From Anaerolineaceae bacterium (GTDB taxonomy: Bacteria; Chloroflexota; Anaerolineae; Aggregatilineales; Phototrophicaceae): a stretch of DNA of 64,000 nt. The notes beneath the pieces are model-generated. The model did not search any database and was not told the origin of the DNA. It worked only from the letters and a program-made list of their open reading frames with translations. Shown piece after piece: positions 1-64,000 of the stretch (position 1 is the first letter of the stretch; every line of letters begins with the position of its first letter). The stretch covers positions 1-64,000 of the forward strand of contig PABP01000005.1 of assembly GCA_002699585.1 (NCBI GenBank). Direction: 5' to 3'. A program made the translations under genes and the position numbers.

Positions 1-466
1 AACCAGGTTCACGGTTGGATTCACGCCGGTAGCGATTTGTGAGCCACCTTCGGTCCAGACGTAGCTGACAATGGTGCCATCGCCATCTGAACTACCACTG
101 CCATCCAACTCGATGGATTCGCTGCCGCTGCCGTCGCTGTCTTGTACCGTTTGGTCGGCACCAGCGTTGGCGACAGGATTCTGATTGGACAGCGCATTCA
201 CAGTGACGACCACCGTATCGGTGGCTGTCTCATTGTCGTTGTCGGTAACGGTCAGGGTGATGGTGTGGGTACCGACAGCCAGGTTCACGGTTGGATTCAC
301 GCCGGTAGCGATTTGTGAGCCACCTTCGGTCCAGACGTAGCTGACAATGGTGCCATCGCCATCTGAACTCCCACTGCCGTCCAATATGACCGACTCGTTG
401 CCGCTGTCGTCGCTGTCTTGTACCGTCTGGTCGGCCCCGGCATTGGCGATGGGAGCCTGGGTGGAG
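1..466. repeat. Tandem 276-bp PKD-coding repeat
   Basis: The sequence at 5-95 recurs identically at 281-371, an offset of 276 bp or 92 codons. Identity falls only in the part that encodes the segment around the DSDGSGSE motif. At least one full unit and parts of its neighbours are visible; the array continues beyond the left edge. The very high nucleotide identity implies recent duplication or gene conversion. Confidence 0.85.
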
Positions 467-738
467 GTGCCACCGCCACTGAAGAGGTCGTAAACCTGTC
501 CATTGGCATCTTTAGCGTAGAGTTTGCCACCCAGTACATACAATTTGACGACGCCGGTTGCTGCTGCGGGAGCCGTGGACTGTTCATCCAGAACCAGCCC
601 ATCCCCCAGCATGGTATCCATATCGGTAACGGCGTCCTTCAAAGCTTGTAACGGGAGCTTCACATCATTGGCGTCGATCGTTTCTCCATCGACAATGCCA
701 CTCAGATCGACTCCGCTGGAATCAAAATAGGTTGCCAT
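1..738 (-). CDS. PKD-repeat surface protein, N-terminal part (cut by window edge)
   Basis: The reading frame opens at the ATG at 738 and runs without a stop past position 1, so only the first 246 residues are visible. The start is supported by AAAGGA about nine bases upstream. Residues 1-95 form a non-repetitive head (begins MATYFDSSGVDLSG). Then come near-identical units of 92 residues containing ANAGADQTVQDSD, LDGSGSSDGDGTI, YVWTEGG and GTHTITLTVTDNDN, which are the landmarks of PKD beta-sandwich domains. There is no signal peptide at this start. PKD domains usually serve as extracellular spacers or carbohydrate/protein-binding modules; the missing C-terminal part would decide the function. 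The absence of an export signal suggests either a non-classical route or a phage/tailocin-like structural protein, since phage fibre-type proteins also often start with a short head before Ig-like repeats. Confidence 0.8.
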   Translation of the reverse strand, partial: MATYFDSSGVDLSGIVDGETIDANDVKLPLQALKDAVTDMDTMLGDGLVLDEQSTAPAAATGVVKLYVLGGKLYAKDANGQVYDLFSGGGTSTQAPIANAGADQTVQDSDDSGNESVILDGSGSSDGDGTIVSYVWTEGGSQIATGVNPTVNLAVGTHTITLTVTDNDNETATDTVVVTVNALSNQNPVANAGADQTVQDSDGSGSESIELDGSGSSDGDGTIVSYVWTEGGSQIATGVNPTVNLV

Positions 739-1215
739 GTTTATCTATCCTTTGTTTTCTCTTTCTTAGTTTTTGTCTTTATCTTTTATCTTTAGTACTT
801 CTGTTCTGAATTTCTTGTTCTAAGTTGTTTGTTGTTGTCTGATTGGACGGCTCTATTGAAAAAAGAAGAGGCCTTAATATCAGGGCTTGGTTTCATAGAG
901 AACGAACTTTCGACACATCTCAAAACTCTGTCTGTCATGATCTGTAGCCTGCACCAATTAGTGAGAAGACCTTGTCGGGTATCAAAACTCTGAGTACACT
1001 GAAGTTGGATTTCATTGAGTGCAGAGGCCCGCTCAATGGCGTTTGCACACGCTATTGAGCTGCTTACTTTGGGCCTCTGTCGCTCAGCTTGATATCAAAT
1101 CAGCTTTCCGAATGGAACTTCTCAGATCGGCATTGCCTTAACCTCCACATTGTTTTAACCAAATGCCTTAGATCTCATACTTCCGATCAGATGCTTCGTA
1201 TTCATGTGTGGCATC
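739..1215. other. Intergenic region, no gene seen
   Basis: No convincing coding frame is present between the PKD gene and the next minus-strand gene. The part next to the PKD start (740-830) is a pyrimidine-rich run of loosely repeated TTCT and TTTATC words, which would be an unstructured purine-rich leader in the minus-strand transcript. The only clear structure is the nested hairpin at 1021-1080. Confidence 0.5.
1021..1080. other. Nested inverted repeat (hairpin within a hairpin)
   Basis: Outer arms are agaggccc at 1023-1030 and gggcctct at 1071-1078. Inside them lies a second stem, gctcaatggcgt at 1031-1042 against acgctattgagc at 1049-1060, with one G-T wobble and a six-base loop. A ten-base spacer separates the inner stem from the outer right arm. 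No T-run follows on either strand within a few bases, so an intrinsic terminator is not certain. It could be a folded RNA, a terminator for the minus-strand gene at 1216-1776, or a recombination site of the element. Confidence 0.45.
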
Positions 1216-1776
1216 TTAATTCGTGTCGACATCCACTTTGGAATGGCTAGATATTGGATGGTCCGTTGCTTCCGGATTCGCTTCCAAGTCGCGATCCTCG
1301 AAATCATGTCCCTCGAAATCGTGATCTTCCAGATAACGTTCTTCGCGGTAATGCGCTTCCCGTTGCATATCTTCAAGGATGTCCTGCACCTGGCGATTGA
1401 TTGCTTCACGCATCTCGGCTTCGGACATCTCGCCGGTGGCGCGCTCAAAGGCCTCTTCAGGCTTGTAGCCCATGACCATCAGGGCGACCACCACGAAGAA
1501 GATGACCAGTTCCTCCTGGATCAACTCGACTTCGGGAATGGCCACGACCAGCAAACTGACCATCGCCATGGCGGTAATAACCAACCAACGGCCTTCATGA
1601 AGGGCCTCCATCAGGCGCTGCATGCGATCACTGGTCGCCAAACGAACTGTTTGGCTGTAGGCAGTGCGGATGTTGTCGAGGCGTGAGGTATCAGTCGATG
1701 CATTGGTTTCTGTTATGTCAGCGTCTGGCTCATTGGCGCTTGGCTTGTTGGCATTGGTTGTGCTCGAGTCTGGCAT
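1216..1776 (-). CDS. Two-helix membrane protein with long charged tail, function unknown
   Basis: I place the start at the ATG at 1776 (MPDSSTTNANKPS) rather than at an upstream ATG because AAGGAG sits ten bases before it; the product is then 186 residues. The first 55 residues are polar and Asn/Thr/Asp-rich. Two hydrophobic stretches follow (around WLVITAMAMVSLLVVAIP and ELVIFFVVVALMVMGY), separated by a short acidic turn, so a helical hairpin in the membrane is likely. The tail is strongly charged and contains a Glu/Arg-rich coiled-coil-like stretch and a repeated His-Asp-Phe-Glu motif. I do not recognise a family. It stands alone, next to the repeat-rich region of the island. Confidence 0.6.
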   Translation of the reverse strand: MPDSSTTNANKPSANEPDADITETNASTDTSRLDNIRTAYSQTVRLATSDRMQRLMEALHEGRWLVITAMAMVSLLVVAIPEVELIQEELVIFFVVVALMVMGYKPEEAFERATGEMSEAEMREAINRQVQDILEDMQREAHYREERYLEDHDFEGHDFEDRDLEANPEATDHPISSHSKVDVDTN

Positions 1777-2055
1777 GTGACCTTTTCTCCTTTCTCTTGG
1801 TATGCACCTTGTGGTGCGCTCTTTCAATTCGTTCGATGGATCCCTCCTCCGCTAACTGAATACGACCCATAGCAAAAAACGGATAAGTCAAGATGGGTAA
1901 GTAAGTTGAACAAATGAGTTGCCTTTCTTTTCGGATTGAGGGTGTGCAATCAATTCACCTGTATTTAGAGCCGCTCATCCCTAGAGCACTTGCATTCAGA
2001 GAGATCTGGCGAGACCGATATGCTGGGTACACACAGCACCCTGAGTAATAAATCT

Positions 2056-2145
2056 AGTTCTATGAACCTTAGTTCCATAAAATTTAGTTCTAAAAACTTT
2101 CGTTCCAAGAAGTCTCATTCGATCAAGCTGAATTCCAGAACGCTT
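2056..2145. repeat. Six degenerate 15-bp tandem units
   Basis: Six consecutive 15-mers (2056, 2071, 2086, 2101, 2116, 2131) share the pattern nRTTCyAnnAAnyTt. Because 15 is a multiple of three, both strands read as five-residue repeats here. The same period and a related TCyA core occur at the 5' end of the regulator gene at 3299-4012. Confidence 0.7.
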
Positions 2146-2300
2146 TGCCCTATCCGATGTGGTTGCTCTATACCGATTGACCATCTGGTTAACTTTCAAC
2201 CTCATGATTTCGACCCAACGGATCTCAATCCAAACGACAGCAACGGCGATACGACCCAGCCATAGTGATGCATGCTAGATGGCCCGGGGGGACTTCCTCT

Positions 2301-2562
2301 GGAAGACTCAAGAAGATCCAGATTGAAAGACTCAAGCTGATAGTCTCAAGTAAAAACTCACAGAAGAGATTCACGGAAAGACACTTACCCTAAGACGCTT
2401 ACATACAGATGCTTAACAAAAACACACGCTCAGAAGAAGTCCCCATAATAGGGACGCACACATAAGGCATCCCCCTAGAATACGATTCACCAAAGGCTTG
2501 ATTCCTCAGACTTGATTGCTCAGATCTGATTTCTCAAGAACAGGTTGCAAGAACAGGCTGCA
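2301..2562. repeat. Drifting 13-15-bp repeats
   Basis: GACTCAAG occurs at 2305 and 2329 and as GTCTCAAG near 2343, followed by further variants every 13-15 bases. At 2495, 2509 and 2523 there are three exact-length 14-mers (GGCTTGATTCCTCA, GACTTGATTGCTCA, GATCTGATTTCTCA). These are followed directly by two 13-mers at 2537 and 2550 (AGAACAGGTTGCA, AGAACAGGCTGCA). No spacers separate the units, so this is not a CRISPR array. Confidence 0.65.
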
Positions 2563-3075
2563 TCAGCGTCGATCATCGCGTAGTTGGTTTGGATACCGCC
2601 CCCATTGCCTGAGTTTGGCAGCGCCTTTTGATCGAGTTGCTTCGATTGGTTTTCTTCAATTAATCTTCGTCGACTAATCTTCGTCAACCGAATGACATCA
2701 TCAGATCACATCGTTCGTTTGGGCGATGTGACGCTTGAACCTGTTTTGCTATGAACCTGTGTCGCGCATGCGGCTATGGCTTTTCATCCCATACCGAATG
2801 ACAACGCGCTTTGGTGATTGTTAAGGTGCACAGGTGGCCTGGATCTGTCTGGAAAGGTCGTGATCTAGGAGATCGCAAGCTATTCCATATAGAGCCTTAC
2901 CCCTTATGCCTTTTCGAAGGCCATCTGAGTTGAACCCATGATGTCGCGTGCTCATCAGGCTTGACTCACTCGCGTTTGATTCATCATCATTTGACCTGTT
3001 GATCTCAGAGTAGCACGAATGTTCTCATTTGGGTGGAACATTTGTTCGAACATTTGTTCCTTTTTTTGATGAGCC

Positions 3076-3306
3076 CTAACGTGAGTCCGTTTGACTGCCC
3101 ACTTCCACCAGGTGGATGCTGCGGGCCATGCCCGGTTCGCGCTGGATACGTTCCTGCATTTCAAGAAGGTCCAGATAGCGGGAGACGGTTGAGAGCGCGA
3201 TATAGCAGCCTTCGGCGATTTCGCGTTGGCTGGGCGAGACGCCTTTTCGTGTTATATAGTCAGCGATGAAGGTATAGATCGTGTCGAGCGTTTCTGGATT
3301 AGCCAT
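3076..3306 (-). CDS. Small LexA-type winged-helix DNA-binding protein
   Basis: The start at 3306 (MANPETLDTI) is preferred over an in-frame ATG 44 codons upstream because CAGGAG lies ten bases before it. The 76-residue product is almost entirely a LexA-like N-terminal winged helix: LDTIYTFIADYITRKGVSPS, then a helix-turn-helix around QREIAEGCYIALSTVSRYLDLLE, then a wing. The LexA peptidase part (Ser-Lys dyad domain) is absent, so it cannot self-cleave. It overlaps the end of the preceding gene by eight bases, so the two are translationally coupled and probably act together as regulators of the island. Confidence 0.75.
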   Translation of the reverse strand: MANPETLDTIYTFIADYITRKGVSPSQREIAEGCYIALSTVSRYLDLLEMQERIQREPGMARSIHLVEVGSQTDSR

Positions 3307-4012
3307 ATGCCACACGCTCCTGGCGTGAGGAGAATTCAGCGTAGTCCCATTGCGTTGATCTAACGCCAGGAAACCCCATGCCAGTGGGTGGATTCTCAAA
3401 GGATTCATATGCCAGAAACTGCTTCGCCTCTTTAGCAAGCATCTGCCGGATGGTGGTATCCGGATGGTGGAGTTGTATGTTGCCTCGACGACTGCCCTGT
3501 CTGTGGATGTGGCCCATAGTTTCTAGTTGCTGTAAGTGGATTTGCAGCATGGAACGCGACAGACTTGTTGCAGTCGCGATTTCATCTACTGTCGGTACCA
3601 GGTCATATATGCGCCGATAGATCATGAGATAGGCATAGATCGCTTCCAGCGGATGAGAGGATGTCTGTGGTGTAGGTCGCCAGCCAAAACGCGAGCGCAG
3701 CAAGCGCCCCTGGCTTTCTAAGAGATGGAGACCTTTATGGACCTGCTCAGGTGACAAATCCGTGACAGCGCTCATCTCGACATAAGTAGGTGGATAACCC
3801 CAGTGATCCAGAAAGATGCAGAAGGCCGCCATCACCGATTCGCTTAGCACGGTCCGCAAATGAAGCCCGTGATCCAGCGTTGTGGCTGCACCTGCTGACT
3901 CATGGCTAGCATGCTGATGGGTTTGTAAATCAGTAGCTCGATTGGACTGGAATGTGTTCGATCCGATAAGGTTGGATTGGACGAAATTAGACTTGATGAT
4001 ATTGGATTTCAT
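3299..4012 (-). CDS. Regulator with two LexA-type winged-helix domains and a repeat-derived N-terminus
   Basis: The 237-residue product begins with five copies of a five-residue repeat of the form x-Ser-Asn-x-x (KSNII, KSNFV, QSNLI, GSNTF, QSNRA), encoded by 15-bp DNA repeats. Two winged-helix segments follow. One is at about residues 60-112 (VMAAFCIFLDHWGYPPTYVE ... LLESQGRLLR) and one at about 122-180 (LEAIYAYLMIYRRIYDLVPT ... LETMGHIHR). Both resemble the LexA DNA-binding fold with its conserved helix before the turn. A basic tail ends the protein. No effector or peptidase domain is visible. The downstream gene overlaps its end, which gives three related DNA-binding domains from one operon. 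Confidence 0.7.
   Translation of the reverse strand: MKSNIIKSNFVQSNLIGSNTFQSNRATDLQTHQHASHESAGAATTLDHGLHLRTVLSESVMAAFCIFLDHWGYPPTYVEMSAVTDLSPEQVHKGLHLLESQGRLLRSRFGWRPTPQTSSHPLEAIYAYLMIYRRIYDLVPTVDEIATATSLSRSMLQIHLQQLETMGHIHRQGSRRGNIQLHHPDTTIRQMLAKEAKQFLAYESFENPPTGMGFPGVRSTQWDYAEFSSRQERVAYG
3938..4012. repeat. Five 15-bp units coding the start of the regulator
   Basis: Read on the minus strand from the start codon, five successive 15-mers share the pattern with AATCCAA or AAGTCTAAT at a fixed phase. They give the x-Ser-Asn-x-x peptide repeats. The period equals that of the array at 2056-2145. Confidence 0.65.
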
Positions 4013-4094
4013 TGCGTGTTTCGCTCCTTTTCAATGTAAAATTCAGTGCAAATATTAAATAACGCAATAGGTGTAGACGTTCAGGCGATAGGTA

Positions 4095-4408
4095 ATGAAC
4101 GACTTCCTTAACACGCTGGGGTGCGTTAGGATTTTGTTACACCAGGAGCACAGGGTAACACGAAACAGAACAAATAGTCTATTAATTTTTGGTTATAACG
4201 ACGTGTCGTTTGTGTTGTTGAGAGATATCGTACAGAGATTGAGAGCTACTGATGGATTTGCCCGTGTCTGCATACAGGAGGACATGGATTTGTTGAAGAA
4301 ATCTCCTCAGACAACGGTCTTCATGTTTGGGTTACTTACAAGGATAAAGGCTATGAGGCCGTTCGAGATGCTCTCACAACTGACTGGAGTAACAGCCAAA
4401 CTGTGAGA
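4095..4408 (+). pseudogene. Possible decayed gene fragment
   Basis: A 103-codon frame opens at 4095 (MNDFLN) with the same first 15 bases, save one, as the XRE gene at 6211, after which similarity stops. A second frame in the same strand from about 4251 to the TAG at 4406-4408 has better-looking protein sequence (GGHGFVEEISSDNGLHVWVTYKDKGYEAVR region) but begins right after a stop and has no start codon. This pattern suggests a frameshifted remnant rather than an intact gene. The rest of the 4013-4541 gap shows nothing else I can support. Confidence 0.25.
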
Positions 4409-4541
4409 TAGGTTCAGGGTCCGAAATTGCACAAACGGCAGATGTATGGACAAAGTAATCTTGATCTTCTGCGAATTCGCTTATGTTACAAACCCTGAGT
4501 AGCATGAAATTCGCACCAGAGCCAATGGGAGCAGATCGTTG

Positions 4542-5201
4542 CTAATCACGGAGATGGATAAAGCCATCTACCAAAGCGCGTTGGATGAGGTGTTCGTTGG
4601 TCTTGGCATCGAATCGCTGACGCAGTTTCTCACGCACCCAGTAGACTCTGCGCTTGCCAATGCGCAACCGCGCGCTAATCTGCCCAACATGCTCGCCCTG
4701 AGATAGCAGTTGCAGCACCTGACGCGCTTCTGCATCCAGCGACTTGCTTGCATAGGGCGATTGCATCGTCACCAGATATTCAGCGCTGGCTGTGGGTGAG
4801 AGATAGGGACGGTTTCGTCTCATGGCCAGTACGGCACAATACAAATGGGTTTCGAGCCTATCCAGTTTGCAGAGCACGCCATCAATCCCATCGGCGAGCC
4901 ATTCGTGAATGCGGGATCCACTGACCCGAACATGCATCAGCACCAATTTGGCATGCGGAGCCACAGCCTTGAGCTGCTTGACCTGCAGTGAAATGTCGCT
5001 CTCCGGATCAAGCTGGTCGCCAAAGAAGATCATATCTGGCTGATGTTGCTTTGTGAGCTTCAACAGAGTGTGAAAATCGCCAGCAGTCCCCAGCAGCTGA
5101 CACTCTGGATAGGCATTCAGCATGGCACACGCACCAATCAGCAGCAAATCTGACGTATCCGCAAGTAAAATGTGAGAGGGATTCACAGACAGGTGTTTCA
5201 T
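4542..5201 (-). CDS. LuxR-family response-regulator-like protein
   Basis: The 219-residue product has a receiver-like N-terminal domain (about 10-125) and a C-terminal LuxR/NarL helix-turn-helix (about 150-215, with LSQGEHVGQISARLRIGKRR). Asp62 in IFFGDQLDP sits where the phospho-acceptor of a receiver domain would be, four residues before a Pro as usual. The acidic pocket near the N-terminus is reduced to ADTSD, and a Lys at the usual switch position is not obvious, so phosphorylation is uncertain. Start at 5201 has AGGA nine bases upstream. It is the downstream member of a same-strand pair with the related gene at 5334-5981. No histidine kinase is nearby. Confidence 0.8.
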   Translation of the reverse strand: MKHLSVNPSHILLADTSDLLLIGACAMLNAYPECQLLGTAGDFHTLLKLTKQHQPDMIFFGDQLDPESDISLQVKQLKAVAPHAKLVLMHVRVSGSRIHEWLADGIDGVLCKLDRLETHLYCAVLAMRRNRPYLSPTASAEYLVTMQSPYASKSLDAEARQVLQLLSQGEHVGQISARLRIGKRRVYWVREKLRQRFDAKTNEHLIQRALVDGFIHLRD

Positions 5202-5333
5202 TTTCGCTTTCCTGAACTCGGATTATTGGTGATGCTATTCAGCTTAGTGCTTTTCAGCACACACCAATGTCCGAATCAGGAGAAGCCGCCTGGGAAAATG
5301 CGACAATATCCAGGGCAAAATCTGTCATTACTG

Positions 5334-5981
5334 TCAGTCAAATTCATGAATCTGGTTGGACTTCAGAAGGCCTTTTCTGAAGGCTGCCTCTACCACCTGT
5401 TCGTTGGTACGCACAGCCAGATAACGTCGCAGCTTCGTCCGGATACGATACACGGTCCGGTCAACGACGCCGACCCGCGCGCCAATCTCCTGCACCGTGT
5501 AGCCTCTGGCCAGCAATTGCAACACTTCCATATCGGTCCGATTGAGCTGCCCATCTGCCGGTCGATCATAGGGTAGGGCTGATGCCTGTGGTGAGAGGAA
5601 AATATGGCCTTCAGCCACGGCCCTGATCCCAGCGACTAAGGTGTCTTCCAAACGATCTTCTTTGTAAATAAAACCCCACACACCCCACTTGATCAGGCGT
5701 TGAATGTAGTACTCACTCAAGTGATCGCTCAAAACAATGATCCGAAGCGACGGTGCAAGCTGTTGAAGCGCATCAATAGCCATCTTAGGTGACAAATAAT
5801 CAGGAAGCGCATCGTCAAGCAACAGCACATTCGCTTGATGCTCTTTTAGATAGTGTTCGCCTTCATGAATCGTGCTGCAGGCGTAAACGACGTCAATCGA
5901 TTGCGTTGCTTGGATGAGCATATGGATACCACTGCGAACCAGATCATTGGCGGCAACAACGACTAGTTTGACGGCGTGCAT
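5334..5981 (-). CDS. LuxR-family response-regulator-like protein
   Basis: The start at 5981 (MHAVKLVVVAANDLVRSG) is chosen because AGGAAGG lies eight bases upstream and the longer frame would add an implausible hydrophobic leader encoded by repeats. The product is 215 residues: receiver domain (1-120, with Asp56 in LLLDDALP) and a NarL-type helix-turn-helix (about 145-205, with LLARGYTVQEIGARVGVVDR). It resembles its neighbour at 4542-5201 in length and layout, so the two are probably paralogues that arose by duplication and diverged. The acidic pair expected near the N-terminus is Asn-Asp, which may weaken metal binding. Confidence 0.8.
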   Translation of the reverse strand: MHAVKLVVVAANDLVRSGIHMLIQATQSIDVVYACSTIHEGEHYLKEHQANVLLLDDALPDYLSPKMAIDALQQLAPSLRIIVLSDHLSEYYIQRLIKWGVWGFIYKEDRLEDTLVAGIRAVAEGHIFLSPQASALPYDRPADGQLNRTDMEVLQLLARGYTVQEIGARVGVVDRTVYRIRTKLRRYLAVRTNEQVVEAAFRKGLLKSNQIHEFD

Positions 5982-6054
5982 AGCGAGAACCTTCCTGATC
6001 GGCTGGGGGTGCGCTTCAAAAACACACAGACTCCAAATTCGACTATACTGTTGA

Positions 6055-6082
6055 CCAGAAAAACAAAACCAGAAAAACAAAA
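6055..6082. repeat. Exact 14-bp tandem duplication
   Basis: CCAGAAAAACAAAA occurs twice without a gap at 6055-6068 and 6069-6082, in the leader of the regulator gene at 5334-5981. It is an exact copy, so the duplication is recent. Confidence 0.9.
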
Positions 6083-6161
6083 CGGCAATAGAGCCAGAAA
6101 ATAGCATAAAAATCGCAGTAATAAACATAACGATTCAAATTACTTCTTAATTATATTGAAA

Positions 6162-6192
6162 TTGGCAATCATGTCAAAGAATTTGCTATAAT
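6162..6192 (+). promoter_or_regulatory. Likely promoter of the XRE gene pair
   Basis: TTGGCA at 6162-6167 and TATAAT at 6187-6192 with a TG two bases before the latter (extended -10) fit a housekeeping promoter with a long 19-base spacer. The ribosome site AGGTG at 6201-6205 and the ATG at 6211 follow at once, so the leader would be very short. Confidence 0.5.
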
Positions 6193-6210
6193 AAATAATG
6201 AGGTGTGGTC

Positions 6211-6648
6211 ATGAACGACTTCCTGAACTTATCTGAGCAATTGAACATTCTGTTTGAAGCCGTCAGACATCCGGAGGGACGCCCCTTTACCCTGCAGGAA
6301 GTCAGCGATGCAGTTGATGTCAGCCTGCCAGCCCTGAGCCAGCTCCGCAACGGTAAGATTAAGAACCCTCAGCTGCACACCCTGCGCGAGATCTGTCGCT
6401 TCTTTAGTGTTCCATTGCGCTACTTCGAAACCAAAACGGTCGAGGAATGTTACGCTATTCTGGCAGGCAAGCAGGAAGATGAAGGTTCATCCATCAACGA
6501 AATTGCTTTTCGAGCCATAAGGCTTTCACCGAAGGCACAGCAAGACATCCTCACCATTATTCGATGGGTGCAGGCTGCTGAAGAGCAACGGAAAAATGGC
6601 AAAGATGTACCGCCCCTACCCAGTCTTGAGCGCTATGACGAAGAGTAA
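6211..6648 (+). CDS. XRE-family transcriptional regulator
   Basis: The start at the ATG at 6211 is set by AGGTG five bases upstream; a GTG two codons earlier is less likely. The 145-residue product has a helix-turn-helix of the XRE/Cro type at about 20-75 (FTLQEVSDAVDVSLPALSQL, then NPQLHTLREICRFFSVPLRY). A C-terminal helical part follows (SINEIAFRAIRLSPKAQQDILTII). That layout is common in repressors that partner ImmA/IrrE metallopeptidases in integrative elements. It is followed after nine bases by a second XRE gene of the same layout. Confidence 0.8.
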   Translation: MNDFLNLSEQLNILFEAVRHPEGRPFTLQEVSDAVDVSLPALSQLRNGKIKNPQLHTLREICRFFSVPLRYFETKTVEECYAILAGKQEDEGSSINEIAFRAIRLSPKAQQDILTIIRWVQAAEEQRKNGKDVPPLPSLERYDEE

Positions 6649-6657
6649 GGCGGCAGA

Positions 6658-7065
6658 ATGGCGATTCGAATCGATGAACAAATCAGAATTTTGATGGAAT
6701 ATGGCGAAGGCGCTCATGGTAAAGATGCTCATGGCAAAGACGATGGCGACAAAAAGCCAACCCTCCGCCAACTCGCCGCACAGATAGGCATCAGTGATCA
6801 AGCCTTAAAGAATCTGCTGGATGGCAAATCAGCGAATCCACGCCTGAAGACGCTGCTGGCACTGACTCGCTACTATCAGATCAGCCTGGATTACTTCTCT
6901 TGCCAGGATGAAGAAGCCTGCAAACACTATTTCTATCGCAATCCCCCCGTAACCCATCCGTTGATTGCCGAAATTAATATGGAATCCGCTGCCCTGTCAG
7001 CTAAAGGCCAGCGCAACGTTCTGGCTATCATGACATGGATGCTCGCTGGCCATCCCATGGGTTGA
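6658..7065 (+). CDS. XRE-family transcriptional regulator
   Basis: The 135-residue product is a paralogue in layout of the gene just upstream: helix-turn-helix at about 35-85 (PTLRQLAAQIGISDQALKNL, then NPRLKTLLALTRYYQISLDY) and a short helical C-terminus ending in LSAKGQRNVLAIMTWML. Residues 18-27 are a tandem AHGKD-AHGKD repeat from a 15-bp DNA duplication, absent from the upstream paralogue. AAGGCGG just before the ATG serves as ribosome site. The gene lies nine bases after the preceding one and converges with the PAP2-like gene. Confidence 0.8.
   Translation: MAIRIDEQIRILMEYGEGAHGKDAHGKDDGDKKPTLRQLAAQIGISDQALKNLLDGKSANPRLKTLLALTRYYQISLDYFSCQDEEACKHYFYRNPPVTHPLIAEINMESAALSAKGQRNVLAIMTWMLAGHPMG
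6712..6741. repeat. 15-bp tandem duplication inside a regulator gene
   Basis: GCTCATGGTAAAGAT (6712-6726) is followed directly by GCTCATGGCAAAGAC (6727-6741), two mismatches in 15. The reading frame is kept and five residues are added. Confidence 0.85.
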
Positions 7066-7086
7066 CTGCTTTCTATCCCACGTTTA

Positions 7087-7713
7087 TTAGTGCAAGAACA
7101 AAGGAAACACCACCAAGACCGACCCTGCACCAACTACCAGCCCCAGAACAACCTGCTTCACCGTATGATTGCGGGTTGTCACACGTGCCCACATCGTTAA
7201 GGCGACGATCATCAATGCTGTGACTTGCAACAGAGGCGTATCGAGTTTCCCCAGCAGCATCAATCCTGTTGCACAACCCGCAGCGACAGCCACATGGGTA
7301 GACACTTTGGTATAAAAGGCATTGATCAAGGATTGAACAGGCAGCCATACCAGCAAAGCCACAACACACACTTGCAGCACTTCAGGACCATCCAGCAACA
7401 AGATCGCGATGAAGCTGGCAGCAATCGAGAACCAGATGACGATATATACCGGGCCGCGTGTCCGACGCTGATAGACAAAGCGACCACGCTGCTTGAGCAA
7501 TGCTATGGCAATAAGTCCTGGCACAATCACCATGCCAGCGACCAGCAGCAGCCAGAACACTGCCTCTTCAAGATTTAAATCACGCAAAACCAGTGCCAGA
7601 GTCGGAATACAGATAACGGCTGGATGAAAAACGCGGCCCAGCAGATAAGCCAGGCGGTTGCTCTGATCGGGGATAGGGTCTAAAAGGATAGGATGGGAAT
7701 GAGGATTCGTCAT
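7087..7713 (-). CDS. PAP2-like integral membrane protein
   Basis: The 208-residue product has about six membrane segments. It carries reduced versions of the three PAP2 phosphatase motifs in order: an Arg-rich RRTRGPVY near residue 85, KVSTHVAVAAGCATGL near residue 137 in place of the usual PSGH, and ARVTTRNHTVKQVVLG near residue 177 in place of SRxxxxxHxxxD. The family removes phosphate from lipid phosphates or undecaprenyl pyrophosphate at the membrane surface. The key His of the second and third motifs are kept, the Asp after the third is not. Its ATG overlaps the stop of the upstream membrane gene by four bases, so it belongs to the immA-7TM-PAP2 operon. Confidence 0.65.
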   Translation of the reverse strand: MTNPHSHPILLDPIPDQSNRLAYLLGRVFHPAVICIPTLALVLRDLNLEEAVFWLLLVAGMVIVPGLIAIALLKQRGRFVYQRRTRGPVYIVIWFSIAASFIAILLLDGPEVLQVCVVALLVWLPVQSLINAFYTKVSTHVAVAAGCATGLMLLGKLDTPLLQVTALMIVALTMWARVTTRNHTVKQVVLGLVVGAGSVLVVFPLFLH

Positions 7714-8696
7714 GTTCGAATGGCAGCCAATGCTAAAACGAGATCTGAATAATCAATCGAGTGGGTTACGCACTGTTCAATTCTCGCATAAAGTCGACCT
7801 TTCGCCGGAGCTCCATTCAATATGGGATAACAATCCAGAATAACGATAACAGTCTGGTAAATAGCCATCTCCAATCGCTCAGGCTGACGCCATACCGCCC
7901 CCAGAGAACGCGATTGTAAGGCAGCAGACGTATCAAGTTGATCCATAATCAGACGTTCCACACGTTTGAGCCTATAAAATGTATACAAGCGCTGTGGGTA
8001 AATCAACAGCGCAATCCAGCGATGCGGAAACAACATCAGCATGAAAAAGAGCACAGTCGGATAAACAAAAGGTTGAAAGACCTGAGCAGCATAAGCTGCA
8101 TCGCCTATTCGAAAGATCGTCATGACCGCTGCTGAAATCGAGCCAAGGGTGGTTATCGCAAAACTGCCAAAGAAAAGCAGGATGCAGGTCTGCTTAAAGC
8201 GCATGGCAGCCACTTGCTCGTTGCGCCACATCGACAACGTACTCCACAGAAATCCAAAACCAATGAATGCGAGCACAACAGCATCTCTTGCACCAATGAT
8301 TATCAGGCGCAGTTCGGACAGCGTTATGGGCTCAAACAGCACATAAAGGACGAAGCTTAACAAGCCGAGTCCAATAGCAATCGGAGCGAGGTCATTCAAG
8401 AATCCAGAGCGGGATCGGTAGCTGCCTACTTCCTGCAACATCTGCAGATACAGATGACAGACCCCGATCAGGCAGATATATTTCAGATACAGCGCCACCG
8501 GCTGTCCCTCAAAGTGTTGATCCAGCGCGGCCTCAGCCGCTCGTCCCCAGAATGAGAGTGCCAGAATGCTCAGGAAGAACAGCAGCCACATCCGCCGACC
8601 TGGGGCATCGACCAGCTTCCCTTTAAGGCCTGCTCGCATAAAAATCAGGATGAAAATCGCCCAAACGGCGGTAATGACCTCGGCCCTTAGTTCCAT
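7710..8696 (-). CDS. Seven-helix membrane protein of the MAB_1171c/DUF6545-like type
   Basis: I take the ATG at 8696 (MELRAEVITA); a GTG three codons upstream is also possible and the ribosome site GAGG is close to both. The 328-residue product has seven predicted membrane segments in its first 230 residues and a soluble C-terminal part of about 95 residues (YRLKRVERLIMDQLD ... IEQCVTHSIDYSDLVLAL). This layout matches a group known mostly from actinobacteria, called putative transporters of the MAB_1171c type, which are often found beside XRE and ImmA/IrrE genes. Here it lies directly between immA and the PAP2-like gene. Its substrate or signal is unknown; family assignment is from layout and context and not from a search. 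Confidence 0.55.
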   Translation of the reverse strand: MELRAEVITAVWAIFILIFMRAGLKGKLVDAPGRRMWLLFFLSILALSFWGRAAEAALDQHFEGQPVALYLKYICLIGVCHLYLQMLQEVGSYRSRSGFLNDLAPIAIGLGLLSFVLYVLFEPITLSELRLIIIGARDAVVLAFIGFGFLWSTLSMWRNEQVAAMRFKQTCILLFFGSFAITTLGSISAAVMTIFRIGDAAYAAQVFQPFVYPTVLFFMLMLFPHRWIALLIYPQRLYTFYRLKRVERLIMDQLDTSAALQSRSLGAVWRQPERLEMAIYQTVIVILDCYPILNGAPAKGRLYARIEQCVTHSIDYSDLVLALAAIRT

Positions 8697-8724
8697 GCAC
8701 CTCACGCATCACACTGCTAACGCA

Positions 8725-9246
8725 TCACACATCAAAGGCCATACTGTCCACCCACTTCCGCAGGGCTTCATTGGATGAACTCTGACCCATGACTTCGAAC
8801 TGACGCTGTTTGAGCAACAGAGATTTCTGAATCACAAACACAAACATTTCCGCCTCCTGCTCTTCCGGATCCTGGCGCAGCGGGAGTCCCGCTTTTCTGA
8901 GCCGCCCCTGCGGTTGCAGTGTTTGAAGCAGCTTCAAAAGCTCAGGCGGCAGCACCTGGTCAAGGGGACGACAAGCATGATTCAGAACGATATGCCCGAT
9001 TTCATGCAGGATGCTGTGAGCCTGATGGATAGCATGGGTACGGTCATTGTAAAAGATGTAATGCGCGGTCTCAGCCCGGACCCACAGGGCCGAGAGTCCC
9101 GGATCAAATGCAAAGGGCAGCAAAATTATCTCACGTCGAAGCACGCGTTCGACATGACGGATAAAATCGTTTAATTCGAAATGATCGAAGTCGTAGCCCA
9201 GCTTATCAATTGCCACTTTGACTGCGTTTCGATCCTGCTGTGACAT
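8725..9246 (-). CDS. ImmA/IrrE family zinc metallopeptidase
   Basis: The 173-residue protein carries the HEIGH zinc-binding motif at residues 81-85 (HSILHEIGHIVLNH), preceded by YIFYNDRTHAIHQ and followed by an acidic helix with EEQEAEMFVFVI, the usual third ligand region. Such enzymes cleave XRE-type repressors, as ImmA does to ImmR in ICEBs1 and IrrE does to DdrO in Deinococcus. The likely target here is one of the two XRE proteins at 6211-7065. It heads an operon with the 7TM and PAP2-like genes and diverges from the primase-like gene across an intergenic region that contains two palindromic operators. Confidence 0.85.
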   Translation of the reverse strand: MSQQDRNAVKVAIDKLGYDFDHFELNDFIRHVERVLRREIILLPFAFDPGLSALWVRAETAHYIFYNDRTHAIHQAHSILHEIGHIVLNHACRPLDQVLPPELLKLLQTLQPQGRLRKAGLPLRQDPEEQEAEMFVFVIQKSLLLKQRQFEVMGQSSSNEALRKWVDSMAFDV

Positions 9247-9308
9247 TTTGTCTCAACGCTCCTGAGCAGGCTATATGATCCATGAAAAAGTCTGTTGAGA
9301 GACCCACC

Positions 9309-9324
9309 TGTCCCAATTAGGACA
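9309..9324. promoter_or_regulatory. Palindromic operator 1
   Basis: TGTCCCAATTAGGACA is palindromic except for one position per arm. It lies 62 bases upstream of the immA start codon and shares the TGTCC-N6-GGACA frame with operator 2. Confidence 0.65.
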
Positions 9325-9362
9325 TGCCCATATTACATTTTCCCTTTCCAGATGTCTTGCTT

Positions 9363-9382
9363 GATGTCCTATTTAGGACATC
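9363..9382. promoter_or_regulatory. Palindromic operator 2
   Basis: GATGTCCTATTTAGGACATC has nine-base arms matching perfectly around a TT centre. Its centre is 56 bp from that of operator 1, between the divergent immA operon and the primase-like gene. An extra half-site (gatgtc) sits at 9351. The likely binder is one of the XRE proteins of the island. Confidence 0.7.
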
Positions 9383-9440
9383 GTTGTGTCAACCTGCATG
9401 TTAATCTGCTCTCAACTAACTAATGACACGAGGAGAGCGG

Positions 9441-10145
9441 ATGATGACTTCAATCCAACACCCCTCACAGCAGTGGCAGACCGCCGCCTGCGAGGTCGTA
9501 GCGATCGCTGAAGATGGACTTTGGTCATCTGGAGGCGAATGCGCTCTTGCCTATTTGCTGGAGTGTGGCTTAACAGCCCATACAATTCGCAGTGCCCGAC
9601 TGGGATACGTAGTGGGTCATATTGGTGAAAGGCGTGACATTGCCGGTCTCGATGTGCCCTGTGGCATGATCATTCCCTGGTTTGCAGCAGATATGCTGTG
9701 GGCAGTCAGTGTGCGTCAGGATAATGAACATCCTAGGCATATCCCCATTGCAGGTAGCAGCCATGAGGGTCTCTACAATGCGGATTCCTTGCATCACAAT
9801 TCCATTGCCCTGATCTGTGACTGCGAATTAGATGTTCTGCTAATTCAGCAGGAAGCGGGTGATCTCCTCACTCCAGTAACGCTGGGCAGCACCACTGCTC
9901 GCCTGACGGCTCGCTGGTATGGCAAACTCGTGGGTCAACGACAGATGCTGATCGCCTACGGTCAGGGCATGTGGGGACAAAGAGGCACGCGCGAACTACT
10001 TAAATTCTCGCCACGCCTCAAGCAACTCAGGCTTCCCGAAGGCAAAAACATCCCTGATTTTTTCCTGAACGGCGGAGACATCCATGCCTGGATTTCCGAG
10101 GCATTGCAAGAAATGCAGCCGGAGGTGAACCGCAATGGCCACTAA
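9441..10145 (+). CDS. TOPRIM-like primase/DNA-binding fragment of a mobile element
   Basis: AGGAG at 9431-9435 favours the ATG at 9441 (MMTSIQHPSQQ) over the one at 9423. The 234-residue product matches the core of phage- and plasmid-type primases: an ALAYLLECGLTAHTIRSARLGYVVG segment, a GMIIPWF strand, and a TOPRIM-like stretch. In that stretch ALICDCELDVLLIQQEAG takes the place of the usual Glu motif and VTLGSTTARL follows. A LKQLRLPEGKNIPDFFLNGGDI stretch ends it. The CHC2 zinc finger and helicase parts are missing, so it probably acts with host replication factors or is an accessory protein. Expression is likely controlled by the operators at 9309-9382. The 54-aa gene overlaps its end. 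Confidence 0.65.
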   Translation: MMTSIQHPSQQWQTAACEVVAIAEDGLWSSGGECALAYLLECGLTAHTIRSARLGYVVGHIGERRDIAGLDVPCGMIIPWFAADMLWAVSVRQDNEHPRHIPIAGSSHEGLYNADSLHHNSIALICDCELDVLLIQQEAGDLLTPVTLGSTTARLTARWYGKLVGQRQMLIAYGQGMWGQRGTRELLKFSPRLKQLRLPEGKNIPDFFLNGGDIHAWISEALQEMQPEVNRNGH

Positions 10146-10299
10146 ATCCAATAAGCCGGAGGATATGCTGTTGCGTGTCATCCGAGTCGCAGAACTTCTT
10201 GCTAAGGGCGCGGATACAACCGCAGAAGAGGGGAAAAAAGGCCAACCAACTCGCGGCACCGATCCCGAGCAAAAACACAGGCGAAGCGTTTTCCTGTAA
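10135..10299 (+). CDS. Small basic protein, 54 aa, unknown
   Basis: The ATG at 10135 lies inside the end of the primase-like gene, with GGAGGT nine bases upstream, so translation is well supported and coupled. The product begins MATKSNKPEDMLLRVIRVAE, has a helix around LLRVIRVAELLAKGA and a basic tail (EQKHRRSVFL). Its size, charge and position just before the recombinase are those of recombination directionality factors, but no motif proves that role. Confidence 0.5.
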   Translation: MATKSNKPEDMLLRVIRVAELLAKGADTTAEEGKKGQPTRGTDPEQKHRRSVFL

Positions 10300-10344
10300 G
10301 CTGAAAACACACCCGTCTCCACAAAAACTCAGTGAGTATGTTTC

Positions 10345-12096
<1,752 letters not shown>

Positions 12097-12257
12097 AGAT
12101 GCGTCGATTGTAGGACTGTGCAGTGCGCATGTCAATCCATTTCCTGGCGCAATGAGCCTGTCATGAAGGGTAAAGCTATGACCTATGACATCTTTATCGC
12201 ATTCGTTACACTGTGAGGCACTTATCGAGAGGCTCATTGTGCAAGTTTAGACGCTTT

Positions 12258-15032
12258 ATGATTCGTTTGCGCTCACTATTTCGTTCAGCATGGATCGCTG
12301 GCTGGCCATTGATGATCATCGGGTTGGTAACCGCTTTGGCGTTGCCAGAACTGGCGCTGACGGATCGTATTTTGGCGCGAGGCGATACCTTTGGCTATTT
12401 CTATCCCTACTGGGATGCACGCAACCTCGCGTTGCAAGCCGGACATCTACCGCTGTGGACAAGCGACCTATTCATGGGCGCTCCACTGCTGGCCAATCCA
12501 CAACTGGGTACATTTTATCTGCCAAACTGGTTGGTGATGGGGCTGACTGCGCCGGATGCGATCCGTGTGAGCGTGCTGATGCACGTTTTTTGGGCGGGAG
12601 CCGGAGCCTATTTACTAGCAAAACGCATCCTGGGAATGTCGTCTGTCGCGCTGGTGGCTGGACTGATTTATATGCTCGGAGGCGTGATTGGTGGGCATGT
12701 CGAGCAGATCAACCAGCTACAAGGGCTTGCCTGGTTACCCTGGCTGATGTTGTTCTATCACCTCTTTTTGAATGAACAGCGTGGCTGGCGTTGGCTGATC
12801 TTCATGAGTTTGGCGTGGGCGCTGCAAATCTTCAGTGGGCACACGCAGACAACCTTCATCACCGGGGGCGGGCTAGGGCTGTATGGGCTGATGGTCAGCC
12901 TGGGTGCAAATCGTAAGCTGCCGACGCTGATGAAGACGCTCCTCGGCCTGGGGATCAGTACCGGGTGGGCGCTGGTGCTGGCCCTGCCGCAGTTGGTTCC
13001 GACGCTGGAACTCACCAGTCTGTCTAACCGAAGCGACTTTGATGTGCAAGCTGTGACAGCCTTCTCGCTGGCACCGACTTATTTACCGCGTGCGCTGCTA
13101 CCGAGCTATGATGGCCAACTCTTCACGGAATACCTGGGCTATGTAGGCATCATCAGCCTGGGATTGGCCCTGCTAGGGGCCTTCATCAGACAGACGGATA
13201 GCAAGCGCTGGCCCTGGATTGTGCTGGCAAGCCTCGGATTGCTGCTGGCGATGGGCCGCTTTAATCCAGCCTACTGGCTGTTGGCAGAACTCCCCGGCTT
13301 TAATCTGTTCCGGGTTCCAGCACGCTGGCTGGTATTGTTCAACCTGGGGACAGCGATATTGGCCGGGTTCGGGCTGCGGGCACTGTTGAACGGCCATCGA
13401 CCTAAACAGGTGACGCTATCGCTCGTGCTGCTGATTATCAGCAGCTTGATGCTGGCGGCGAGATTTTTGTCAGGGGTGGGCATTGACCCACAAGACATGG
13501 TTGGGCCTGTTGTGCCAACGAGTGTCACCATGCTAGGTTGGGTGCTGGCGATTATCGGGCTGCTGATCGTCATTTATCTGGCAGCGCGAACGCACAGGTT
13601 TCGCTGGGCACCGGGATTGATCGTAGGGATGGTCACGCTGGAGTTGGTAGTAGCAGGCCATATGATGCCATATCACGATCTGGCTCCGCGCGATGTATAT
13701 CTGTCGCCGAGTTTTACCACGCTGCAAATGCGCGTCTTTAACGAAGATGAGATCGTGCCATCACGGGTGCTGCCCGTCAGCTTGCTAAACTTCGACCCCG
13801 GTAATCGAGATGCGCTCGCACAGCGGTACGCCGCTTATGGCATGTATGACAATGCCATCTTCACGGCCTTTGTCGCGCTCAAAAAACAGGAAATGCTGTT
13901 CCCCAATTTGCCACTAAAGTGGGGAATTCCCTCGGTGGATGGCTTTGGTGGTGGGGTGCTACCCATGCGATCCTATACGTTTTTCAGTCGGTTGCTGCTA
14001 CCGGACGTCGCCCTAACGGATGCCATCGATGGACGCTTGAGCGAACGTCTGGCCGAAGATACTTGTCGCGGATTGTGTGTGCCGGACGCGCGTTACCTAC
14101 AGATGGCTGACATCGGCTACCTGATTGCCGACAAGCCCTTCGATCTGCCTTTTGATGATATCTTTTACGATACATCGCTGAGCCAGCCCTGGCGTGCGAT
14201 GAGCATGCGGGTCAATCCGACGTTCCAGGCGACATATGTGCATTTGTTGGTGGATGCCGACACAGAAACACCAGACAGTTCACTGCATGTCTTCAGTCAG
14301 GATGAGCAGTTCACGCTGGCCCTCGATGAGAGCAACCGCAGCGACTATGAGCCATTCAGTGTGATTGAAATCGCGCTGCCGGAGCCAACGACCATCACAC
14401 AGGTAGTGATTGACGACGTCGCCGACGACCTGACGCTGTATGCCGTCACGCTGGTAGACGCTCGCACGGGCGACTTCTGGCAGGTGCCGTTGGATGGATG
14501 GCTACGGGTGCTCTCCAGTGACATCAAGATTTACGAACGCGAGAACCCGCTCGGACGCGCGTATATCGTGCCGCATGCGGAGATTTTGCCTGATACGACT
14601 GAGGGTGACTTCGCGGCCATCGAGCGCATGATGCAGGATGATTTCGACCCAGCCCAGACAGTCATTTTGCATGTGGATGAGAATCTGCCGGATGAGCGCA
14701 TATTCAGCGGGGGAACGGCAGACATCACGCTTTACGAGGATACACGGGTGGAGATAACAACTAACACGGGAAGCGGCGGCTATCTGGTGTTGAGCGATGC
14801 TTACTACCCGGATTGGCAGGCAACTATTGATGGCGAAGTTGTGCCTATCATGCGGGCCAACAGTACCTTTAAAGCAATCATGCTCCCAGCGGGGGAGCAT
14901 GTTGTTGTTTTTGAATTTGTGCCCAGTTGGACGTGGGCTTTGGTCGTGGGCGCCATTGGCTGGGTTGCCAGCCTGATCGTCCTTATTTTTTCTTGTCGGA
15001 CTGCAAACCCGCCGGTGCAATCGCCGGATTGA
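12258..15032 (+). CDS. YfhO-family membrane glycosyltransferase-like protein
   Basis: I choose the ATG at 12258 (MIRLRSLFRSAW); a GTG at 12213 would add 15 residues and neither has a strong ribosome site. The 924-residue product has about 12 membrane helices in its first 490 residues, with acidic loops near the start (ARGDTFGYFYPYWDARNLA). A periplasmic beta-rich part follows, and a last helix comes after the typical ending SDAYYPDWQATIDG ... GEHVVVFEF. This is the YfhO layout, related to GT-C glycosyltransferases that use lipid-linked sugars for wall polymers or glycolipids. Its 3' end overlaps the convergent small gene by 50 bases. Confidence 0.85.
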   Translation: MIRLRSLFRSAWIAGWPLMIIGLVTALALPELALTDRILARGDTFGYFYPYWDARNLALQAGHLPLWTSDLFMGAPLLANPQLGTFYLPNWLVMGLTAPDAIRVSVLMHVFWAGAGAYLLAKRILGMSSVALVAGLIYMLGGVIGGHVEQINQLQGLAWLPWLMLFYHLFLNEQRGWRWLIFMSLAWALQIFSGHTQTTFITGGGLGLYGLMVSLGANRKLPTLMKTLLGLGISTGWALVLALPQLVPTLELTSLSNRSDFDVQAVTAFSLAPTYLPRALLPSYDGQLFTEYLGYVGIISLGLALLGAFIRQTDSKRWPWIVLASLGLLLAMGRFNPAYWLLAELPGFNLFRVPARWLVLFNLGTAILAGFGLRALLNGHRPKQVTLSLVLLIISSLMLAARFLSGVGIDPQDMVGPVVPTSVTMLGWVLAIIGLLIVIYLAARTHRFRWAPGLIVGMVTLELVVAGHMMPYHDLAPRDVYLSPSFTTLQMRVFNEDEIVPSRVLPVSLLNFDPGNRDALAQRYAAYGMYDNAIFTAFVALKKQEMLFPNLPLKWGIPSVDGFGGGVLPMRSYTFFSRLLLPDVALTDAIDGRLSERLAEDTCRGLCVPDARYLQMADIGYLIADKPFDLPFDDIFYDTSLSQPWRAMSMRVNPTFQATYVHLLVDADTETPDSSLHVFSQDEQFTLALDESNRSDYEPFSVIEIALPEPTTITQVVIDDVADDLTLYAVTLVDARTGDFWQVPLDGWLRVLSSDIKIYERENPLGRAYIVPHAEILPDTTEGDFAAIERMMQDDFDPAQTVILHVDENLPDERIFSGGTADITLYEDTRVEITTNTGSGGYLVLSDAYYPDWQATIDGEVVPIMRANSTFKAIMLPAGEHVVVFEFVPSWTWALVVGAIGWVASLIVLIFSCRTANPPVQSPD

Positions 15033-15246
15033 GCGAATACTCTGTGACGCAAGTGGTACAGTTGGTGCATTCGTAGAGGGCGACGCTCGTATCGAACCCC
15101 ATCGCGCTGGCTGTGGCTTCCGGCCAGTGCTGCATGCCAATGTACTTAAAAAATGCCTCCTGCTGGCAGCTTGGGCAGGGTGCCAGGTAGGTCATGGGGA
15201 TGGTGCGTTCTGTGTTGTAGACTGGCTTTTTGGCACGAGCTGGCAT
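14983..15246 (-). CDS. Small two-CxxC zinc-ribbon-like protein
   Basis: The start at 15246 (MPARAKKPVYN) has AGGCGG seven bases upstream. The 87-residue product contains CPSC near residue 26 and CTNC followed by another Cys near residue 61, spaced as in zinc ribbons, and a Lys-rich tail. No catalytic domain is present. It overlaps the end of the YfhO-like gene tail to tail by 50 bases, so the two transcripts can pair. Function unknown. Confidence 0.7.
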   Translation of the reverse strand: MPARAKKPVYNTERTIPMTYLAPCPSCQQEAFFKYIGMQHWPEATASAMGFDTSVALYECTNCTTCVTEYSLNPAIAPAGLQSDKKK

Positions 15247-15534
15247 GTTGTATCCGCCTGGATCTTGTGAGAAATATAGTTGCCATCTGAACAATAATCT
15301 TTAGTGATAGCGACGTCAGCAGGTGCTTATTCTATCAATACATTGTTGTTCAATGATTATACTTTACGTTAGAAACACAGATGTATATATAAATATATAA
15401 TAACAGTATTGTTACATAATATATCGATACATTTAGCAAACGCAATCCCATTTAACACTTATTTTCTACGGTTTTTTCTGTAGAAGCATTGTGATGTTGC
15501 GGATTTTTGCACGTTTTTTATGAGTTAGGCTGTA

Positions 15535-16881
15535 TCAGGCAGGAGATGTCTTAAGCGGACTGTGACCTACCCCTGGCCAAATGCGGATCATGCCAAATAC
15601 CCCGCGCACGCCAATCCAGACAGCGGTCACAACCCAGACGTATAAAAGCGCATCGGGATTTTCGGTATCGACCAGCAGCAAGCCAATGATGCCTGTCGTC
15701 GTGGCGACCAGCATCGCATTACGCAAATAGCGGTAGTCACTGGTTCCCCAATGGACGCCATCCGTGATGAAGGCCAGAGCATTAACGGGCTGGGCTAACG
15801 ACGCGACAACCCAGGCCGAGGAAAAGACCACTACCGCTGTTTCCGGGACCAGTAAGGCGATGACCTGCGGCGTCAGGAGGAGCATGCCGACCGTCAGGGA
15901 GATGCCTGTCGCCAAGCTCCACCACATGGCATACCAGGAAACGCGACGCGCACCCGCGACATCCTGCGACCCTTTGAAATAGCCAACCAGACTCTGGGCG
16001 GTCATGGCGAAGGCTTCCATCACTAGGGCACTGAACAACCACACCTGGCGGATAGCTTGATGAGCTGCACCACTGTCTGGCCCGATCTGGGTGGCGACAC
16101 GGGTCGCGAACAACAGGAAGGCCATCAAGAGACCTGTGCGCATGAACAGATCACGCCCGACTTTGAGCAAATCGGTGGCATCGGACCATCTGAAATCGCG
16201 GCTGAAGCCCAGGTAGCGCAACACAATGATCACTGACCAGACCGCGCCGACATATTGTGCCAGCGTACTGGCCAAGGCGGACCCGGCCACACCCAGCGCT
16301 GGGATCGGCCCATAACCGAAGATCAGCAGCATATCCAGCACGATATTGACCGCATTGATGCCGACAGCAATATACAGCGGCGTACGCATGTCCTGACGTC
16401 CGCGCATGGCCCCAAAGCCGACCAACGTCAGCAGCACAGCCGGACTACCAAAGGCACGCAATCGAATATAGGTCGTGGCGGATTCAGCGACCGCGCCATC
16501 CGCGCCCATGAGCACAGCTAACTGAGTGGCAAAAGGAACGATCAGCACGATCAACAGCAGGCCGAAGGCCGCCGCCAACACCAGGGACAGGCTCGTTATG
16601 GTAACAGCACGCTGCCCCTTGTTCTGGCCCAGCGCCTGGGCAACTTCTGTTTGTGTGCCGATGCCCAAAAAGCTAAATACCCAGAATAATGAAGTGAGTG
16701 CAATGGTGCCGATACCCAGCGCCGCCAATTCTGATGACCCCAGGCGTGCGACAAAGGCCGTATCCACTAGGCCGGTAATCGGCTCAGCAATCAAGGAGAA
16801 CAGCGCCGGAATCGACAGCATAATCAGGGTGCGATTGGGGCGTGTATGGAAGGGGTGTTGATCGGCTGATTTAACCTTCAT
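15535..16881 (-). CDS. MATE-family multidrug exporter
   Basis: The ATG at 16881 (MKVKSADQHPF) with GGAG close upstream gives a 448-residue protein; the longer frame is unlikely. Twelve membrane segments in two halves are seen, with the MATE/DinF landmarks ITGLVDTAFVARLGSSELAALGIG near the start and an LRAFGSPAVLLTLVGFGAMRGRQDMRTPL segment in the middle. Family members exchange cationic drugs or organic acids for sodium ions or protons. It is a single gene, preceded by about 240 bp of AT-rich DNA (15300-15534) without a gene on its 3' side. Confidence 0.9.
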   Translation of the reverse strand: MKVKSADQHPFHTRPNRTLIMLSIPALFSLIAEPITGLVDTAFVARLGSSELAALGIGTIALTSLFWVFSFLGIGTQTEVAQALGQNKGQRAVTITSLSLVLAAAFGLLLIVLIVPFATQLAVLMGADGAVAESATTYIRLRAFGSPAVLLTLVGFGAMRGRQDMRTPLYIAVGINAVNIVLDMLLIFGYGPIPALGVAGSALASTLAQYVGAVWSVIIVLRYLGFSRDFRWSDATDLLKVGRDLFMRTGLLMAFLLFATRVATQIGPDSGAAHQAIRQVWLFSALVMEAFAMTAQSLVGYFKGSQDVAGARRVSWYAMWWSLATGISLTVGMLLLTPQVIALLVPETAVVVFSSAWVVASLAQPVNALAFITDGVHWGTSDYRYLRNAMLVATTTGIIGLLLVDTENPDALLYVWVVTAVWIGVRGVFGMIRIWPGVGHSPLKTSPA

Positions 16882-17091
16882 TGCGTCTCCAAAAGAGGCT
16901 GGCGAATGGCAGCGAATCGCGTGCCTAAACGATATTGGCTCAACAATAGCACATCTATTCGGAAAGCCTAGCACCAGCCCAGGCCACACCCAGCCGACAT
17001 TACGACCGCCCTACGCTGTGCATCGGCCCTATTGACGCACCCTGAGTGTGTTTTACAATACGCTGGCGTTAGACAAGCAAAGGAGCGACCG

Positions 17092-17760
17092 ATGAATTTG
17101 GTCGATTATGGCTACATTCTGCTGCGGCGAGGCTGGATCATGATCCTGCTGGCCGTTTTGGCCGCTGGCGGCGCGTACGTCCTCAGCCAACAGATGATAC
17201 CCGTATATCGCAGCACCCAGGTGGTGCTGATGATCCCTTCACGCAGTGATTGGGGCCTGACCCAGGCCGCTGCCCAGATCCTGGACCAGCGCGCCGCTTA
17301 CCTACAAAGTGACCTGCGTGCGGAAGAAGTCATCAACAACCTGGCATTGGATATGACACCGGGCGCCCTACGCGGCGCGACCACCATCACCGTTCGCAGC
17401 CAGGATTTGACCATTCGCATTGATGTCGATATGCAAGCACCGGATGACCAGACAGCAGCCCAGCTCATCAACCCGATATCACAGGAGTGGGGTACGCTCT
17501 TAATCGACTGGCAGAATGCGCTCAACCAGGAAGCAGAACGCACAGACCGCGTGCGCGCTGAATTCCAGGATCGGCCTTCAATCAGCAAGCTGCGGCCCAA
17601 TATGATGATTAATACGGCCATTGGCGGCATTGGTGGCTTTTTGCTGGGTGCCGTGATCGTGTTCGTGCTGGAATTTTTGGAAGCCAATATGGTCCGGCGC
17701 GCAGCCGATGTCGAACGCAGTGGCGATCTGCGCGTCCTGGCCACCGTTCCAGGTGAATAG
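17092..17760 (+). CDS. Wzz/capsule-length-regulator-like membrane protein
   Basis: AAGGAG seven bases before the ATG at 17092 fixes the start (MNLVDYGYILLRRGWIMILL). The 222-residue product has a membrane helix at about 15-35, an extracytoplasmic domain, and a second helix at about 180-202. This is the two-helix layout of Wzz/YveK chain-length determinants, though without the long coiled coil. No Walker motif follows the second helix, so the tyrosine-kinase part is separate or missing. It is a single gene ended by a clear terminator. Confidence 0.75.
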   Translation: MNLVDYGYILLRRGWIMILLAVLAAGGAYVLSQQMIPVYRSTQVVLMIPSRSDWGLTQAAAQILDQRAAYLQSDLRAEEVINNLALDMTPGALRGATTITVRSQDLTIRIDVDMQAPDDQTAAQLINPISQEWGTLLIDWQNALNQEAERTDRVRAEFQDRPSISKLRPNMMINTAIGGIGGFLLGAVIVFVLEFLEANMVRRAADVERSGDLRVLATVPGE

Positions 17761-17780
17761 CACAGGCTTTTAGCACAGGC

Positions 17781-17808
17781 AAAACGGGCTTCCAGGCCCG
17801 TTTTTTGT
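17781..17808 (+). terminator. Rho-independent terminator of the Wzz-like gene
   Basis: Arms ACGGGC (17784-17789) and GCCCGT (17796-17801) with a six-base loop are followed by a run of T. Confidence 0.85.
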
Positions 17809-17915
17809 TGCCTACACCGCATGATCTTTACCAGATTTTTGCTGCACGATTGGCGCAAATCCTTCATAATGGCTTCAGCATATCATTACAGCGCATAACA
17901 AGGGGAGAAAGTGCG

Positions 17916-18128
17916 ATGCACTCAAAAATGATCGTTGGCATTGTCATTATTGTACTGGGGCTGGCTGATGCTGTACTGAATACCTGGGCCTTCCTGCTAA
18001 CCCAGGAGGCACGCTCACTGGCATTTGCCATCATGGGGCTGATTATTATTTTCGCAGGGTGGCGACATTACCAGCGCGGTAAGCTGGAAAACAGCGTCAT
18101 CAAAAAGAAAAAAGAATATTCTGCGTAA
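17916..18128 (+). CDS. Small two-helix membrane protein, 70 aa
   Basis: The ATG at 17916 (MHSKMIVGIVIIVLG) has AAGGGGAG about eight bases upstream. The product consists of two membrane helices (MIVGIVIIVLGLADAVLNTW and LAFAIMGLIIIFAGW) and a Lys-rich cytoplasmic tail ending KKKKEYSA. No family recognised. The gene stands alone between two terminators. Confidence 0.65.
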   Translation: MHSKMIVGIVIIVLGLADAVLNTWAFLLTQEARSLAFAIMGLIIIFAGWRHYQRGKLENSVIKKKKEYSA

Positions 18129-18152
18129 CGGTTTTTGCAAGTAACTTAAAAT

Positions 18153-18175
18153 AGCCCGAAAGTGGGCTGTTTTTG
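18153..18175. terminator. Terminator between convergent genes
   Basis: AGCCC (18153-18157) and GGGCT (18164-18168) pair around GAAAGT and are followed by GTTTTTG on the plus strand; an A-rich stretch on the left may let it also serve the minus-strand FIST gene. Confidence 0.7.
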
Positions 18176-18196
18176 TTTTCAAAGACAATTACTGTA

Positions 18197-19402
18197 TCAG
18201 GATGCAGCGCGTATAAAGACCATACAGGCGGTATGGCCATGCAGGAAGTTGGTATCGCCAATCGGGCCGAGTTCGCCGCCTGCGAAGAAGCCCGCAATTG
18301 GCACACTGCCAACGGCATCTTCTATGCGTGAGATGTCGCCGTTAGGCTGATCGTACATGTGCGTACCGCGTCCATTGCAATTGAACAAGAACACTGCCGC
18401 TGGCGGATCGACAAAGCCTTGCGGGATCAGCAGCATTTCCAGGTCCTCGCCAGCCGTGACGCCATCGCGCAGGTGGAATTGCGCCGTCTCGCCCGCTTCG
18501 ATGATGTCACCGACGATCATGCCATGCGTCTGGCGGTCGATGCCGAGCACACCGCGAATGAGGAAATCCCCCAGGCCAACTTCGTCGGAACCCGTGCGCA
18601 CGGCACGGCCCAGATACAGGCCATTTTGCAGCAGGGCTTTTTCCTGCTCAGTGAAGGTATCATAAATTTGCTGGACGAACATCGGCGGCGGTTGATTTTC
18701 AATGCTGTTGATGACGTTGCCTTCAGCTTCTGTGATCGTAAAGGGATTGCCTACGGGTCGGCAGCCCTGGGATACGATGACATCGACTGAAACGTCGCCG
18801 TTGATGACCACGCCGACCGCGCCTTCATTGACGTACATGCCGTTCATGAACAGGCCGTTGCCACCCTGGCTGAGGGCCGCACTGAGCATGCCCCCCATCA
18901 ATGGCACGCCGGGATAGAGCGTGTTGAAGACATTGAGCACGCCTTCTATGGGCGTACTGAAGGGGTCACCGAGCAAGAGTGTCAGTTTGCTGGTTTCAGG
19001 CAGGCCAAGATGGGTTTGCATTTCAGCCGGGTCTTGCAGGTACTGGCTCATTTCGACATTGCCCATGACGAAGGGCGTCAGGGTGACATCGGGCATGACA
19101 CCCGCGACCATCGTAATCGCCGCTTCGCCTTCGTATTCCTTGCCAGGGCCGATGACCCCTTCCGCGACGCCGCCCATCAAAACCGTTGGTGGGGTCGGCA
19201 CCAGACGCTTGTAGATCGCCTGGGCAATCGGTTGGGCATTGGGCAGATAATCGACCGACATGTACAGCAGCACCAGGTCGAAGGGCGTCTCCGGATCCAT
19301 CTGCTGCTGCGCGATCTGGGCGAGCAAATCATCGACCGCCGTATCGGGGTCGGTCGCCTGGGTGGTCGCGGAAATGAAGTATAGCTCTTGCGTTGCCATC
19401 AT
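18197..19402 (-). CDS. FIST-domain sensory protein
   Basis: The start is at 19402 or the next codon (both ATG) because GGAAG lies five to eight bases upstream; 401 residues. The whole protein matches a FIST_N plus FIST_C pair: LVLLYMSVDYLPNAQPIAQA with TVLMGGVAEGVIGPG in the first part, and FTEQEKALLQNGLYLGRAV, AVFLFNCNGRGTHMY and IAGFFAGGELGPIGDTNFLHGHTACMV in the second. FIST domains are thought to bind small ligands such as amino acids and often precede kinases; here no output domain or kinase is fused or adjacent. Cytosolic. Confidence 0.9.
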   Translation of the reverse strand: MMATQELYFISATTQATDPDTAVDDLLAQIAQQQMDPETPFDLVLLYMSVDYLPNAQPIAQAIYKRLVPTPPTVLMGGVAEGVIGPGKEYEGEAAITMVAGVMPDVTLTPFVMGNVEMSQYLQDPAEMQTHLGLPETSKLTLLLGDPFSTPIEGVLNVFNTLYPGVPLMGGMLSAALSQGGNGLFMNGMYVNEGAVGVVINGDVSVDVIVSQGCRPVGNPFTITEAEGNVINSIENQPPPMFVQQIYDTFTEQEKALLQNGLYLGRAVRTGSDEVGLGDFLIRGVLGIDRQTHGMIVGDIIEAGETAQFHLRDGVTAGEDLEMLLIPQGFVDPPAAVFLFNCNGRGTHMYDQPNGDISRIEDAVGSVPIAGFFAGGELGPIGDTNFLHGHTACMVFIRAAS

Positions 19403-19481
19403 CTTATCTTCCAGCTTCGTCGTGACCAAAGTTTACGGAAGAACCGCGCGGGATGGTAGGCTGACTTAGGGTTTTCGGTCG

Positions 19482-20408
19482 TCAGGCGGACAAAATCGCT
19501 AACAAGCGCTCTTGGGTCCAATTGAGCAGTTGCGGGTGATTTTGCTTGGCGAAGAAGCGCAGGGCATCCAGGCTGATGTAGAGCTGATAGCAGCGCAGGC
19601 GCTGGTCGAGGTTGGGTACAGACAATCCCTGGCGAGCGATATGTGCGGCGAAGTGGGAGGCAAAGTCCAGTTCGGGGTACCACAGCACCAGTGAAGCGAC
19701 GTCAAAGACGAAATCACCATAGAGGGCATCAGTCCACTCGACAACGCCTGTGATCTGATTGTGCTGGCCGATCAAATTCGACAGCCTGAAATTGCCATGC
19801 ACCAGATAGCGATCTTCCGGGCAGAAAGGCAGCAGATCAAGCATGGCCTGGTAGCCCTGCTGGAACAGATCGCGCGGGAGCAGGCCATTCTCAAAGAGGC
19901 CATGCCAGCGACCATAAAAACCATCATCGGGATCTTCGTCAATGATTTCGCGTAAGCTATCGGCCCAGGTAGTGAACTGTCCCTGTGCGCGGTCATCCAG
20001 CCAGCCATAACCCACCGTCCGGCTGACATCGGCGCGGCACATGGCATCACTGATAGCCAAAATCGCCGGGATATAGGGGGTGACATCGGAACGCGACAGA
20101 GATTCCAGGGCGAGGCCGGGAGCCTGCACGGAAATCCCGTATTCAAAGCCGACGTACTCACCCACGGCAACAATCGCCGGAATGGGCAGCGAATCCGATG
20201 CAAAATACTCGGCAATGAGGCGCTCACGGCGCAGTCGGTCGATGATGCTGGCGGCGCTCAGGCGTAGGATGTAGCCCTGGTCGGCAGCCACGAAGGCATA
20301 AGCCAGCACAGTCTGGCCCATATTGAGTGGCACCAGACCGTGGATATGAGCAAAGTGGCGCGCCAGCAGGTCCTGCACGACGCGCACATCGGGCTGTGTG
20401 GTGGGCAA
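19482..20408 (-). CDS. Aminoglycoside-phosphotransferase-like protein with altered active site
   Basis: The frame opens with TTG (MPTTQPDVRVV) four bases after the stop of the SIS-domain gene, so the pair is one operon. The 308-residue product has the APH fold with the hygromycin-kinase-like stretch YLVHGNFRLSNLIG ... GVVEWTDALYGDFVFDVASL. In active family members the first motif is HGD and the second has Asp before Trp. Here these are HGN and VEW, so the catalytic Asp is replaced by Asn and the metal-binding Asp by Glu. It may be a non-catalytic family member or use a different mechanism; a sugar or amino sugar is the likely ligand given the neighbour. Confidence 0.8.
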   Translation of the reverse strand: MPTTQPDVRVVQDLLARHFAHIHGLVPLNMGQTVLAYAFVAADQGYILRLSAASIIDRLRRERLIAEYFASDSLPIPAIVAVGEYVGFEYGISVQAPGLALESLSRSDVTPYIPAILAISDAMCRADVSRTVGYGWLDDRAQGQFTTWADSLREIIDEDPDDGFYGRWHGLFENGLLPRDLFQQGYQAMLDLLPFCPEDRYLVHGNFRLSNLIGQHNQITGVVEWTDALYGDFVFDVASLVLWYPELDFASHFAAHIARQGLSVPNLDQRLRCYQLYISLDALRFFAKQNHPQLLNWTQERLLAILSA

Positions 20409-20412
20409 TGCC

Positions 20413-21444
20413 CTATTCCGTGACGGTGACTTTGGTCAGGCCGCGCGGTTGATCGACCGGGTAGCCGCGTGCGCTGGCCAGGTTCATGGCGAAGACCTGC
20501 CCCGGCACGACTGCCACAATCGGCGATAACCATTCCGGCACTGCCGGGATCGGCATTTGCCGGGTGGCTTTGCTGAGGGCTTGTTCGTCATTGCTGATGA
20601 CCAATAGTTCCGCACCTTTTTCTTTTAGCTTGTCCAGCAAATCGAGCATCTGCGGCAGGGTTTTGCCCTGGGGCGCCACCGCAATCACCGGGAACCCTTC
20701 CATGATGGTGGCAATGGGGCCATGCCGGAAATCGGCCTCGCTGTAGCCCTCGCCGATGATATAGGTCAGCTCCTTGACCTTCAGGCTAATTTCAAAGGCA
20801 GTGGCGTAATTAAAGCCACGCCCAATCGCTGCGAACTGCTCAATGTAACGGTAGCGCTCTACCCAGGCGGGGATGCCTGCCGTACCGTCGATGGTGGCTT
20901 GCATGATATCGGGGATACCCGCTAACTCGGTCTTGAGGACATCGTCCTCAGCCAGGGCCGCGCCGAGCATCGCGACGACGGTCAGTTGGGCGGTATAGGT
21001 CTTGGTGGCGGCGATGCTCTTTTCTTCCCCGGCGCACAATTCGACGTGATGCTCGGCGGTCTGGGCCATCGGGCTATCCGGGAAGTTGGTGATGGCCACC
21101 GTTAACGCGCCCTGTCCACGAGCATCAGCCAGCACACGACGTACATCCTCGGCTTGTCCACTCTGTGAGATGCCGATCACCAGGCCCTTGCCCAAATTAG
21201 GCGGCGCTTCGTAGAGCGTATGCAGTGAGGGTGTCCCTAGTGCGACGGGTAACTGCACCGCTGACCCCAGCACGTATTGGGCATACCGGGCGGCATTATC
21301 GCTGGTGCCACGCGCGGCGATGAGCACATAAGCCGGGTCAAATTCACGGATCGCAGCCGCAATTTGCTCGACATTTTCCGCTTGTTCTTTCAGCAATCGG
21401 GCCAACACGGCGGACTGCTCGTTGATTTCCTGTTGAAGTAACAT
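20413..21444 (-). CDS. SIS-domain phosphosugar isomerase/deaminase (GlmS-like C-terminal half)
   Basis: AAGGA upstream of the ATG at 21444 (MLLQQEINEQ) fixes the start; 343 residues. Two SIS domains are visible: VLIAARGTSDNAARYAQYVL with ISQSGQAEDVRRVL in the first, and AIGRGFNYATAFEISLKVKELT with EADFRHGPIATI in the second. The RHGP stretch contains the His typical of the amino-sugar isomerases. The glutaminase domain of GlmS is absent, so it works without glutamine, as in AgaS- or FrlB-type enzymes. It is the first gene of an operon with the kinase-like gene. Confidence 0.88.
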   Translation of the reverse strand: MLLQQEINEQSAVLARLLKEQAENVEQIAAAIREFDPAYVLIAARGTSDNAARYAQYVLGSAVQLPVALGTPSLHTLYEAPPNLGKGLVIGISQSGQAEDVRRVLADARGQGALTVAITNFPDSPMAQTAEHHVELCAGEEKSIAATKTYTAQLTVVAMLGAALAEDDVLKTELAGIPDIMQATIDGTAGIPAWVERYRYIEQFAAIGRGFNYATAFEISLKVKELTYIIGEGYSEADFRHGPIATIMEGFPVIAVAPQGKTLPQMLDLLDKLKEKGAELLVISNDEQALSKATRQMPIPAVPEWLSPIVAVVPGQVFAMNLASARGYPVDQPRGLTKVTVTE

Positions 21445-21613
21445 CTTTTTTCCTTTTATGAGATAGCACACGCTACCCACAGTGTAGCGTATGGGGTCGG
21501 TCGCTGGCGAGTGCAGCCTTGTAAAGCTTGCCTAATTTCTCATTGAAGGGTCTTTCGCGTATACTGACAAGCATACGCTCCCAGCGCACAACTGAGCCGA
21601 GGACAAAAGCCCC

Positions 21614-22090
21614 ATGCTTGTCGAATTCAGCTACGGCGGGAAAGTGCTGCGCTTTCTGCCATGTGATGAGCCGTTGCAGCCTGCGGACGATCCCCATACA
21701 CCGATTACGTGGTCAACCGTGATCGCCACGCACCAGGGGCATTATGTGCTGATGTACAACATCAATCGCCAGCAGTGGGAAAATCCGGGCGGCGGTCGGG
21801 AACCGGGTGAATCGTGCTACGAGGCAGCTATCCGCGAGACACTCGAAGAAACCAGCCAGATGGTGACGAACCTGCGCTGCCAAGGGTTATTCAAGATGTG
21901 GCTAAGGCATACGAATCGCAGCGAATATGGGGCGCTCTATACGGGCACAATCGACGAGCTACAGCCCTTTATCGAGAACAGGGAGAGCGACCGCATTTGC
22001 TTATGGGCACCTCATGAGCCACTTGAGGAACCGATCAGCGAGCTAACAGTCTTTTTGCTGGGGTTATTGGATGGCACAGAAACCCCATAA
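21614..22090 (+). CDS. NUDIX hydrolase
   Basis: The 158-residue protein contains a nearly complete Nudix box, GREPGESCYEAAIRETLEET, in which the Glu cluster RETLEET binds the metal. The usual Gly two residues after the last Glu is Ser. GAGGA lies ten bases upstream of the ATG. Such enzymes cleave nucleoside diphosphates linked to another group; the substrate cannot be told from the sequence. Divergent from the SIS-domain gene. Confidence 0.88.
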   Translation: MLVEFSYGGKVLRFLPCDEPLQPADDPHTPITWSTVIATHQGHYVLMYNINRQQWENPGGGREPGESCYEAAIRETLEETSQMVTNLRCQGLFKMWLRHTNRSEYGALYTGTIDELQPFIENRESDRICLWAPHEPLEEPISELTVFLLGLLDGTETP

Positions 22091-22159
22091 AAAGTGGATT
22101 TATTGTTAGAATAACCCTTGCCAAGTGGGGGGCAAATCTATATACTGTGCCCATATCTT

Positions 22160-22231
22160 GCGGGTGTAGTTCAGCGGTAGAACGTTTCCTTGCCAAGGAA
22201 AAGGTCACGAGTTCGAATCTCGTCACCCGCT
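22160..22231 (+). tRNA. tRNA-Gly (anticodon GCC)
   Basis: Acceptor GCGGGTG/CACCCGC, D stem GTTC/GAAC, anticodon stem TTTCC/GGAAA around TTGCCAA, T arm with GTTCGAATC, discriminator T. CCA is not encoded. A terminator follows at once. Confidence 0.96.
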
Positions 22232-22240
22232 CAAATAAAA

Positions 22241-22266
22241 AATCGGCCAAGTGGCCGATTTTTTTG
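22241..22266 (+). terminator. Terminator of the tRNA-Gly transcript
   Basis: Arms AATCGGCCA and TGGCCGATT pair around AG and are followed by seven T. Confidence 0.9.
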
Positions 22267-22299
22267 TTCCCTACTATCGCTGGCGATCCCCGATTGCGT

Positions 22300-22812
22300 T
22301 TAGCAATTGGTGCAGACCGGGTTGCCTGCGCTCTGCCAACTATTGATACCACCCAAGTCATAGACACCTGTGAAACCCGCCTGCTTGAGGATATTGGCCG
22401 CCTGAGCGCTGCGATTCCCGCTGCGACAGTAGACTACAATCGGCTTGTCGGTCGGCAGTTCGCTGACACGCGATTCGAGATCCGTTACGGAGATATTGTC
22501 CGCACCGGCAATCTGGCCGCTGGCGAACTCTGACGGGGTACGCACATCAAGCAGGTAATAATCCGCGCCATCCCCAACAAAGCGCTTATTGAAAACATCC
22601 GGGCTGATGCGCAGCGGCTCCGCGCTGGATACCAATTCCTCGTCGCTAAAATCAGCGACACCTTCGGCAACTGGGGCCGGACGCAAGAAAACAAACAGTG
22701 CAATGGCAACGATGGCCAGTCCAACGATGAGAATGACGGGATTCAATTTTTTGGCTCCTGCCTGCTTACTACTGGCTTTTGACTTCGACTTCTTGGACGT
22801 GCTTTTTGACAT
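22300..22812 (-). CDS. Membrane-anchored rhodanese-domain protein
   Basis: The ATG at 22812 (MSKSTSKKSKSKASS) has GAGGTG nine bases upstream; 170 residues. A Lys/Ser-rich start precedes one membrane helix (about 25-43), and a single rhodanese domain follows (about 60-165) with LLDVRTPSEFASGQI and the active-site loop CRSGNRS at 129-135. Rhodaneses transfer sulfane sulfur through that Cys. The domain probably faces outward given the basic N-terminus. Two more Cys (CTNC) end the protein. Confidence 0.88.
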   Translation of the reverse strand: MSKSTSKKSKSKASSKQAGAKKLNPVILIVGLAIVAIALFVFLRPAPVAEGVADFSDEELVSSAEPLRISPDVFNKRFVGDGADYYLLDVRTPSEFASGQIAGADNISVTDLESRVSELPTDKPIVVYCRSGNRSAQAANILKQAGFTGVYDLGGINSWQSAGNPVCTNC

Positions 22813-22920
22813 GCGGTTGTCCACCTCAATTTAGCGAATATTTGTCACATAGTATACAGGCGCACCCAACCAACAGGGCGACACGTTCTATCGACACATG
22901 ATATAAGTTATAACTAATGC

Positions 22921-23652
22921 CTAGTCACGATCTGGTAGGTCCAGCAGCGGCGGTTTGCGCCCCGTTTTCTGGCGCGGCTTGCGCTCAAAAAAGACTGGAA
23001 TGTCGGTCGAAAACAGCGGCGTCTCGTCCTCAGACTGTTTAGGCTGGTCGGGAATCGTGGCGGGCGGCTGCGGCTGGGCAGGCTCTTCGCCAAATACCGG
23101 ACGCGAAAAGTTCGTCAAGGTGATCTGGCGCATAGGCTGATCACATAGTCGGCGCAGAATGTCCATGCTGGTCTGGACCAGATTTTCATAGCGCACACGC
23201 GGCAAATCAGACGCTTCCAGTTCATCGAGCATATAGACCAGCACACCGCGCAACTCCGCATCAGACGGCATGGTTCCCTGGCGACGGGCGATATAGGGCA
23301 CAGCGTACCCGGCCAATACACGGATCACCGGCACGCATTCGCCCGTGATGACCACCATCGGCGGCAGTTGATTATCGGCATAAACGGCATCGACGCCTGT
23401 AAATGACGGAAAAAGCGCCTGAGCGAAAGCGTAGTATAGTTCGCCATACAGGGCGATCCACTGGTTGACCAGCGGGTCCTGGTTGGGATGGTTAGCCGCG
23501 CCGACTTCGGCCATCAGCACCAATATGCCCTGGCGCGCCAAACCATTGGCCATCGCCCGCCAACGAGCATCGCCCTGCATCGGCTGATTAAGCAAGGCGG
23601 GTGCGTGTCGCTGGGCCAGTGTGCCCAGTACATGTTCAATTCGTGTGGTCAT
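22921..23652 (-). CDS. Hypothetical soluble protein, 243 aa
   Basis: No family is recognised. The ATG at 23652 (MTTRIEHVLG) is preferred because a TATAAT box overlaps the longer start at 23694 and would place that start upstream of transcription. The first 175 residues are helical with a few hydrophobic patches (VVITGECVPVIRVLAGYAVPYIA), and the last 65 are Pro/Gln/Asp-rich and probably disordered. There is no signal peptide. Confidence 0.65.
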   Translation of the reverse strand: MTTRIEHVLGTLAQRHAPALLNQPMQGDARWRAMANGLARQGILVLMAEVGAANHPNQDPLVNQWIALYGELYYAFAQALFPSFTGVDAVYADNQLPPMVVITGECVPVIRVLAGYAVPYIARRQGTMPSDAELRGVLVYMLDELEASDLPRVRYENLVQTSMDILRRLCDQPMRQITLTNFSRPVFGEEPAQPQPPATIPDQPKQSEDETPLFSTDIPVFFERKPRQKTGRKPPLLDLPDRD

Positions 23653-23914
23653 GCAAACGCTCGACTTTGTGACTTGGCCTTTTATGGTGTCCATTATAAG
23701 GGAAGTTAGCAGCAGGTCCTACGTGAACATTGTAAAAAGGTCGTGACAAAGCGATTTTTTGACCTCAACCCCCGTGCTTATCTCTTGTAACTTGAGGTAA
23801 AGCGTTAGAATCACGATCAAGGGATGAACGAGTCGATTAATACTGGTGATATTGCTTCAAATGAAGTCGATGATGTTTCGTATTCTGACTAAATTTAAGG
23901 AAGGCCCTAACAAA

Positions 23915-24979
23915 GTGAGAAGCCACATAACAGTAGCGTGTGTATTGATTGTGCTGATTCTTGGCTCTTCTACAATAACAAGCCAAGAAGATGATACAGG
24001 TTATGTTTCATGGAATCCTGACGGCACACGGATTGCCATTATGACGGATACGCGGCTCGATATTATCAACTCTACAACTTTAGAAATTGTTAGCTCTTTC
24101 TTTCCAATAAAAAGCTATTCTACAGAGGCTAACTGGAACTTTGATGGAACTCTGATTGGCTTCAGAAACGACAGCTATTTCGAAATCTGGGAAAACCCAG
24201 ATAATCCAACACTGGCTACTAACATACTTAATATCGAGATAGGCAAAGCAAACTTGAGGGCAAGTAGTTGGAAACCATCAGGAGATATGATAGCCCTGGG
24301 TTTAGGGGGAAATATAGAGTTCAGGAATGCTTCTACAGGTTCCTTGTTGTCATCATATGAAGCATCAGCATCACCTGAAGATGCACTTGTTCTCGATATT
24401 AGTTGGAACAGTGATGGAGATGAATTAGCGATCACAAGAGAAACAGGCTACGTTGAGGTTAGAGATTTCTCAAGTTCCGACAAACTTCTTGTAATCCATC
24501 AGCAGACGTATATTGACGCCGAGGGCTTTTTAATAAATCCATCAGCGTATTCGGTTGACTGGTCTCACAACAATGAAGCAATTGCATATGCTACTAGACA
24601 AGATATACAAGTAGTCTTCTTTTCAGATATCCTTAGTAACACGCTCTTGATTGATCCCGATTCCGATCTATTTATACATAGACTCGTCGGGCATACAGAT
24701 GATGTCCTTACTGTAGATTGGAATCCAGCAGCCAATTTATTAGCTAGCGGATCAAAAGATGGTACAGTGCGCATTTGGGATGTTGATACAGGTGAGCAAC
24801 TCTCGATTGAAAAAGTCGGTGATGGTATTGATGTTCGATCCGTTGCATGGAGTCCTGACGGAACCAGGCTAGCATATGCAACATTACCCGGTTCACCAAA
24901 CTTAGTTGAAATAGTGGACGTTGATGTATCGGCAGAGAGCAAACTTCTAGATCTTGTACCTATGCCGGATACAAAATGA
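23915..24979 (+). CDS. Secreted WD40-repeat beta-propeller protein
   Basis: A GTG at 23915 preceded by AAGGAAGG gives a classic signal peptide (short basic start, then VACVLIVLILGSSTIT); upstream ATG codons at 23861-23873 in the same frame are alternatives. The 354-residue protein is filled with WD40 blades, the clearest being VGHTDDVLTVDWNPAANLLA followed by SGSKDGTVRIWDV and then SVAWSPDGTRLAYAT. It has no enzymatic domain, so it is probably a binding scaffold outside the membrane. Base composition is clearly more AT-rich than its neighbours, which suggests later acquisition. Confidence 0.82.
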   Translation: MRSHITVACVLIVLILGSSTITSQEDDTGYVSWNPDGTRIAIMTDTRLDIINSTTLEIVSSFFPIKSYSTEANWNFDGTLIGFRNDSYFEIWENPDNPTLATNILNIEIGKANLRASSWKPSGDMIALGLGGNIEFRNASTGSLLSSYEASASPEDALVLDISWNSDGDELAITRETGYVEVRDFSSSDKLLVIHQQTYIDAEGFLINPSAYSVDWSHNNEAIAYATRQDIQVVFFSDILSNTLLIDPDSDLFIHRLVGHTDDVLTVDWNPAANLLASGSKDGTVRIWDVDTGEQLSIEKVGDGIDVRSVAWSPDGTRLAYATLPGSPNLVEIVDVDVSAESKLLDLVPMPDTK

Positions 24980-25030
24980 GTCAGGCAAGCCAGCAACAAA
25001 AAAGACTCAGCCTTTGGATCTTTGTCTCAT

Positions 25031-26593
25031 TCAAAGAAATGGCAGCCAACGGCGCAAGACACGCAAGCGCATGGTCGCCCAATAGGAAAGTGGATCGAAG
25101 AGGGTCAGGGATGGCGGTTGCAGAATGCGGCTGTCGGTCATGATGGATTGGCTGCTGACGTACTTCATCAAGCCCTGGTAGCCATTACGACGTCCGATGC
25201 CACTGGCTCGCTGGCCACCGGTCGGTAAATCCGGCGCACCGATATTAATCTGGGCGCGGTTGATGTGGACATCGCCACAATTGAGCCGTGCCGCCAATTG
25301 ACGCGCTGCCCGTAAATCGCGGCTAAAAACGGAAGCAGACAGGCCATAGTCACTGTCATTGGCTAGCCGAACCGCTTCGTCGGCATCAGCGACTTTGACC
25401 AGCGGCAGCAGCGGGCCGAAGGTTTCTTCCTGCATGAGCAGCATACTGTGATCACAGTCAGCCAGGATGGTCGGCTCATAGAACAGCGGCCCCAGGTCAG
25501 GGCGAGTGTGGCCCCCGGTGAGTTTGCGCGCCCCTTTTGCCAGAGCATCCGCCAGATGGGACTCCGTGCGCTGCAATTCGCGCTGGTTGGTCAGGCTGCC
25601 GACATGGGCCTCCATGCCGCCTTTACCGGATACGATCAGTTTTTGGGCATGATGCCGCAAGCGCTCTAGCAAGGCATCATAAACAGGCTCGACCACATAG
25701 GCCCGTTCGATGCTGAGGCAAGCTTGCCCCGCATTTTCAAAAGCGGCCCGCAATAGTTCACTGGCTGTTATGTCTAGGTTAGCATCGGCCAGGACAAGCG
25801 CTGGATCTTTGCCACCCAGTTCCATACTATAAGGAACCAGCCTTTCGGCGGCACGTTGGGCCACTTTGCGACCCGTCGCAGTACTTCCGGTGAAAGCCAC
25901 AAAATCCACATGCTCGATTAATTCCGCGCCAGTTGCCCCACGCCCATGCACAATTTGCACCACATCCGCCGGAACACCGACCTCATGCATCAACCCGACG
26001 CCCCATTCAGCCGTGAAGGGCGTGACCTCACTGGGTTTGATGACCGCTGTGTTACCTGCGATCAGGGCTGGGAGCAGGTCGAGGAACAGCAGCAAATAGG
26101 GATAATTCCAGGGTGTAATCAGGCCGACGACGCCATGCGGTTTGTAGATCACCTGGGCACGGTGCAGCAGGGGAATGATGGCCTTACGTGCTTGCAGACG
26201 CAGCCAGCGTGGGGCGCGATGGGCATAATAGCTGGCAACATGATCGACGCTGAGGATTTCCAGCAAGGCCCCTGTTTCGACTTTGCCCGTTTCATGGCGA
26301 ATGATGTCGATGAGATCGGCACGACGCTCCCAGACGCGGTCGGCCCAGGTCCGTAGTAATTTCGCTCGATCCCTTACTGAGCGCGCTGACCAGGCCACTT
26401 GTGCCTGTCGTGCGCGTTCGACCGCCGCCGTGACTGCCGCTGCATCACTTTCCGGCATATGGCCGATGACAGCTCCGGTCACCGGATTGGTGACAGGGAT
26501 TTGGGACGCTTTCACAGAGGGGGCAGGGTCAGCAGGTAGGGTTGTTTGCGTCATTTCTTGAGTCGGCAACTCGTCGCCATATGATTTGCTCAT
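25031..26593 (-). CDS. NAD(P)-dependent aldehyde dehydrogenase
   Basis: The 520-residue protein shows the whole ALDH fold. GLITPWNYPYLL is the coenzyme-binding and proton-relay region, FTGSTATGRKVAQ the Rossmann loop, MELGGKDP holds the general-base Glu, and NAGQACLSIERAYV the catalytic Cys. The ending (after residue 480) is about 30 residues longer than usual and basic, possibly a membrane-associating helix. It resembles succinate-semialdehyde and other broad-range dehydrogenases. Whether translation starts at the first ATG or at Met14 is not settled by the ribosome site. Confidence 0.9.
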   Translation of the reverse strand: MSKSYGDELPTQEMTQTTLPADPAPSVKASQIPVTNPVTGAVIGHMPESDAAAVTAAVERARQAQVAWSARSVRDRAKLLRTWADRVWERRADLIDIIRHETGKVETGALLEILSVDHVASYYAHRAPRWLRLQARKAIIPLLHRAQVIYKPHGVVGLITPWNYPYLLLFLDLLPALIAGNTAVIKPSEVTPFTAEWGVGLMHEVGVPADVVQIVHGRGATGAELIEHVDFVAFTGSTATGRKVAQRAAERLVPYSMELGGKDPALVLADANLDITASELLRAAFENAGQACLSIERAYVVEPVYDALLERLRHHAQKLIVSGKGGMEAHVGSLTNQRELQRTESHLADALAKGARKLTGGHTRPDLGPLFYEPTILADCDHSMLLMQEETFGPLLPLVKVADADEAVRLANDSDYGLSASVFSRDLRAARQLAARLNCGDVHINRAQINIGAPDLPTGGQRASGIGRRNGYQGLMKYVSSQSIMTDSRILQPPSLTLFDPLSYWATMRLRVLRRWLPFL

Positions 26594-26733
26594 TGCTCTT
26601 TAGTATACACAAAGCCTGTCGGCGTCATCCGTATGAGAAGCGCCTGATGAACGCGGCAGATGCTCTAGGCGTGGGCCGATTTGTGATCTAAAGTAGGGGA
26701 ATTAAAAGCCTTAACTGAACGAGATAAGCCGCC

Positions 26734-27501
26734 ATGAGCGAAACCAGCCAATCTGAACGCGCCAGCCTCATCAAGTGGATCGGTACGCCGCAAATGCCGC
26801 CGCCCTGGTCGCTGGTGGATGCCGGGTTGGCGCTCGGTGCCCTGCTGCTGACAATGACGATTGTCGCGACCAGTATCGCTGTCGGGGTAACGGGTGGCCT
26901 CACCAATACGCCCCCTCAGCAAAGCGCCCTCATCCTGGGCTGGGCCATCGCCAGCCTGATTACGGCGGCTTTTGTGCTGATCCGCTGGCGGCGCACCAAT
27001 GACATGTGGCAGGCGCTGCGCATCGTGCGGCCCCGCATGGCCCTGCCGCTCATCTTCCTCATGGGTGTGGCGGCGGCCCTGACCGTCGATGTCATTGCGG
27101 GGTTACTGAACGGCACGTTTCTCCCGGTGGCGGCCCTGTACGGCCTCAGCGGTGATGCCAGTAACGAATGGTTGCTAGCGGCCATCTTCCTGGTGATTGC
27201 CCAACCGCTGGCGGAATCGCTGGTGTTCTTCGGCGTGGTGCAAGCACGGCTCCGGGCAAGTATCGGCCCCTGGGCGGGCTATTTGGGAACCGTTCTGCTA
27301 TTTGCGATGTTCCATGCGCTAGTATTCGGCACACAGCTCCCGGAGGGCGCATCGCTGTGGTACGGCGTCATCTACCCGGCACTGATCGGCCTATTTTTAG
27401 GGGCATTGCGCATCCGGTCTGGATCTACTTTAGCGGTTATCATAGCCTATGCTGCCATCGGCCTTACGGGCATTTTTTCGGGCCTGGCCATCATCGGATA
27501 A
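26734..27501 (+). CDS. CPBP/Abi-type membrane protein with reduced active site
   Basis: The 255-residue protein has about eight membrane helices. Its second half matches the CPBP (Rce1-like) family: AESLVFFGVVQARLR stands for motif 1 and FAMFHALVF for motif 2 (F-x3-H). Active members have two adjacent Glu and an Arg in motif 1 (EExxFRG form); here the second Glu is Ser and the Arg is Phe, so protease activity is doubtful. No partner gene; the MFS gene follows on the same strand after 150 bases. Confidence 0.65.
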   Translation: MSETSQSERASLIKWIGTPQMPPPWSLVDAGLALGALLLTMTIVATSIAVGVTGGLTNTPPQQSALILGWAIASLITAAFVLIRWRRTNDMWQALRIVRPRMALPLIFLMGVAAALTVDVIAGLLNGTFLPVAALYGLSGDASNEWLLAAIFLVIAQPLAESLVFFGVVQARLRASIGPWAGYLGTVLLFAMFHALVFGTQLPEGASLWYGVIYPALIGLFLGALRIRSGSTLAVIIAYAAIGLTGIFSGLAIIG

Positions 27502-27653
27502 GCCCTTAAAAATCATCACCATTCCTTAAACTTTTACTAGGCAAACATTAAGGTTACTTCCGAACAAAACGGACGTATACTACGCGGATTGTATTTATCA
27601 CCCGCCCGCTTCTGCTGGCTACTGGTCACTTGTGACCGCTCATGAGGGAATGC

Positions 27654-28898
27654 ATGTCCGCCACACTCACGAACCCCGCCGTTGACCGTACAACAAACGC
27701 TAATTTCCATCATCTGGTGATGGATGTCGCCTGGTTCGGCCTGGCCCTGGCCGCTTCATCACGCTTCGCACAGTTCTATGCTATCCGTCTGGGTGCCACA
27801 CCGATTGAGTTGGGTTGGTTAGCCGCATTGCCCTCGCTGGTGCTGATGTTCGCCACGATGATCGCCCCCTGGTGGCGCGGTCGCTATGACAGCAGCGTCA
27901 ATGCCGTCTGGTTACCGGGTGCCACTTTCCGGCTGATTTTCCTGCTGCCCGCTTTTGCGCCCATGCTGCCGGAGGGATTTCGCGTTCCCTGGCTGATTCT
28001 GAGTGCATCCCTGCCTGCTGTAGCGCAAGGCATTGCATCAGTGCTGTTCATTGTGGCCATGCGTGAATCGCTGCTGCCTGAGCAACTGACACGTAACTTC
28101 GCCCGCCGTGCCATCTGGATGAACATCACCGTCACCATTGGCGTGGTTGGCTTCGGCTTTATGCTGGAAGAACTGCCCTTCCCCTTTAACTATCAGGTGA
28201 TGTACGTGATGGCCTTCGCTTTCTCGATGGTCAGCCAGTGGCATATCACCAAGCTGCGGCCCATCGTCCCGGCCCAAAAGCCCAAGCGTCAGCCCTATGA
28301 TCTGATGAAACGCCTGCGCGATCCCAAGTTCCAATCGGTGGCACTGGTGACGATGGCGACTTATGTGGGCTTCATGGCCATTGTCGCGGTCATCCCGCTG
28401 CACCTGGAAGCGAACCTGGGTGCGACAGAAGGCTTCATGGCCATCTACGGCGTGTTCGAGCTAATGACTGCCGCTTTTGCTGCCTCCCGCACCGAATGGC
28501 TGGTCCGGCGGCTGGGAAATCGCAAAGTCGCGGCCCTGGGCATGGTCGGCACGGCATTAGCCGCTCTTATCTTTGGCATTGCGCCCAATATGTGGTTCAC
28601 CTTGCCTGCAGCAGCGCTCTCCGGGGCTGCCTGGACCTTCGCCTCAATTGCGGTGTTGGGCTTCTTTGCTGATCGTACAGAAGCAGAAGACGTGGGAGCG
28701 GCAGGTATCTTCCATCAGATCCTGTTCGCGGCCATGTTCATTGGCCCGATGCTGGGTAATGGGCTGGTATCACTAGGCATACCGATTGCGGGTGTGGTCG
28801 TGGTGGGTTTTGGTATCCGGCTGATAGCCGCCTTCATCACCGACCGCGGCTTATCGCTGTTCGGCCAGAAGCGTATCGAACCGATCAAAAACAGCTAG
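27654..28898 (+). CDS. Major facilitator superfamily transporter
   Basis: The ATG at 27654 (MSATLTNPAVDR) follows GAGGG closely; 414 residues. Twelve membrane helices in two halves with a long middle loop (RPIVPAQKPKRQPYDLMKRLRD) are seen, and the second half begins with FQSVALVTMATYVGFMAIVAVIPLHLEANLG. The set of charged residues after helix 2 is reduced. Substrate unknown. It converges with the glycosyltransferase pair, whose last gene ends two bases away. Confidence 0.88.
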   Translation: MSATLTNPAVDRTTNANFHHLVMDVAWFGLALAASSRFAQFYAIRLGATPIELGWLAALPSLVLMFATMIAPWWRGRYDSSVNAVWLPGATFRLIFLLPAFAPMLPEGFRVPWLILSASLPAVAQGIASVLFIVAMRESLLPEQLTRNFARRAIWMNITVTIGVVGFGFMLEELPFPFNYQVMYVMAFAFSMVSQWHITKLRPIVPAQKPKRQPYDLMKRLRDPKFQSVALVTMATYVGFMAIVAVIPLHLEANLGATEGFMAIYGVFELMTAAFAASRTEWLVRRLGNRKVAALGMVGTALAALIFGIAPNMWFTLPAAALSGAAWTFASIAVLGFFADRTEAEDVGAAGIFHQILFAAMFIGPMLGNGLVSLGIPIAGVVVVGFGIRLIAAFITDRGLSLFGQKRIEPIKNS

Positions 28899-28899
28899 G

Positions 28900-29973
28900 T
28901 TAAGCATCGTCCGGTAGTTCGCCGGACCGCAACACAGAAATCACTTTTTTGGCCAGTTGCTGCAAACTGTGGTGGGCGACCACCCCCGCGCGTAGCTGCT
29001 GGCCGATTTGTTGTCGCTGCAAAGGTGTCAGGGCGAGCAGGGTCGTCAGATGTTGACGCAGCTCTTCGGTGGCATCCGGCGCGCTGATATGCAGCAGCAT
29101 ACGCTGCGGCCCGGTCAGGTCAGCGAAGGCGTCATTGCTGACGAGGGTCGGTAGACCACAGGCCATAGCTTCCAAAGCGGCTTTATCGAATAGTCCCGGC
29201 GGGCTGAGGTTGATAGCCAGTGTTGCGTTCTGGTACCAATTCCGAACCTGTTCCGGCGTTTGCCGCCCGGTGAAGGTCACACGCTCAGTCATGCCGAGTT
29301 CAACCGCTAACTGCTTGAGTTCCTCGCGGTAGTCGGTGCTGTAGCCCTCGGCAGTATCCCCAACCAGCACAACCTCACAATCAAGAGTAGCAGCGGCATT
29401 CAACAAAATGTGCTGGTTCTTGATGGGCGTCAGGCGGGCGACCTGCACCACACGCGGCGGCTTATCATGAGCCTGGGCAGGTGGCACAAAAAAATCGGTG
29501 TCGATACCATGCCCCAGGGGACGCAATTTGTCGGTGTCATAGGGGAAGCTGCTGGCGACTGCGCTGATGACGCGATGGCTGGCAGCAGTCGCCAAGCGCA
29601 GGGTGGTCGAGCGCTGGCGGTGCGTGTACCAGGTCGTGATAGGGATACCGCGCAGCAGCGGCGCACCCATGACAGCGAACAAGGGCATCATATGGGCGAA
29701 GCAGGCATCGTACTCGCGCTCTGAGCGTAAATTACGCAGGATGCGGTAAAATTCAACGGCACGGCGAGGCTCACTGTAGCCCAATTCGCGGCCCACAGAA
29801 AACACGCGCACGTTATCGGCCACAGCCAATCGGCCAACCTGCATAGTCACCACGTCGATGTACTCACAATAGGGCGCAAGCTCGTTGATCCAATCGGTGG
29901 TGAAGGCCAGCACCAGATGGTCGGCATCGGTGACAAGGTTGAACAAGAGCAACCGCAGCGGTTTTTCGGCCAT
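28900..29973 (-). CDS. Glycosyltransferase family 4-type
   Basis: The 357-residue protein has the two-Rossmann GT-B layout: an N-terminal acceptor domain and a C-terminal donor domain with VVQVARLTPIKNQHILLNAA, VTFTGRQTPEQVRNWYQNAT and the ending motif SPPGLFDKAALEAMACGLPTLV. The Glu in KAALEAMACG is the donor-binding residue typical of GT4. It is translated right after the gene at 29975-31144 (one base between stop and start), so they form an operon and probably act in the same surface-glycan step. Confidence 0.9.
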   Translation of the reverse strand: MAEKPLRLLLFNLVTDADHLVLAFTTDWINELAPYCEYIDVVTMQVGRLAVADNVRVFSVGRELGYSEPRRAVEFYRILRNLRSEREYDACFAHMMPLFAVMGAPLLRGIPITTWYTHRQRSTTLRLATAASHRVISAVASSFPYDTDKLRPLGHGIDTDFFVPPAQAHDKPPRVVQVARLTPIKNQHILLNAAATLDCEVVLVGDTAEGYSTDYREELKQLAVELGMTERVTFTGRQTPEQVRNWYQNATLAINLSPPGLFDKAALEAMACGLPTLVSNDAFADLTGPQRMLLHISAPDATEELRQHLTTLLALTPLQRQQIGQQLRAGVVAHHSLQQLAKKVISVLRSGELPDDA

Positions 29974-29974
29974 G

Positions 29975-31144
29975 TTAATCGCGTTCTGCTAAAGCGAATA
30001 AATCTCTGTAGCCTGTGACGAAGGTCTGCGTCGAGAAGAAGGCGCTGGCACGGGCCAGGGCATCCGCACCCATGATGGTGACATCCTGCGCGTAGATATT
30101 TTGCAACGCTTTTAGCAACGCAGGCACGTCCTCCGGCGGGACGAGATAGCCATGCTCACCATCAACCACAATATCGGGAATGCCGCTGACAGTGGTGGCG
30201 ATGACGGGCAACCCGGCCAACATAGCCTCAACAATCACGCGCGGCAAGCCCTCAGACAGCGATGGCAGTACCAGTGCACGCGCCTCAGCAAAACGCTGGC
30301 CCAATTCCGCTTGTGATAAGCCACCTGCGAATTCGACCCATTCGGCGATGCCCAACCGCTGCGCCTGCTGCTGGAGTTCAGCGGCGTAGGTCGGGTTATC
30401 CGGCGGGCCAGCGATGACCAACTGGGCCTGCGGCTGGTCCAACTGGGCGAAGGCTTCTAATAGATGGTGAATCCCCTTGCGCGGAATCAGGACGCCGGCG
30501 TAGATGAGCGTCTGTGACGCATTGAGGGGCTTCGGTCGCGGCACGCTGGCGAAGCTGGTGACATCGACCCAGGCCATAAACGTATGCTGCGGTGTTTCCG
30601 GGACATACTGCTGGAGTTGCTCGGCGGCGCTGCTGCTGACCGGACGCAAGGCATCAGCATGATGTAGGGCATAGCTTGATAACATGTGCATCACGCGACG
30701 ATAGAGGCCCTTGGCACCGACATCACGCTGCATAAAGAGCGCCTCTTCAAAGTCGTTGTGACTTTCGATCACCAGCCGCACTTTTCGCCCGAACAGGCCC
30801 ACGACTTGCTTGACGAACGCCCCAATCGCGCCTTCAAACGGACTCTGGGCGAGCAACAGGCTGCAATCATGGCGCAGGGTCAGGTAGAGCGCGAGGATGG
30901 TCCCCAAGGTGAAAATCACAAGGTAGCGCAAAAGCGCGATGGATGGTTTGGGCAGCAGGTAAAAGCGCACATGCTGCTCAAAATAGTCTGGTCGCCAGCC
31001 TTCTGCAAAGCCGATGACGTAGATCGGTCGTTGCAGACCGTCCGCGAGCGCTCGCCATTTGCGCGATAAATTATCCGGCAGCGGGGTACGGTAGCGCGTG
31101 CTGCTGATCCATAGGATGGGTGTTGCTTCGTTCTTTTTCGACAT
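29975..31144 (-). CDS. Glycosyltransferase family 4-type
   Basis: I take the ATG at 31144 (MSKKNEATPILWISS); an in-frame GTG 21 codons upstream would add a sequence with no clear ribosome site. The 389-residue GT-B protein has a hydrophobic helix at about 75-95 (LLRYLVIFTLGTILALYLTL) that may bind the membrane. It has the donor domain motifs LIYAGVLIPRKGIHHLLEAF, VEFAGGLSQAELGQRFAEA and SLSEGLPRVIVEAMLAGLPV with the conserved Glu. It heads the two-gene operon. Confidence 0.88.
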   Translation of the reverse strand: MSKKNEATPILWISSTRYRTPLPDNLSRKWRALADGLQRPIYVIGFAEGWRPDYFEQHVRFYLLPKPSIALLRYLVIFTLGTILALYLTLRHDCSLLLAQSPFEGAIGAFVKQVVGLFGRKVRLVIESHNDFEEALFMQRDVGAKGLYRRVMHMLSSYALHHADALRPVSSSAAEQLQQYVPETPQHTFMAWVDVTSFASVPRPKPLNASQTLIYAGVLIPRKGIHHLLEAFAQLDQPQAQLVIAGPPDNPTYAAELQQQAQRLGIAEWVEFAGGLSQAELGQRFAEARALVLPSLSEGLPRVIVEAMLAGLPVIATTVSGIPDIVVDGEHGYLVPPEDVPALLKALQNIYAQDVTIMGADALARASAFFSTQTFVTGYRDLFALAERD

Positions 31145-31298
31145 GGGCACAGCATAGCAGGCCACGACCTTTCCGGCTAGATGAGGCTGGTCATAGGCAA
31201 GTAACACAGGTAACGCCGTTCACAGAGGCGTCATTTTTCTGTAAACTTTTCGTGTTAATCCGTAGATAATCGGTATAGTTGTTTATCTGTACAAAAAT

Positions 31299-31350
31299 AG
31301 ACCCCTCCCCTGTATCCCCTCCCCGAAGGAGAGGGGACGCTGATTAGCCT
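31299..31350. repeat. Half copy of a dispersed hairpin repeat
   Basis: The stretch starting AGACCCC and containing tcccctccccgaaggagagg, then GCTGATTAGC, matches the reverse complement of 57610-57675 except for a deletion of about 18 bases between the hairpin and GCTGATTAGC. Shared ends with an internal deletion mark two copies of one element. Confidence 0.75.
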
Positions 31351-31421
31351 GAATAGCTGCAAAAAGGGCCTAAGGATGGGAGTCTAAAACATCTGTCGTT
31401 TGCTGAGAGCCACTGAACCTG

Positions 31422-33296
31422 ATGACCACTGCCCCACAATCGACCTTGCCACCCAACACCTTTGAACCCGAAGACGCCGGTGTACTCGCCTGGATGCTAC
31501 GCAGTTTGCTCCTCTTATTCCTGGGCAGCTTGCTGCTGGGCGGCTTGCTGTTCGGGGCGGTGATGGCCTTCTTATCGCAACATAGCGAGCGCATCTATCC
31601 CGGTATTTCTGTGGGGTCGATCAGCGTCAGCGGCATGACCCAGCCAGAAGCCGAAGCCGCCATTCAGGATGCTTTTTTGTACGGTGACGAGACCATTTTC
31701 ACGTTCCGAGATAGGGACAATGCATGGCAGTACAGCGCCGCCGAGTTAGGTATTGGACTGGATGTCGAGGGCACGGTCGCGCAGGCGTGGGCTATCGGCC
31801 ATTCACAAAATGCCGTTAACGACCTGATGCAAGCCGCTAATGCCTGGTTCAGTGGAGCGAGCATCGCGCCGATCATCACCTATGATCAGAATATGGCTCT
31901 GGCCGCACTCCAGACGATCAGCAGTGAAATCAACCAGGGCTTGGAAACGCCCTCACTGGCGATCAACGGCACGGAAGTCGTTGTGCATGAGGGGCAGGCA
32001 GGGCGCGCGATGGACATCAACAGCACCCTGGCCGCGCTGGAAAACGATCTGATCACGCTGCAACCGGGCGGGGAAATTCCGATAGCAATTATGGAGGCCT
32101 CGCCGGATGCTACCAGCCTGACCGAAGCCGCCGCTATGATCCGCACGGCGCTGAGTGGGCCGATTACGCTAACATCCGTGGATGATCAGGGCAACAGCCT
32201 GGGGCCGTGGACGGTCAGTGTGGAACAAATTGCGTCGTTGCTGGTGGTCGAGCAGGTGGTCAATGACGATGGCACCACGACCTATGATGTCAACATTGAT
32301 ATGGCCGCGTTCGCGGATTCGGTGGCTTCGCTGGCACCGGGGCTGATTACCGCACCGCGCAATGGCCGCTTCCACTTTGACCCGGTCAGCCGGACGCTGG
32401 AAGTCATTCAGCCATCGGCCAGTGGGCGCGAATTAAATGTTGAGCAGACATTGGCTCGCTTGCAAGCGGCGGTCTTTGAGCCAGAACAGCGGGTGGTGCC
32501 GATGGCCTTTAACTTCATATTGCCGAGCTTCCACAATCAGGTGACGGCAGCCGAGTTAGACATCACCGAATTAGTCGCAGAAAGCACCTCGTACTTCACT
32601 GGCAGCAGCGCAAACCGCCGTACCAACATCGCCGTGACTTCCAGCAAACTCGATGGCGTGATTATCGCACCGGGGCAGGAGTTCACGTTCAACGGCCTAA
32701 TTGGTGAAATTAGCGAGGAGAATGGCTTCGTCGAGGGCAAGGTCATCTTCGGTGGGCGCACGACATCGGGCCTTGGCGGCGGCGTGTGTCAGGTGAGCAC
32801 GACCGCTTTCCGGGCAGCCTTTACAGGCGGCTTTGCCATCACAGAGCGCAATTCGCACGGGTACCGTGTCGGCTACTACGAGTTGAACAACCAGCCACCG
32901 GGGTTGGACGCCGCCATCTGGCAGCCAGAGCGCGACTTCCGCTTCCAGAACAACACGCCCTATCACATCCTGATTGAGACTTCTATTTTCCCGGATCAGA
33001 ATGCGCTGCAATTCCGTTTTTATAGCACGCGCTACTTCCAGGTGGAAGTTGACGAGCCAATTGTCAAGAACATCGAACCCGCGCTGCCGACCCTCTATGA
33101 AGTGAATTCCGATTTGCAGCCCGGGCAGGCTGTCCAGGTGGATTACAGCGCAGATGGGGCCGATGTCACCGTGTATCGGCGCGTGTATGACCTGAGCGGC
33201 GAACTCATGATGGAAGACTATGCTTATACGCATTATCTGCCCTGGGCGGCTATCTTCGAAGTGGCCCCAGGCGACAGCCGATTGAGGAGTTCATGA
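31422..33296 (+). CDS. VanW-family protein with peptidoglycan-binding-like repeats
   Basis: The 624-residue protein has a single N-terminal membrane helix (about 27-52) and a long outer part. Two copies of a YoaR/PG-binding-4 type domain (about 60-190 and 220-370, first one starting ISVGSISVSGMTQPEAEAAI) come before the VanW domain at about 395-545. The latter has the family hallmarks RRTNIAVTSSKLDGVIIAPG, FGGRTTSGLGGGVCQVST and ERNSHGYRVGYY. VanW proteins occur in glycopeptide-resistance clusters and widely elsewhere; the molecular role is not known. It is coupled by a four-base overlap to the membrane gene downstream. Confidence 0.9.
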   Translation: MTTAPQSTLPPNTFEPEDAGVLAWMLRSLLLLFLGSLLLGGLLFGAVMAFLSQHSERIYPGISVGSISVSGMTQPEAEAAIQDAFLYGDETIFTFRDRDNAWQYSAAELGIGLDVEGTVAQAWAIGHSQNAVNDLMQAANAWFSGASIAPIITYDQNMALAALQTISSEINQGLETPSLAINGTEVVVHEGQAGRAMDINSTLAALENDLITLQPGGEIPIAIMEASPDATSLTEAAAMIRTALSGPITLTSVDDQGNSLGPWTVSVEQIASLLVVEQVVNDDGTTTYDVNIDMAAFADSVASLAPGLITAPRNGRFHFDPVSRTLEVIQPSASGRELNVEQTLARLQAAVFEPEQRVVPMAFNFILPSFHNQVTAAELDITELVAESTSYFTGSSANRRTNIAVTSSKLDGVIIAPGQEFTFNGLIGEISEENGFVEGKVIFGGRTTSGLGGGVCQVSTTAFRAAFTGGFAITERNSHGYRVGYYELNNQPPGLDAAIWQPERDFRFQNNTPYHILIETSIFPDQNALQFRFYSTRYFQVEVDEPIVKNIEPALPTLYEVNSDLQPGQAVQVDYSADGADVTVYRRVYDLSGELMMEDYAYTHYLPWAAIFEVAPGDSRLRSS

Positions 33297-34312
33297 GCCA
33301 GGACACAAGCCAGCCCCTGCCCATCAGCGAGCGCGTGACGCCCTGGCTGCTGCGCGGCCTGCTGGCCTTGCTGCTGATGTTGGCCGTCGAAGTCCTCTTC
33401 TGGAACGATCCGGGTGGACGGGCGCTGGTTGAGTGGCCGATTTGGCTGGGAGGCTATCTAATACTGGCAACGATTGCACTCGATTTGCTGGTGCGTTATC
33501 GCGTGCGTGATGTATGGGGCGTGATGGTCGTCGTCGGCATCGTCTGTGTCCTGAACGGCCTGTTTCTCAATCCGCAATCAGCATTGGCTGAGGGGGCGCA
33601 ATCGCTGCTCTCACGGTCCCTGGGCGCTTACTGGTTCATCAGCCTGGAAATGATGGGCCTGTTCCTGGCGCTGATCGGTGGGCATAGCTGGAACAATCGT
33701 CGTCCGCTGCTGATCGGTGCGCTAGCGATAGGCTTCTTCTGGGCGGTGTGGGTCAAATGGTACCCAGCTTTTTTCCCCGGTGCTTATCGTGCTGTAACCA
33801 TCTATGAACTGTTCCAGACGCTGGCTCTGCTTGCCATCCCGACGCTGGTGCTAGCGGTCGTCGTGCGGCGGCGCTCTCTTTCAGTAGAACATTTAAGGAT
33901 TCCCTGGCAGGGTTATGCGGTCGCGGGACTGCTGGCTATGCTGTTGTTGATCTACCAGACGTTGCAAAACCGCTATGGGGACGCGGTCGGCATCTTGCTA
34001 TCGCTGATTGTGGTGGGCGTGCTGTGGACCATGCTCTGGTTCCGGGCGGAGACAAAAAAGCCACCGCTGCTGGCGCTCTACCTCGCCGCTGATCCAGTGC
34101 CTTTGGGGTGGCTTCTGCTGACGTTGGTCGCTTTCGTGGGGATGGCCGTACTGGGTTATGCGACCGATACGCTAGTCAACCTGCTGGGGTTCAACCAATT
34201 TACGCTGCTGAATCTGGTGTTTAGCCTGATCGGCGCGATCTGGATTCCGCTAGTAGCAGCGATAATTGGCATCCGCGGCATCACCCGGCAGATGCAAATG
34301 CGCGGCTATTGA
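33293..34312 (+). CDS. Polytopic membrane protein coupled to VanW gene
   Basis: The start codon overlaps the VanW stop (ATGA), so the two are made together. The 339-residue product has about ten membrane helices and no soluble domain. No family signature is recognised. The tight coupling suggests that it forms a complex with, or supplies the substrate for, the VanW protein in the cell envelope. Its end overlaps the convergent flavoprotein gene by seven bases. Confidence 0.7.
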   Translation: MSQDTSQPLPISERVTPWLLRGLLALLLMLAVEVLFWNDPGGRALVEWPIWLGGYLILATIALDLLVRYRVRDVWGVMVVVGIVCVLNGLFLNPQSALAEGAQSLLSRSLGAYWFISLEMMGLFLALIGGHSWNNRRPLLIGALAIGFFWAVWVKWYPAFFPGAYRAVTIYELFQTLALLAIPTLVLAVVVRRRSLSVEHLRIPWQGYAVAGLLAMLLLIYQTLQNRYGDAVGILLSLIVVGVLWTMLWFRAETKKPPLLALYLAADPVPLGWLLLTLVAFVGMAVLGYATDTLVNLLGFNQFTLLNLVFSLIGAIWIPLVAAIIGIRGITRQMQMRGY

Positions 34313-35214
34313 GTCGCAAAGACTTGTTGTGCTAACAAGGTGTTGATCCATGCCGCAGACCATGCGCCCTGGGCCGCCGCATACAATACCTGCTGCTTAG
34401 GAGATGCCATATCGCCCGCCGCATAAACCCTATCCACACTGGTTAATCCATTCCCATCGACTTTGACAAGTCCGTTCTCCGTAAATTCGCAGCCAAGTGT
34501 TGCTGGGAGGGCCGAGTGCTGCTGCTGGCGCGTAGCAACAAAAATAGCCTCACGCGGTAGATAGCTGCCACCCTCAAATTGGATGCCCTCTAAAATGCCA
34601 TCAGACGCCTTTACTTCAGCGATGGCAGTAGGAATGACACGGACGCCAATGTTTGCGAATTTCGATATATCCTCATCAGACGGAGGCATATTGGATTGTC
34701 CATTAGTGCAGATCACAATATCATCGCTGAGCGTATGCATTAAAGCAGCAAGATGCTCTGCATGATGCAGGTCAGCAAGTATGGCAATGGATTTGTCACG
34801 CGCTTCCCAACCATGGCAGTACGGGCAATGGAAAACCCCACGCCCCCATAATCGTTCAAGTCCCGCAATGGGTGGCAGTTCATCTCTGACACCCGTTGCA
34901 AGCAAAATATAGCTGGCTTCCACCTGTGCACCATCCGCGAGAAGGACCTCAAAATGATCGCCAAGCTTTTTGACATCCATCACTTCTTGCTGGCGAAGTT
35001 CAACAGTAGGATAGGGCTTTAGCTGATCGTGAGCGATTTGAAACATCTCTTGTGGGGCGATACCATCGCGCGTGAAAAAGCTGTGCACAGCCTGGGAGCG
35101 CGCATTACGCGGCTTGCCCGTATCACAAACCAGCACCTTGCGCTTGAATCGACCCAGAATCAACGCGGCACTTAAGCCAGCCGCACTCCCACCAACGATA
35201 ACCACATCAAACAT
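34306..35214 (-). CDS. Thioredoxin-reductase-like FAD/NAD(P) oxidoreductase
   Basis: The 302-residue protein has an FAD-binding Rossmann start (DVVIVGGSAAGLSAALILGR), a central NAD(P) domain with the redox pair in HCPYCHGWE (two Cys separated by Pro-Tyr), and the final FAD motif VYAAGDMASPKQQVLYAAAQG. It lacks the interface domain of larger disulfide reductases, so it is of the low-molecular-weight TrxB type. It may reduce a thioredoxin or a glutaredoxin-like partner; none is adjacent. Start at 35214. Confidence 0.9.
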   Translation of the reverse strand: MFDVVIVGGSAAGLSAALILGRFKRKVLVCDTGKPRNARSQAVHSFFTRDGIAPQEMFQIAHDQLKPYPTVELRQQEVMDVKKLGDHFEVLLADGAQVEASYILLATGVRDELPPIAGLERLWGRGVFHCPYCHGWEARDKSIAILADLHHAEHLAALMHTLSDDIVICTNGQSNMPPSDEDISKFANIGVRVIPTAIAEVKASDGILEGIQFEGGSYLPREAIFVATRQQQHSALPATLGCEFTENGLVKVDGNGLTSVDRVYAAGDMASPKQQVLYAAAQGAWSAAWINTLLAQQVFATQ

Positions 35215-35390
35215 TCGTACATCCCTCTACGCTATTTAAGAGATTTAAATGATACATAGTCTCATTTAATAGTCAAGCATGGGATTCCTGCTGCCCGGAC
35301 AGGCGACTCCCTGGCAAAGTGATTGTTTTAGGGTTGAAAACGGGGTGTTTTTTCATACAATGATGACATTGCCGTCACACCGCAATGGAT

Positions 35391-35463
35391 GGCTCCGTAG
35401 CTCAGTTGGCAGAGCACCTGACTTTTAATCAGAGTGTCGAAGGTTCGAGTCCTTCCGGAGTCA
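35391..35463 (+). tRNA. tRNA-Lys (anticodon UUU)
   Basis: Acceptor GGCTCCG/CGGAGTC, D stem GCTC/GAGC, anticodon loop CTTTTAA, T arm with GTTCGAGTC, discriminator A. The outermost anticodon-stem pair is a C-A mismatch. CCA is not encoded; a terminator follows. Confidence 0.95.
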
Positions 35464-35475
35464 CATATCAATAGC

Positions 35476-35505
35476 AACGCCCAGCCTCAAAGCTGGGCGT
35501 TTTCA
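35476..35505 (+). terminator. Terminator after tRNA-Lys
   Basis: AACGCCCAGC and GCTGGGCGTT pair around CTCAAA and are followed by TTTC. Confidence 0.85.
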
Positions 35506-35521
35506 TTTATGGCGTCGGATG

Positions 35522-36871
35522 TCATATTGCCTTCAGTATGCGCAGCCAATGCGATGGTACACGGATTGATGCCCGACCGTTGTGCGCCTCGAAAAACCCA
35601 TCCTGATTGAGTACGTCTATAAATCGGTTGTGTTTTACGCCCTCAAGCGGGATGGTTGCCTCTTGCGCGGAAGCGTTCAAGAGAACCAGGACAGTTTGCT
35701 CGTCAGTTGCGCGTTCAAAGGCAAATTGTTCATGGGCAATGTAGCGTTGTTCATAGCGCCCCACTTTTAAGGCGGGCGTCGTATGGCGGACCCTGGCAAA
35801 CCGCCGGATGGCATCGTATAGATGCGGGTGCGGGATGTGCTCAGGCGGCAGATGAAGTGCGGGGCGCAGGGCAGCATCGCTTGTTTGGGTCCTGCGACCG
35901 TCCAGGCCCCATTCGCTACCATAATAGATCGACGGGATACCGGGCATCGTAAATAACAGGCCATACAGCGTATAAAGATGCGCCGGATTCGTTAAGTTGC
36001 TAGCAACCCGATTGACATCGTGGTTATCCGCAAAGTTATACAGCAACAAATCACGGTATATGCCATCCGCCCCCGACTGCCGATTGAGCGCGTAGGCAAT
36101 TTCAAAGTAGTTACGGTCAAGATGGCTGGAATACAGCCCTTTGTAGCATTCATAATTGGTCGTTGCATCCAACCTGGTTTCATTGGCCCATAAACGGTAA
36201 TCGCCATGAACAACCTCGCCCATGAGCCAGAAATCGGCCTTGTGTTGATGCGTATGCTGTCGTAACGCCTGGAAAAACGCTGGCTCGATGCTATCGGCGG
36301 CATCCAATCGTAATCCGTCAATATCGAAGGTCTCAATCCAGAAGGTGACGGCATCAAACAGGTGCTGCCGAACGGCGTCATTTGCCAGATTGAGTTTGAC
36401 CAGATCATAGTGACCTGCCCATCCCTCGTATGTAAATGCGTCACCATAGGGGCTTTGCTGGCCGAAGTTCAAGTTACAGAACCAACTACAATATGCAGAC
36501 TGTTGACCACGCTGCACCACATCCTGGAATGCCCAGAAGTCCCGGCCTACATGATTGAAGACCCCATCCAGCACCACACGGAAGCCGCGCTGCTTCATCT
36601 CACCAATCAGGTTTTTCAGGGTGTCATTTGTGCCTAAACGCCGATCCACATGAAAGTAATCTGCCGTATCATAACCATGCGCTGTAGATTCAAAAACAGG
36701 CCCCAGATAGATGGCATTGGCACCCAGATTCTGTATATGGTCCAACCAATTGAATAGGACCTCCAGACGGGCGACACTGCTTGACTGAAAATCATTATGA
36801 TGGGGCGCACCACATAATCCGAGTGGGTATATATGATAGAATATCGCATCTCTAGCCCATTCAGATGACAT
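35522..36871 (-). CDS. GH13 alpha-amylase-family glycoside hydrolase
   Basis: The start at 36871 has a perfect AGGAGGT seven bases upstream. The 449-residue protein has no signal peptide, so it acts in the cytosol. The four GH13 regions are in order: VVLDGVFNHVG, GLRLDAAD (nucleophile Asp), LMGEVVHGDY (acid/base Glu) and FADNHDVNR (third Asp). The C-terminal beta domain is short. Such cytosolic enzymes act on maltodextrins, cyclodextrins, trehalose or similar oligosaccharides. Its promoter carries the operator of the TetR protein encoded directly upstream, so expression is repressed by that regulator. Confidence 0.92.
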   Translation of the reverse strand: MSSEWARDAIFYHIYPLGLCGAPHHNDFQSSSVARLEVLFNWLDHIQNLGANAIYLGPVFESTAHGYDTADYFHVDRRLGTNDTLKNLIGEMKQRGFRVVLDGVFNHVGRDFWAFQDVVQRGQQSAYCSWFCNLNFGQQSPYGDAFTYEGWAGHYDLVKLNLANDAVRQHLFDAVTFWIETFDIDGLRLDAADSIEPAFFQALRQHTHQHKADFWLMGEVVHGDYRLWANETRLDATTNYECYKGLYSSHLDRNYFEIAYALNRQSGADGIYRDLLLYNFADNHDVNRVASNLTNPAHLYTLYGLLFTMPGIPSIYYGSEWGLDGRRTQTSDAALRPALHLPPEHIPHPHLYDAIRRFARVRHTTPALKVGRYEQRYIAHEQFAFERATDEQTVLVLLNASAQEATIPLEGVKHNRFIDVLNQDGFFEAHNGRASIRVPSHWLRILKAI

Positions 36872-36884
36872 TCACCTACCTCCT

Positions 36885-36913
36885 GTATACCGAACGGTAT
36901 AGTAAGCTGGCAA
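36885..36913 (-). promoter_or_regulatory. Promoter and TetR operator of the GH13 gene
   Basis: On the minus strand TTGCCA (36908-36913) and GTATAC (36885-36890) are separated by 17 bases. The palindrome TATACCGAACGGTATA (36886-36901) fills the spacer and the -10 box, so a bound repressor would block polymerase. Confidence 0.75.
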
Positions 36914-36927
36914 AAAAAAGAACCCTC

Positions 36928-37497
36928 TTAAGAAAAGATGCCGTGCATAAACTGGTGTACAATCCGATACACTCTATGAGGCTCGTTCAGATGAATATAG
37001 CCCTGTAGCGACATGACAATATAGGTATCAATTGTGCCGAGTAAACTGACAGCATACCACCGATGGCGTCCACGCATGTTGCCATGATCCTCGGTCGCAT
37101 CTTTGAATAATTGCTGCAACAGATCAAACTGCTGATGCTGTACCTGGGTCACAATATCGTATACATCACTGGACGGTGGCATAAACCGAGTCATTAAAAT
37201 GAGGCGATAAAAGGTTGGCTCTCGGTCCAGGTACTCAAAATAAAATTGTGTGACGTCCGTAATGGACTTGGTTATATCCCCCTGGTAGCGGCTGACTTCC
37301 CGCAAATCAGAAATCAGCGGCTCCGATTTTTCCTTTATCAATGTCTCAAAAAGGCCCTGCTTGCTATTGAAGTAATGGTAGAGGGTGGGTTTCGTCACCC
37401 CAGCGTCAGATGCGATCTGCTGGACCCCAACAGCATCATAGCCATGTGAAGCAAATAATTCGGTTGCAACCTGAAGTATGTTTGATCGATTGTCCAC
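36928..37497 (-). CDS. TetR/AcrR-family repressor of the GH13 gene
   Basis: The frame begins with GTG at 37497 (MDNRSNILQVATELFASHG); 189 residues. The helix-turn-helix is at about 5-52, with GVQQIASDAGVTKPTLYHYFNSKQGLF matching the TetR consensus. The C-terminal ligand domain is of the usual length and contains FYRLILMTRF. Its own promoter and that of the GH13 gene downstream contain the same 16-bp palindrome, so it represses itself and the enzyme; a sugar or drug ligand would relieve this. The stop is 56 bases from the GH13 start. Confidence 0.9.
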   Translation of the reverse strand: MDNRSNILQVATELFASHGYDAVGVQQIASDAGVTKPTLYHYFNSKQGLFETLIKEKSEPLISDLREVSRYQGDITKSITDVTQFYFEYLDREPTFYRLILMTRFMPPSSDVYDIVTQVQHQQFDLLQQLFKDATEDHGNMRGRHRWYAVSLLGTIDTYIVMSLQGYIHLNEPHRVYRIVHQFMHGIFS

Positions 37498-37529
37498 GCG
37501 ACTGTATTGTCCTCGTTCACACGCTAAAA

Positions 37530-37558
37530 ACTATACCGTTCGGTATACATATTGTCAA
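37530..37558 (-). promoter_or_regulatory. Promoter and operator of the tetR gene
   Basis: On the minus strand TTGACA (37553-37558) and TATAGT (37530-37535) are 17 bases apart, a near-consensus promoter. The palindrome TATACCGTTCGGTATA (37532-37547) lies across the spacer and the -10 box, as in the GH13 promoter. Confidence 0.85.
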
Positions 37559-37795
37559 GATTATACCAGGTAGGCTGATACGGCATAATGAGATATACAT
37601 GGGCACCCGCAAGCAAGCTGCTGGCCCCAATTAGCTAAAATTGCTGCAATGTCTGATTTTATATGGTTGCCTGATATGGGATCAATTAGGCAACAGAAAT
37701 GCACTATTTACAGGCAATTTTCCGTATTAGATAGTAGATGGGCCAGCATAGCGGATGCCATCTAGTCGTCGTTCAATAGCAGAAAGTGACTTCCC

Positions 37796-38332
37796 ATGAA
37801 AGAATTTAACGACTTGAATCTTCAGGATTTGCGCTGGGTCGAAAGCGGTAGTTGGTCGTCACGACAAGAGCTGCACAACGCGGATGATGAAGTCATCGCT
37901 ACCATGCAAAAGCAATCCTGGTGGAAAAACACCTATGAAGTCGATGCTCCGGGCAATCGCTGGTTGTTCGTGCCCCAGGGTTTTTTCAATCGCCGGGTTG
38001 AGATTATCTCCGCAGGCACGGGCGACCTCGTCACCACGTTCTACTATAAGGGTATGGGCGGGGGCGGTGAACTCACCCTGCCCGATGGCCGCATATTTCA
38101 GTGGAAATCAATTAGCTTCTGGGGCAACAAGTGGGCCTGGTTGGAAGGCGAAGCGGGGGATACCGACCCCGTCATTGGCTTCGAGACTGGCGGCTGGTTC
38201 CGGGCACGGGCTGACCTGACTTTTGATGAAGATGCCAACTTCCCGGCGTTGCTCGTCTTCCTGGGATGGTATCTGCATACGATCAAGCGGCAGGAAACGG
38301 CAGCAGCCACAACAGTCGTCATTGCGACCTAA
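37796..38332 (+). CDS. Hypothetical protein, 178 aa, beta-rich
   Basis: The product is rich in Trp, Gly and aromatic residues in alternating patterns (WWKNTYEVDAPGNRWLFVPQ, FQWKSISFWGNKWAWLEGEA), suggesting a beta barrel like that of tubby/LURP-type lipid-binding proteins; this resemblance is only by eye. The last 30 residues contain a weak hydrophobic helix. No signal peptide. There is no clear ribosome site. A good terminator follows. Confidence 0.65.
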   Translation: MKEFNDLNLQDLRWVESGSWSSRQELHNADDEVIATMQKQSWWKNTYEVDAPGNRWLFVPQGFFNRRVEIISAGTGDLVTTFYYKGMGGGGELTLPDGRIFQWKSISFWGNKWAWLEGEAGDTDPVIGFETGGWFRARADLTFDEDANFPALLVFLGWYLHTIKRQETAAATTVVIAT

Positions 38333-38365
38333 CGCCGCTGATTTCAGTGCCCAAAGTGATGATGG

Positions 38366-38393
38366 AGACCAGTCTGTATGCTGGTCTTTTTTG
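38366..38393 (+). terminator. Rho-independent terminator
   Basis: AGACCAG (38366-38372) and CTGGTCT (38381-38387) pair around eight bases and are followed by six T. Confidence 0.9.
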
Positions 38394-38484
38394 TCTTCCA
38401 TGTGTTTTCTCTACGGTGTGATGTGACTCGCCTCAATCTCCAGTATGATAAATTCGTGATTCGATATGATCTAGCGAGTTCAAT

Positions 38485-39600
38485 ATGTACAAACGCCTGG
38501 GCTTGACCATATTCTTGCTAAGCATCTCCCTTGTTTTGTTTGCCTTTTACATATCGACTGCCCAACAAGACCAATCAGAGTCCATCACACCCCCTGCATT
38601 AGACACATGCAGTGATGCCGAGATTAGCGAAGCACTTGACGCACTTCCGGCTTATGAACCTACAGAGACAAGCGCTTATGTCACCCATTCAAATAGGCAA
38701 TTCACTATTGATAGCGACGTCTTCTACGCCAAAGGGGTGAACTACTATCCTTCGCGCTATCCTTGGCGGCGCTTCCTCACAGAAAGCGACCTCACAGCAG
38801 TAGAGGAAGAACTAAATCTATTACGAGATACCCATTTAAACACACTACGCATCTTCCTGTGGAATGAGGCGCTGTTCACCTGCCCAGGGAGCGGCGCAGT
38901 CCCTATTGCCGATAACTTCAGGCGGTTAGATGGCATCATCCAACTTGCAGCCCAATATGGATTTCGTCTTATTGTGACGCTTAACGACTTAGCCGACCTT
39001 CAAGATTATCCGCTACACGACAATCCAGCTTATGTTCAGGCTCAGACAACCTTCATTGTCGAGCGCTATCGGAATGAAGCTGCCATCCTGGCCTGGGATT
39101 TACGCAACGAAGGCGACATCGACTATGGCACTATTAGCACAGTCCCGGCCAAGGCAACACGGGAAGCGGTCCTCAACTGGCTAGGTGAAACAGCTTCGCT
39201 TGTTCGTTCGCTGGATAGTCAGCATATGATTACTGCTGGCTGGCTCTACGACAATGAAGCGACCATCCCCTATGTTAATTTTGTCAGTTTTCATCATTGG
39301 ATCGGGGAAGCGGAGGCCTACGAGCGTATTCTCAATTTACAGGAAGCTACGGACAAGCCAATTCTCTTGCAGGAGTTTGGCTACAGCACCCAGCGGATGG
39401 ACGAAGCTTCCCAGGCGCGGACCATCGGGGAAGTGATAGATGTCGTTGAAAAAACCCACATAGCTGGATGGCTCATTTGGACTGCTTTTGATTTCCCAAC
39501 CGATGCAACCTGTGTTCCGCCTAACTGCCCAAGCCCTGATAATGCTGAACATCACTTTGGCTTGTGGTATGTCGATTATTCCCCTAAGCCTGCTGTTTAA
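38485..39600 (+). CDS. Secreted GH5/clan-A type glycoside hydrolase
   Basis: The 371-residue protein begins with a signal peptide (MYKRLGLTIFLLSISLVLFAFYIS) and then a TIM-barrel: FYAKGVNYYPSRYPWRRF, LNTLRIFLWNEALF, LAWDLRNEGD (acid/base Glu near residue 207), FVSFHHWIG, and ILLQEFGYS (nucleophile Glu near residue 297). This is the arrangement of GH5- or GH2-like beta-mannanases and beta-glucosidases, in which the two Glu face each other. Substrate cannot be decided. The leader of the gene has a poor ribosome site. Confidence 0.8.
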   Translation: MYKRLGLTIFLLSISLVLFAFYISTAQQDQSESITPPALDTCSDAEISEALDALPAYEPTETSAYVTHSNRQFTIDSDVFYAKGVNYYPSRYPWRRFLTESDLTAVEEELNLLRDTHLNTLRIFLWNEALFTCPGSGAVPIADNFRRLDGIIQLAAQYGFRLIVTLNDLADLQDYPLHDNPAYVQAQTTFIVERYRNEAAILAWDLRNEGDIDYGTISTVPAKATREAVLNWLGETASLVRSLDSQHMITAGWLYDNEATIPYVNFVSFHHWIGEAEAYERILNLQEATDKPILLQEFGYSTQRMDEASQARTIGEVIDVVEKTHIAGWLIWTAFDFPTDATCVPPNCPSPDNAEHHFGLWYVDYSPKPAV

Positions 39601-39721
39601 CTGTTGACCAGTCGCTGAAAGTAGGGCCATTAGCCTGTAACAGAAATTTGAGTGGCACGAGTTGGTTTCAAGGCAGGTATTGGCTATGATGGGCGACATT
39701 CATTAGACGAGGATTGAGCCT

Positions 39722-40192
39722 ATGGTGGATGTCGTATTTCAACCCGCAGAAGTCGCTGATGCCGATGCCCTGCTCGATGTGCAGATTCGGTCGTTCCATG
39801 ACGATGCGCGGCTGTATCCGGGTGTGGAAAAAGGCGGTCCACCCGGTTATGACTCGCTTGAGCAGACCATAAAGGACATCGGGTCGCAAATCTTTTATGC
39901 GTTCATCTATGATGGCCAGATCGTGGGCGGCATTGTCCTATTCGATCATGGCGAAGGGCACATGCATGTGGATCGCCTGTTTGTGGACCCCGACTACCAC
40001 AATATGGGCATCGGCACCCAGGCCATACACTTCATCGAAGCCACCTATCCTGCCAACATCTGGACATTGGATACGCCGCTGTATGCCATCCGCAACCAGC
40101 ATTTTTATGAGAAGCTCGGTTATGTCAACGTCGGTATCACCTATGGCGATGACATTGATCTGATTCAGTACAAAAAAGTAATTACAAAATAA
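39722..40192 (+). CDS. GNAT-family N-acetyltransferase
   Basis: GAGGA eight bases before the ATG supports the start; 156 residues. The GNAT core is seen with the acetyl-CoA-binding stretch HVDRLFVDPDYHNMGIGTQAIHFIE, followed by LDTPLYAIRNQHFYEKLGYVNVG, which is the motif-B region. Substrate unknown. It is 12 bases ahead of the Gfo/Idh/MocA gene and probably cotranscribed with it. Confidence 0.88.
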   Translation: MVDVVFQPAEVADADALLDVQIRSFHDDARLYPGVEKGGPPGYDSLEQTIKDIGSQIFYAFIYDGQIVGGIVLFDHGEGHMHVDRLFVDPDYHNMGIGTQAIHFIEATYPANIWTLDTPLYAIRNQHFYEKLGYVNVGITYGDDIDLIQYKKVITK

Positions 40193-40204
40193 AGGATTTT
40201 TAGG

Positions 40205-41275
40205 ATGGCACGTTTACGGATTGGCATCGTTGGCTGCGGCGAAGTCACCCAGCTATTGCATTTGCCCACATTGAACCAGCTCGGCGATTTATTTGAGGTA
40301 ACAGCGCTGTGTGACGTCAGCCAGAGCGTGCTCAACCAGGTGGGGGATGCCTGGGGCGTTAAAAAACGCCTGAGTGATTATCATGAGTTGGTAACGCTCG
40401 ACACAGTCGATGCGGTGCTGATCGCCACGCCCAATGCCTACCATGCTCAAACCGTGCTGGCAGCCATCGACGCGGGCAAGCACATTCTGATCGAAAAGCC
40501 CATGTGCATGACGCTGGCAGAAAATGATGCCATCATCGCCGCGCAGGAAAAAGCAGGCGTCATTATTCAGGTGGGGACCATGCGCCGCTACGCCCCGGCT
40601 TTCATAGAAGCCTGCCGACTGGTAGCTGAGATGCCAGAAATTCGGCTGGCACGGGTGCATGATGTCATCGGGTCGAACGCCCAGTTCATCGACCCAACGT
40701 CAAAAGTCATCCGGGCGGACGATATACCGCCAAGTGTGATACAGAGCAGCAAAGCGCTGGAGCTATCAAAAATTCAGGAGGCCATCGGCGATGTACCGGA
40801 TGATGTGCAAAGCGCCTATAAAATCCTGCTGGGCCTGAGCACACACGATATTTCCGCTATGCGCGAGCTGATCGGCATGCCGCAGCGCGTGCTCAATGCG
40901 ACCCAACGTCAGGGCGGATTGTATCAGACAGCAACTTTTGACTACGGTGATTTCGTCTGCCTCTTTGAAACAGGCATCGACAATATTCCGCGCTTTGATG
41001 CCTTCCTGGAAGTGTATGGACGCGATCAGGTGGTGCGCGTCGATTACAACACGCCCTATGTGCGTAATTTGCCCATTCGGCTGACCGTCACAAAAACAAC
41101 CGACAGCAAAAATACCATCCAGGAAGTGATTCACCCGGGTTGGGGTGATGCTTTCGTAGAGGAGTGGCGCGCCTTTTATGACAATGTCACCCAAAAGCGC
41201 ATTCCCAAGTCCTCACCCGCCGACTTCCGGCATGATTTGGACCTGTTCCAGCAAATGATTCAAGCGATGGTGTAG
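40205..41275 (+). CDS. Gfo/Idh/MocA-family oxidoreductase
   Basis: The 356-residue protein has an NAD(P)-binding start (RIGIVGCGEVTQLLHLPTL), the family signature ILIEKPMCMTLAENDAI with the Lys of the EKP motif, and a C-terminal alpha/beta substrate domain (about 125-350). It acts on a sugar or polyol such as an inositol or a glucoside. A strong hairpin follows its stop. The neighbouring SDR gene on the other strand may act on related sugars. Confidence 0.9.
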   Translation: MARLRIGIVGCGEVTQLLHLPTLNQLGDLFEVTALCDVSQSVLNQVGDAWGVKKRLSDYHELVTLDTVDAVLIATPNAYHAQTVLAAIDAGKHILIEKPMCMTLAENDAIIAAQEKAGVIIQVGTMRRYAPAFIEACRLVAEMPEIRLARVHDVIGSNAQFIDPTSKVIRADDIPPSVIQSSKALELSKIQEAIGDVPDDVQSAYKILLGLSTHDISAMRELIGMPQRVLNATQRQGGLYQTATFDYGDFVCLFETGIDNIPRFDAFLEVYGRDQVVRVDYNTPYVRNLPIRLTVTKTTDSKNTIQEVIHPGWGDAFVEEWRAFYDNVTQKRIPKSSPADFRHDLDLFQQMIQAMV

Positions 41276-41288
41276 GCCCTCAAGCAAA

Positions 41289-41316
41289 ACGACCCGCTCG
41301 CAAGCGGGTCGTTCGT
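41289..41316. terminator. Hairpin between convergent genes, likely terminator
   Basis: ACGACCCGCT (41289-41298) and AGCGGGTCGT (41303-41312) pair perfectly around four bases. The following T-run is weak (TCGTT). Confidence 0.65.
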
Positions 41317-41343
41317 TATGAGACGCTAGGTGTGTTGTCAGTT

Positions 41344-42198
41344 CTAGACTTCGTCGCGCCAGGTATATTGGGGGTCGTAACCCAGTAGGCGGCGGGCCTT
41401 GTCAATCGAGAGCAGCGTCTCGTGGGGGCCGACCTCTTTCTTCATGGGCACATCCGGGAAAACCTCGGCCATGAGTTCCGCATTGGGGCGTGTCATGACA
41501 CCATCAGAATTGGCGATGATGAAGACATCGGCACCCGTTGCCTGGTACTCCAACGATTTACGGATGGCCTGGGCGGCATCACGCGCGTCGATGTAAGCCC
41601 ACAGGTTCCATTTGCGCTGCATGGCATTGGCATCAAAGCTGGGGAAGGCTTGATAGGCATCGACTTCCATCACATTGGAGAAGCGCAGCCCAATAATCTT
41701 AAGCTCCGGGTCCCAACGGCAGAACTGCTTGGCCATTTCTTCACTGAGCAGTTTGGACAGCGAATAAGCCGATTCCGGGCGACCAGGGTATTCTTCGTCA
41801 ACAGGGGCATAAGGCGGCGGGGTATCAAAGGGCAGGCCCAGCACTGTTTCGCTGGATGCCCAAACTACGTTCTTGATGCCCACACGGCGAGCGGCTTCAA
41901 ACACGTTATAGGTGCTGACCATATTGTTCTCAAAGATGACTGCATTCGGGTGACGTCCCGGCGCGGGGATAGCTGCCAGATGCACGACGGCATCGGCCCC
42001 GTCAAAGCGATCATCAATGCCCGATAGGCCTTCCATCGTCTGGCCAAAGTCGGTCAGGTCAATTTGGGTGAAAGGGCACAGGGCCTCTTTAGGTGGGACT
42101 GCATCCAAGTTGACAACCTCGTAACCCTGTTCAAGCAAATCGCGCACACAAGCGCGCCCAACCTTGCCGCTACCACCCGTAACAACTACACGAGTCAT
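41344..42198 (-). CDS. NAD(P)-dependent epimerase/dehydratase (extended SDR)
   Basis: The ATG at 42198 has GAGGAG nine bases upstream. The 284-residue protein carries the extended-SDR nucleotide motif VVVTGGSGKVGRACV, a VHLAAIPAPG segment, and the active-site pair in PESAYSLSKLLSEEMAKQF (Tyr and Lys four apart). Family members epimerise or dehydrate nucleotide sugars or oxidise sugars such as uronates. The exact substrate is open. Confidence 0.9.
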   Translation of the reverse strand: MTRVVVTGGSGKVGRACVRDLLEQGYEVVNLDAVPPKEALCPFTQIDLTDFGQTMEGLSGIDDRFDGADAVVHLAAIPAPGRHPNAVIFENNMVSTYNVFEAARRVGIKNVVWASSETVLGLPFDTPPPYAPVDEEYPGRPESAYSLSKLLSEEMAKQFCRWDPELKIIGLRFSNVMEVDAYQAFPSFDANAMQRKWNLWAYIDARDAAQAIRKSLEYQATGADVFIIANSDGVMTRPNAELMAEVFPDVPMKKEVGPHETLLSIDKARRLLGYDPQYTWRDEV

Positions 42199-42389
42199 TA
42201 TTTTTTACTCCTCACAGTAATGCTTTTGCATGGAGTGTATCAAATTGGGGAGGTTTCCTTTAATACCACCTTACAAAGGTCAAGCCTTTGTATCACCTAT
42301 CATTAGGTACAGGCGTCCAACTCGTAAAGAACAACCTTCTAAGTCATAATCAGTTTTATGACTGATATGCCAGAATAGGTCGTAACAAC

Positions 42390-43625
42390 TTGTATACTGA
42401 AATTGCGCTCGTATTTGCTATCACGCTGCTGATTGCAGTCCTTATATCGGGCCAAACACAGCGCACTTTTTTATCGACAAGTGTGCTCTTCCTGTTTGCA
42501 GGCATTCTGGCAGGGCCCAGTTTTCTGAGATTAAGCGATGTCCAACCCCAGAACCCGGTAGAGACTGCCTTAGCGACTCTGGCCCTGGTCAGTGTGCTGT
42601 TTACAGACGGCATGAAAGTCCGGTTGGATGAACTGCGGCGGCTCTGGCGGCTGCCAAGCCGTGCCCTTCTGTTTGGGATGCCCCTGACCTTCATCATCAT
42701 GACGGTTGCCGCCCATTGGATTTTTGCTTTGCCCTGGCTGGAAGCCGCCCTGATTGGTGCCATCCTCAGCCCGACGGACCCCGTTTTTATCTCGCAGTTG
42801 ATCGAAAGCGATGGCATCCCAGAAAGATTGCGGCACCTACTTGGTGTTGAGAGTGGCCTGAACGATGGCATTGTCCTGCCAGTCATCCTCATTTTGCTAC
42901 AACTCATCACCTCAGAAACCCCAGAACCGCTGCTCATGCTTGAGGAATTGCTTGGGGGTGTGCTCGTTGGCATTGTGGTGCCGTGGTTGTTTATCAAGCT
43001 TGAACAACGGATTCGGTTCCTTTATGTGGGGACAATCTACGAGCCGCTCAATGCGTTTGCTATCGGGTTATTCGTCATCGTCCTGAGTGAAACGCTGCAT
43101 GTGAATATGTTCCTGGCGGCTTTTAGCGCAGGCATCACCATTGGCAATGTGAGCAGCGAGGTGAGGGCAGCTTTTGAAGGATTCGGCCGCACCCTGACAG
43201 AGTTACTTAAGCTGGCCGCGCTCTTCTTCTTTGGCTTGTTGATAAACCTGAACCTATTTTTCAATAGCGGCCTGACCTATTACCTCTTTGCAGCCATTGT
43301 ACTCATCATTGCGCGGCCCCTTGCGATCTATATCGTGCTCTGGCGGCAGGATATCCCGAACCTGGAAAAAGCAACCGCAGCCTGGTTCGGGCCTAAGGGA
43401 TTTGCCTCGATCTTCTATTCCTTCTTCATTTTCCAGTTCGCGCTAACTAACGGATATGAACTCTTCAACATACTGGCATTTACAATCGTTCTCTCGATTA
43501 TCGCCCATTCATCGACCGACGTACTCTTTGGTCGTTACTTCCAGCGAGCGGCTGAAAAAACTGAAGCAGAAGAAAAAGCCAACCAAGAAAGCTCGCCTGT
43601 AGAAGCCGAAGAGATCAGCGCGTAG
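42390..43625 (+). CDS. CPA1-type cation/proton antiporter
   Basis: The frame begins with TTG (MYTEIALVFAITLL); no better start lies nearby. The 411-residue protein has about 12 membrane helices and the hallmarks ILSPTDPVFISQ and GVESGLNDGIVLPVI, in which the Asp of the ND pair carries ions in NhaP/NHE relatives. The Glu-rich tail (EKTEAEEKANQESSPVEAEE) is cytoplasmic. It exchanges sodium or potassium for protons. Single gene. Confidence 0.9.
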   Translation: MYTEIALVFAITLLIAVLISGQTQRTFLSTSVLFLFAGILAGPSFLRLSDVQPQNPVETALATLALVSVLFTDGMKVRLDELRRLWRLPSRALLFGMPLTFIIMTVAAHWIFALPWLEAALIGAILSPTDPVFISQLIESDGIPERLRHLLGVESGLNDGIVLPVILILLQLITSETPEPLLMLEELLGGVLVGIVVPWLFIKLEQRIRFLYVGTIYEPLNAFAIGLFVIVLSETLHVNMFLAAFSAGITIGNVSSEVRAAFEGFGRTLTELLKLAALFFFGLLINLNLFFNSGLTYYLFAAIVLIIARPLAIYIVLWRQDIPNLEKATAAWFGPKGFASIFYSFFIFQFALTNGYELFNILAFTIVLSIIAHSSTDVLFGRYFQRAAEKTEAEEKANQESSPVEAEEISA

Positions 43626-43663
43626 GCTGGTCCTTTCTAGCTGATTTCTATTTAGCAATGCGG

Positions 43664-44464
43664 TTAAGCGCGTTTCGCGGTGACAATATGAGCAGACGCG
43701 CTAAACGTCACGCGGCCATCTTCTCCAACGAACCGGGCCATTTCTTTACGGGCAGCTTGCAGCAGATGATCGACCTGCTGGTCATCGAGCACATCAGCCA
43801 GCACCCAGCCCTTGATGTCGGTGAACACCCAATCGTCAATCGAAGGGAAGCGGGCTGTGCCCTCTAACGTGTGTATCGTCAGGTCTGATAGTGGCGCATC
43901 GGTGAACAGTTCGTGCAATTGCTCAGTATCACCCAGATTATAGGGCGCACGAATGGCATCAGCGACATCTTTGCCGAACAGCCGTTGCAACAGATCGGCC
44001 ATTGCGGCGTAACCGGGCGTGTTTTCCAGCGTATCCCACACGGCGACGGCCAAACTGCCCCCTGGCTTGAGGACACGGGCCATTTCCGCAATGGTCGCGC
44101 GGCGATCTTCAAAGAACATCAACCCAAACTGGCTGACGACCGCATCAAAGCTGGCTGTATCGAAGGGCAGGGCTTCGGCACGGCCTTCCCGCCAGATGAC
44201 ATTGTCATTCTGACGCGCGGCAACAGTCAGCATGCCCGGATTGACGTCCAGGCCAAAGACCGTTCCACTCGACCCGACCCGCTCAGCGATGCTGCGCGCG
44301 AGCACCCCGGTACCGCAGGCGACATCCAGCACTTTCTGGCCCGGTTGGATATTCGACAGTCGAATGATGTGCTGCGGCCAGTCGATAAACAGGGCGGGCA
44401 CGAAGAACTGCTCGTAAATTTCTGCGGCACTGCCAATGACCTGGCCTTTGTCTGCATTCGTCAT
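43664..44464 (-). CDS. Class I SAM-dependent methyltransferase
   Basis: The 266-residue protein has the SAM motif VLDVACGTGVLARSIAERVG, motif LPFDTASFDAVVSQFGLMFF and ARVLKPGGSLAVAVWD, as in UbiE-like and related methyltransferases. AGGGGG lies five bases before the ATG. The C-terminal part (about 150-266) shapes the pocket and is not diagnostic. It is divergent from the HxlR-type regulator gene with 126 bp between the starts. Confidence 0.9.
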   Translation of the reverse strand: MTNADKGQVIGSAAEIYEQFFVPALFIDWPQHIIRLSNIQPGQKVLDVACGTGVLARSIAERVGSSGTVFGLDVNPGMLTVAARQNDNVIWREGRAEALPFDTASFDAVVSQFGLMFFEDRRATIAEMARVLKPGGSLAVAVWDTLENTPGYAAMADLLQRLFGKDVADAIRAPYNLGDTEQLHELFTDAPLSDLTIHTLEGTARFPSIDDWVFTDIKGWVLADVLDDQQVDHLLQAARKEMARFVGEDGRVTFSASAHIVTAKRA

Positions 44465-44590
44465 GGAATCCCCCTAAACGGTATTTGCAGTTGATTTCAC
44501 CCTATGACATGCATTTGCCAGGGACTAGTTCACAAAATAAACTGGTCATGAGGGGCACATCGCTTATAGAGTGCTTAAAAGGGAGTTTTC

Positions 44591-45283
44591 ATGACAAAAT
44601 ACGGCCAATACTGCCCGATTGCCCAGGCGCTGGAACTGCTGGGCGACCGTTGGACGCTGCTCATCATTCGCGACATGCTGACTGGTACACAGCACTTTAA
44701 CGACCTGCTGCGCGGCCTACCGGGCCTCTCAAAGGCGTTGCTGGCCAAACGACTGAGGCACCTGGAGCGCGTGGGCATCATTCAGAAAGTTGAAAATGAG
44801 AGGGGGCGTCAGACGACCGCGTACCACCTGACGCAATCCGGCCAGGAGTTGGATGCCATTATCCATGCGCTGCTGATATGGGGCGTGAAGTGGAGTTTTG
44901 GCGACCCACGTGCTGACCAACTTGATCCGCTGCTGTTGATGTGGTGGGTGCATGACCGCGTCCATACGGACGCTTTGCCACCGGAACAGGTGGTGGCACA
45001 GTTCGATTTTTCCGGGGCGTCACGCGATACATACTGGCTGGTCATGCAGCCAGCCGAGGTCATGCTGTGCCTGACCGACCCCGGCTATGAAATCAACCTG
45101 CTGGTGAATGCCGACCTGGCCTGCTTCTTCAAGCTGTGGCTAGGCCAGATCGACTACGAAGATGCACTCAACACAGGTCAAATTCAAGTAGATGGTCTGC
45201 CTCGGCTGGTGCGAGAATTCCCCAATTGGTTTGCTTGGAGCCTCGCTGCCCCGGCAGTACGAGAAGCACGGCGGGCATCCTAA
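44591..45283 (+). CDS. HxlR-family regulator with SCP2-like C-terminal domain
   Basis: The 230-residue protein starts with an HxlR winged helix (CPIAQALELLGDRWTLLIIRDM ... LLRGLPGLSKALLAKRLRHL ... YHLTQSGQEL). Its cysteine near residue 9 is the one some members use for redox or aldehyde sensing. The extra 125 C-terminal residues resemble an SCP2/sterol-carrier-like ligand domain. AGGGAG precedes the ATG. It probably controls the divergent methyltransferase gene or the SDR gene that ends ten bases away. Confidence 0.8.
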   Translation: MTKYGQYCPIAQALELLGDRWTLLIIRDMLTGTQHFNDLLRGLPGLSKALLAKRLRHLERVGIIQKVENERGRQTTAYHLTQSGQELDAIIHALLIWGVKWSFGDPRADQLDPLLLMWWVHDRVHTDALPPEQVVAQFDFSGASRDTYWLVMQPAEVMLCLTDPGYEINLLVNADLACFFKLWLGQIDYEDALNTGQIQVDGLPRLVREFPNWFAWSLAAPAVREARRAS

Positions 45284-45292
45284 GAGTATAGA

Positions 45293-45955
45293 CTATGTAC
45301 CCTTGTAGATGATTTCCCAGTTATCGACGCTGAGAGCAGCCGTGTGCAACTGCCAGTATTTATCGGCGATGTCGTCCGGGTCGAAGCCATCTTCTTTATG
45401 GATGTAGCCTGCGACGGTCACGATGCCTACTTTGATGCCGTCAGCCGTGACTTCCTTCGCCAGACTGTTTACATAATTGCGCAGGGCCGCTTTACCTGTA
45501 CTGAGCGCGACGTACTCCGGTCGTGGATTGATCGCCAAGCCGCCGCCTGTGAACAGGATGGTCCCCATGCCAGCTTCGCGCATGGCAGGCACCGCCCATT
45601 GCGCCGATACCACCGCCCCAATCAAATTGACGCGCACGGCATCCAGCAACACCGCCACGTCTACCGTCGAGGGCAGACCATCACCATAGCCCGCCGCATT
45701 GTAAACCAGCACATCCGGCGCTTTGAGTTGGTCCTCAATGTGTGCGAAAGTCGTCCGCAGAGATTCCGGGTCGGCTGCATTGGCCGGGAAGCCATGCACA
45801 TCATAATCTTTCATGTGCTCCAGTTGGCGCAATTCTGTGACCAGCTTATCCGCATTGCGCGATACCAGCGCAATGGTAAAGCCTTCTCTGGCAAAGCGAT
45901 GCGCAATCGACACACCCATCTGGGGACCAGCCCCCACAATCACACAACATTTCAT
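45293..45955 (-). CDS. Short-chain dehydrogenase/reductase
   Basis: The 220-residue protein begins CCVIVGAGPQMGVSIAHRF in place of TGxxxGxG, has VLVYNAAGYG in place of NNAG, and has YVALSTGKAALRNYV where the usual Tyr-x3-Lys is YVALSTGKAAL, that is Tyr-x6-Lys with Ser next to it. The altered spacing means that catalysis should be checked. The C-terminus is shortened to IHKEDGFDPDDIADKYWQLH. Convergent with the regulator gene. Confidence 0.85.
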   Translation of the reverse strand: MKCCVIVGAGPQMGVSIAHRFAREGFTIALVSRNADKLVTELRQLEHMKDYDVHGFPANAADPESLRTTFAHIEDQLKAPDVLVYNAAGYGDGLPSTVDVAVLLDAVRVNLIGAVVSAQWAVPAMREAGMGTILFTGGGLAINPRPEYVALSTGKAALRNYVNSLAKEVTADGIKVGIVTVAGYIHKEDGFDPDDIADKYWQLHTAALSVDNWEIIYKGT

Positions 45956-46086
45956 CTTATGATCCTGACTTTATGTGACGTTCAACAGAAGCGTACACCC
46001 ATCATGGCAACCAATCAACTTTTTTGCGCTACACTAGGCGACATATCGGATCGTCTTATTTGCTTGGGAAACTGGACCTTTTTGGA

Positions 46087-48177
46087 ATGAAACTGACGAA
46101 AGAAACCACCCTTTTTTGCCCTGATGCCACCATCAGCGAAATCGCCTACGCGCTCAAGGCGCTGCGTGCGGACATGGCCGCCATATTCGGCCAGGAATCC
46201 ACACTAATTACTGAAGAAAGAAGCGACCAAATTCAGATACGGCTCGTTCCCAGTGAGCGCGAAGAAGCTTTTCATATTCGCTGCGATGGCGATGGGGTGA
46301 AGATCGAAGGCAGCGATGCGCTGGGCGTCGTGTTCGGGATTTACTATTTTTGTGAGCACAGCTTGGGCGTTGACCCTTATGGCTACTGGACCGATTTCCC
46401 CATTGTGCCGCGCGAGGTCATCGACCTACCTGCATTGGATTACACCTCACCGGAGCCAAAAGTGCGCTTCAGAGGCTGGTTCATCAACGATGAGGATTGT
46501 CTGATTGGTTGGCACGATGAAATGGAAATTTCCCTGGCTACCTGGGAAAAAATCTACGAGACGATTTTGCGGGCGGGCTTCAATATGGCCATCGCCGGGA
46601 CCGGGTCCAAGCCAACCGATGCTCATTTACAATTGGCCAGTGATATGGGTGTGTGGCTGACACAGCACCATGCCGAGCCCTTGGGGGCGCGTTTCTTCAG
46701 CGATGCCTACCCCGGCATTCCTGCGCGTATTCCAGAAGAACGGGACCGTTTTGTCGAGCTGTACCGCGAGGCCATCAACCTGCATCGCGGGCGCAAGATC
46801 GTGTGGGCGCTGGGTTACAGAGGCCAGGGTGACAGCCCCTTCTTTCGCTCCGACCCGCGCTATGCCACGCTGGAAGCGCGCGGCAAAGCCATCTCGGATA
46901 TGATCGCGTTGCAGAAAAGCCTGGTCGAGGAGATGACCGATACGCCACAGCACTTCGCCCATAATGTCTATTCCGAGAGCGCTGAATTGTACCGCGAGGG
47001 GCATCTGCCACTGGCTGACGACATCATCCGGGTGTGGGCCGATAATGGCTTTGGGGCCATGCGTGCCCGTCGGGAGTGGAACCGTGAGCCGAATGTATCG
47101 TCGCTGCCGTTGGAGAGCGACAAAGACAAGGCCAGCGGCGTCTACTATCATGTCAGCTTCCATGATTTGCAGCTCGCCAGCGTCCACATGCCCTTCGTCG
47201 CTCCGGCCCTGATTCAGGAGCAGTTCGCGCAGCTATACGAAGCAGGCAACATTCGCTTTTTGACGTTGAACACCAGCAACATTCGCCCGCACGTCTTTAA
47301 CATTGATTTCATCAGCAAGCTGACGCGCTTCCCTGAGGAGCACTTCACAGGTGATGCCAGCCCGGTCGAGCAGCATTATGCCGCCTGGACTGGCAAGTAT
47401 TTCCCTGGCCATGAAGCCGCCATTCAGGATTTGATCGAACGCTACCATGCGGCCTTCTTCGGTTATGGCCCCAAGCCGGATGAAGTCGCCGGGGAGCAGG
47501 TGGCGCATCATGGGCTGCGCAATGCCATCAGCGCGATTGTGCATGGCCGCAACGTGTTGGAATCCACCTATACGTTCCATTACATTCCTGATCCGGTGGA
47601 AACAACAGAAGACTGCTTTAACTGGCTGCTGGCCAAAGCTGAGCCGACCCTGCCCAAGTGGGCATCACTGCAAGCCGATGCCAAAACCCTGGCTGCTCAG
47701 CTAGACGGTTATTCAGCACAGTTCTTCACCGACAATATCCACAAACAGATCGACTATATGGCCAACTCGTATCAGGGGTTGGTGTATGGATTGCAGGGAT
47801 TGCTAGCTTACATGAGCGAGGACTATCTGGGGGCATTCTGCTTGCTCAGCCAGAGCAAGTGGGCGATAGATGCCGCTTGGGAAGCTCTCATCCGAACTGA
47901 ACATGACAAATGGAAAAACTTCTTCCGGGGTGAATGGCTAACGGGTACGCAGGAAACACTCCGTTGGCTGGAAACCGCACGTGGTATGGCCAAAATCATG
48001 GCCGATACAGGCGTCGATATGTATCTGCCTGCATGGCCCATCCAGGCGTTGGACGCAGCCGGACAGTCAACGATTCATACGATTATGCAGGCCGTCACTG
48101 AGAATGATGGACTCGCACGGGCGCTCATCTCAATCAAGGATGGACACCTGCTGCCGCCATCAGACTGGTTGAGCTAA
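46087..48177 (+). CDS. GH115-like glycoside hydrolase (alpha-glucuronidase type)
   Basis: I choose the ATG at 46087 (MKLTKETTLFCPD) over one 21 codons upstream. The 696-residue protein lacks a signal peptide. It has an N-terminal beta/alpha domain (about 1-100, ending GVVFGIYYFCEHSLGVDPYGYWTDF) and then the barrel start KVRFRGWFINDEDCLIGW, typical of GH115. After this come long helical parts. GH115 enzymes remove glucuronic acid from xylan; identification here is by the middle region only, and the protein is shorter than classical members, so specificity may differ. Confidence 0.65.
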   Translation: MKLTKETTLFCPDATISEIAYALKALRADMAAIFGQESTLITEERSDQIQIRLVPSEREEAFHIRCDGDGVKIEGSDALGVVFGIYYFCEHSLGVDPYGYWTDFPIVPREVIDLPALDYTSPEPKVRFRGWFINDEDCLIGWHDEMEISLATWEKIYETILRAGFNMAIAGTGSKPTDAHLQLASDMGVWLTQHHAEPLGARFFSDAYPGIPARIPEERDRFVELYREAINLHRGRKIVWALGYRGQGDSPFFRSDPRYATLEARGKAISDMIALQKSLVEEMTDTPQHFAHNVYSESAELYREGHLPLADDIIRVWADNGFGAMRARREWNREPNVSSLPLESDKDKASGVYYHVSFHDLQLASVHMPFVAPALIQEQFAQLYEAGNIRFLTLNTSNIRPHVFNIDFISKLTRFPEEHFTGDASPVEQHYAAWTGKYFPGHEAAIQDLIERYHAAFFGYGPKPDEVAGEQVAHHGLRNAISAIVHGRNVLESTYTFHYIPDPVETTEDCFNWLLAKAEPTLPKWASLQADAKTLAAQLDGYSAQFFTDNIHKQIDYMANSYQGLVYGLQGLLAYMSEDYLGAFCLLSQSKWAIDAAWEALIRTEHDKWKNFFRGEWLTGTQETLRWLETARGMAKIMADTGVDMYLPAWPIQALDAAGQSTIHTIMQAVTENDGLARALISIKDGHLLPPSDWLS

Positions 48178-48873
48178 TTTCATAAAGCTGCGGGCAACCA
48201 ATACGGAGAAAACGCTCCAGGGTAGCAGCGAGACAAAACCGAATAACAGGCCAATGGTGCCAAAAGGCGTAGGCACCAGCATCAGCACGCCCGCGATCAA
48301 ACCGGCATAGGCGGCGACTTTGCTGAAGTGCGGGCTGCGCAGCATCACCCAGGCGAATAGTAGCAGGGCAACAGCGTTTAGCAGATAATAGGCAATGAAT
48401 GCAGTGCCTACATATTTGATGGTCAGCGCCTGACCTGCCCCCAGTAAGATGGCCTGCTGGGCGGCATCGGCAGTAGCGTACTGTTGACTGAGCGCCAGCA
48501 TTTCAAAGGCGGTATTGGTCGGGAAGTAAGCGGTTATACCCACCAGCCCGGTCACCAGTGCCACCCAGATAGCGGATCGATGCAGTGAGCGCAGGGCAAC
48601 GAACAGCGCCAGATAGATAACAATCATCAGGGCGTTATTGACCAGATACAACAGGTCAAGATTGAGCAGCGCCATGAGGGGGTTATCGATCAGATGGGCA
48701 AACCAATCCGTGATCAGCTCCGGCGGCGGTGACACCATGAAGACGATAATCTGTATGGGGATAATCAGCACATTGACGATGGCAGCGACTGCACCCAGGC
48801 GGTAAAGCCAGCGCCATGATAGATCAGCCGGATCGCTGCGGGCCTGCGTGATAACGTTCGACGCAGCAGGCAT
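48160..48873 (-). CDS. DUF4386-like membrane protein
   Basis: AAGGAGG five bases before the ATG at 48873 (MPAASNVITQARSD) sets the start; 237 residues. Six membrane helices are visible, with a WRWLYRLGAVAAIVNVLIIP opening, a conserved-looking AYFPTNTAFEMLALSQQYA loop, and GTAFIAYYLLNAVALLLFAW. This agrees with the DUF4386 family of unknown function in layout. Its end overlaps the GH115-like gene by 18 bases tail to tail. Confidence 0.6.
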   Translation of the reverse strand: MPAASNVITQARSDPADLSWRWLYRLGAVAAIVNVLIIPIQIIVFMVSPPPELITDWFAHLIDNPLMALLNLDLLYLVNNALMIVIYLALFVALRSLHRSAIWVALVTGLVGITAYFPTNTAFEMLALSQQYATADAAQQAILLGAGQALTIKYVGTAFIAYYLLNAVALLLFAWVMLRSPHFSKVAAYAGLIAGVLMLVPTPFGTIGLLFGFVSLLPWSVFSVLVARSFMKLAQPV

Positions 48874-48981
48874 GCATTCCTCCTTTGGCATATAGGCATT
48901 ATAGCTAGCCTACTCAGGCTGAAGCGCCTCTCACAAGTGAGGGATGTCATGCAGCTATCACATTATGGACGGACACGGTTA

Positions 48982-49362
48982 TCAACCCGCTAGCGCTGCG
49001 TCAATTTGCTGCTGAAGCACGGCTTCGTCGATGATGCCCTGGGCACGATACGCTTCGTCGCCAGCGGCAGTGAACAGCACAAAGCTGGGATGCCCTGGCA
49101 AATTCAGGCTGCGGAAAGCGGCTTCGCCATCGGCGGCATCGCGGGCGTTATAGCTGATGAAGGCGACCTGATCGCTGTATTGCTCTTCTAGCCCATTCAC
49201 GATGGGCGTCATGCGCGCTCAAGGCGGTCATTCATCGGTGTAGAAAAAGAGGAAAGTGGGCTTGTCGACAGCCAGTGGCAACTCGACCGATGCGTTTTGT
49301 GCCGTGGCACAAGCGGTCAGGCTAAACAGGAGCAGCAGAAATAAGCTGAAAAATCGAAGCAA
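48982..49362 (-). CDS. Candidate selenoprotein: thioredoxin-fold lipoprotein with UPPU active site
   Basis: One frame runs from a TTG at 49362 to the stop at 48982 if two TGA codons, at 49230-49228 (codon 45) and 49221-49219 (codon 48), are read through. The product would be 126 residues. It has a lipoprotein signal with lipobox LTAC (Cys18), then KPTFLFFYTDE, TGA-Pro-Pro-TGA, then ARMTPIVNGLEEQY and the cis-Pro segment LPGHPSFVLF. The two TGA fall exactly where thioredoxins have the CxxC pair (compare the usual WCPPC or WCxxC form), so both are read best as selenocysteine. A TTG start and an AGG nine bases upstream are weak; no ATG is available before an upstream stop. A conventional gene caller would report only the 76-residue part from the internal ATG at 49212. 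Nearby genes end in TGA, so TGA is not reassigned in general. Confidence 0.75.
49191..49207 (-). promoter_or_regulatory. Candidate bacterial SECIS element
   Basis: In the transcript, GCCCAU and AUGGGC form a perfect six-pair stem closed by the loop CGUGA. Counting from the U of the second UGA as 1, the loop G and U are at 22 and 23, and a G is among the first two loop bases, as required in bacterial SECIS elements; E. coli fdhF has its loop GU at 23-24. For the first UGA the G is at 31, still within the tolerated range. Confidence 0.55.
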
Positions 49363-49441
49363 GGTCGTTAGCCTAACATTTTGCTGAACAATGAGCGTCT
49401 ACTTACTACAGAGTATCATTTGATCAGCCTTTCTGTGCTGT

Positions 49442-50299
49442 TTATCGCAAGAACTCACATACATGTCTAATGACTTGCTCGTTCATCAGGATGCGATTGT
49501 GCCCTAGCCCCTTCGTCAGCATGACCTCGGCGCCATTCCAAACGGAGGCAATCGCCTGAGCATTCGTAAACGGTACAACCCGATCATCTTGATCGTGAAT
49601 AATCAGGACAGGTTCTGAGCGCATGCGGGCGGTTTGCTCAACGTCAAAACTTTGCACCGAGCGATCCACCAGCTTAACCAACAAACGTTCCATGACATGT
49701 CGGGCACGTTCAGGTAGATTGACGACACTGGCAAATGTATCAATCATGTCCTGTAATTGGTTGACAGGGGCAATCAGGATGAATTTCCCAATGCCTGTTA
49801 TCGGAAAGCGCTCCATCATTAGCGTGATTGAGCCTGTGCCAAACGAATGCGCTATCACAGCGTAGGGGACGCCCAACTGCTGGATGACAGCATACAGCGC
49901 GTCGCTCGTCAGCATATAGTTGGAACGCCTGCCCGATGACTGCCCATGCGCATGATTGTCGATGAGCGTCACACGATAGCCCTCATCTAGCAGCGGTTGG
50001 ACAAACTTCTTGAATTGCTTACTGCTGCCTTCCCATCCATGCACACAAAATACAGTTGGACCTTCCCCCCAGCTATAGGTCCTGATAACACCTGCATGGA
50101 AAGGCACATCCACAATTTCGGACGGTGGCAGCGTATACTTATCAAACTTAGCTGAGACGATGCGCTTGGGCGTAGCAAATAAGCGCAGTGCCAGTCGACC
50201 TGCCAGATTGGGCATTAGTTGCCCCAAAGTACCAAAGAACACCTGAATACCTCTCAGGGCGATGGGTGTAGACTTATGTTTACGGGCAATGGTCGCCAT
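49442..50299 (-). CDS. Alpha/beta hydrolase
   Basis: GAGGA eight bases upstream supports the ATG at 50299; 285 residues. The fold shows FCVHGWEGSSKQF (oxyanion region), nucleophile Ser in AHSFGTGS, Asp in IIHDQDDRVVP and His in TKGLGHNRIL, a complete triad. The first 45 residues (GIQVFFGTLGQLMPNLAGRLALRLF) form an amphipathic helix that may bind membrane. It is divergent from a TetR gene and shares a regulatory region with a 9-bp inverted repeat, so it is the likely target of that regulator. Substrate could be an ester or a lipid. Confidence 0.9.
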   Translation of the reverse strand: MATIARKHKSTPIALRGIQVFFGTLGQLMPNLAGRLALRLFATPKRIVSAKFDKYTLPPSEIVDVPFHAGVIRTYSWGEGPTVFCVHGWEGSSKQFKKFVQPLLDEGYRVTLIDNHAHGQSSGRRSNYMLTSDALYAVIQQLGVPYAVIAHSFGTGSITLMMERFPITGIGKFILIAPVNQLQDMIDTFASVVNLPERARHVMERLLVKLVDRSVQSFDVEQTARMRSEPVLIIHDQDDRVVPFTNAQAIASVWNGAEVMLTKGLGHNRILMNEQVIRHVCEFLR

Positions 50300-50340
50300 G
50301 TTAAACGTCCTCAGCCTAATATAGAATCTATGTGAACACT

Positions 50341-50367
50341 GGTCACATTAAACTCAAGAATGTGACC
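50341..50367. promoter_or_regulatory. Inverted-repeat operator between hydrolase and tetR
   Basis: GGTCACATT (50341-50349) and AATGTGACC (50359-50367) match perfectly with a nine-base spacer. Additional TGTGA and GTCAACATT half-sites flank them (50331 and 50371). Placed between divergent starts at 50299 and 50404. Confidence 0.65.
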
Positions 50368-50403
50368 GTTGTCAACATTCAATATTTTTCGAAGGCAAAC
50401 CCA

Positions 50404-51012
50404 ATGTCAGAGCCAACCCAACGGCCCTATCATCATGGCAATTTATACACATCGATGCTCGATACTGCGCAGGAGATTTTGCAGACAGAGGGTATCAGCG
50501 GCATTACCATGCGGGAGATTGCCAAGCGCGTTGGGGTTTCCCACTCAGCCGCGTATCGTCATTTTGCCAGCAAGGAATTATTGCTCGCCATGATCGCAAA
50601 GAGTGGCTTTGAGTCCTTAACTGGGATATTGAGGTCCATTCGCGACGACGATGACATCCCCCTTGGCCATAAATTCCAGCAAATGGGCATCGCGTATATT
50701 CACTTCGCAGCCGAACATCCAGCCCAATATCGCTTGATGTATGGTAGCGAAGCCATTGATGCAACCGAATTTCCTGAGTTGCAGTCAGCGATCCGTACGC
50801 TGGCTAAAGAGGTTTTATCCATGATTAAAGTCTGTCAGCAGGGGCGCACGATCAAAGCGAGCAATGCCGTGCAAATATCGAATGCAGCCTGGGCTTTAAC
50901 ACATGGAGCCGCCATGCTCATTATAGATAAGCGTATTGAAGTAGATGATATTACGGCCTTTGCTCGCAGCATCACAGAAATTCTGCGTGAGGGTATCGCA
51001 CCGTCAAATTAA
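50404..51012 (+). CDS. TetR/AcrR-family regulator
   Basis: The ATG at 50404 (MSEPTQRPYHHGNLYTSM) with GAAGG eight bases upstream gives 202 residues. The DNA-binding part is GISGITMREIAKRVGVSHSAAYRHFASKELLL at about 35-65, and the C-terminal part is of the WHG/TetR_C_33 kind (FAAEHPAQYRLMYGSEAIDA). It probably represses itself and the divergent alpha/beta hydrolase through the inverted repeat at 50341-50367. Confidence 0.9.
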   Translation: MSEPTQRPYHHGNLYTSMLDTAQEILQTEGISGITMREIAKRVGVSHSAAYRHFASKELLLAMIAKSGFESLTGILRSIRDDDDIPLGHKFQQMGIAYIHFAAEHPAQYRLMYGSEAIDATEFPELQSAIRTLAKEVLSMIKVCQQGRTIKASNAVQISNAAWALTHGAAMLIIDKRIEVDDITAFARSITEILREGIAPSN

Positions 51013-51015
51013 GTA

Positions 51016-51936
51016 TCAATGCGGCTCAGGCTGTTGCTGATGAGCCTTCTCCGATTCTGTCTGGCCTACCATCCAGCAATCATCAGGGCCGTATTCCAAC
51101 TGCACGGTGATATGCTCCAGTACCATGCCCTCGACCACATGCATCACCTGCTGGCGAATGTCATCGCGCTGCTGGCGGTCGGTCGCTTCATCCACGACCA
51201 GATGCGTCGTTAGCACATTATGTTCGCCATCCAACGACCAGATATGCGTGTGATGCACGGACTGTACGCCTGCAATCGACCTGAGTTTGTCATCAATGTC
51301 ACTGACATCGACCTCAGCGGGCGAGGCCTGCAAAAACAAAGATACCGTATCGCCTAGACGCTGCCAGACATTATAGAGAATATAGAGCGTGATACCGACC
51401 GATAGCAGCGGGTCAAGGATGGGCACATCGAAGAAAAACAGCACGATGCTGACCACCAATACCGCCACCCAGCCGAGCACGTCTTCCAGCAGGTGCAGGG
51501 CGACCACACGCGCATTGGTCGTCTTGTCGCCTTTGAGCCGCCAAGCGGCCAGCCCATTGATGGCAATACCGATGATTGCCAACAGCAGCATCCCCGGCGC
51601 TTCAACTGTTTGCGGGTTGAGCAAGCGCGGGATGGCTTCCGTCAGGATGTAGATCGAGCCGACAACAAGCACAATCGAATTGATGAGCGCCCCCAGCAGG
51701 GACAGCCGACGAAAGCCATAGGTAAAGCGTTGTGTCCCGTCCCGCTCGGCATAGCGGCCCAGAACCCAGGCCAACCCTAGCGATAGGCTGTCGCCGAGAT
51801 CGTGCAGGGCATCGGACATAATGGCGACGCTGTTGGTCAATGCGCCACCGATGACTTCCAGGATGGCAAAGCCCAGGTTGATGGCAAAAGCCCAACCCAG
51901 GTTGTTGCTGTTTCCATGTTGATGCTGATGTCCCAT
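51016..51936 (-). CDS. Cation diffusion facilitator (zinc exporter)
   Basis: The 306-residue protein has a His-rich start (MGHQHQHGNSNN), six membrane helices and the metal-site motifs SDALHDLGD (helix 2) and HLLEDVLG (helix 5), of the HxxxD/HxxxD kind that favours zinc. The cytoplasmic C-terminal domain (about 210-300) has HHTHIWSLDGEHNVLTTHLVVD, the CzcD-like part. AAGGAG precedes the ATG. It lies 21 bases after the copper ATPase gene on the same strand, so the two form a metal-efflux operon. Confidence 0.92.
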   Translation of the reverse strand: MGHQHQHGNSNNLGWAFAINLGFAILEVIGGALTNSVAIMSDALHDLGDSLSLGLAWVLGRYAERDGTQRFTYGFRRLSLLGALINSIVLVVGSIYILTEAIPRLLNPQTVEAPGMLLLAIIGIAINGLAAWRLKGDKTTNARVVALHLLEDVLGWVAVLVVSIVLFFFDVPILDPLLSVGITLYILYNVWQRLGDTVSLFLQASPAEVDVSDIDDKLRSIAGVQSVHHTHIWSLDGEHNVLTTHLVVDEATDRQQRDDIRQQVMHVVEGMVLEHITVQLEYGPDDCWMVGQTESEKAHQQQPEPH

Positions 51937-51957
51937 AAGACTCCTTTCGTATATGCG

Positions 51958-54072
51958 TTAGGCTATGGCTGCTTCCTCAAGGTCCAGATTGCGTAAGAGC
52001 TGGGCGTTGATGGCCACCACAATCGTACTCAATGACATGAAGGCGGCCCCCACGGCTGGCGACAAAATGAAGCCTACCGGGGCCAGGACACCCGCCGCCA
52101 GCGGCAGCGCGATGACATTATAGGCTGTGGCCCAGATTAAATTCTGGATCATCTTGCGGTAGGTGGCACGACTGAGTTCAAAGATTTTGAGTACATCCAG
52201 TGGGTTGGACTGCACCAGAATGATGCCCGCCGACTCAATCGCGACATCGGTGCCGCTGCCAATCGCAATGCCGACATCAGCACGGGTCAGGGCCGGGGCG
52301 TCGTTGACACCATCACCGACCATCGCCACCTGCTTACCCCCTTTTTGCAGTTCGCTGATCTTCTGATCTTTGTTCTCCGGCAGTACTTCGGCAAACACTG
52401 TGTCGATGCCCAATTTGCGGGCGACGGCCTCGGCTACTTGCTGGCTATCACCTGTGAGCATAGCGACTTCAATGCCCATCTCGTGCAGACGATCCACCAC
52501 CTGCTGGCTTTCCTCGCGGATGACATCAGCCAGGGCGAAAGCAGCCACCACAGCCCCCTCGACGATCATGTAAACGACCGTTTGGGCGTCGTCGTTGGCC
52601 TGCTGACGGAAATCGTCCATCGCGCCATTAAGCTGGATGTCGAGCATATCGAGCAGGCCCGGCCCACCGACATACACCGTCTGGCCGTCATAAGTAGCCT
52701 GAATGCCACGACCCTTGATGGCTTCAAAATCGCTGATTTCCACAGGTTTGACGCCCGCTTCTTCAGCTTTTTCACGGATGCCGCGCGCAATGGGGTGCTC
52801 AGAGTCCCCTTCGACAGCCAGGGCCAGTGACAGTGCGCGCTGTTCGTCCCAGTCATCGGTCAACTGCATAGCACTCACACCAAAGCGGCCTTCGGTAAGC
52901 GTGCCCGTTTTATCGAAAACGACCGTGTCAATATTGCGGGCATTTTCCAGGGCGGCGCGGTCACGGACCAAAATGCCATTATTGGCGCCTTTGGACGTGC
53001 TGATGGCAATCACCAGCGGAATCGCTAAACCGAGCGCATGCGGGCAGGCGATCACCAGCACGGTGGCCACACGCTCGATAACATCAATCTCAAAGCCAAC
53101 TGCGATGATCCAGGCGATGGCCGTCAGGATAGCGACACTGAGCGCAATATAAAATAACCAGCTCGCGGCGCGGTCAGCCAGCATTTGCGTCTGCGTTTTG
53201 CTGTTCTGGGCTTCTTCCACCAGGCGCATGATGCCTGCCAGTGATGTCTCGTCACCCGTCGCGGTGATTTTGACGCGCAGGCTACCATCGCCATTAATCG
53301 TGCCGCCGATGACGTGATCATCTTCTCCTTTGGCAACTGGCTTGGATTCGCCGGTAATCATGGCTTCGTCCAGGCTGGATTGGCCGCTGATAATATCGCC
53401 ATCCGCCGGGACGCTGGCCCCAGGCCGCACGAGCACAACATCGCCCTGGGATAGCTCGGTGACCTGCACTTCTTCCGTGCCACCGTCATCCGTGACGCGC
53501 TCAGCGGTATCCGGCATGAGCTTAGCCAATTCATTGAGCGCGCCGGATGCCTGCCGCACGCTGCGCATTTCGATCCAATGGCCGAGCAGCATCACATCAA
53601 TCAGGGTCGCCATCTCCCAGAAGAAGCTCTTGCCCGTTCCAGTCGCTAAAGCGAAGAGGCTATAGATGAACGACACCGAGATCGCCAGCGAAATCAGGGT
53701 CATCATGCCAGGGTTGCGATTTTTGACTTCTGGCACGGACATCTGCAAAAACGGCAATCCACCGTAGATAAAGATGATGATGGCAAAAATTGGGCCGATA
53801 TACTCGCTGCCAGTGAAGCTCGGCATACTAAAGCCGAACCATTCCTGAATCATCGGGCTGAACAACAGCACCGGGATGGTCAGCAGCAAGCTGACCCAGA
53901 AACGATTGCGAAACATGATTTCATGACCACGATGATCGACCCCATGTCCACCGTGCCCCTCATGGGCTGAATGGTCCTCATGATTGTGATGGTCGTCTTG
54001 ATGGTCATCTTGATGAGCGTCTGAATCGTGGGCGGACGGGCGATGACTGGTATGGGCAGCGTGTTCTGTCAT
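51958..54072 (-). CDS. copB: CopB-type heavy-metal P-type ATPase
   Basis: AAGGG seven bases upstream favours the ATG at 54072 ([16 protein letters not shown]); 704 residues. A long His/Asp-rich N-terminal stretch replaces the CxxC metal-binding domains of CopA. The metal-path motif is CPHALGL, the phosphorylation site DKTGTLTEG, the nucleotide loop SEHPIARGI, and the hinge [15 protein letters not shown] rather than CPC and the His-rich N-terminus mark the CopB group, exporting copper or silver. It is first in an operon with the CDF gene. Confidence 0.93.
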
Positions 54073-54255
54073 GGTGTGCCCTTTCAATAATAGTCTTTAC
54101 TTCATGATAAGGCCTAGACGCATCACTTTCAGGCGAATGCACCGAATTCTGAGCAGATGCTCAGGCAATCTAATACAATTCCAAGGGGTTTGCGGCGGTG
54201 ATCGGCGCAGGGCATAATGGCCCCAGATTGATCCGCATCAGATAGATAGGCTGCT

Positions 54256-55704
54256 ATGTCCCTCCTGATACTCGACATGGGTAGTTCTTCCGTGCGTGCC
54301 CTGCTCTTTGATGACGCACTACAACTTATCAGCAGCGCCCAACGCCATCACCAGTTCGATGTCAGCGAACCGAGCGAAGCCACAGCCCAGCCAGAGCCAT
54401 TACGCGCATTACTAGAGCAGTGCATCGACGATGTGCTGCTGCACTCAGCCGCCAACAACATTCGTGCGGTAGCAGCCGCTTGCTTCGTCGGTAACCTGCT
54501 GGGGGTCGATGCCGACTATCAACCCGTAACGCCGCTGTATACCTATGCCGACAGCCGCAGCGCAGATTCTGTGGAAATTTTAGCTACTATGACCGACCAC
54601 GCCGCCACGCTCCAGCGGACCGGATGCCGCGTGCATACGGCTTATCATGCGCCCAAGCTGCACTGGCTGCGCACCGCCCAACCCGACTTATTCCAAAAAG
54701 TTACCCAATGGACGGACTTCGCCACGTACTGCATGACGGGCTGGTTCGGGCGGCAAGTGCCATGCAGCTATTCTGTCGCATCTTGGAGTGGGCTGCTCAA
54801 CCGTGAGACACTCGATTGGGACGAAAGTTGGCTGGCACTGTTGGGACTCAGTCGTGAGCAGTTCCCACCTTTGGCTGATGTCACCCTGGTACAAATCGGG
54901 TTGGGCGATACCTACGCCGCTCGTTGGCCCGCCCTGCGTGATGTGCCCTTTTTGCTGGCTTTGGGTGACGGTGCAGCGGCCAATATCGGCAGCGGTGCAA
55001 CCACGGCCGACACGCTGGCGCTGACCATCGGCACGACTGCCGCCCTGCGCCGCATCGTCAACGGCACCCCACCACCCGTTCCGGAAGGGTTGTGGGCCTA
55101 CCGCGTGACTAAAGATAAGCATCTGGTGGGGGGCGCGACCACCGAAGGCGGCAATTTGTATCAATGGGCACGCAGCACGCTCAATCTGCCAGAAGACGAT
55201 GTACTGGAAACGGCCCTACTCACCAACGAACCGGGCGCACATGGCCTGACGCTGCTGCCCTTATTGGCCGGAGAACGCAGTCCGGGGTGGTGGGCGCAAG
55301 CCAACGGCATCATGACCGGGCTGCGCCTGGGCACCACGCCGACGGACATCCTGCAAGCCCTGATGGAAGCGGTCGCGCTGCGGCTGGCGATCATTGCGCA
55401 GCAGTTAGGTCATTCACAGCGAGTCTATGCGGGTGGTGGCGCATTGCATCGCTCAGCGGCTTGGTCGCAAATGCTAGCCGATGCCCTCGACGTGCCCCTG
55501 TACCTGCTAGCCACGCCGGAAGTCACTGCACGCGGTGCAGCGATATTGGCCCTGCATACGCTGGATGGTACCCGCCTGGAAGACGTCCCGGTTCCGGTAA
55601 AAACAATCTACGAGCCCCGCGTGGCCTATCGTCAGCAGTGGCGCGATATGCAACACGCACAACAGCAGCTTTACGATCACATGCGCCACCAGAATGCAGA
55701 TTGA
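54256..55704 (+). CDS. rhaB: FGGY-family sugar kinase, probable rhamnulokinase
   Basis: The 482-residue protein has the FGGY fold: LILDMGSSSVRALLFD (phosphate 1), TIGTTAALRRI and the adenosine region RVYAGGGALHRSAAWSQMLAD. In sequence it looks closest to gluconokinase/xylulokinase-like members, so the name rests partly on its place at the head of the rhamnose cluster. It would phosphorylate L-rhamnulose before cleavage by the aldolase downstream. The mutarotase start lies 145 bases after its stop. Confidence 0.75.
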   Translation: MSLLILDMGSSSVRALLFDDALQLISSAQRHHQFDVSEPSEATAQPEPLRALLEQCIDDVLLHSAANNIRAVAAACFVGNLLGVDADYQPVTPLYTYADSRSADSVEILATMTDHAATLQRTGCRVHTAYHAPKLHWLRTAQPDLFQKVTQWTDFATYCMTGWFGRQVPCSYSVASWSGLLNRETLDWDESWLALLGLSREQFPPLADVTLVQIGLGDTYAARWPALRDVPFLLALGDGAAANIGSGATTADTLALTIGTTAALRRIVNGTPPPVPEGLWAYRVTKDKHLVGGATTEGGNLYQWARSTLNLPEDDVLETALLTNEPGAHGLTLLPLLAGERSPGWWAQANGIMTGLRLGTTPTDILQALMEAVALRLAIIAQQLGHSQRVYAGGGALHRSAAWSQMLADALDVPLYLLATPEVTARGAAILALHTLDGTRLEDVPVPVKTIYEPRVAYRQQWRDMQHAQQQLYDHMRHQNAD

Positions 55705-55848
55705 GGCTTTCGTCTACTTTCATTTTACTTCATTCTCTTTGACTTGTCATCGAAAAAGGTTTACTATCCCCTATGGGCGGACCCGCCCACGGCTTCAGTG
55801 CGTCCCAAACCTGGGCCATCCCATTTGTTAGAAAAGAAGGGGCTTTTT

Positions 55849-56172
55849 ATGAAACGTGTTGGTTTTATGATGAAAGTTAAGCAAGAGCTGATTGACGAGT
55901 ACAAAGAGCATCATCGCAATGTCTGGCCGGAGATGAAAGAAGCGTTAAGTGCCTGTGGCTGGAAAAATTATTCCCTGTTCTTGCTGCCCGATGGCCGGAT
56001 GTTCGGCTATTTTGAAACGCCGGAATCGTTGCAAGCGGCGATCGCCTGCATGGAAGAAACCGAGGTCAATGGCCGCTGGCAAGCGATGATGTCCCCTTAT
56101 TTTGAACTGCCAGAAGGCGCACGTCCCGACCAGACCATGATGGAAATTGAAGAAGTCTTCCATATTGATTAA
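55849..56172 (+). CDS. rhaM: L-rhamnose mutarotase
   Basis: AAGGGG before the ATG at 55849 gives 107 residues, the normal length for the family. The sequence MKRVGFMMKVKQELIDEYKE, followed by HHRNVWPEMKEALSACGWKN and MFGYFE, is highly characteristic of RhaM, with the catalytic His and Tyr in place. It interconverts the alpha and beta anomers of L-rhamnose in the cytosol, feeding the isomerase encoded next. Confidence 0.95.
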   Translation: MKRVGFMMKVKQELIDEYKEHHRNVWPEMKEALSACGWKNYSLFLLPDGRMFGYFETPESLQAAIACMEETEVNGRWQAMMSPYFELPEGARPDQTMMEIEEVFHID

Positions 56173-56184
56173 AGTGGCAAGTTT

Positions 56185-56290
56185 TTAGTCGTTAGTTGTT
56201 AGTTAGACTAACTGGCAAACGTGCTAAAAAACGGCATGCTATTACGAACAGCAGTCTAAAAACTAAAAACCAAGAACTAAAGTCAGAGTC
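56185..56290. repeat. Imperfect inverted repeat between rhaM and rhaI
   Basis: The left part (tttttagtcgttagttgtta and following TTAGACT) and the reverse complement of the right part (agtctaaaaactaaaaacca and following GAACTAAAG) agree at roughly two thirds of positions. The intervening 50 bases carry GC-richer sequence. Such TTAGT-rich palindromes look like a dispersed, non-coding element. Confidence 0.45.
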
Positions 56291-56307
56291 TTTTTATAGG
56301 AGTTTTG

Positions 56308-57561
56308 ATGAGCAATTTAGAGAGTGCTTTTGCACTGGCCAAAGAACGCTATGCAGCCCTCGGCGTCGATGTCGATGCCGCTATGGAACAACTGAGTAAG
56401 ATCGCCATCAGCCTGCATTGCTGGCAGGGCGATGACGTCGGCGGATTTGAAGACCCGGAGCGCGGCCTGAGTGGCGGCATCATGGCGACGGGCAATTATA
56501 TCGGTAAAGCGCGTTCAGTTGCGGAGCTGCGGCAAGACCTGGACAAAGCCTACAGCCTGATCCCCGGCGACCACCGCCTGAACCTGCATGCCATCTACCT
56601 GGATACGGATCAAAAAGTCGCCCGCAATGAAATTCTGCCGGAGCACTTCGCCAGTTGGGCCGATTGGGGCAAGGCCAACAATCACGGCATCGACTTCAAC
56701 CCAACACTGTTTTCGCATCCACTAGCGGATGATGGCTTCACGCTGGCCTCAGAAGACGAAGGCATCCGCCAATTCTGGGTGGAGCACTGCATCGCCAGCC
56801 GTGAAATTGGCGCATATTTGGGCGAAGAATTGGGCACACCAGCTATCACCAACATCTGGATACCGGATGGCTACAAAGATACACCCTATGATCGCTTTGG
56901 GCCGCGTCTGCGCCTGCGCGATTCGTTGGACATTATCTTCAAGAAAGACCTGAACCCGGCCTATAACCTGGATGCAATCGAAAGCAAGCTGTTCGGGTTA
57001 GGTGCGGAAAGCTATACAGTCGGCTCGCATGAATTCTACCTGGGCTACGCTGTCGCCAACCAGAAGGTGCTTTGCCTGGACGCTGGACATTTCCACCCGA
57101 CAGAGTACATCTCCGACAAGATTTCGTCAGTGATGCTGTTCGTGCCGGAATTGCTGCTGCACGTCAGCCGCCCGGTGCGTTGGGATAGCGACCACGTCGT
57201 CACCCTAACCGACGAACTACAAGCGATCATGCAGCAGTTGGTGCGCAACCGCTTCTTAGAGCGCACCCACATCGGCCTGGACTTCTTCGACGCCAGCATC
57301 AACCGTGTCGCTGCCTGGGTGATTGGTACGCGCAACGCGATCCGGGCACTGTTGATGGCTATGCTGGAGCCGCACGATATGCTGCGTAAATACGAAAGCG
57401 AAGGCAAATTCACAGAACGTCTGGCGCTGCAAGAAGAACTCAAAGGCATGCCCTTCGGCGCAGTCTGGGATATGTACTGCGAAAAGCAGGGCGTCCCGGT
57501 CGGCTTCGATTACATGGGCGAAATCCAGGCCTATGAAAAGGCCGTTCTGGCGCAGCGTTAA
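56308..57561 (+). CDS. rhaI: L-rhamnose isomerase
   Basis: The ATG at 56308 has AGGAG five bases upstream; 417 residues. The sequence matches RhaI-type isomerases: [20 protein letters not shown] near the start, metal ligands in [51 protein letters not shown], and [17 protein letters not shown]. It converts L-rhamnose to L-rhamnulose with manganese or a similar ion. Positioned between mutarotase and aldolase genes. Confidence 0.95.
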
Positions 57562-57564
57562 AAA

Positions 57565-57675
57565 AGACCCCCATCCTCGGTCCTTCCCCCGAAGGAGGAA
57601 GGATGCCTTGCTAATCAGCTTGGTAATTTAAGAAAATCCCCTCTCCTTCGGGGAGGGGATCTAGGGGTGGGGTCT
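57565..57675. repeat. Dispersed hairpin element with terminal inverted repeats
   Basis: Ends are AGACCCC (57565-57571) and GGGGTCT (57669-57675), a perfect inverted pair. Inside lie two GC-rich hairpins, one with ccttcccccgaaggaggaag and one with cccctctccttcggggaggg. A shorter relative occurs at 31299-31350. It carries no coding potential and looks like a small non-autonomous mobile element. Confidence 0.7.
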
Positions 57676-57736
57676 CAAATACCCATCAATTTTCCCTGTA
57701 AACCGATTTGTGGTGTCAACCAAACAAAGGAACAAC

Positions 57737-59932
57737 ATGGACCTCTATAAACCGAATGAATACAAGCATGTCAATTATGGCTGGGACGATGCCTATGCCG
57801 ACACGCTTGATCCTGTCGAACGGCTGGTGTATCGCTCTAACATATTGGGCGATGACCAGCGCGTCACCAATACCGGCGGCGGCAACACGTCATCGAAGAT
57901 CATCATGAAAGACCCGCTGACGGGCGAAGATGTCGATATTATGTACGTCAAAGGCAGCGGCGGCGACCTGCGCACCGCCAAACGCGCCAACTTCGCCTCG
58001 TTGTATATGGATAAGGTCGAGGCGCTGAAGGACGTTTACGATCAGGCTGAGGTCAAAGGCGTCAAAACCGAGATCGAAGACGCGATGGTCGCCATGTATC
58101 CGCACTGCGTCTACAACCTGAACCCCCGCGCCAGCTCGATTGATACGCCGCTGCACGCCTTCATTCCCTATCGCCATGTGGATCACACGCACCCGAACGC
58201 GGTCATCGCCATTGCGGCTTGCAGCAACGGCCCGGAACTGACCAAGGAAATCTACGGCGACGAGGTCGTCTGGGTAGATTGGCAGCGCCCTGGCTTCGAC
58301 CTAGGGTTGGTGCTGGAACAAACCATCGCGGAGAATCCGGGCATTGTCGGCATCATCCTGGGCGCACATGGCCTCATCAACTGGGCCAATGACGACAAGG
58401 AATGCTACGAACTGTCGCTGACGTTGATCGAAAAAGCAGATCGCTATCTAGAAGCACACAACAAAGGCGATCAAACTTTCGGCGGGCAGAAGTACCAGGC
58501 ATTGCCGGAACTGGATGCCAACGCGGTGTTGTATGACGTGCTGCCTGTGCTGCGCGGCATGATCAGCCAGGAACAGCGCTTCATCGGCACGGTGCAGCGC
58601 GACGACGCGATTTTGACCTTCGTCAACAGCAACGATGCGGCCCGTCTGGCGGAACTGGGCACCTCTTGCCCGGATCACTTCCTGCGTACCAAAATCAAGC
58701 CGATGTATATCGACTGGAACCCGCAGTCGGAAGATGTGGAAGCCCTGCTCGGTAAGCTGGAAACGGGCATCGAACAGTACCGCAAAGACTATTCCAGCTA
58801 CTATAACGACTGCAAACGGCCTGACAGCCCCGCTATCCGCGATGCCAACCCGCGCGTGGTCCTGATTCCGGGTGTGGGCATGATCGCCTGGGGTAAGAAT
58901 AAGAGCGAATCGCGGGTGACAGCCGAGTTTTACAATAACGCTGTCGCCGTAATGCGCGGCTCGGAAGCGGTCGGCGAGTATTTGGCGCTACCGCGTCAGG
59001 AAGCCTTCGATATTGAGTATTGGGCGCTGGAAGAAGCCAAACTGCGCCGCATGCCGCCGGAAAAAGCCCTGGCCCGTAATGTGGTCGTGGTAGTGGGCGC
59101 TGGTAGTGGCATCGGTGTATCGACGGCGCTGCGCGTGGCCAAAGATGGCGCGAATGTGGTCTGTGTCGACCTGAATGCCGAGGCCACCGAAGCAACCGCC
59201 AAGCAGCTCACCGATATTTACGGGGTGGGCATCGGTGTTGCCGGAACGGGCATCAGCGGTAGTGGACCCGCTATCGGCCTGAGCGCGGACATCACCAAGC
59301 GCGAGAGCGTGGAGGCCATGTTCAAGCAAGTGCTTCTGGCTTATGGTGGCATCGACAACGTGATTGTGACCGCTGGCGTATTTGTCTCGCCGGATAAGAC
59401 TGGGCACGTCACCGATGCACAATGGCGCTTTACGTTCGATGTCAACGTGCTGGGCGGCTACACCGTCGCTGATGTAGCCCGTCCCATCTGGGAGAAGCAG
59501 GGCATCAAGGGCACGTTGGTGCTAACGACCAGCGTCAACGGCGTCGTCTCCAAGAAGGGATCGGTGGCTTACGATACCAGCAAAGCGGCAGCCAACCACC
59601 TCATCCGTGAATTGGCCGTTGAGCTATCGCCGCTGGTGCGCGTGAATGGCCTCGCCCCGGCGACCGTCGTCGAAGGCAGCAGCATGTTCCCGCGCGACCG
59701 TGTGATTGTGTCGCTGACCAAGTACAACGTTGATTTCAGCGAAGACGAAGACACGGAAACGCTGCGCAGCAAGCTGGCCAACTTCTATGCCCAGCGCACG
59801 CTGACCAAAAGCCCCATCACACCTGATGACCAGGCCGAGGTCGCTTACCTGCTGAGCACGGATGCGTTCAGCAAGACGACTGGGCAAATTTTCAGCGTCG
59901 ATGGTGGACTGCATGAGGCGTTCCTGCGCTAA
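57737..59932 (+). CDS. rhaEW: Fused rhamnulose-1-phosphate aldolase / lactaldehyde dehydrogenase
   Basis: The ATG at 57737 (MDLYKPNEYKHVNYG) has AAAGGA seven bases upstream; 731 residues. Residues 1-430 form a class II aldolase (NTGGGNTSSKI, HTHPNAVIAIA with zinc-binding His, GIILGAHGLINWAND). Residues 440-731 form a short-chain dehydrogenase (VVVVGAGSGIGVSTALRVA, then YDTSKAAANHLIRELA with Tyr-x3-Lys). The first half splits rhamnulose 1-phosphate into DHAP and L-lactaldehyde, and the second oxidises the aldehyde to lactate. This fusion is the RhaEW type known from Chloroflexus and Bacillus. Confidence 0.95.
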   Translation: MDLYKPNEYKHVNYGWDDAYADTLDPVERLVYRSNILGDDQRVTNTGGGNTSSKIIMKDPLTGEDVDIMYVKGSGGDLRTAKRANFASLYMDKVEALKDVYDQAEVKGVKTEIEDAMVAMYPHCVYNLNPRASSIDTPLHAFIPYRHVDHTHPNAVIAIAACSNGPELTKEIYGDEVVWVDWQRPGFDLGLVLEQTIAENPGIVGIILGAHGLINWANDDKECYELSLTLIEKADRYLEAHNKGDQTFGGQKYQALPELDANAVLYDVLPVLRGMISQEQRFIGTVQRDDAILTFVNSNDAARLAELGTSCPDHFLRTKIKPMYIDWNPQSEDVEALLGKLETGIEQYRKDYSSYYNDCKRPDSPAIRDANPRVVLIPGVGMIAWGKNKSESRVTAEFYNNAVAVMRGSEAVGEYLALPRQEAFDIEYWALEEAKLRRMPPEKALARNVVVVVGAGSGIGVSTALRVAKDGANVVCVDLNAEATEATAKQLTDIYGVGIGVAGTGISGSGPAIGLSADITKRESVEAMFKQVLLAYGGIDNVIVTAGVFVSPDKTGHVTDAQWRFTFDVNVLGGYTVADVARPIWEKQGIKGTLVLTTSVNGVVSKKGSVAYDTSKAAANHLIRELAVELSPLVRVNGLAPATVVEGSSMFPRDRVIVSLTKYNVDFSEDEDTETLRSKLANFYAQRTLTKSPITPDDQAEVAYLLSTDAFSKTTGQIFSVDGGLHEAFLR

Positions 59933-59957
59933 AATTTGCGTTAAAATAGACCGACAT

Positions 59958-59983
59958 GGATGCAGGGCACTGGCTCTGCATCC
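59958..59983 (+). other. Hairpin between rhaEW and lutA-like gene
   Basis: GGATGCAGGGC and GCTCTGCATCC pair at ten of eleven positions plus a G-U pair around a four-base loop. No T-run follows, so it is more likely an mRNA-stabilising or attenuating structure than a terminator. Confidence 0.6.
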
Positions 59984-60029
59984 AGACTTCTTACCTGAAA
60001 ACTTTATTGAGTCAGAAAGCCGCGCGACC

Positions 60030-60794
60030 ATGCTTGAGCGTCCCTCCCCTAAAGGCAAACCCGTTTCCCTCTTTGTGACCTGTATCGTCGATATGATCTA
60101 CCCCGATACGGGTATGTCGGTCGTGCGAATTCTGGAGCACCTGGGCATTGAGGTCGGTTTCCCGATGGCCCAGACCTGCTGCGGCCAGCCGGGATTCAAC
60201 AGCGGCTACCGGGACGAAGCCAAAGCAGTTGCCAAGCAATTTTTGCGTGCATTTGAAGGCGCTGAGGTGATTGTTTCGCCGTCCGGCTCGTGCGTGGCGA
60301 TGGTCCGCCATGAGTACACGACCCTGTTCGCCGATGACCCGGAGTGGCTGCCCAAAGCGGAACGCGCGGCGTCCATCACATGGGAATTTACGGAATATCT
60401 GGTGGATGGGCTGGGCATCGAAGACCTCAACCTCAAGCTGCCGGAAAAGCAAACCTTCACGTTCCATGATGCCTGTCACGGCCTGCGCCTGCTCGGACTG
60501 CAAGAAGGGGCGCGTAAGCTGATGAGTCATGTAGAAAATGCCGAAATCGAAGAGATGAACGAGTGCGATGTCTGCTGCGGTTTTGGTGGGCTGTTCGCGG
60601 TGAAGATGCCCAACGTCAGCAATGCCATGCTGCAAGCCAAGATCGCCAATATCGAAGCGGCTGATGCCGAGACAGTCGTCACGGGCGATGCGAGCTGCCT
60701 GACGCAGATGAACGGCGGCCTGACCCGCAAGAACTCCGATAAGCACGTTGAGCATATCGCGGACGTGCTGGCAAGTGGTCTGCCGAAGGGGTAG
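60030..60794 (+). CDS. lutA: LutA-like cysteine-rich (CCG-domain) iron-sulfur protein
   Basis: The ATG at 60030 (MLERPSPKGKPVSLF) is the start that gives the normal 254-residue length. Two CCG domains are present: VTCIVDMIYPDTGM with TCCGQPGFNSGY, and FHDACHGLRLLGLQE with ECDVCCGFGGLFAVK. These bind a non-cubane iron-sulfur cluster in LutA/GlpC-type proteins. In the LutABC complex the protein takes part in oxidation of L-lactate, here the product of the preceding enzyme. LutB and LutC are not seen after it. Confidence 0.85.
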   Translation: MLERPSPKGKPVSLFVTCIVDMIYPDTGMSVVRILEHLGIEVGFPMAQTCCGQPGFNSGYRDEAKAVAKQFLRAFEGAEVIVSPSGSCVAMVRHEYTTLFADDPEWLPKAERAASITWEFTEYLVDGLGIEDLNLKLPEKQTFTFHDACHGLRLLGLQEGARKLMSHVENAEIEEMNECDVCCGFGGLFAVKMPNVSNAMLQAKIANIEAADAETVVTGDASCLTQMNGGLTRKNSDKHVEHIADVLASGLPKG

Positions 60795-60869
60795 TAACGA
60801 CTTTGATTTACAGGGGTGAATCGACTAGAATGAAGATCGAATAGTAGTCCAAGTTGGCTGGATACTGAG

Positions 60870-61337
60870 ATGATCTTTCAACACACGCTAGACAACGTCC
60901 TCGCTGAAAGAAAGACACAAACGCGCCGCGTTATTCATTCTGGCGATGCAGAAATACGTGGTCGCTACAATCGCATTGAGGCTGTTCTTACAAATGGCCG
61001 ATTAAAGTGGGTAGTCGGTCGGACCTATGCTGTACAAGCAGGTCGATGTGAGCCGTCTATTGCTCGCATACAGATTACAAAGATTAACAGCCAATGTGTT
61101 AAGTACATCTCCACTCGTGATGCCATCGAAGAAGGTTTCAGTAGCAAAAGAGAATTCTTAGAAACCTGGAAAAAGATACACGGGCCAAACTCGTTAGATC
61201 TTCGTGTCTGGATTGTCAACTTCAAACTCGTAGCAGAAGCTATTGAAGGATATCCAACTGCAGATATAATTAATATTAAGGACAAGCTAGAAGTTAGTAT
61301 AAGCGATGCGAATAGACGACCTGGTTATTCTAGGTAG
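60870..61337 (+). CDS. ASCH-domain protein
   Basis: The 155-residue protein matches the ASCH (PUA-like) fold: TQTRRVIHSGD near the start, VVGRTYAVQAGRCEPSIARIQITKI in the middle and FLETWKKIHGPNSLDLRVWIVNFKLV near the end. ASCH domains bind RNA or nucleic-acid bases and in some bacteria deaminate N4-acetylcytidine; the RR after QT and the central Gly-Arg belong to that consensus. The last 32 bases overlap the next gene. Both have clearly lower GC content than the rhamnose cluster, indicating horizontal gain. Confidence 0.75.
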   Translation: MIFQHTLDNVLAERKTQTRRVIHSGDAEIRGRYNRIEAVLTNGRLKWVVGRTYAVQAGRCEPSIARIQITKINSQCVKYISTRDAIEEGFSSKREFLETWKKIHGPNSLDLRVWIVNFKLVAEAIEGYPTADIINIKDKLEVSISDANRRPGYSR

Positions 61338-62061
61338 GGCAGCTCCCCAGCACTTAAAGAACGGTAGAACCACAATCTGTTTAGGTGGTTGGTCGTATGA
61401 ACATGGATTTATCAGAATCTATCCCACCAAAGTTCGAATGGGTGTCAGTCGTTGGGACGTTATCAGCGTAGACGTTGAAAAGAATGTTGCGGATACTAGG
61501 AACGAAAGCTGGAAAATAGTCGGATCACGTGAAAATTGGGATTATCTAGAAGATTCTGTTCGCAAAGTAGGTAGGGTAAAAAATTCTGACCAGCGCCGAG
61601 AAATCGTAACAGATAACCTAACTTCATGCGTAAGTGAATTGAACAACAATCACATAAGTCTTGGCTTTATAAAACCCCAAATCATTCATAAGATGTATTT
61701 TGGCAAAAACGATCAATATGGCAAACCCATCCAACTACCATTATTAGAATCCTATGCCAAAGAATGGCCCAAAGTAAAATACGATTATGAACTAGAGCCT
61801 CGACTCAAATATTCTTGTGAGCAATGCCAAACCAAACAAGGTTTTCATGACCAAGTTATACTTGAGTGGGGATTTTACGAAGGTATGAGAAAGAACCCTG
61901 ATAATCTTGAACAAGTATGGGAAAATGCCCAATTCTTGTCTGATGAACATGAAATCTTTTTGTTTGTTGGAAATCAGCAAAATAGAAGAAATTCTTATGT
62001 AATTATCAGTGTTATTCGCCTCAAGAAACAAGAAAAACCAACCACCAAGAGTATGTTTTAG
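61306..62061 (+). CDS. Unknown protein coupled to the ASCH gene, 251 aa
   Basis: The reading frame overlaps the end of the ASCH gene by 32 bases. The product begins MRIDDLVILGRAAPQHLKNG, contains RIYPTKVRMGVSRWDVI and a CEQC pair near residue 170 followed by KQGFHDQVILEWGFYEGMRK, and ends in a basic tail. The first part has alternating strands, as in a PUA-like or OB-like domain. I do not recognise a family. AT-rich composition agrees with its partner, so the two were probably acquired as one unit. Confidence 0.7.
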   Translation: MRIDDLVILGRAAPQHLKNGRTTICLGGWSYEHGFIRIYPTKVRMGVSRWDVISVDVEKNVADTRNESWKIVGSRENWDYLEDSVRKVGRVKNSDQRREIVTDNLTSCVSELNNNHISLGFIKPQIIHKMYFGKNDQYGKPIQLPLLESYAKEWPKVKYDYELEPRLKYSCEQCQTKQGFHDQVILEWGFYEGMRKNPDNLEQVWENAQFLSDEHEIFLFVGNQQNRRNSYVIISVIRLKKQEKPTTKSMF

Positions 62062-62063
62062 CG

Positions 62064-62681
62064 CTATATACAGTTACCTCGCCCCGGCAAGCGGCAGAAG
62101 AGGTACTGTACTTCGCCTTCGCTGACGAAATCCTCCAGCAGGGGACGCGAGAACACGAAATCGCGGCGAAACGCGCCGTTGTCGTGGCAGGTCAGGCAAT
62201 CGTTACGATTTTCCGTGCTGGGCAGCATGGACTGGGCATCGAACGAGCCAAAGTTCCAGTCGATCACGCCGATGGGCGTCGGTAGCTGGTTGACGGTCCA
62301 GTCGTCCCGCTTTTCGATCATGTGAATATTGGGCTGCATCGCTCCGGCGACGTAGTGGCCATCACTACCCCGCAGCGGATTTCCAAGTAAATCAGCCTGC
62401 GCATCATAAGTTTCAATGATGATCTGTGTGCCATACGGAATCTCCTCACCCGCTGCGACCGCAGCCACCACATCTGGCGCGGCATACACATGGCGCACGG
62501 TATGGTCGGGTCGGTCAATCACCAGATACAGTGAAAAATCATCACGGTAATTGGCAGGTAAGGTCATGCCGAAGTTGGGCACGTTGGCAGGTGCAGGCTT
62601 GGGCTGCTGCGTCAGCGCTGCCAAAACGAGCAGGCCAATCACCAGTCCGGCATAGATCAGGGGCAGGAATTTTTTCATCAT
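62064..62681 (-). CDS. Cytochrome P460-type haem protein
   Basis: I place the start at one of two adjacent ATG at 62681 and 62678 (MMKKFLPLIYAGLVIG), which gives a clean N-terminal membrane or signal helix; about 205 residues. The single haem-binding motif is DCLTCHDNGAFRRDFVFSRPLL near the end, with CxxCH. The rest (residues 40-165) resembles the P460 fold (YRDDFSLYLVIDRPD, HVYAAPDVVAAVAAGEEIPYGTQIIIETYDA). Family members use the haem in hydroxylamine or nitric-oxide chemistry or as electron carriers. It stands alone. Confidence 0.75.
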   Translation of the reverse strand: MMKKFLPLIYAGLVIGLLVLAALTQQPKPAPANVPNFGMTLPANYRDDFSLYLVIDRPDHTVRHVYAAPDVVAAVAAGEEIPYGTQIIIETYDAQADLLGNPLRGSDGHYVAGAMQPNIHMIEKRDDWTVNQLPTPIGVIDWNFGSFDAQSMLPSTENRNDCLTCHDNGAFRRDFVFSRPLLEDFVSEGEVQYLFCRLPGRGNCI

Positions 62682-62738
62682 GCAGAGATTGTAGCCCCAA
62701 ATTATGACCACAATCTAACGAATTCGATAAGAAGCTGA

Positions 62739-63305
62739 TTATGCGGTTTTCGGCTTACGTTTACGGGGTGAGCGTCTGGATTTCCAGATAAAGACCAGCA
62801 AACTGATGTCGATAACGAGCACGGTCAGCATAATAGGCTGCATCGTATTGAAGTCTACATCAGCCAATGGCAGTCCCGGCAGCCAGGATGCTGGCTCCAA
62901 CGCCAATACGGCGAAAGCACAGACAAGGAATACAAATATTCCCCAGCTAAAAAAGCGAAGTGTGCTGCGTAAATACGCATATCGCTGCGTCAGGATGAAT
63001 GCAGCGCTCGCCAGTAGCAGCGACCAGGGCAATGGGTTTGTCAAAAACCATCTTGATTGAAGATAACGAGTGAGAATCACGCTGCCCAAAATGACGACGA
63101 CTGACACAACGGCTAAAAAACGATCCCTGGAAACGTGCCAACAAGCATATATCCACAAGGAAAAAGCCACGCCAATGTGAAATATCGACCCCAGCGCGAA
63201 AAGGTAGTATCCAAACGCAAGAAAAACACACAGAAAAGCAGGCGACAACAGGATGCTGAGGCCAATGCCAAACCCAATAAGTGAGTGCTTGTGGTATTTA
63301 TCCAT
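62739..63305 (-). CDS. Membrane protein, about six helices, unknown
   Basis: The 188-residue product is almost wholly hydrophobic (segments around GFGIGLSILLSPAFLCVFLA, AVVSVVVILGSVILT, FFSWGIFVFLVCAFAVLAL and IMLTVLVIDISLLVFIW) with a Lys/Arg-rich end (KSRRSPRKRKPKTA). No family is recognised. The basic tail places the C-terminus in the cytoplasm. Confidence 0.6.
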   Translation of the reverse strand: MDKYHKHSLIGFGIGLSILLSPAFLCVFLAFGYYLFALGSIFHIGVAFSLWIYACWHVSRDRFLAVVSVVVILGSVILTRYLQSRWFLTNPLPWSLLLASAAFILTQRYAYLRSTLRFFSWGIFVFLVCAFAVLALEPASWLPGLPLADVDFNTMQPIMLTVLVIDISLLVFIWKSRRSPRKRKPKTA

Positions 63306-63331
63306 GAATCCATTATAGGGCTAATCGGGGT

Positions 63332-63808
63332 TTATGGCGTGTTGAAGGCGTCGCGCGTCATCTGAAAATCGAGTTCAACCTGCGTGGCGTTCGCAGCCAT
63401 CGCCGCCTGGGTCGCGGCATAGCTCTGGGCGACCTGTGTCATCTGGTCAAAGCTAAAGATCGTAATGGCAGTCTGCGTGGCCTGGACGAAGCGCTGGCTC
63501 TGCGTGGCGGTCTGGTCAAGCTGGGCCTGGGTCGATTGGGCATAGAAAGCGCGTTCCGTGGCCAGGGCTTGCTGCGATTGAGCATTCCCGGCCAGCGCGT
63601 TGGAGGTCAACTGTAAATTGGCACGGTCAACGGCTAAAGCGGTGCGTGTCACATCCAGGTTGATCAGCGAGGGCGTCAGGATGAAGGCGGCTAACCCACC
63701 AATCATAAGGCCAACGATCAACATAAATACAGCCAACCCGCAACCAACAGGCGTAATCTCATTGCGGGTGCGTGGGCGTTGTTTGAATTTGGGTGAGCCT
63801 TGTGTCAT
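63332..63808 (-). CDS. Small membrane-anchored coiled-coil protein
   Basis: The 158-residue product has a basic start, one membrane helix (GCGLAVFMLIVGLMIGGLAA) and then an Ala/Gln/Thr-rich helical part (ALAVDRANLQLTSNALAGNA, ERAFYAQSTQAQLDQTATQS and following QTAITIF segments). Heptad-like spacing suggests a coiled coil facing the outside. The ending is short. No enzymatic motif. The gene begins 67 bases from the end of the partial gene at the edge. Confidence 0.6.
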   Translation of the reverse strand: MTQGSPKFKQRPRTRNEITPVGCGLAVFMLIVGLMIGGLAAFILTPSLINLDVTRTALAVDRANLQLTSNALAGNAQSQQALATERAFYAQSTQAQLDQTATQSQRFVQATQTAITIFSFDQMTQVAQSYAATQAAMAANATQVELDFQMTRDAFNTP

Positions 63809-63874
63809 GTAACCAATGCCTTCTCGTTCCTGTCTATATATTCTAGCGCAGGGACGTACACAATCGAAGTGTAC

Positions 63875-64000
63875 TTACAGCAACACCTGTTTGCGCGGCG
63901 AGATGCCTGCAAAGCCATCCGCGCTCCAGCCGACTTCCATGCCACGTGCTGCCAGCGCGTCGTAAAGAGTACGGGCCGGATCATCAGAGCGCCAATCATA
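63875..64000 (-). CDS. C-terminal end of a gene cut by the window edge
   Basis: The minus-strand frame enters from position 64000 and stops with TAA at 63877-63875; the 41 visible residues begin YDWRSDDPARTLYDALAARG and end ISPRKQVLL. An open frame in phase with a stop just before the coiled-coil gene's promoter supports a real gene. No domain can be named from so little. Confidence 0.55.
   Translation of the reverse strand, partial: YDWRSDDPARTLYDALAARGMEVGWSADGFAGISPRKQVLL

Follow-up and report, generated by a model that had tools for sequence, protein, structure and literature searches.

A lipoprotein thioredoxin of Chloroflexota with two in-frame UGA codons at its active site, a probable double-selenocysteine protein

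Background

Thioredoxin is the textbook CxxC enzyme. Two selenocysteines (Sec, U) in a UxxU motif on a thioredoxin fold have been described for SelL/Prx-like 2 and the Prx-like UxxU thiol:disulfide oxidoreductase (PF00578; PMC13188914, PMC2398784), and the title of Shchedrina 2007 reports that SelL has a diselenide redox pair. Within the thioredoxin family, Sec is known from the selenocysteine thioredoxin (PF00085, UxxC; PMC13188914, reference 84) and from Trx-like 1 (UxxC or CxxU) of an ocean survey, in which UxxU was assigned to Prx-like 2 (PMC2398784). A 2026 inventory gives thioredoxin as UxxC only and lists UxxU for a Prx-like family, a mercuric-reductase-like protein (NF041115, putative mercuric reductase/metal-binding protein) and FmdB (PMC13188914). 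Tethering outside the membrane is found in TlpA/ResA/CcmG-type thioredoxins, which are CxxC proteins; TlpA reduces ScoI and COX II before copper loading (PMC6696091).

Insertion of Sec at UGA is directed in bacteria by a SECIS hairpin, modelled as having a loop of 3-9 nt with G in the first two positions, a UGA-to-loop distance of 16-37 nt and a folding energy of -7.5 kcal/mol or below (PMC13188914). The classical element of Escherichia coli fdhF, a 17-nt hairpin with GU in the apical loop, follows its single UGA after an 11-nt spacer. Here, we describe a gene in which such a hairpin is preceded by two UGA codons.

Results and discussion

A thioredoxin lipoprotein gene with two in-frame TGA codons

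The window (the whole stretch of DNA analysed, 64,000 nt of contig PABP01000005.1 from an Anaerolineaceae bacterium) contained on its minus strand, from 49362 to 48985, a single open frame broken only by TGA at codons 45 and 48. With TGA translated as U, the product was 126 aa long, starting with LLRFF, ending with ALAG and having the motif UPPU directly after TFLFFYTDE. The features of the gene are as follows.

48985..49362, minus strand: coding sequence of the UxxU thioredoxin lipoprotein, 126 aa, TTG start (from PF00085, homologues and dN/dS in relatives)
49309..49362, minus strand: predicted lipoprotein signal peptide with lipobox LTA-C18 (A17 and C18 invariant in 7/7 aligned)
49228..49230, minus strand: TGA codon of U45, N-terminal (attacking) active-site position (TGA in all 87 Sec-type homologues)
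49219..49221, minus strand: TGA codon of U48, C-terminal (resolving) active-site position (TGA in 59 homologues)
48979..48984, minus strand: tandem terminal stop TGA-TAA, UGA thus being an ordinary stop in this gene too

The TTG start aligned with the ATG of relatives. Beyond the UPPU motif, the protein had a thioredoxin second half (PIVNGLEEQY) and a cis-Pro region (GHPSF), while its LTAC lipobox predicts export and lipid anchoring outside the cytoplasmic membrane; 48 of the 59 UxxU members had the strict lipobox pattern, and an LxxC-type site was present in the listed misses too. PF00085 matched at 33.9 bits (Pfam gathering score, 23.5). Structure prediction gave a thioredoxin fold (mean pLDDT, 86.6) whose top PDB matches by Foldseek were thioredoxins, and the active site lay at the N-terminus of the helix after the first strand, as in the thioredoxin fold. 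These results confirmed what the preliminary description had read from the letters, namely one minus-strand frame with a lipoprotein signal, both thioredoxin halves and TGA at the two CxxC positions. Its interpretation as an exported double-Sec thioredoxin was supported by the Sec machinery, the conserved double TGA, purifying selection and a covarying hairpin described below, and we put the probability that this is a double-Sec selenoprotein gene at roughly 0.93.

A mechanical listing of open reading frames in the window reduced this gene to 76 aa, beginning at an internal ATG, and for this reason the family has probably been overlooked or cut to fragments in many Chloroflexota genomes. Directly downstream on the same strand (48160-48891, minus) lies a gene for a hydrophobic, membrane-like protein with no Pfam match.

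Comparison with known selenoproteins

The protein shares two Sec codons, UxxU and the fold with SelL and the Prx-like proteins, but these are peroxiredoxin-like, whereas it belongs to PF00085 and is a small lipoprotein of Chloroflexota; its PF00578 score was 19.5 bits, below the cut-off of 26. With the Sec-thioredoxins and Trx-like 1 it shares the family and Sec at the N-terminal active-site position, but differs in that the second active-site residue would also be Sec and in being a predicted extracytoplasmic lipoprotein. The UxxC relatives fall within the tree of the UxxU family. NF041115 and FmdB, although bacterial UxxU selenoproteins as well, are other families, which the protein did not match. 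It resembles TlpA/ResA/CcmG-type thioredoxins in its membrane tether (a lipobox, judged by sequence only) and in its neighbourhood, but has a lipid anchor, and UxxU in place of CxxC; scores for NCBIfam ResA (16.6 of 170 bits) and, with the paralogue L043, for TlpA (16 of 230) were far below the cut-offs. With four members scored against NCBIfam 20.0, no model reached its cut-off and no named selenoprotein family was hit, and NCBIfam and Pfam together returned thioredoxin but no selenoprotein family.

The preliminary description had taken a protein of this kind to be undescribed, and this holds in part: UxxU proteins of the Prx-like/SelL type and UxxC Sec-thioredoxins were each already known, and what is new is UxxU in a PF00085 thioredoxin, of which we found none in the open-licence literature or in the 2026 inventory (PMC13188914).

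Homologues and selection beyond the UGA codons

Counted as distinct genes among the fetched loci, all from Chloroflexota, the homologues comprised 59 UxxU (the window gene included), 24 UxxC, 4 UxxS and 30 CxxC genes, with no CxxU among them. The UxxU genes were spread over 51 searched genomes with 14 Anaerolineae family codes, besides three GenBank MAGs in which both TGAs were present (UPPU, UAPU and UGPU). Two paralogues in the window's genome, C4 (UGPU) and C7 (USTU), also had both TGAs. The thioredoxin fold with the cis-Pro region was retained in most members, the distant paralogue C7 lacking cis-Pro in the alignment. The genes form a widespread, apparently uncatalogued family in Chloroflexota.

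A rival explanation is that the gene is a pseudogene or a sequencing error, that is, a CxxC thioredoxin with two nonsense mutations. Two chance nonsense mutations, already thought unlikely in the preliminary description, can now be excluded, since the two paralogues in this genome and all 59 distinct UxxU genes have both TGAs, and the dozens of independent genomes rule out an assembly error at these codons. Coding sequence was conserved on both sides of the in-frame UGA, with Cys homologues existing at the UGA positions. For UxxU pairs more than 75% identical, dN/dS after the hairpin was 0.046-0.187, and the frame ended 75-85 codons past the second TGA in all but one of the 55 UxxU genes with a visible end. 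The low dN/dS and near-constant frame length indicate translation of the sequence past the UGAs. No decaying relatives were found, although a gene in genome G584, in which no Sec machinery is visible, suggests that some copies may be dead. For the window gene, a pseudogene or assembly error is effectively excluded.

This G584 (same genus, single contig) had an intact UPPU gene with its hairpin (L076; G584:C1, about 371659-372006), but SelA, SelB, SelD and tRNA-Sec all gave nothing over the cut-off. The simplest reading is a recent loss of the Sec pathway that left a relic gene, a hole in the assembly being possible instead. SelA was found in 46/50 other UxxU genomes versus 1/9 genomes with only Cys-type genes among the matches listed, a class that rests on lists of best hits only. 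Three of the four SelA-negative UxxU genomes were 67-81% complete and had Sec genes of other kinds (tRNA-Sec, SelD with TGA, or part of SelB); the fourth was G584.

In a tree of the remaining protein, with few columns and many open forks, UxxU needed at least 5 changes; one large cluster held 53/59 of the UxxU genes, and there were a few separate cases. Several members vary at the active site: 1) the sister genes L118 (G484:C213, UPTU) and L139 (G520:C417, UATC) share 82% identity past the hairpin, which indicates that the second active-site residue switched recently, 2) L134 (G512:C96) has CGTC and comes from a genome without SelA, yet it retains a SECIS-like hairpin, and with UGTC in its sister L018 (G283:C54) it has apparently reverted from Sec to Cys, the hairpin being a possible fossil SECIS, and 3) the UxxS variants L056, L058, L019 and L057 have lost the resolving residue and kept Sec, L056 and L058 lying near a UxxC gene. 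In addition, locus L080 has a distant second thioredoxin-like frame (UQPC) about 450 bp upstream of a UIPU gene on the same strand.

Selenocysteine machinery and UGA use

The 6.7-Mb genome assembly of the window contained the full Sec pathway, with a tRNA-Sec of anticodon TCA (72.8 bits), SelA (565 bits), SelB (344 bits) and SelD (380 bits); an Rfam scan of the window itself found tRNAs only. This SelD has its own in-frame TGA in the motif SCAGUASKL. The locus (L070, G000:C35:514430-515365) thus encodes a selenoprotein itself; its hairpin has a GGU loop and a longer UGA spacing, and four relatives are similar.

Since the inserted residue cannot be read from sequence alone and Cys homologues exist, UGA could in principle be decoded as another amino acid (e.g. 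Cys by a variant tRNA) or be reassigned genome-wide. However, UGA terminates the window gene and 17/49 mechanically listed ORFs of at least 200 aa in the window, and TGA was the end stop in 19/55 UxxU genes with a visible end. UGA being an ordinary stop in the window's ORFs, general reassignment is not the explanation and, for the window gene, is effectively excluded. The full Sec pathway with a Sec-type SelD and a hairpin that follows UGA use, not Cys use, also speak against another decoding, to which we give a very small chance.

The SECIS-like hairpin

A hairpin of the expected kind was located just after the second UGA.

49191..49207, minus strand: SECIS-like hairpin GCCCAU-CGUGA-AUGGGC, separated by 20 nt from the first UGA and by 11 nt from the second

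Its 6-bp stem and CGUGA loop agree with the bacterial model, as do the distances of the loop from the second (17 nt) and the first UGA (26 nt). The minimum free energy of -9.1 kcal/mol was below the threshold of -7.5 kcal/mol but no better than that of shuffled sequences: z was -0.2 to -0.5 in five of six stretches, and in the 49-nt stretch a rival fold competes. Because the single-sequence folding energy is not unusual, the case for the hairpin rests on covariation and codon use.

Stem cells were paired in 92.7% of cases in the 87 Sec-type genes, compared with 11-48% when the partners were slid and 44% in CxxC members, and the hairpin was absent in most CxxC relatives. One stem pair joins position 1 of an Ile/Val codon to the synonymous position 3 of an Asn/Asp codon; it was A-U in 72 genes, G-C in 14 and another combination in 1. 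On the tree this pair involved 9 changes, and 6/6 independent pairs on supported branches agreed. Likewise, where a Gly codon was AGG, the opposite Pro codon was CCT (7/7). One pair count (A2) used a hand-picked, variable subset (n = 28), the unselected 87 Sec-type genes being counted separately. Codon use within the hairpin was strongly biased, with ATC for Ile in 68/68 (window background, 0.54), GTG for Val in 79/86 (0.36) and GGG for Gly in 71/74 (0.18). A covariance model of the hairpin recovered from the window's genome, at E <0.1, only the three UxxU genes, all of which had been used for training; 200 kb of other regions gave no significant match. The covarying hairpin would direct Sec insertion via SelB.

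One hairpin and two UGA codons

In the proposed mechanism, SelB and Sec-tRNA-Sec would read both in-frame UGAs as Sec, directed by the one coding-sequence SECIS hairpin just past the second UGA. This would depart from fdhF, where the hairpin serves one UGA; the stem and loop sequences also differ, while the spacer of 11 nt, the 17-nt length and the GU in the loop are the same. As the 11-nt distance of the fdhF hairpin is matched by the second UGA only, it could be argued that one UGA alone is read efficiently from this hairpin, the other being poorly read or needing a separate signal. In UxxC genes, however, the same hairpin stands 20 nt after the lone UGA, the distance that it has from the first UGA of UxxU genes (20 and 11 nt). 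Moreover, RNAalifold detected no second conserved structure in the 105 nt from -30 to +75 of UxxU genes, and the hairpin of SelD in the same genome is still farther from its UGA; because its loop is about 33 nt away, the UGA-hairpin distance seems to be loose in this lineage. We consider efficient reading of one UGA alone quite unlikely; the single hairpin seems to serve both UGAs, 9 nt apart.

Neighbouring genes and possible function

Two metal-transport genes lie 1.7-4.7 kb upstream of the UxxU gene.

51958..54087, minus strand: P1B-type metal ATPase (by Pfam) with a His-rich N-terminus and a CPH motif (copper type), upstream of and on the same strand as the UxxU gene
51016..51936, minus strand: cation-efflux (CDF) protein (PF01545, 149.9 bits) between the ATPase and the thioredoxin, a possible functional context only

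Between the ATPase and the UxxU gene there are two same-strand genes and one divergent gene, an alpha/beta hydrolase gene being among them. A TetR-like regulator (so classed by its sequence; 50332-51012, plus) adjoins the CDF transporter, is divergent from the hydrolase and thioredoxin genes, and is possibly a metal or stress regulator.

Within about 2 kb, 19 of the 59 UxxU genes had a lipoprotein-type cytochrome c, 15 a P1B ATPase, 11 a DsbA-like Thioredoxin_4 protein, 7 DUF3105 and 6 a cupredoxin-like protein; the counts are not independent, as the loci are related, and no neighbour is universal. In 40 arbitrary 5-kb regions from eight of the same genomes, the P1B ATPase occurred once, and cytochrome c, DsbA-like protein, DUF3105 and cupredoxin-like protein did not occur. 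A cluster of histidine-kinase neighbours was dropped, as it was equally common in random regions (4/40). In G584 the gene order is a Rieske-type protein, a TlpA-like CVPC thioredoxin, the UPPU gene, a DsbA-like protein and cytochrome c, where the Rieske and TlpA names are presumptive, assigned by us from reading the sequence.

The protein, exported, lipid-anchored and of thioredoxin fold, would have a selenol pair/diselenide, U45-P-P-U48, as its redox pair. It would most likely be an extracytoplasmic thiol-disulfide oxidoreductase, in which U45 would attack the disulfide of a substrate and U48 would resolve the resulting mixed selenenylsulfide; by analogy with TlpA/ResA-type thioredoxins, its substrates may be cysteines of respiratory or copper proteins (apocytochrome c, copper-site proteins). 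The best-supported working role, reduction outside the cytoplasm in aid of copper or cytochrome c maturation, has, in our view, only slightly less than an even chance; it is tentative because only some of the loci have these neighbours and because the loci are related to one another.

Selenolates bind soft metals tightly, and the main rival gives the same protein another job, in which the selenol pair would bind soft metals (Cu+, Ag+, Hg2+) as an extracytoplasmic trap or metallochaperone with no dithiol exchange. It would suit the P1B ATPases near 15/59 UxxU loci, with CPC or CPH motifs where seen, the CDF transporter and CPH ATPase near the window gene, and the cupredoxin-like proteins. On the other hand, most members have kept the thioredoxin fold with the cis-Pro region, the UxxC and CxxC relatives resemble an ordinary redox series, and the cytochrome c and DsbA-like neighbours are equally consistent with redox work. 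We consider metal binding unlikely. The broader picture built on the reductant role, in which one SECIS hairpin drives two Sec insertions 9 nt apart and widespread lipid-anchored diselenide thioredoxins act beyond the Chloroflexota membrane as reductants for the maturation of copper proteins and cytochrome c, is possible but somewhat less likely than not.

Conclusions

What the preliminary description could not show from the single gene is the large size of the family in Anaerolineae, the apparent use of one hairpin for both UGAs, and the recurrence of copper and cytochrome c genes in the neighbourhood. The double UGA followed by one hairpin makes it possible to test, in a natural gene, the reach of a SECIS and the reuse of SelB within three codons, while the CxxC/UxxC/UxxS/UxxU series in one phylum, with its recent switches, would allow the contribution of the second selenium to be measured.
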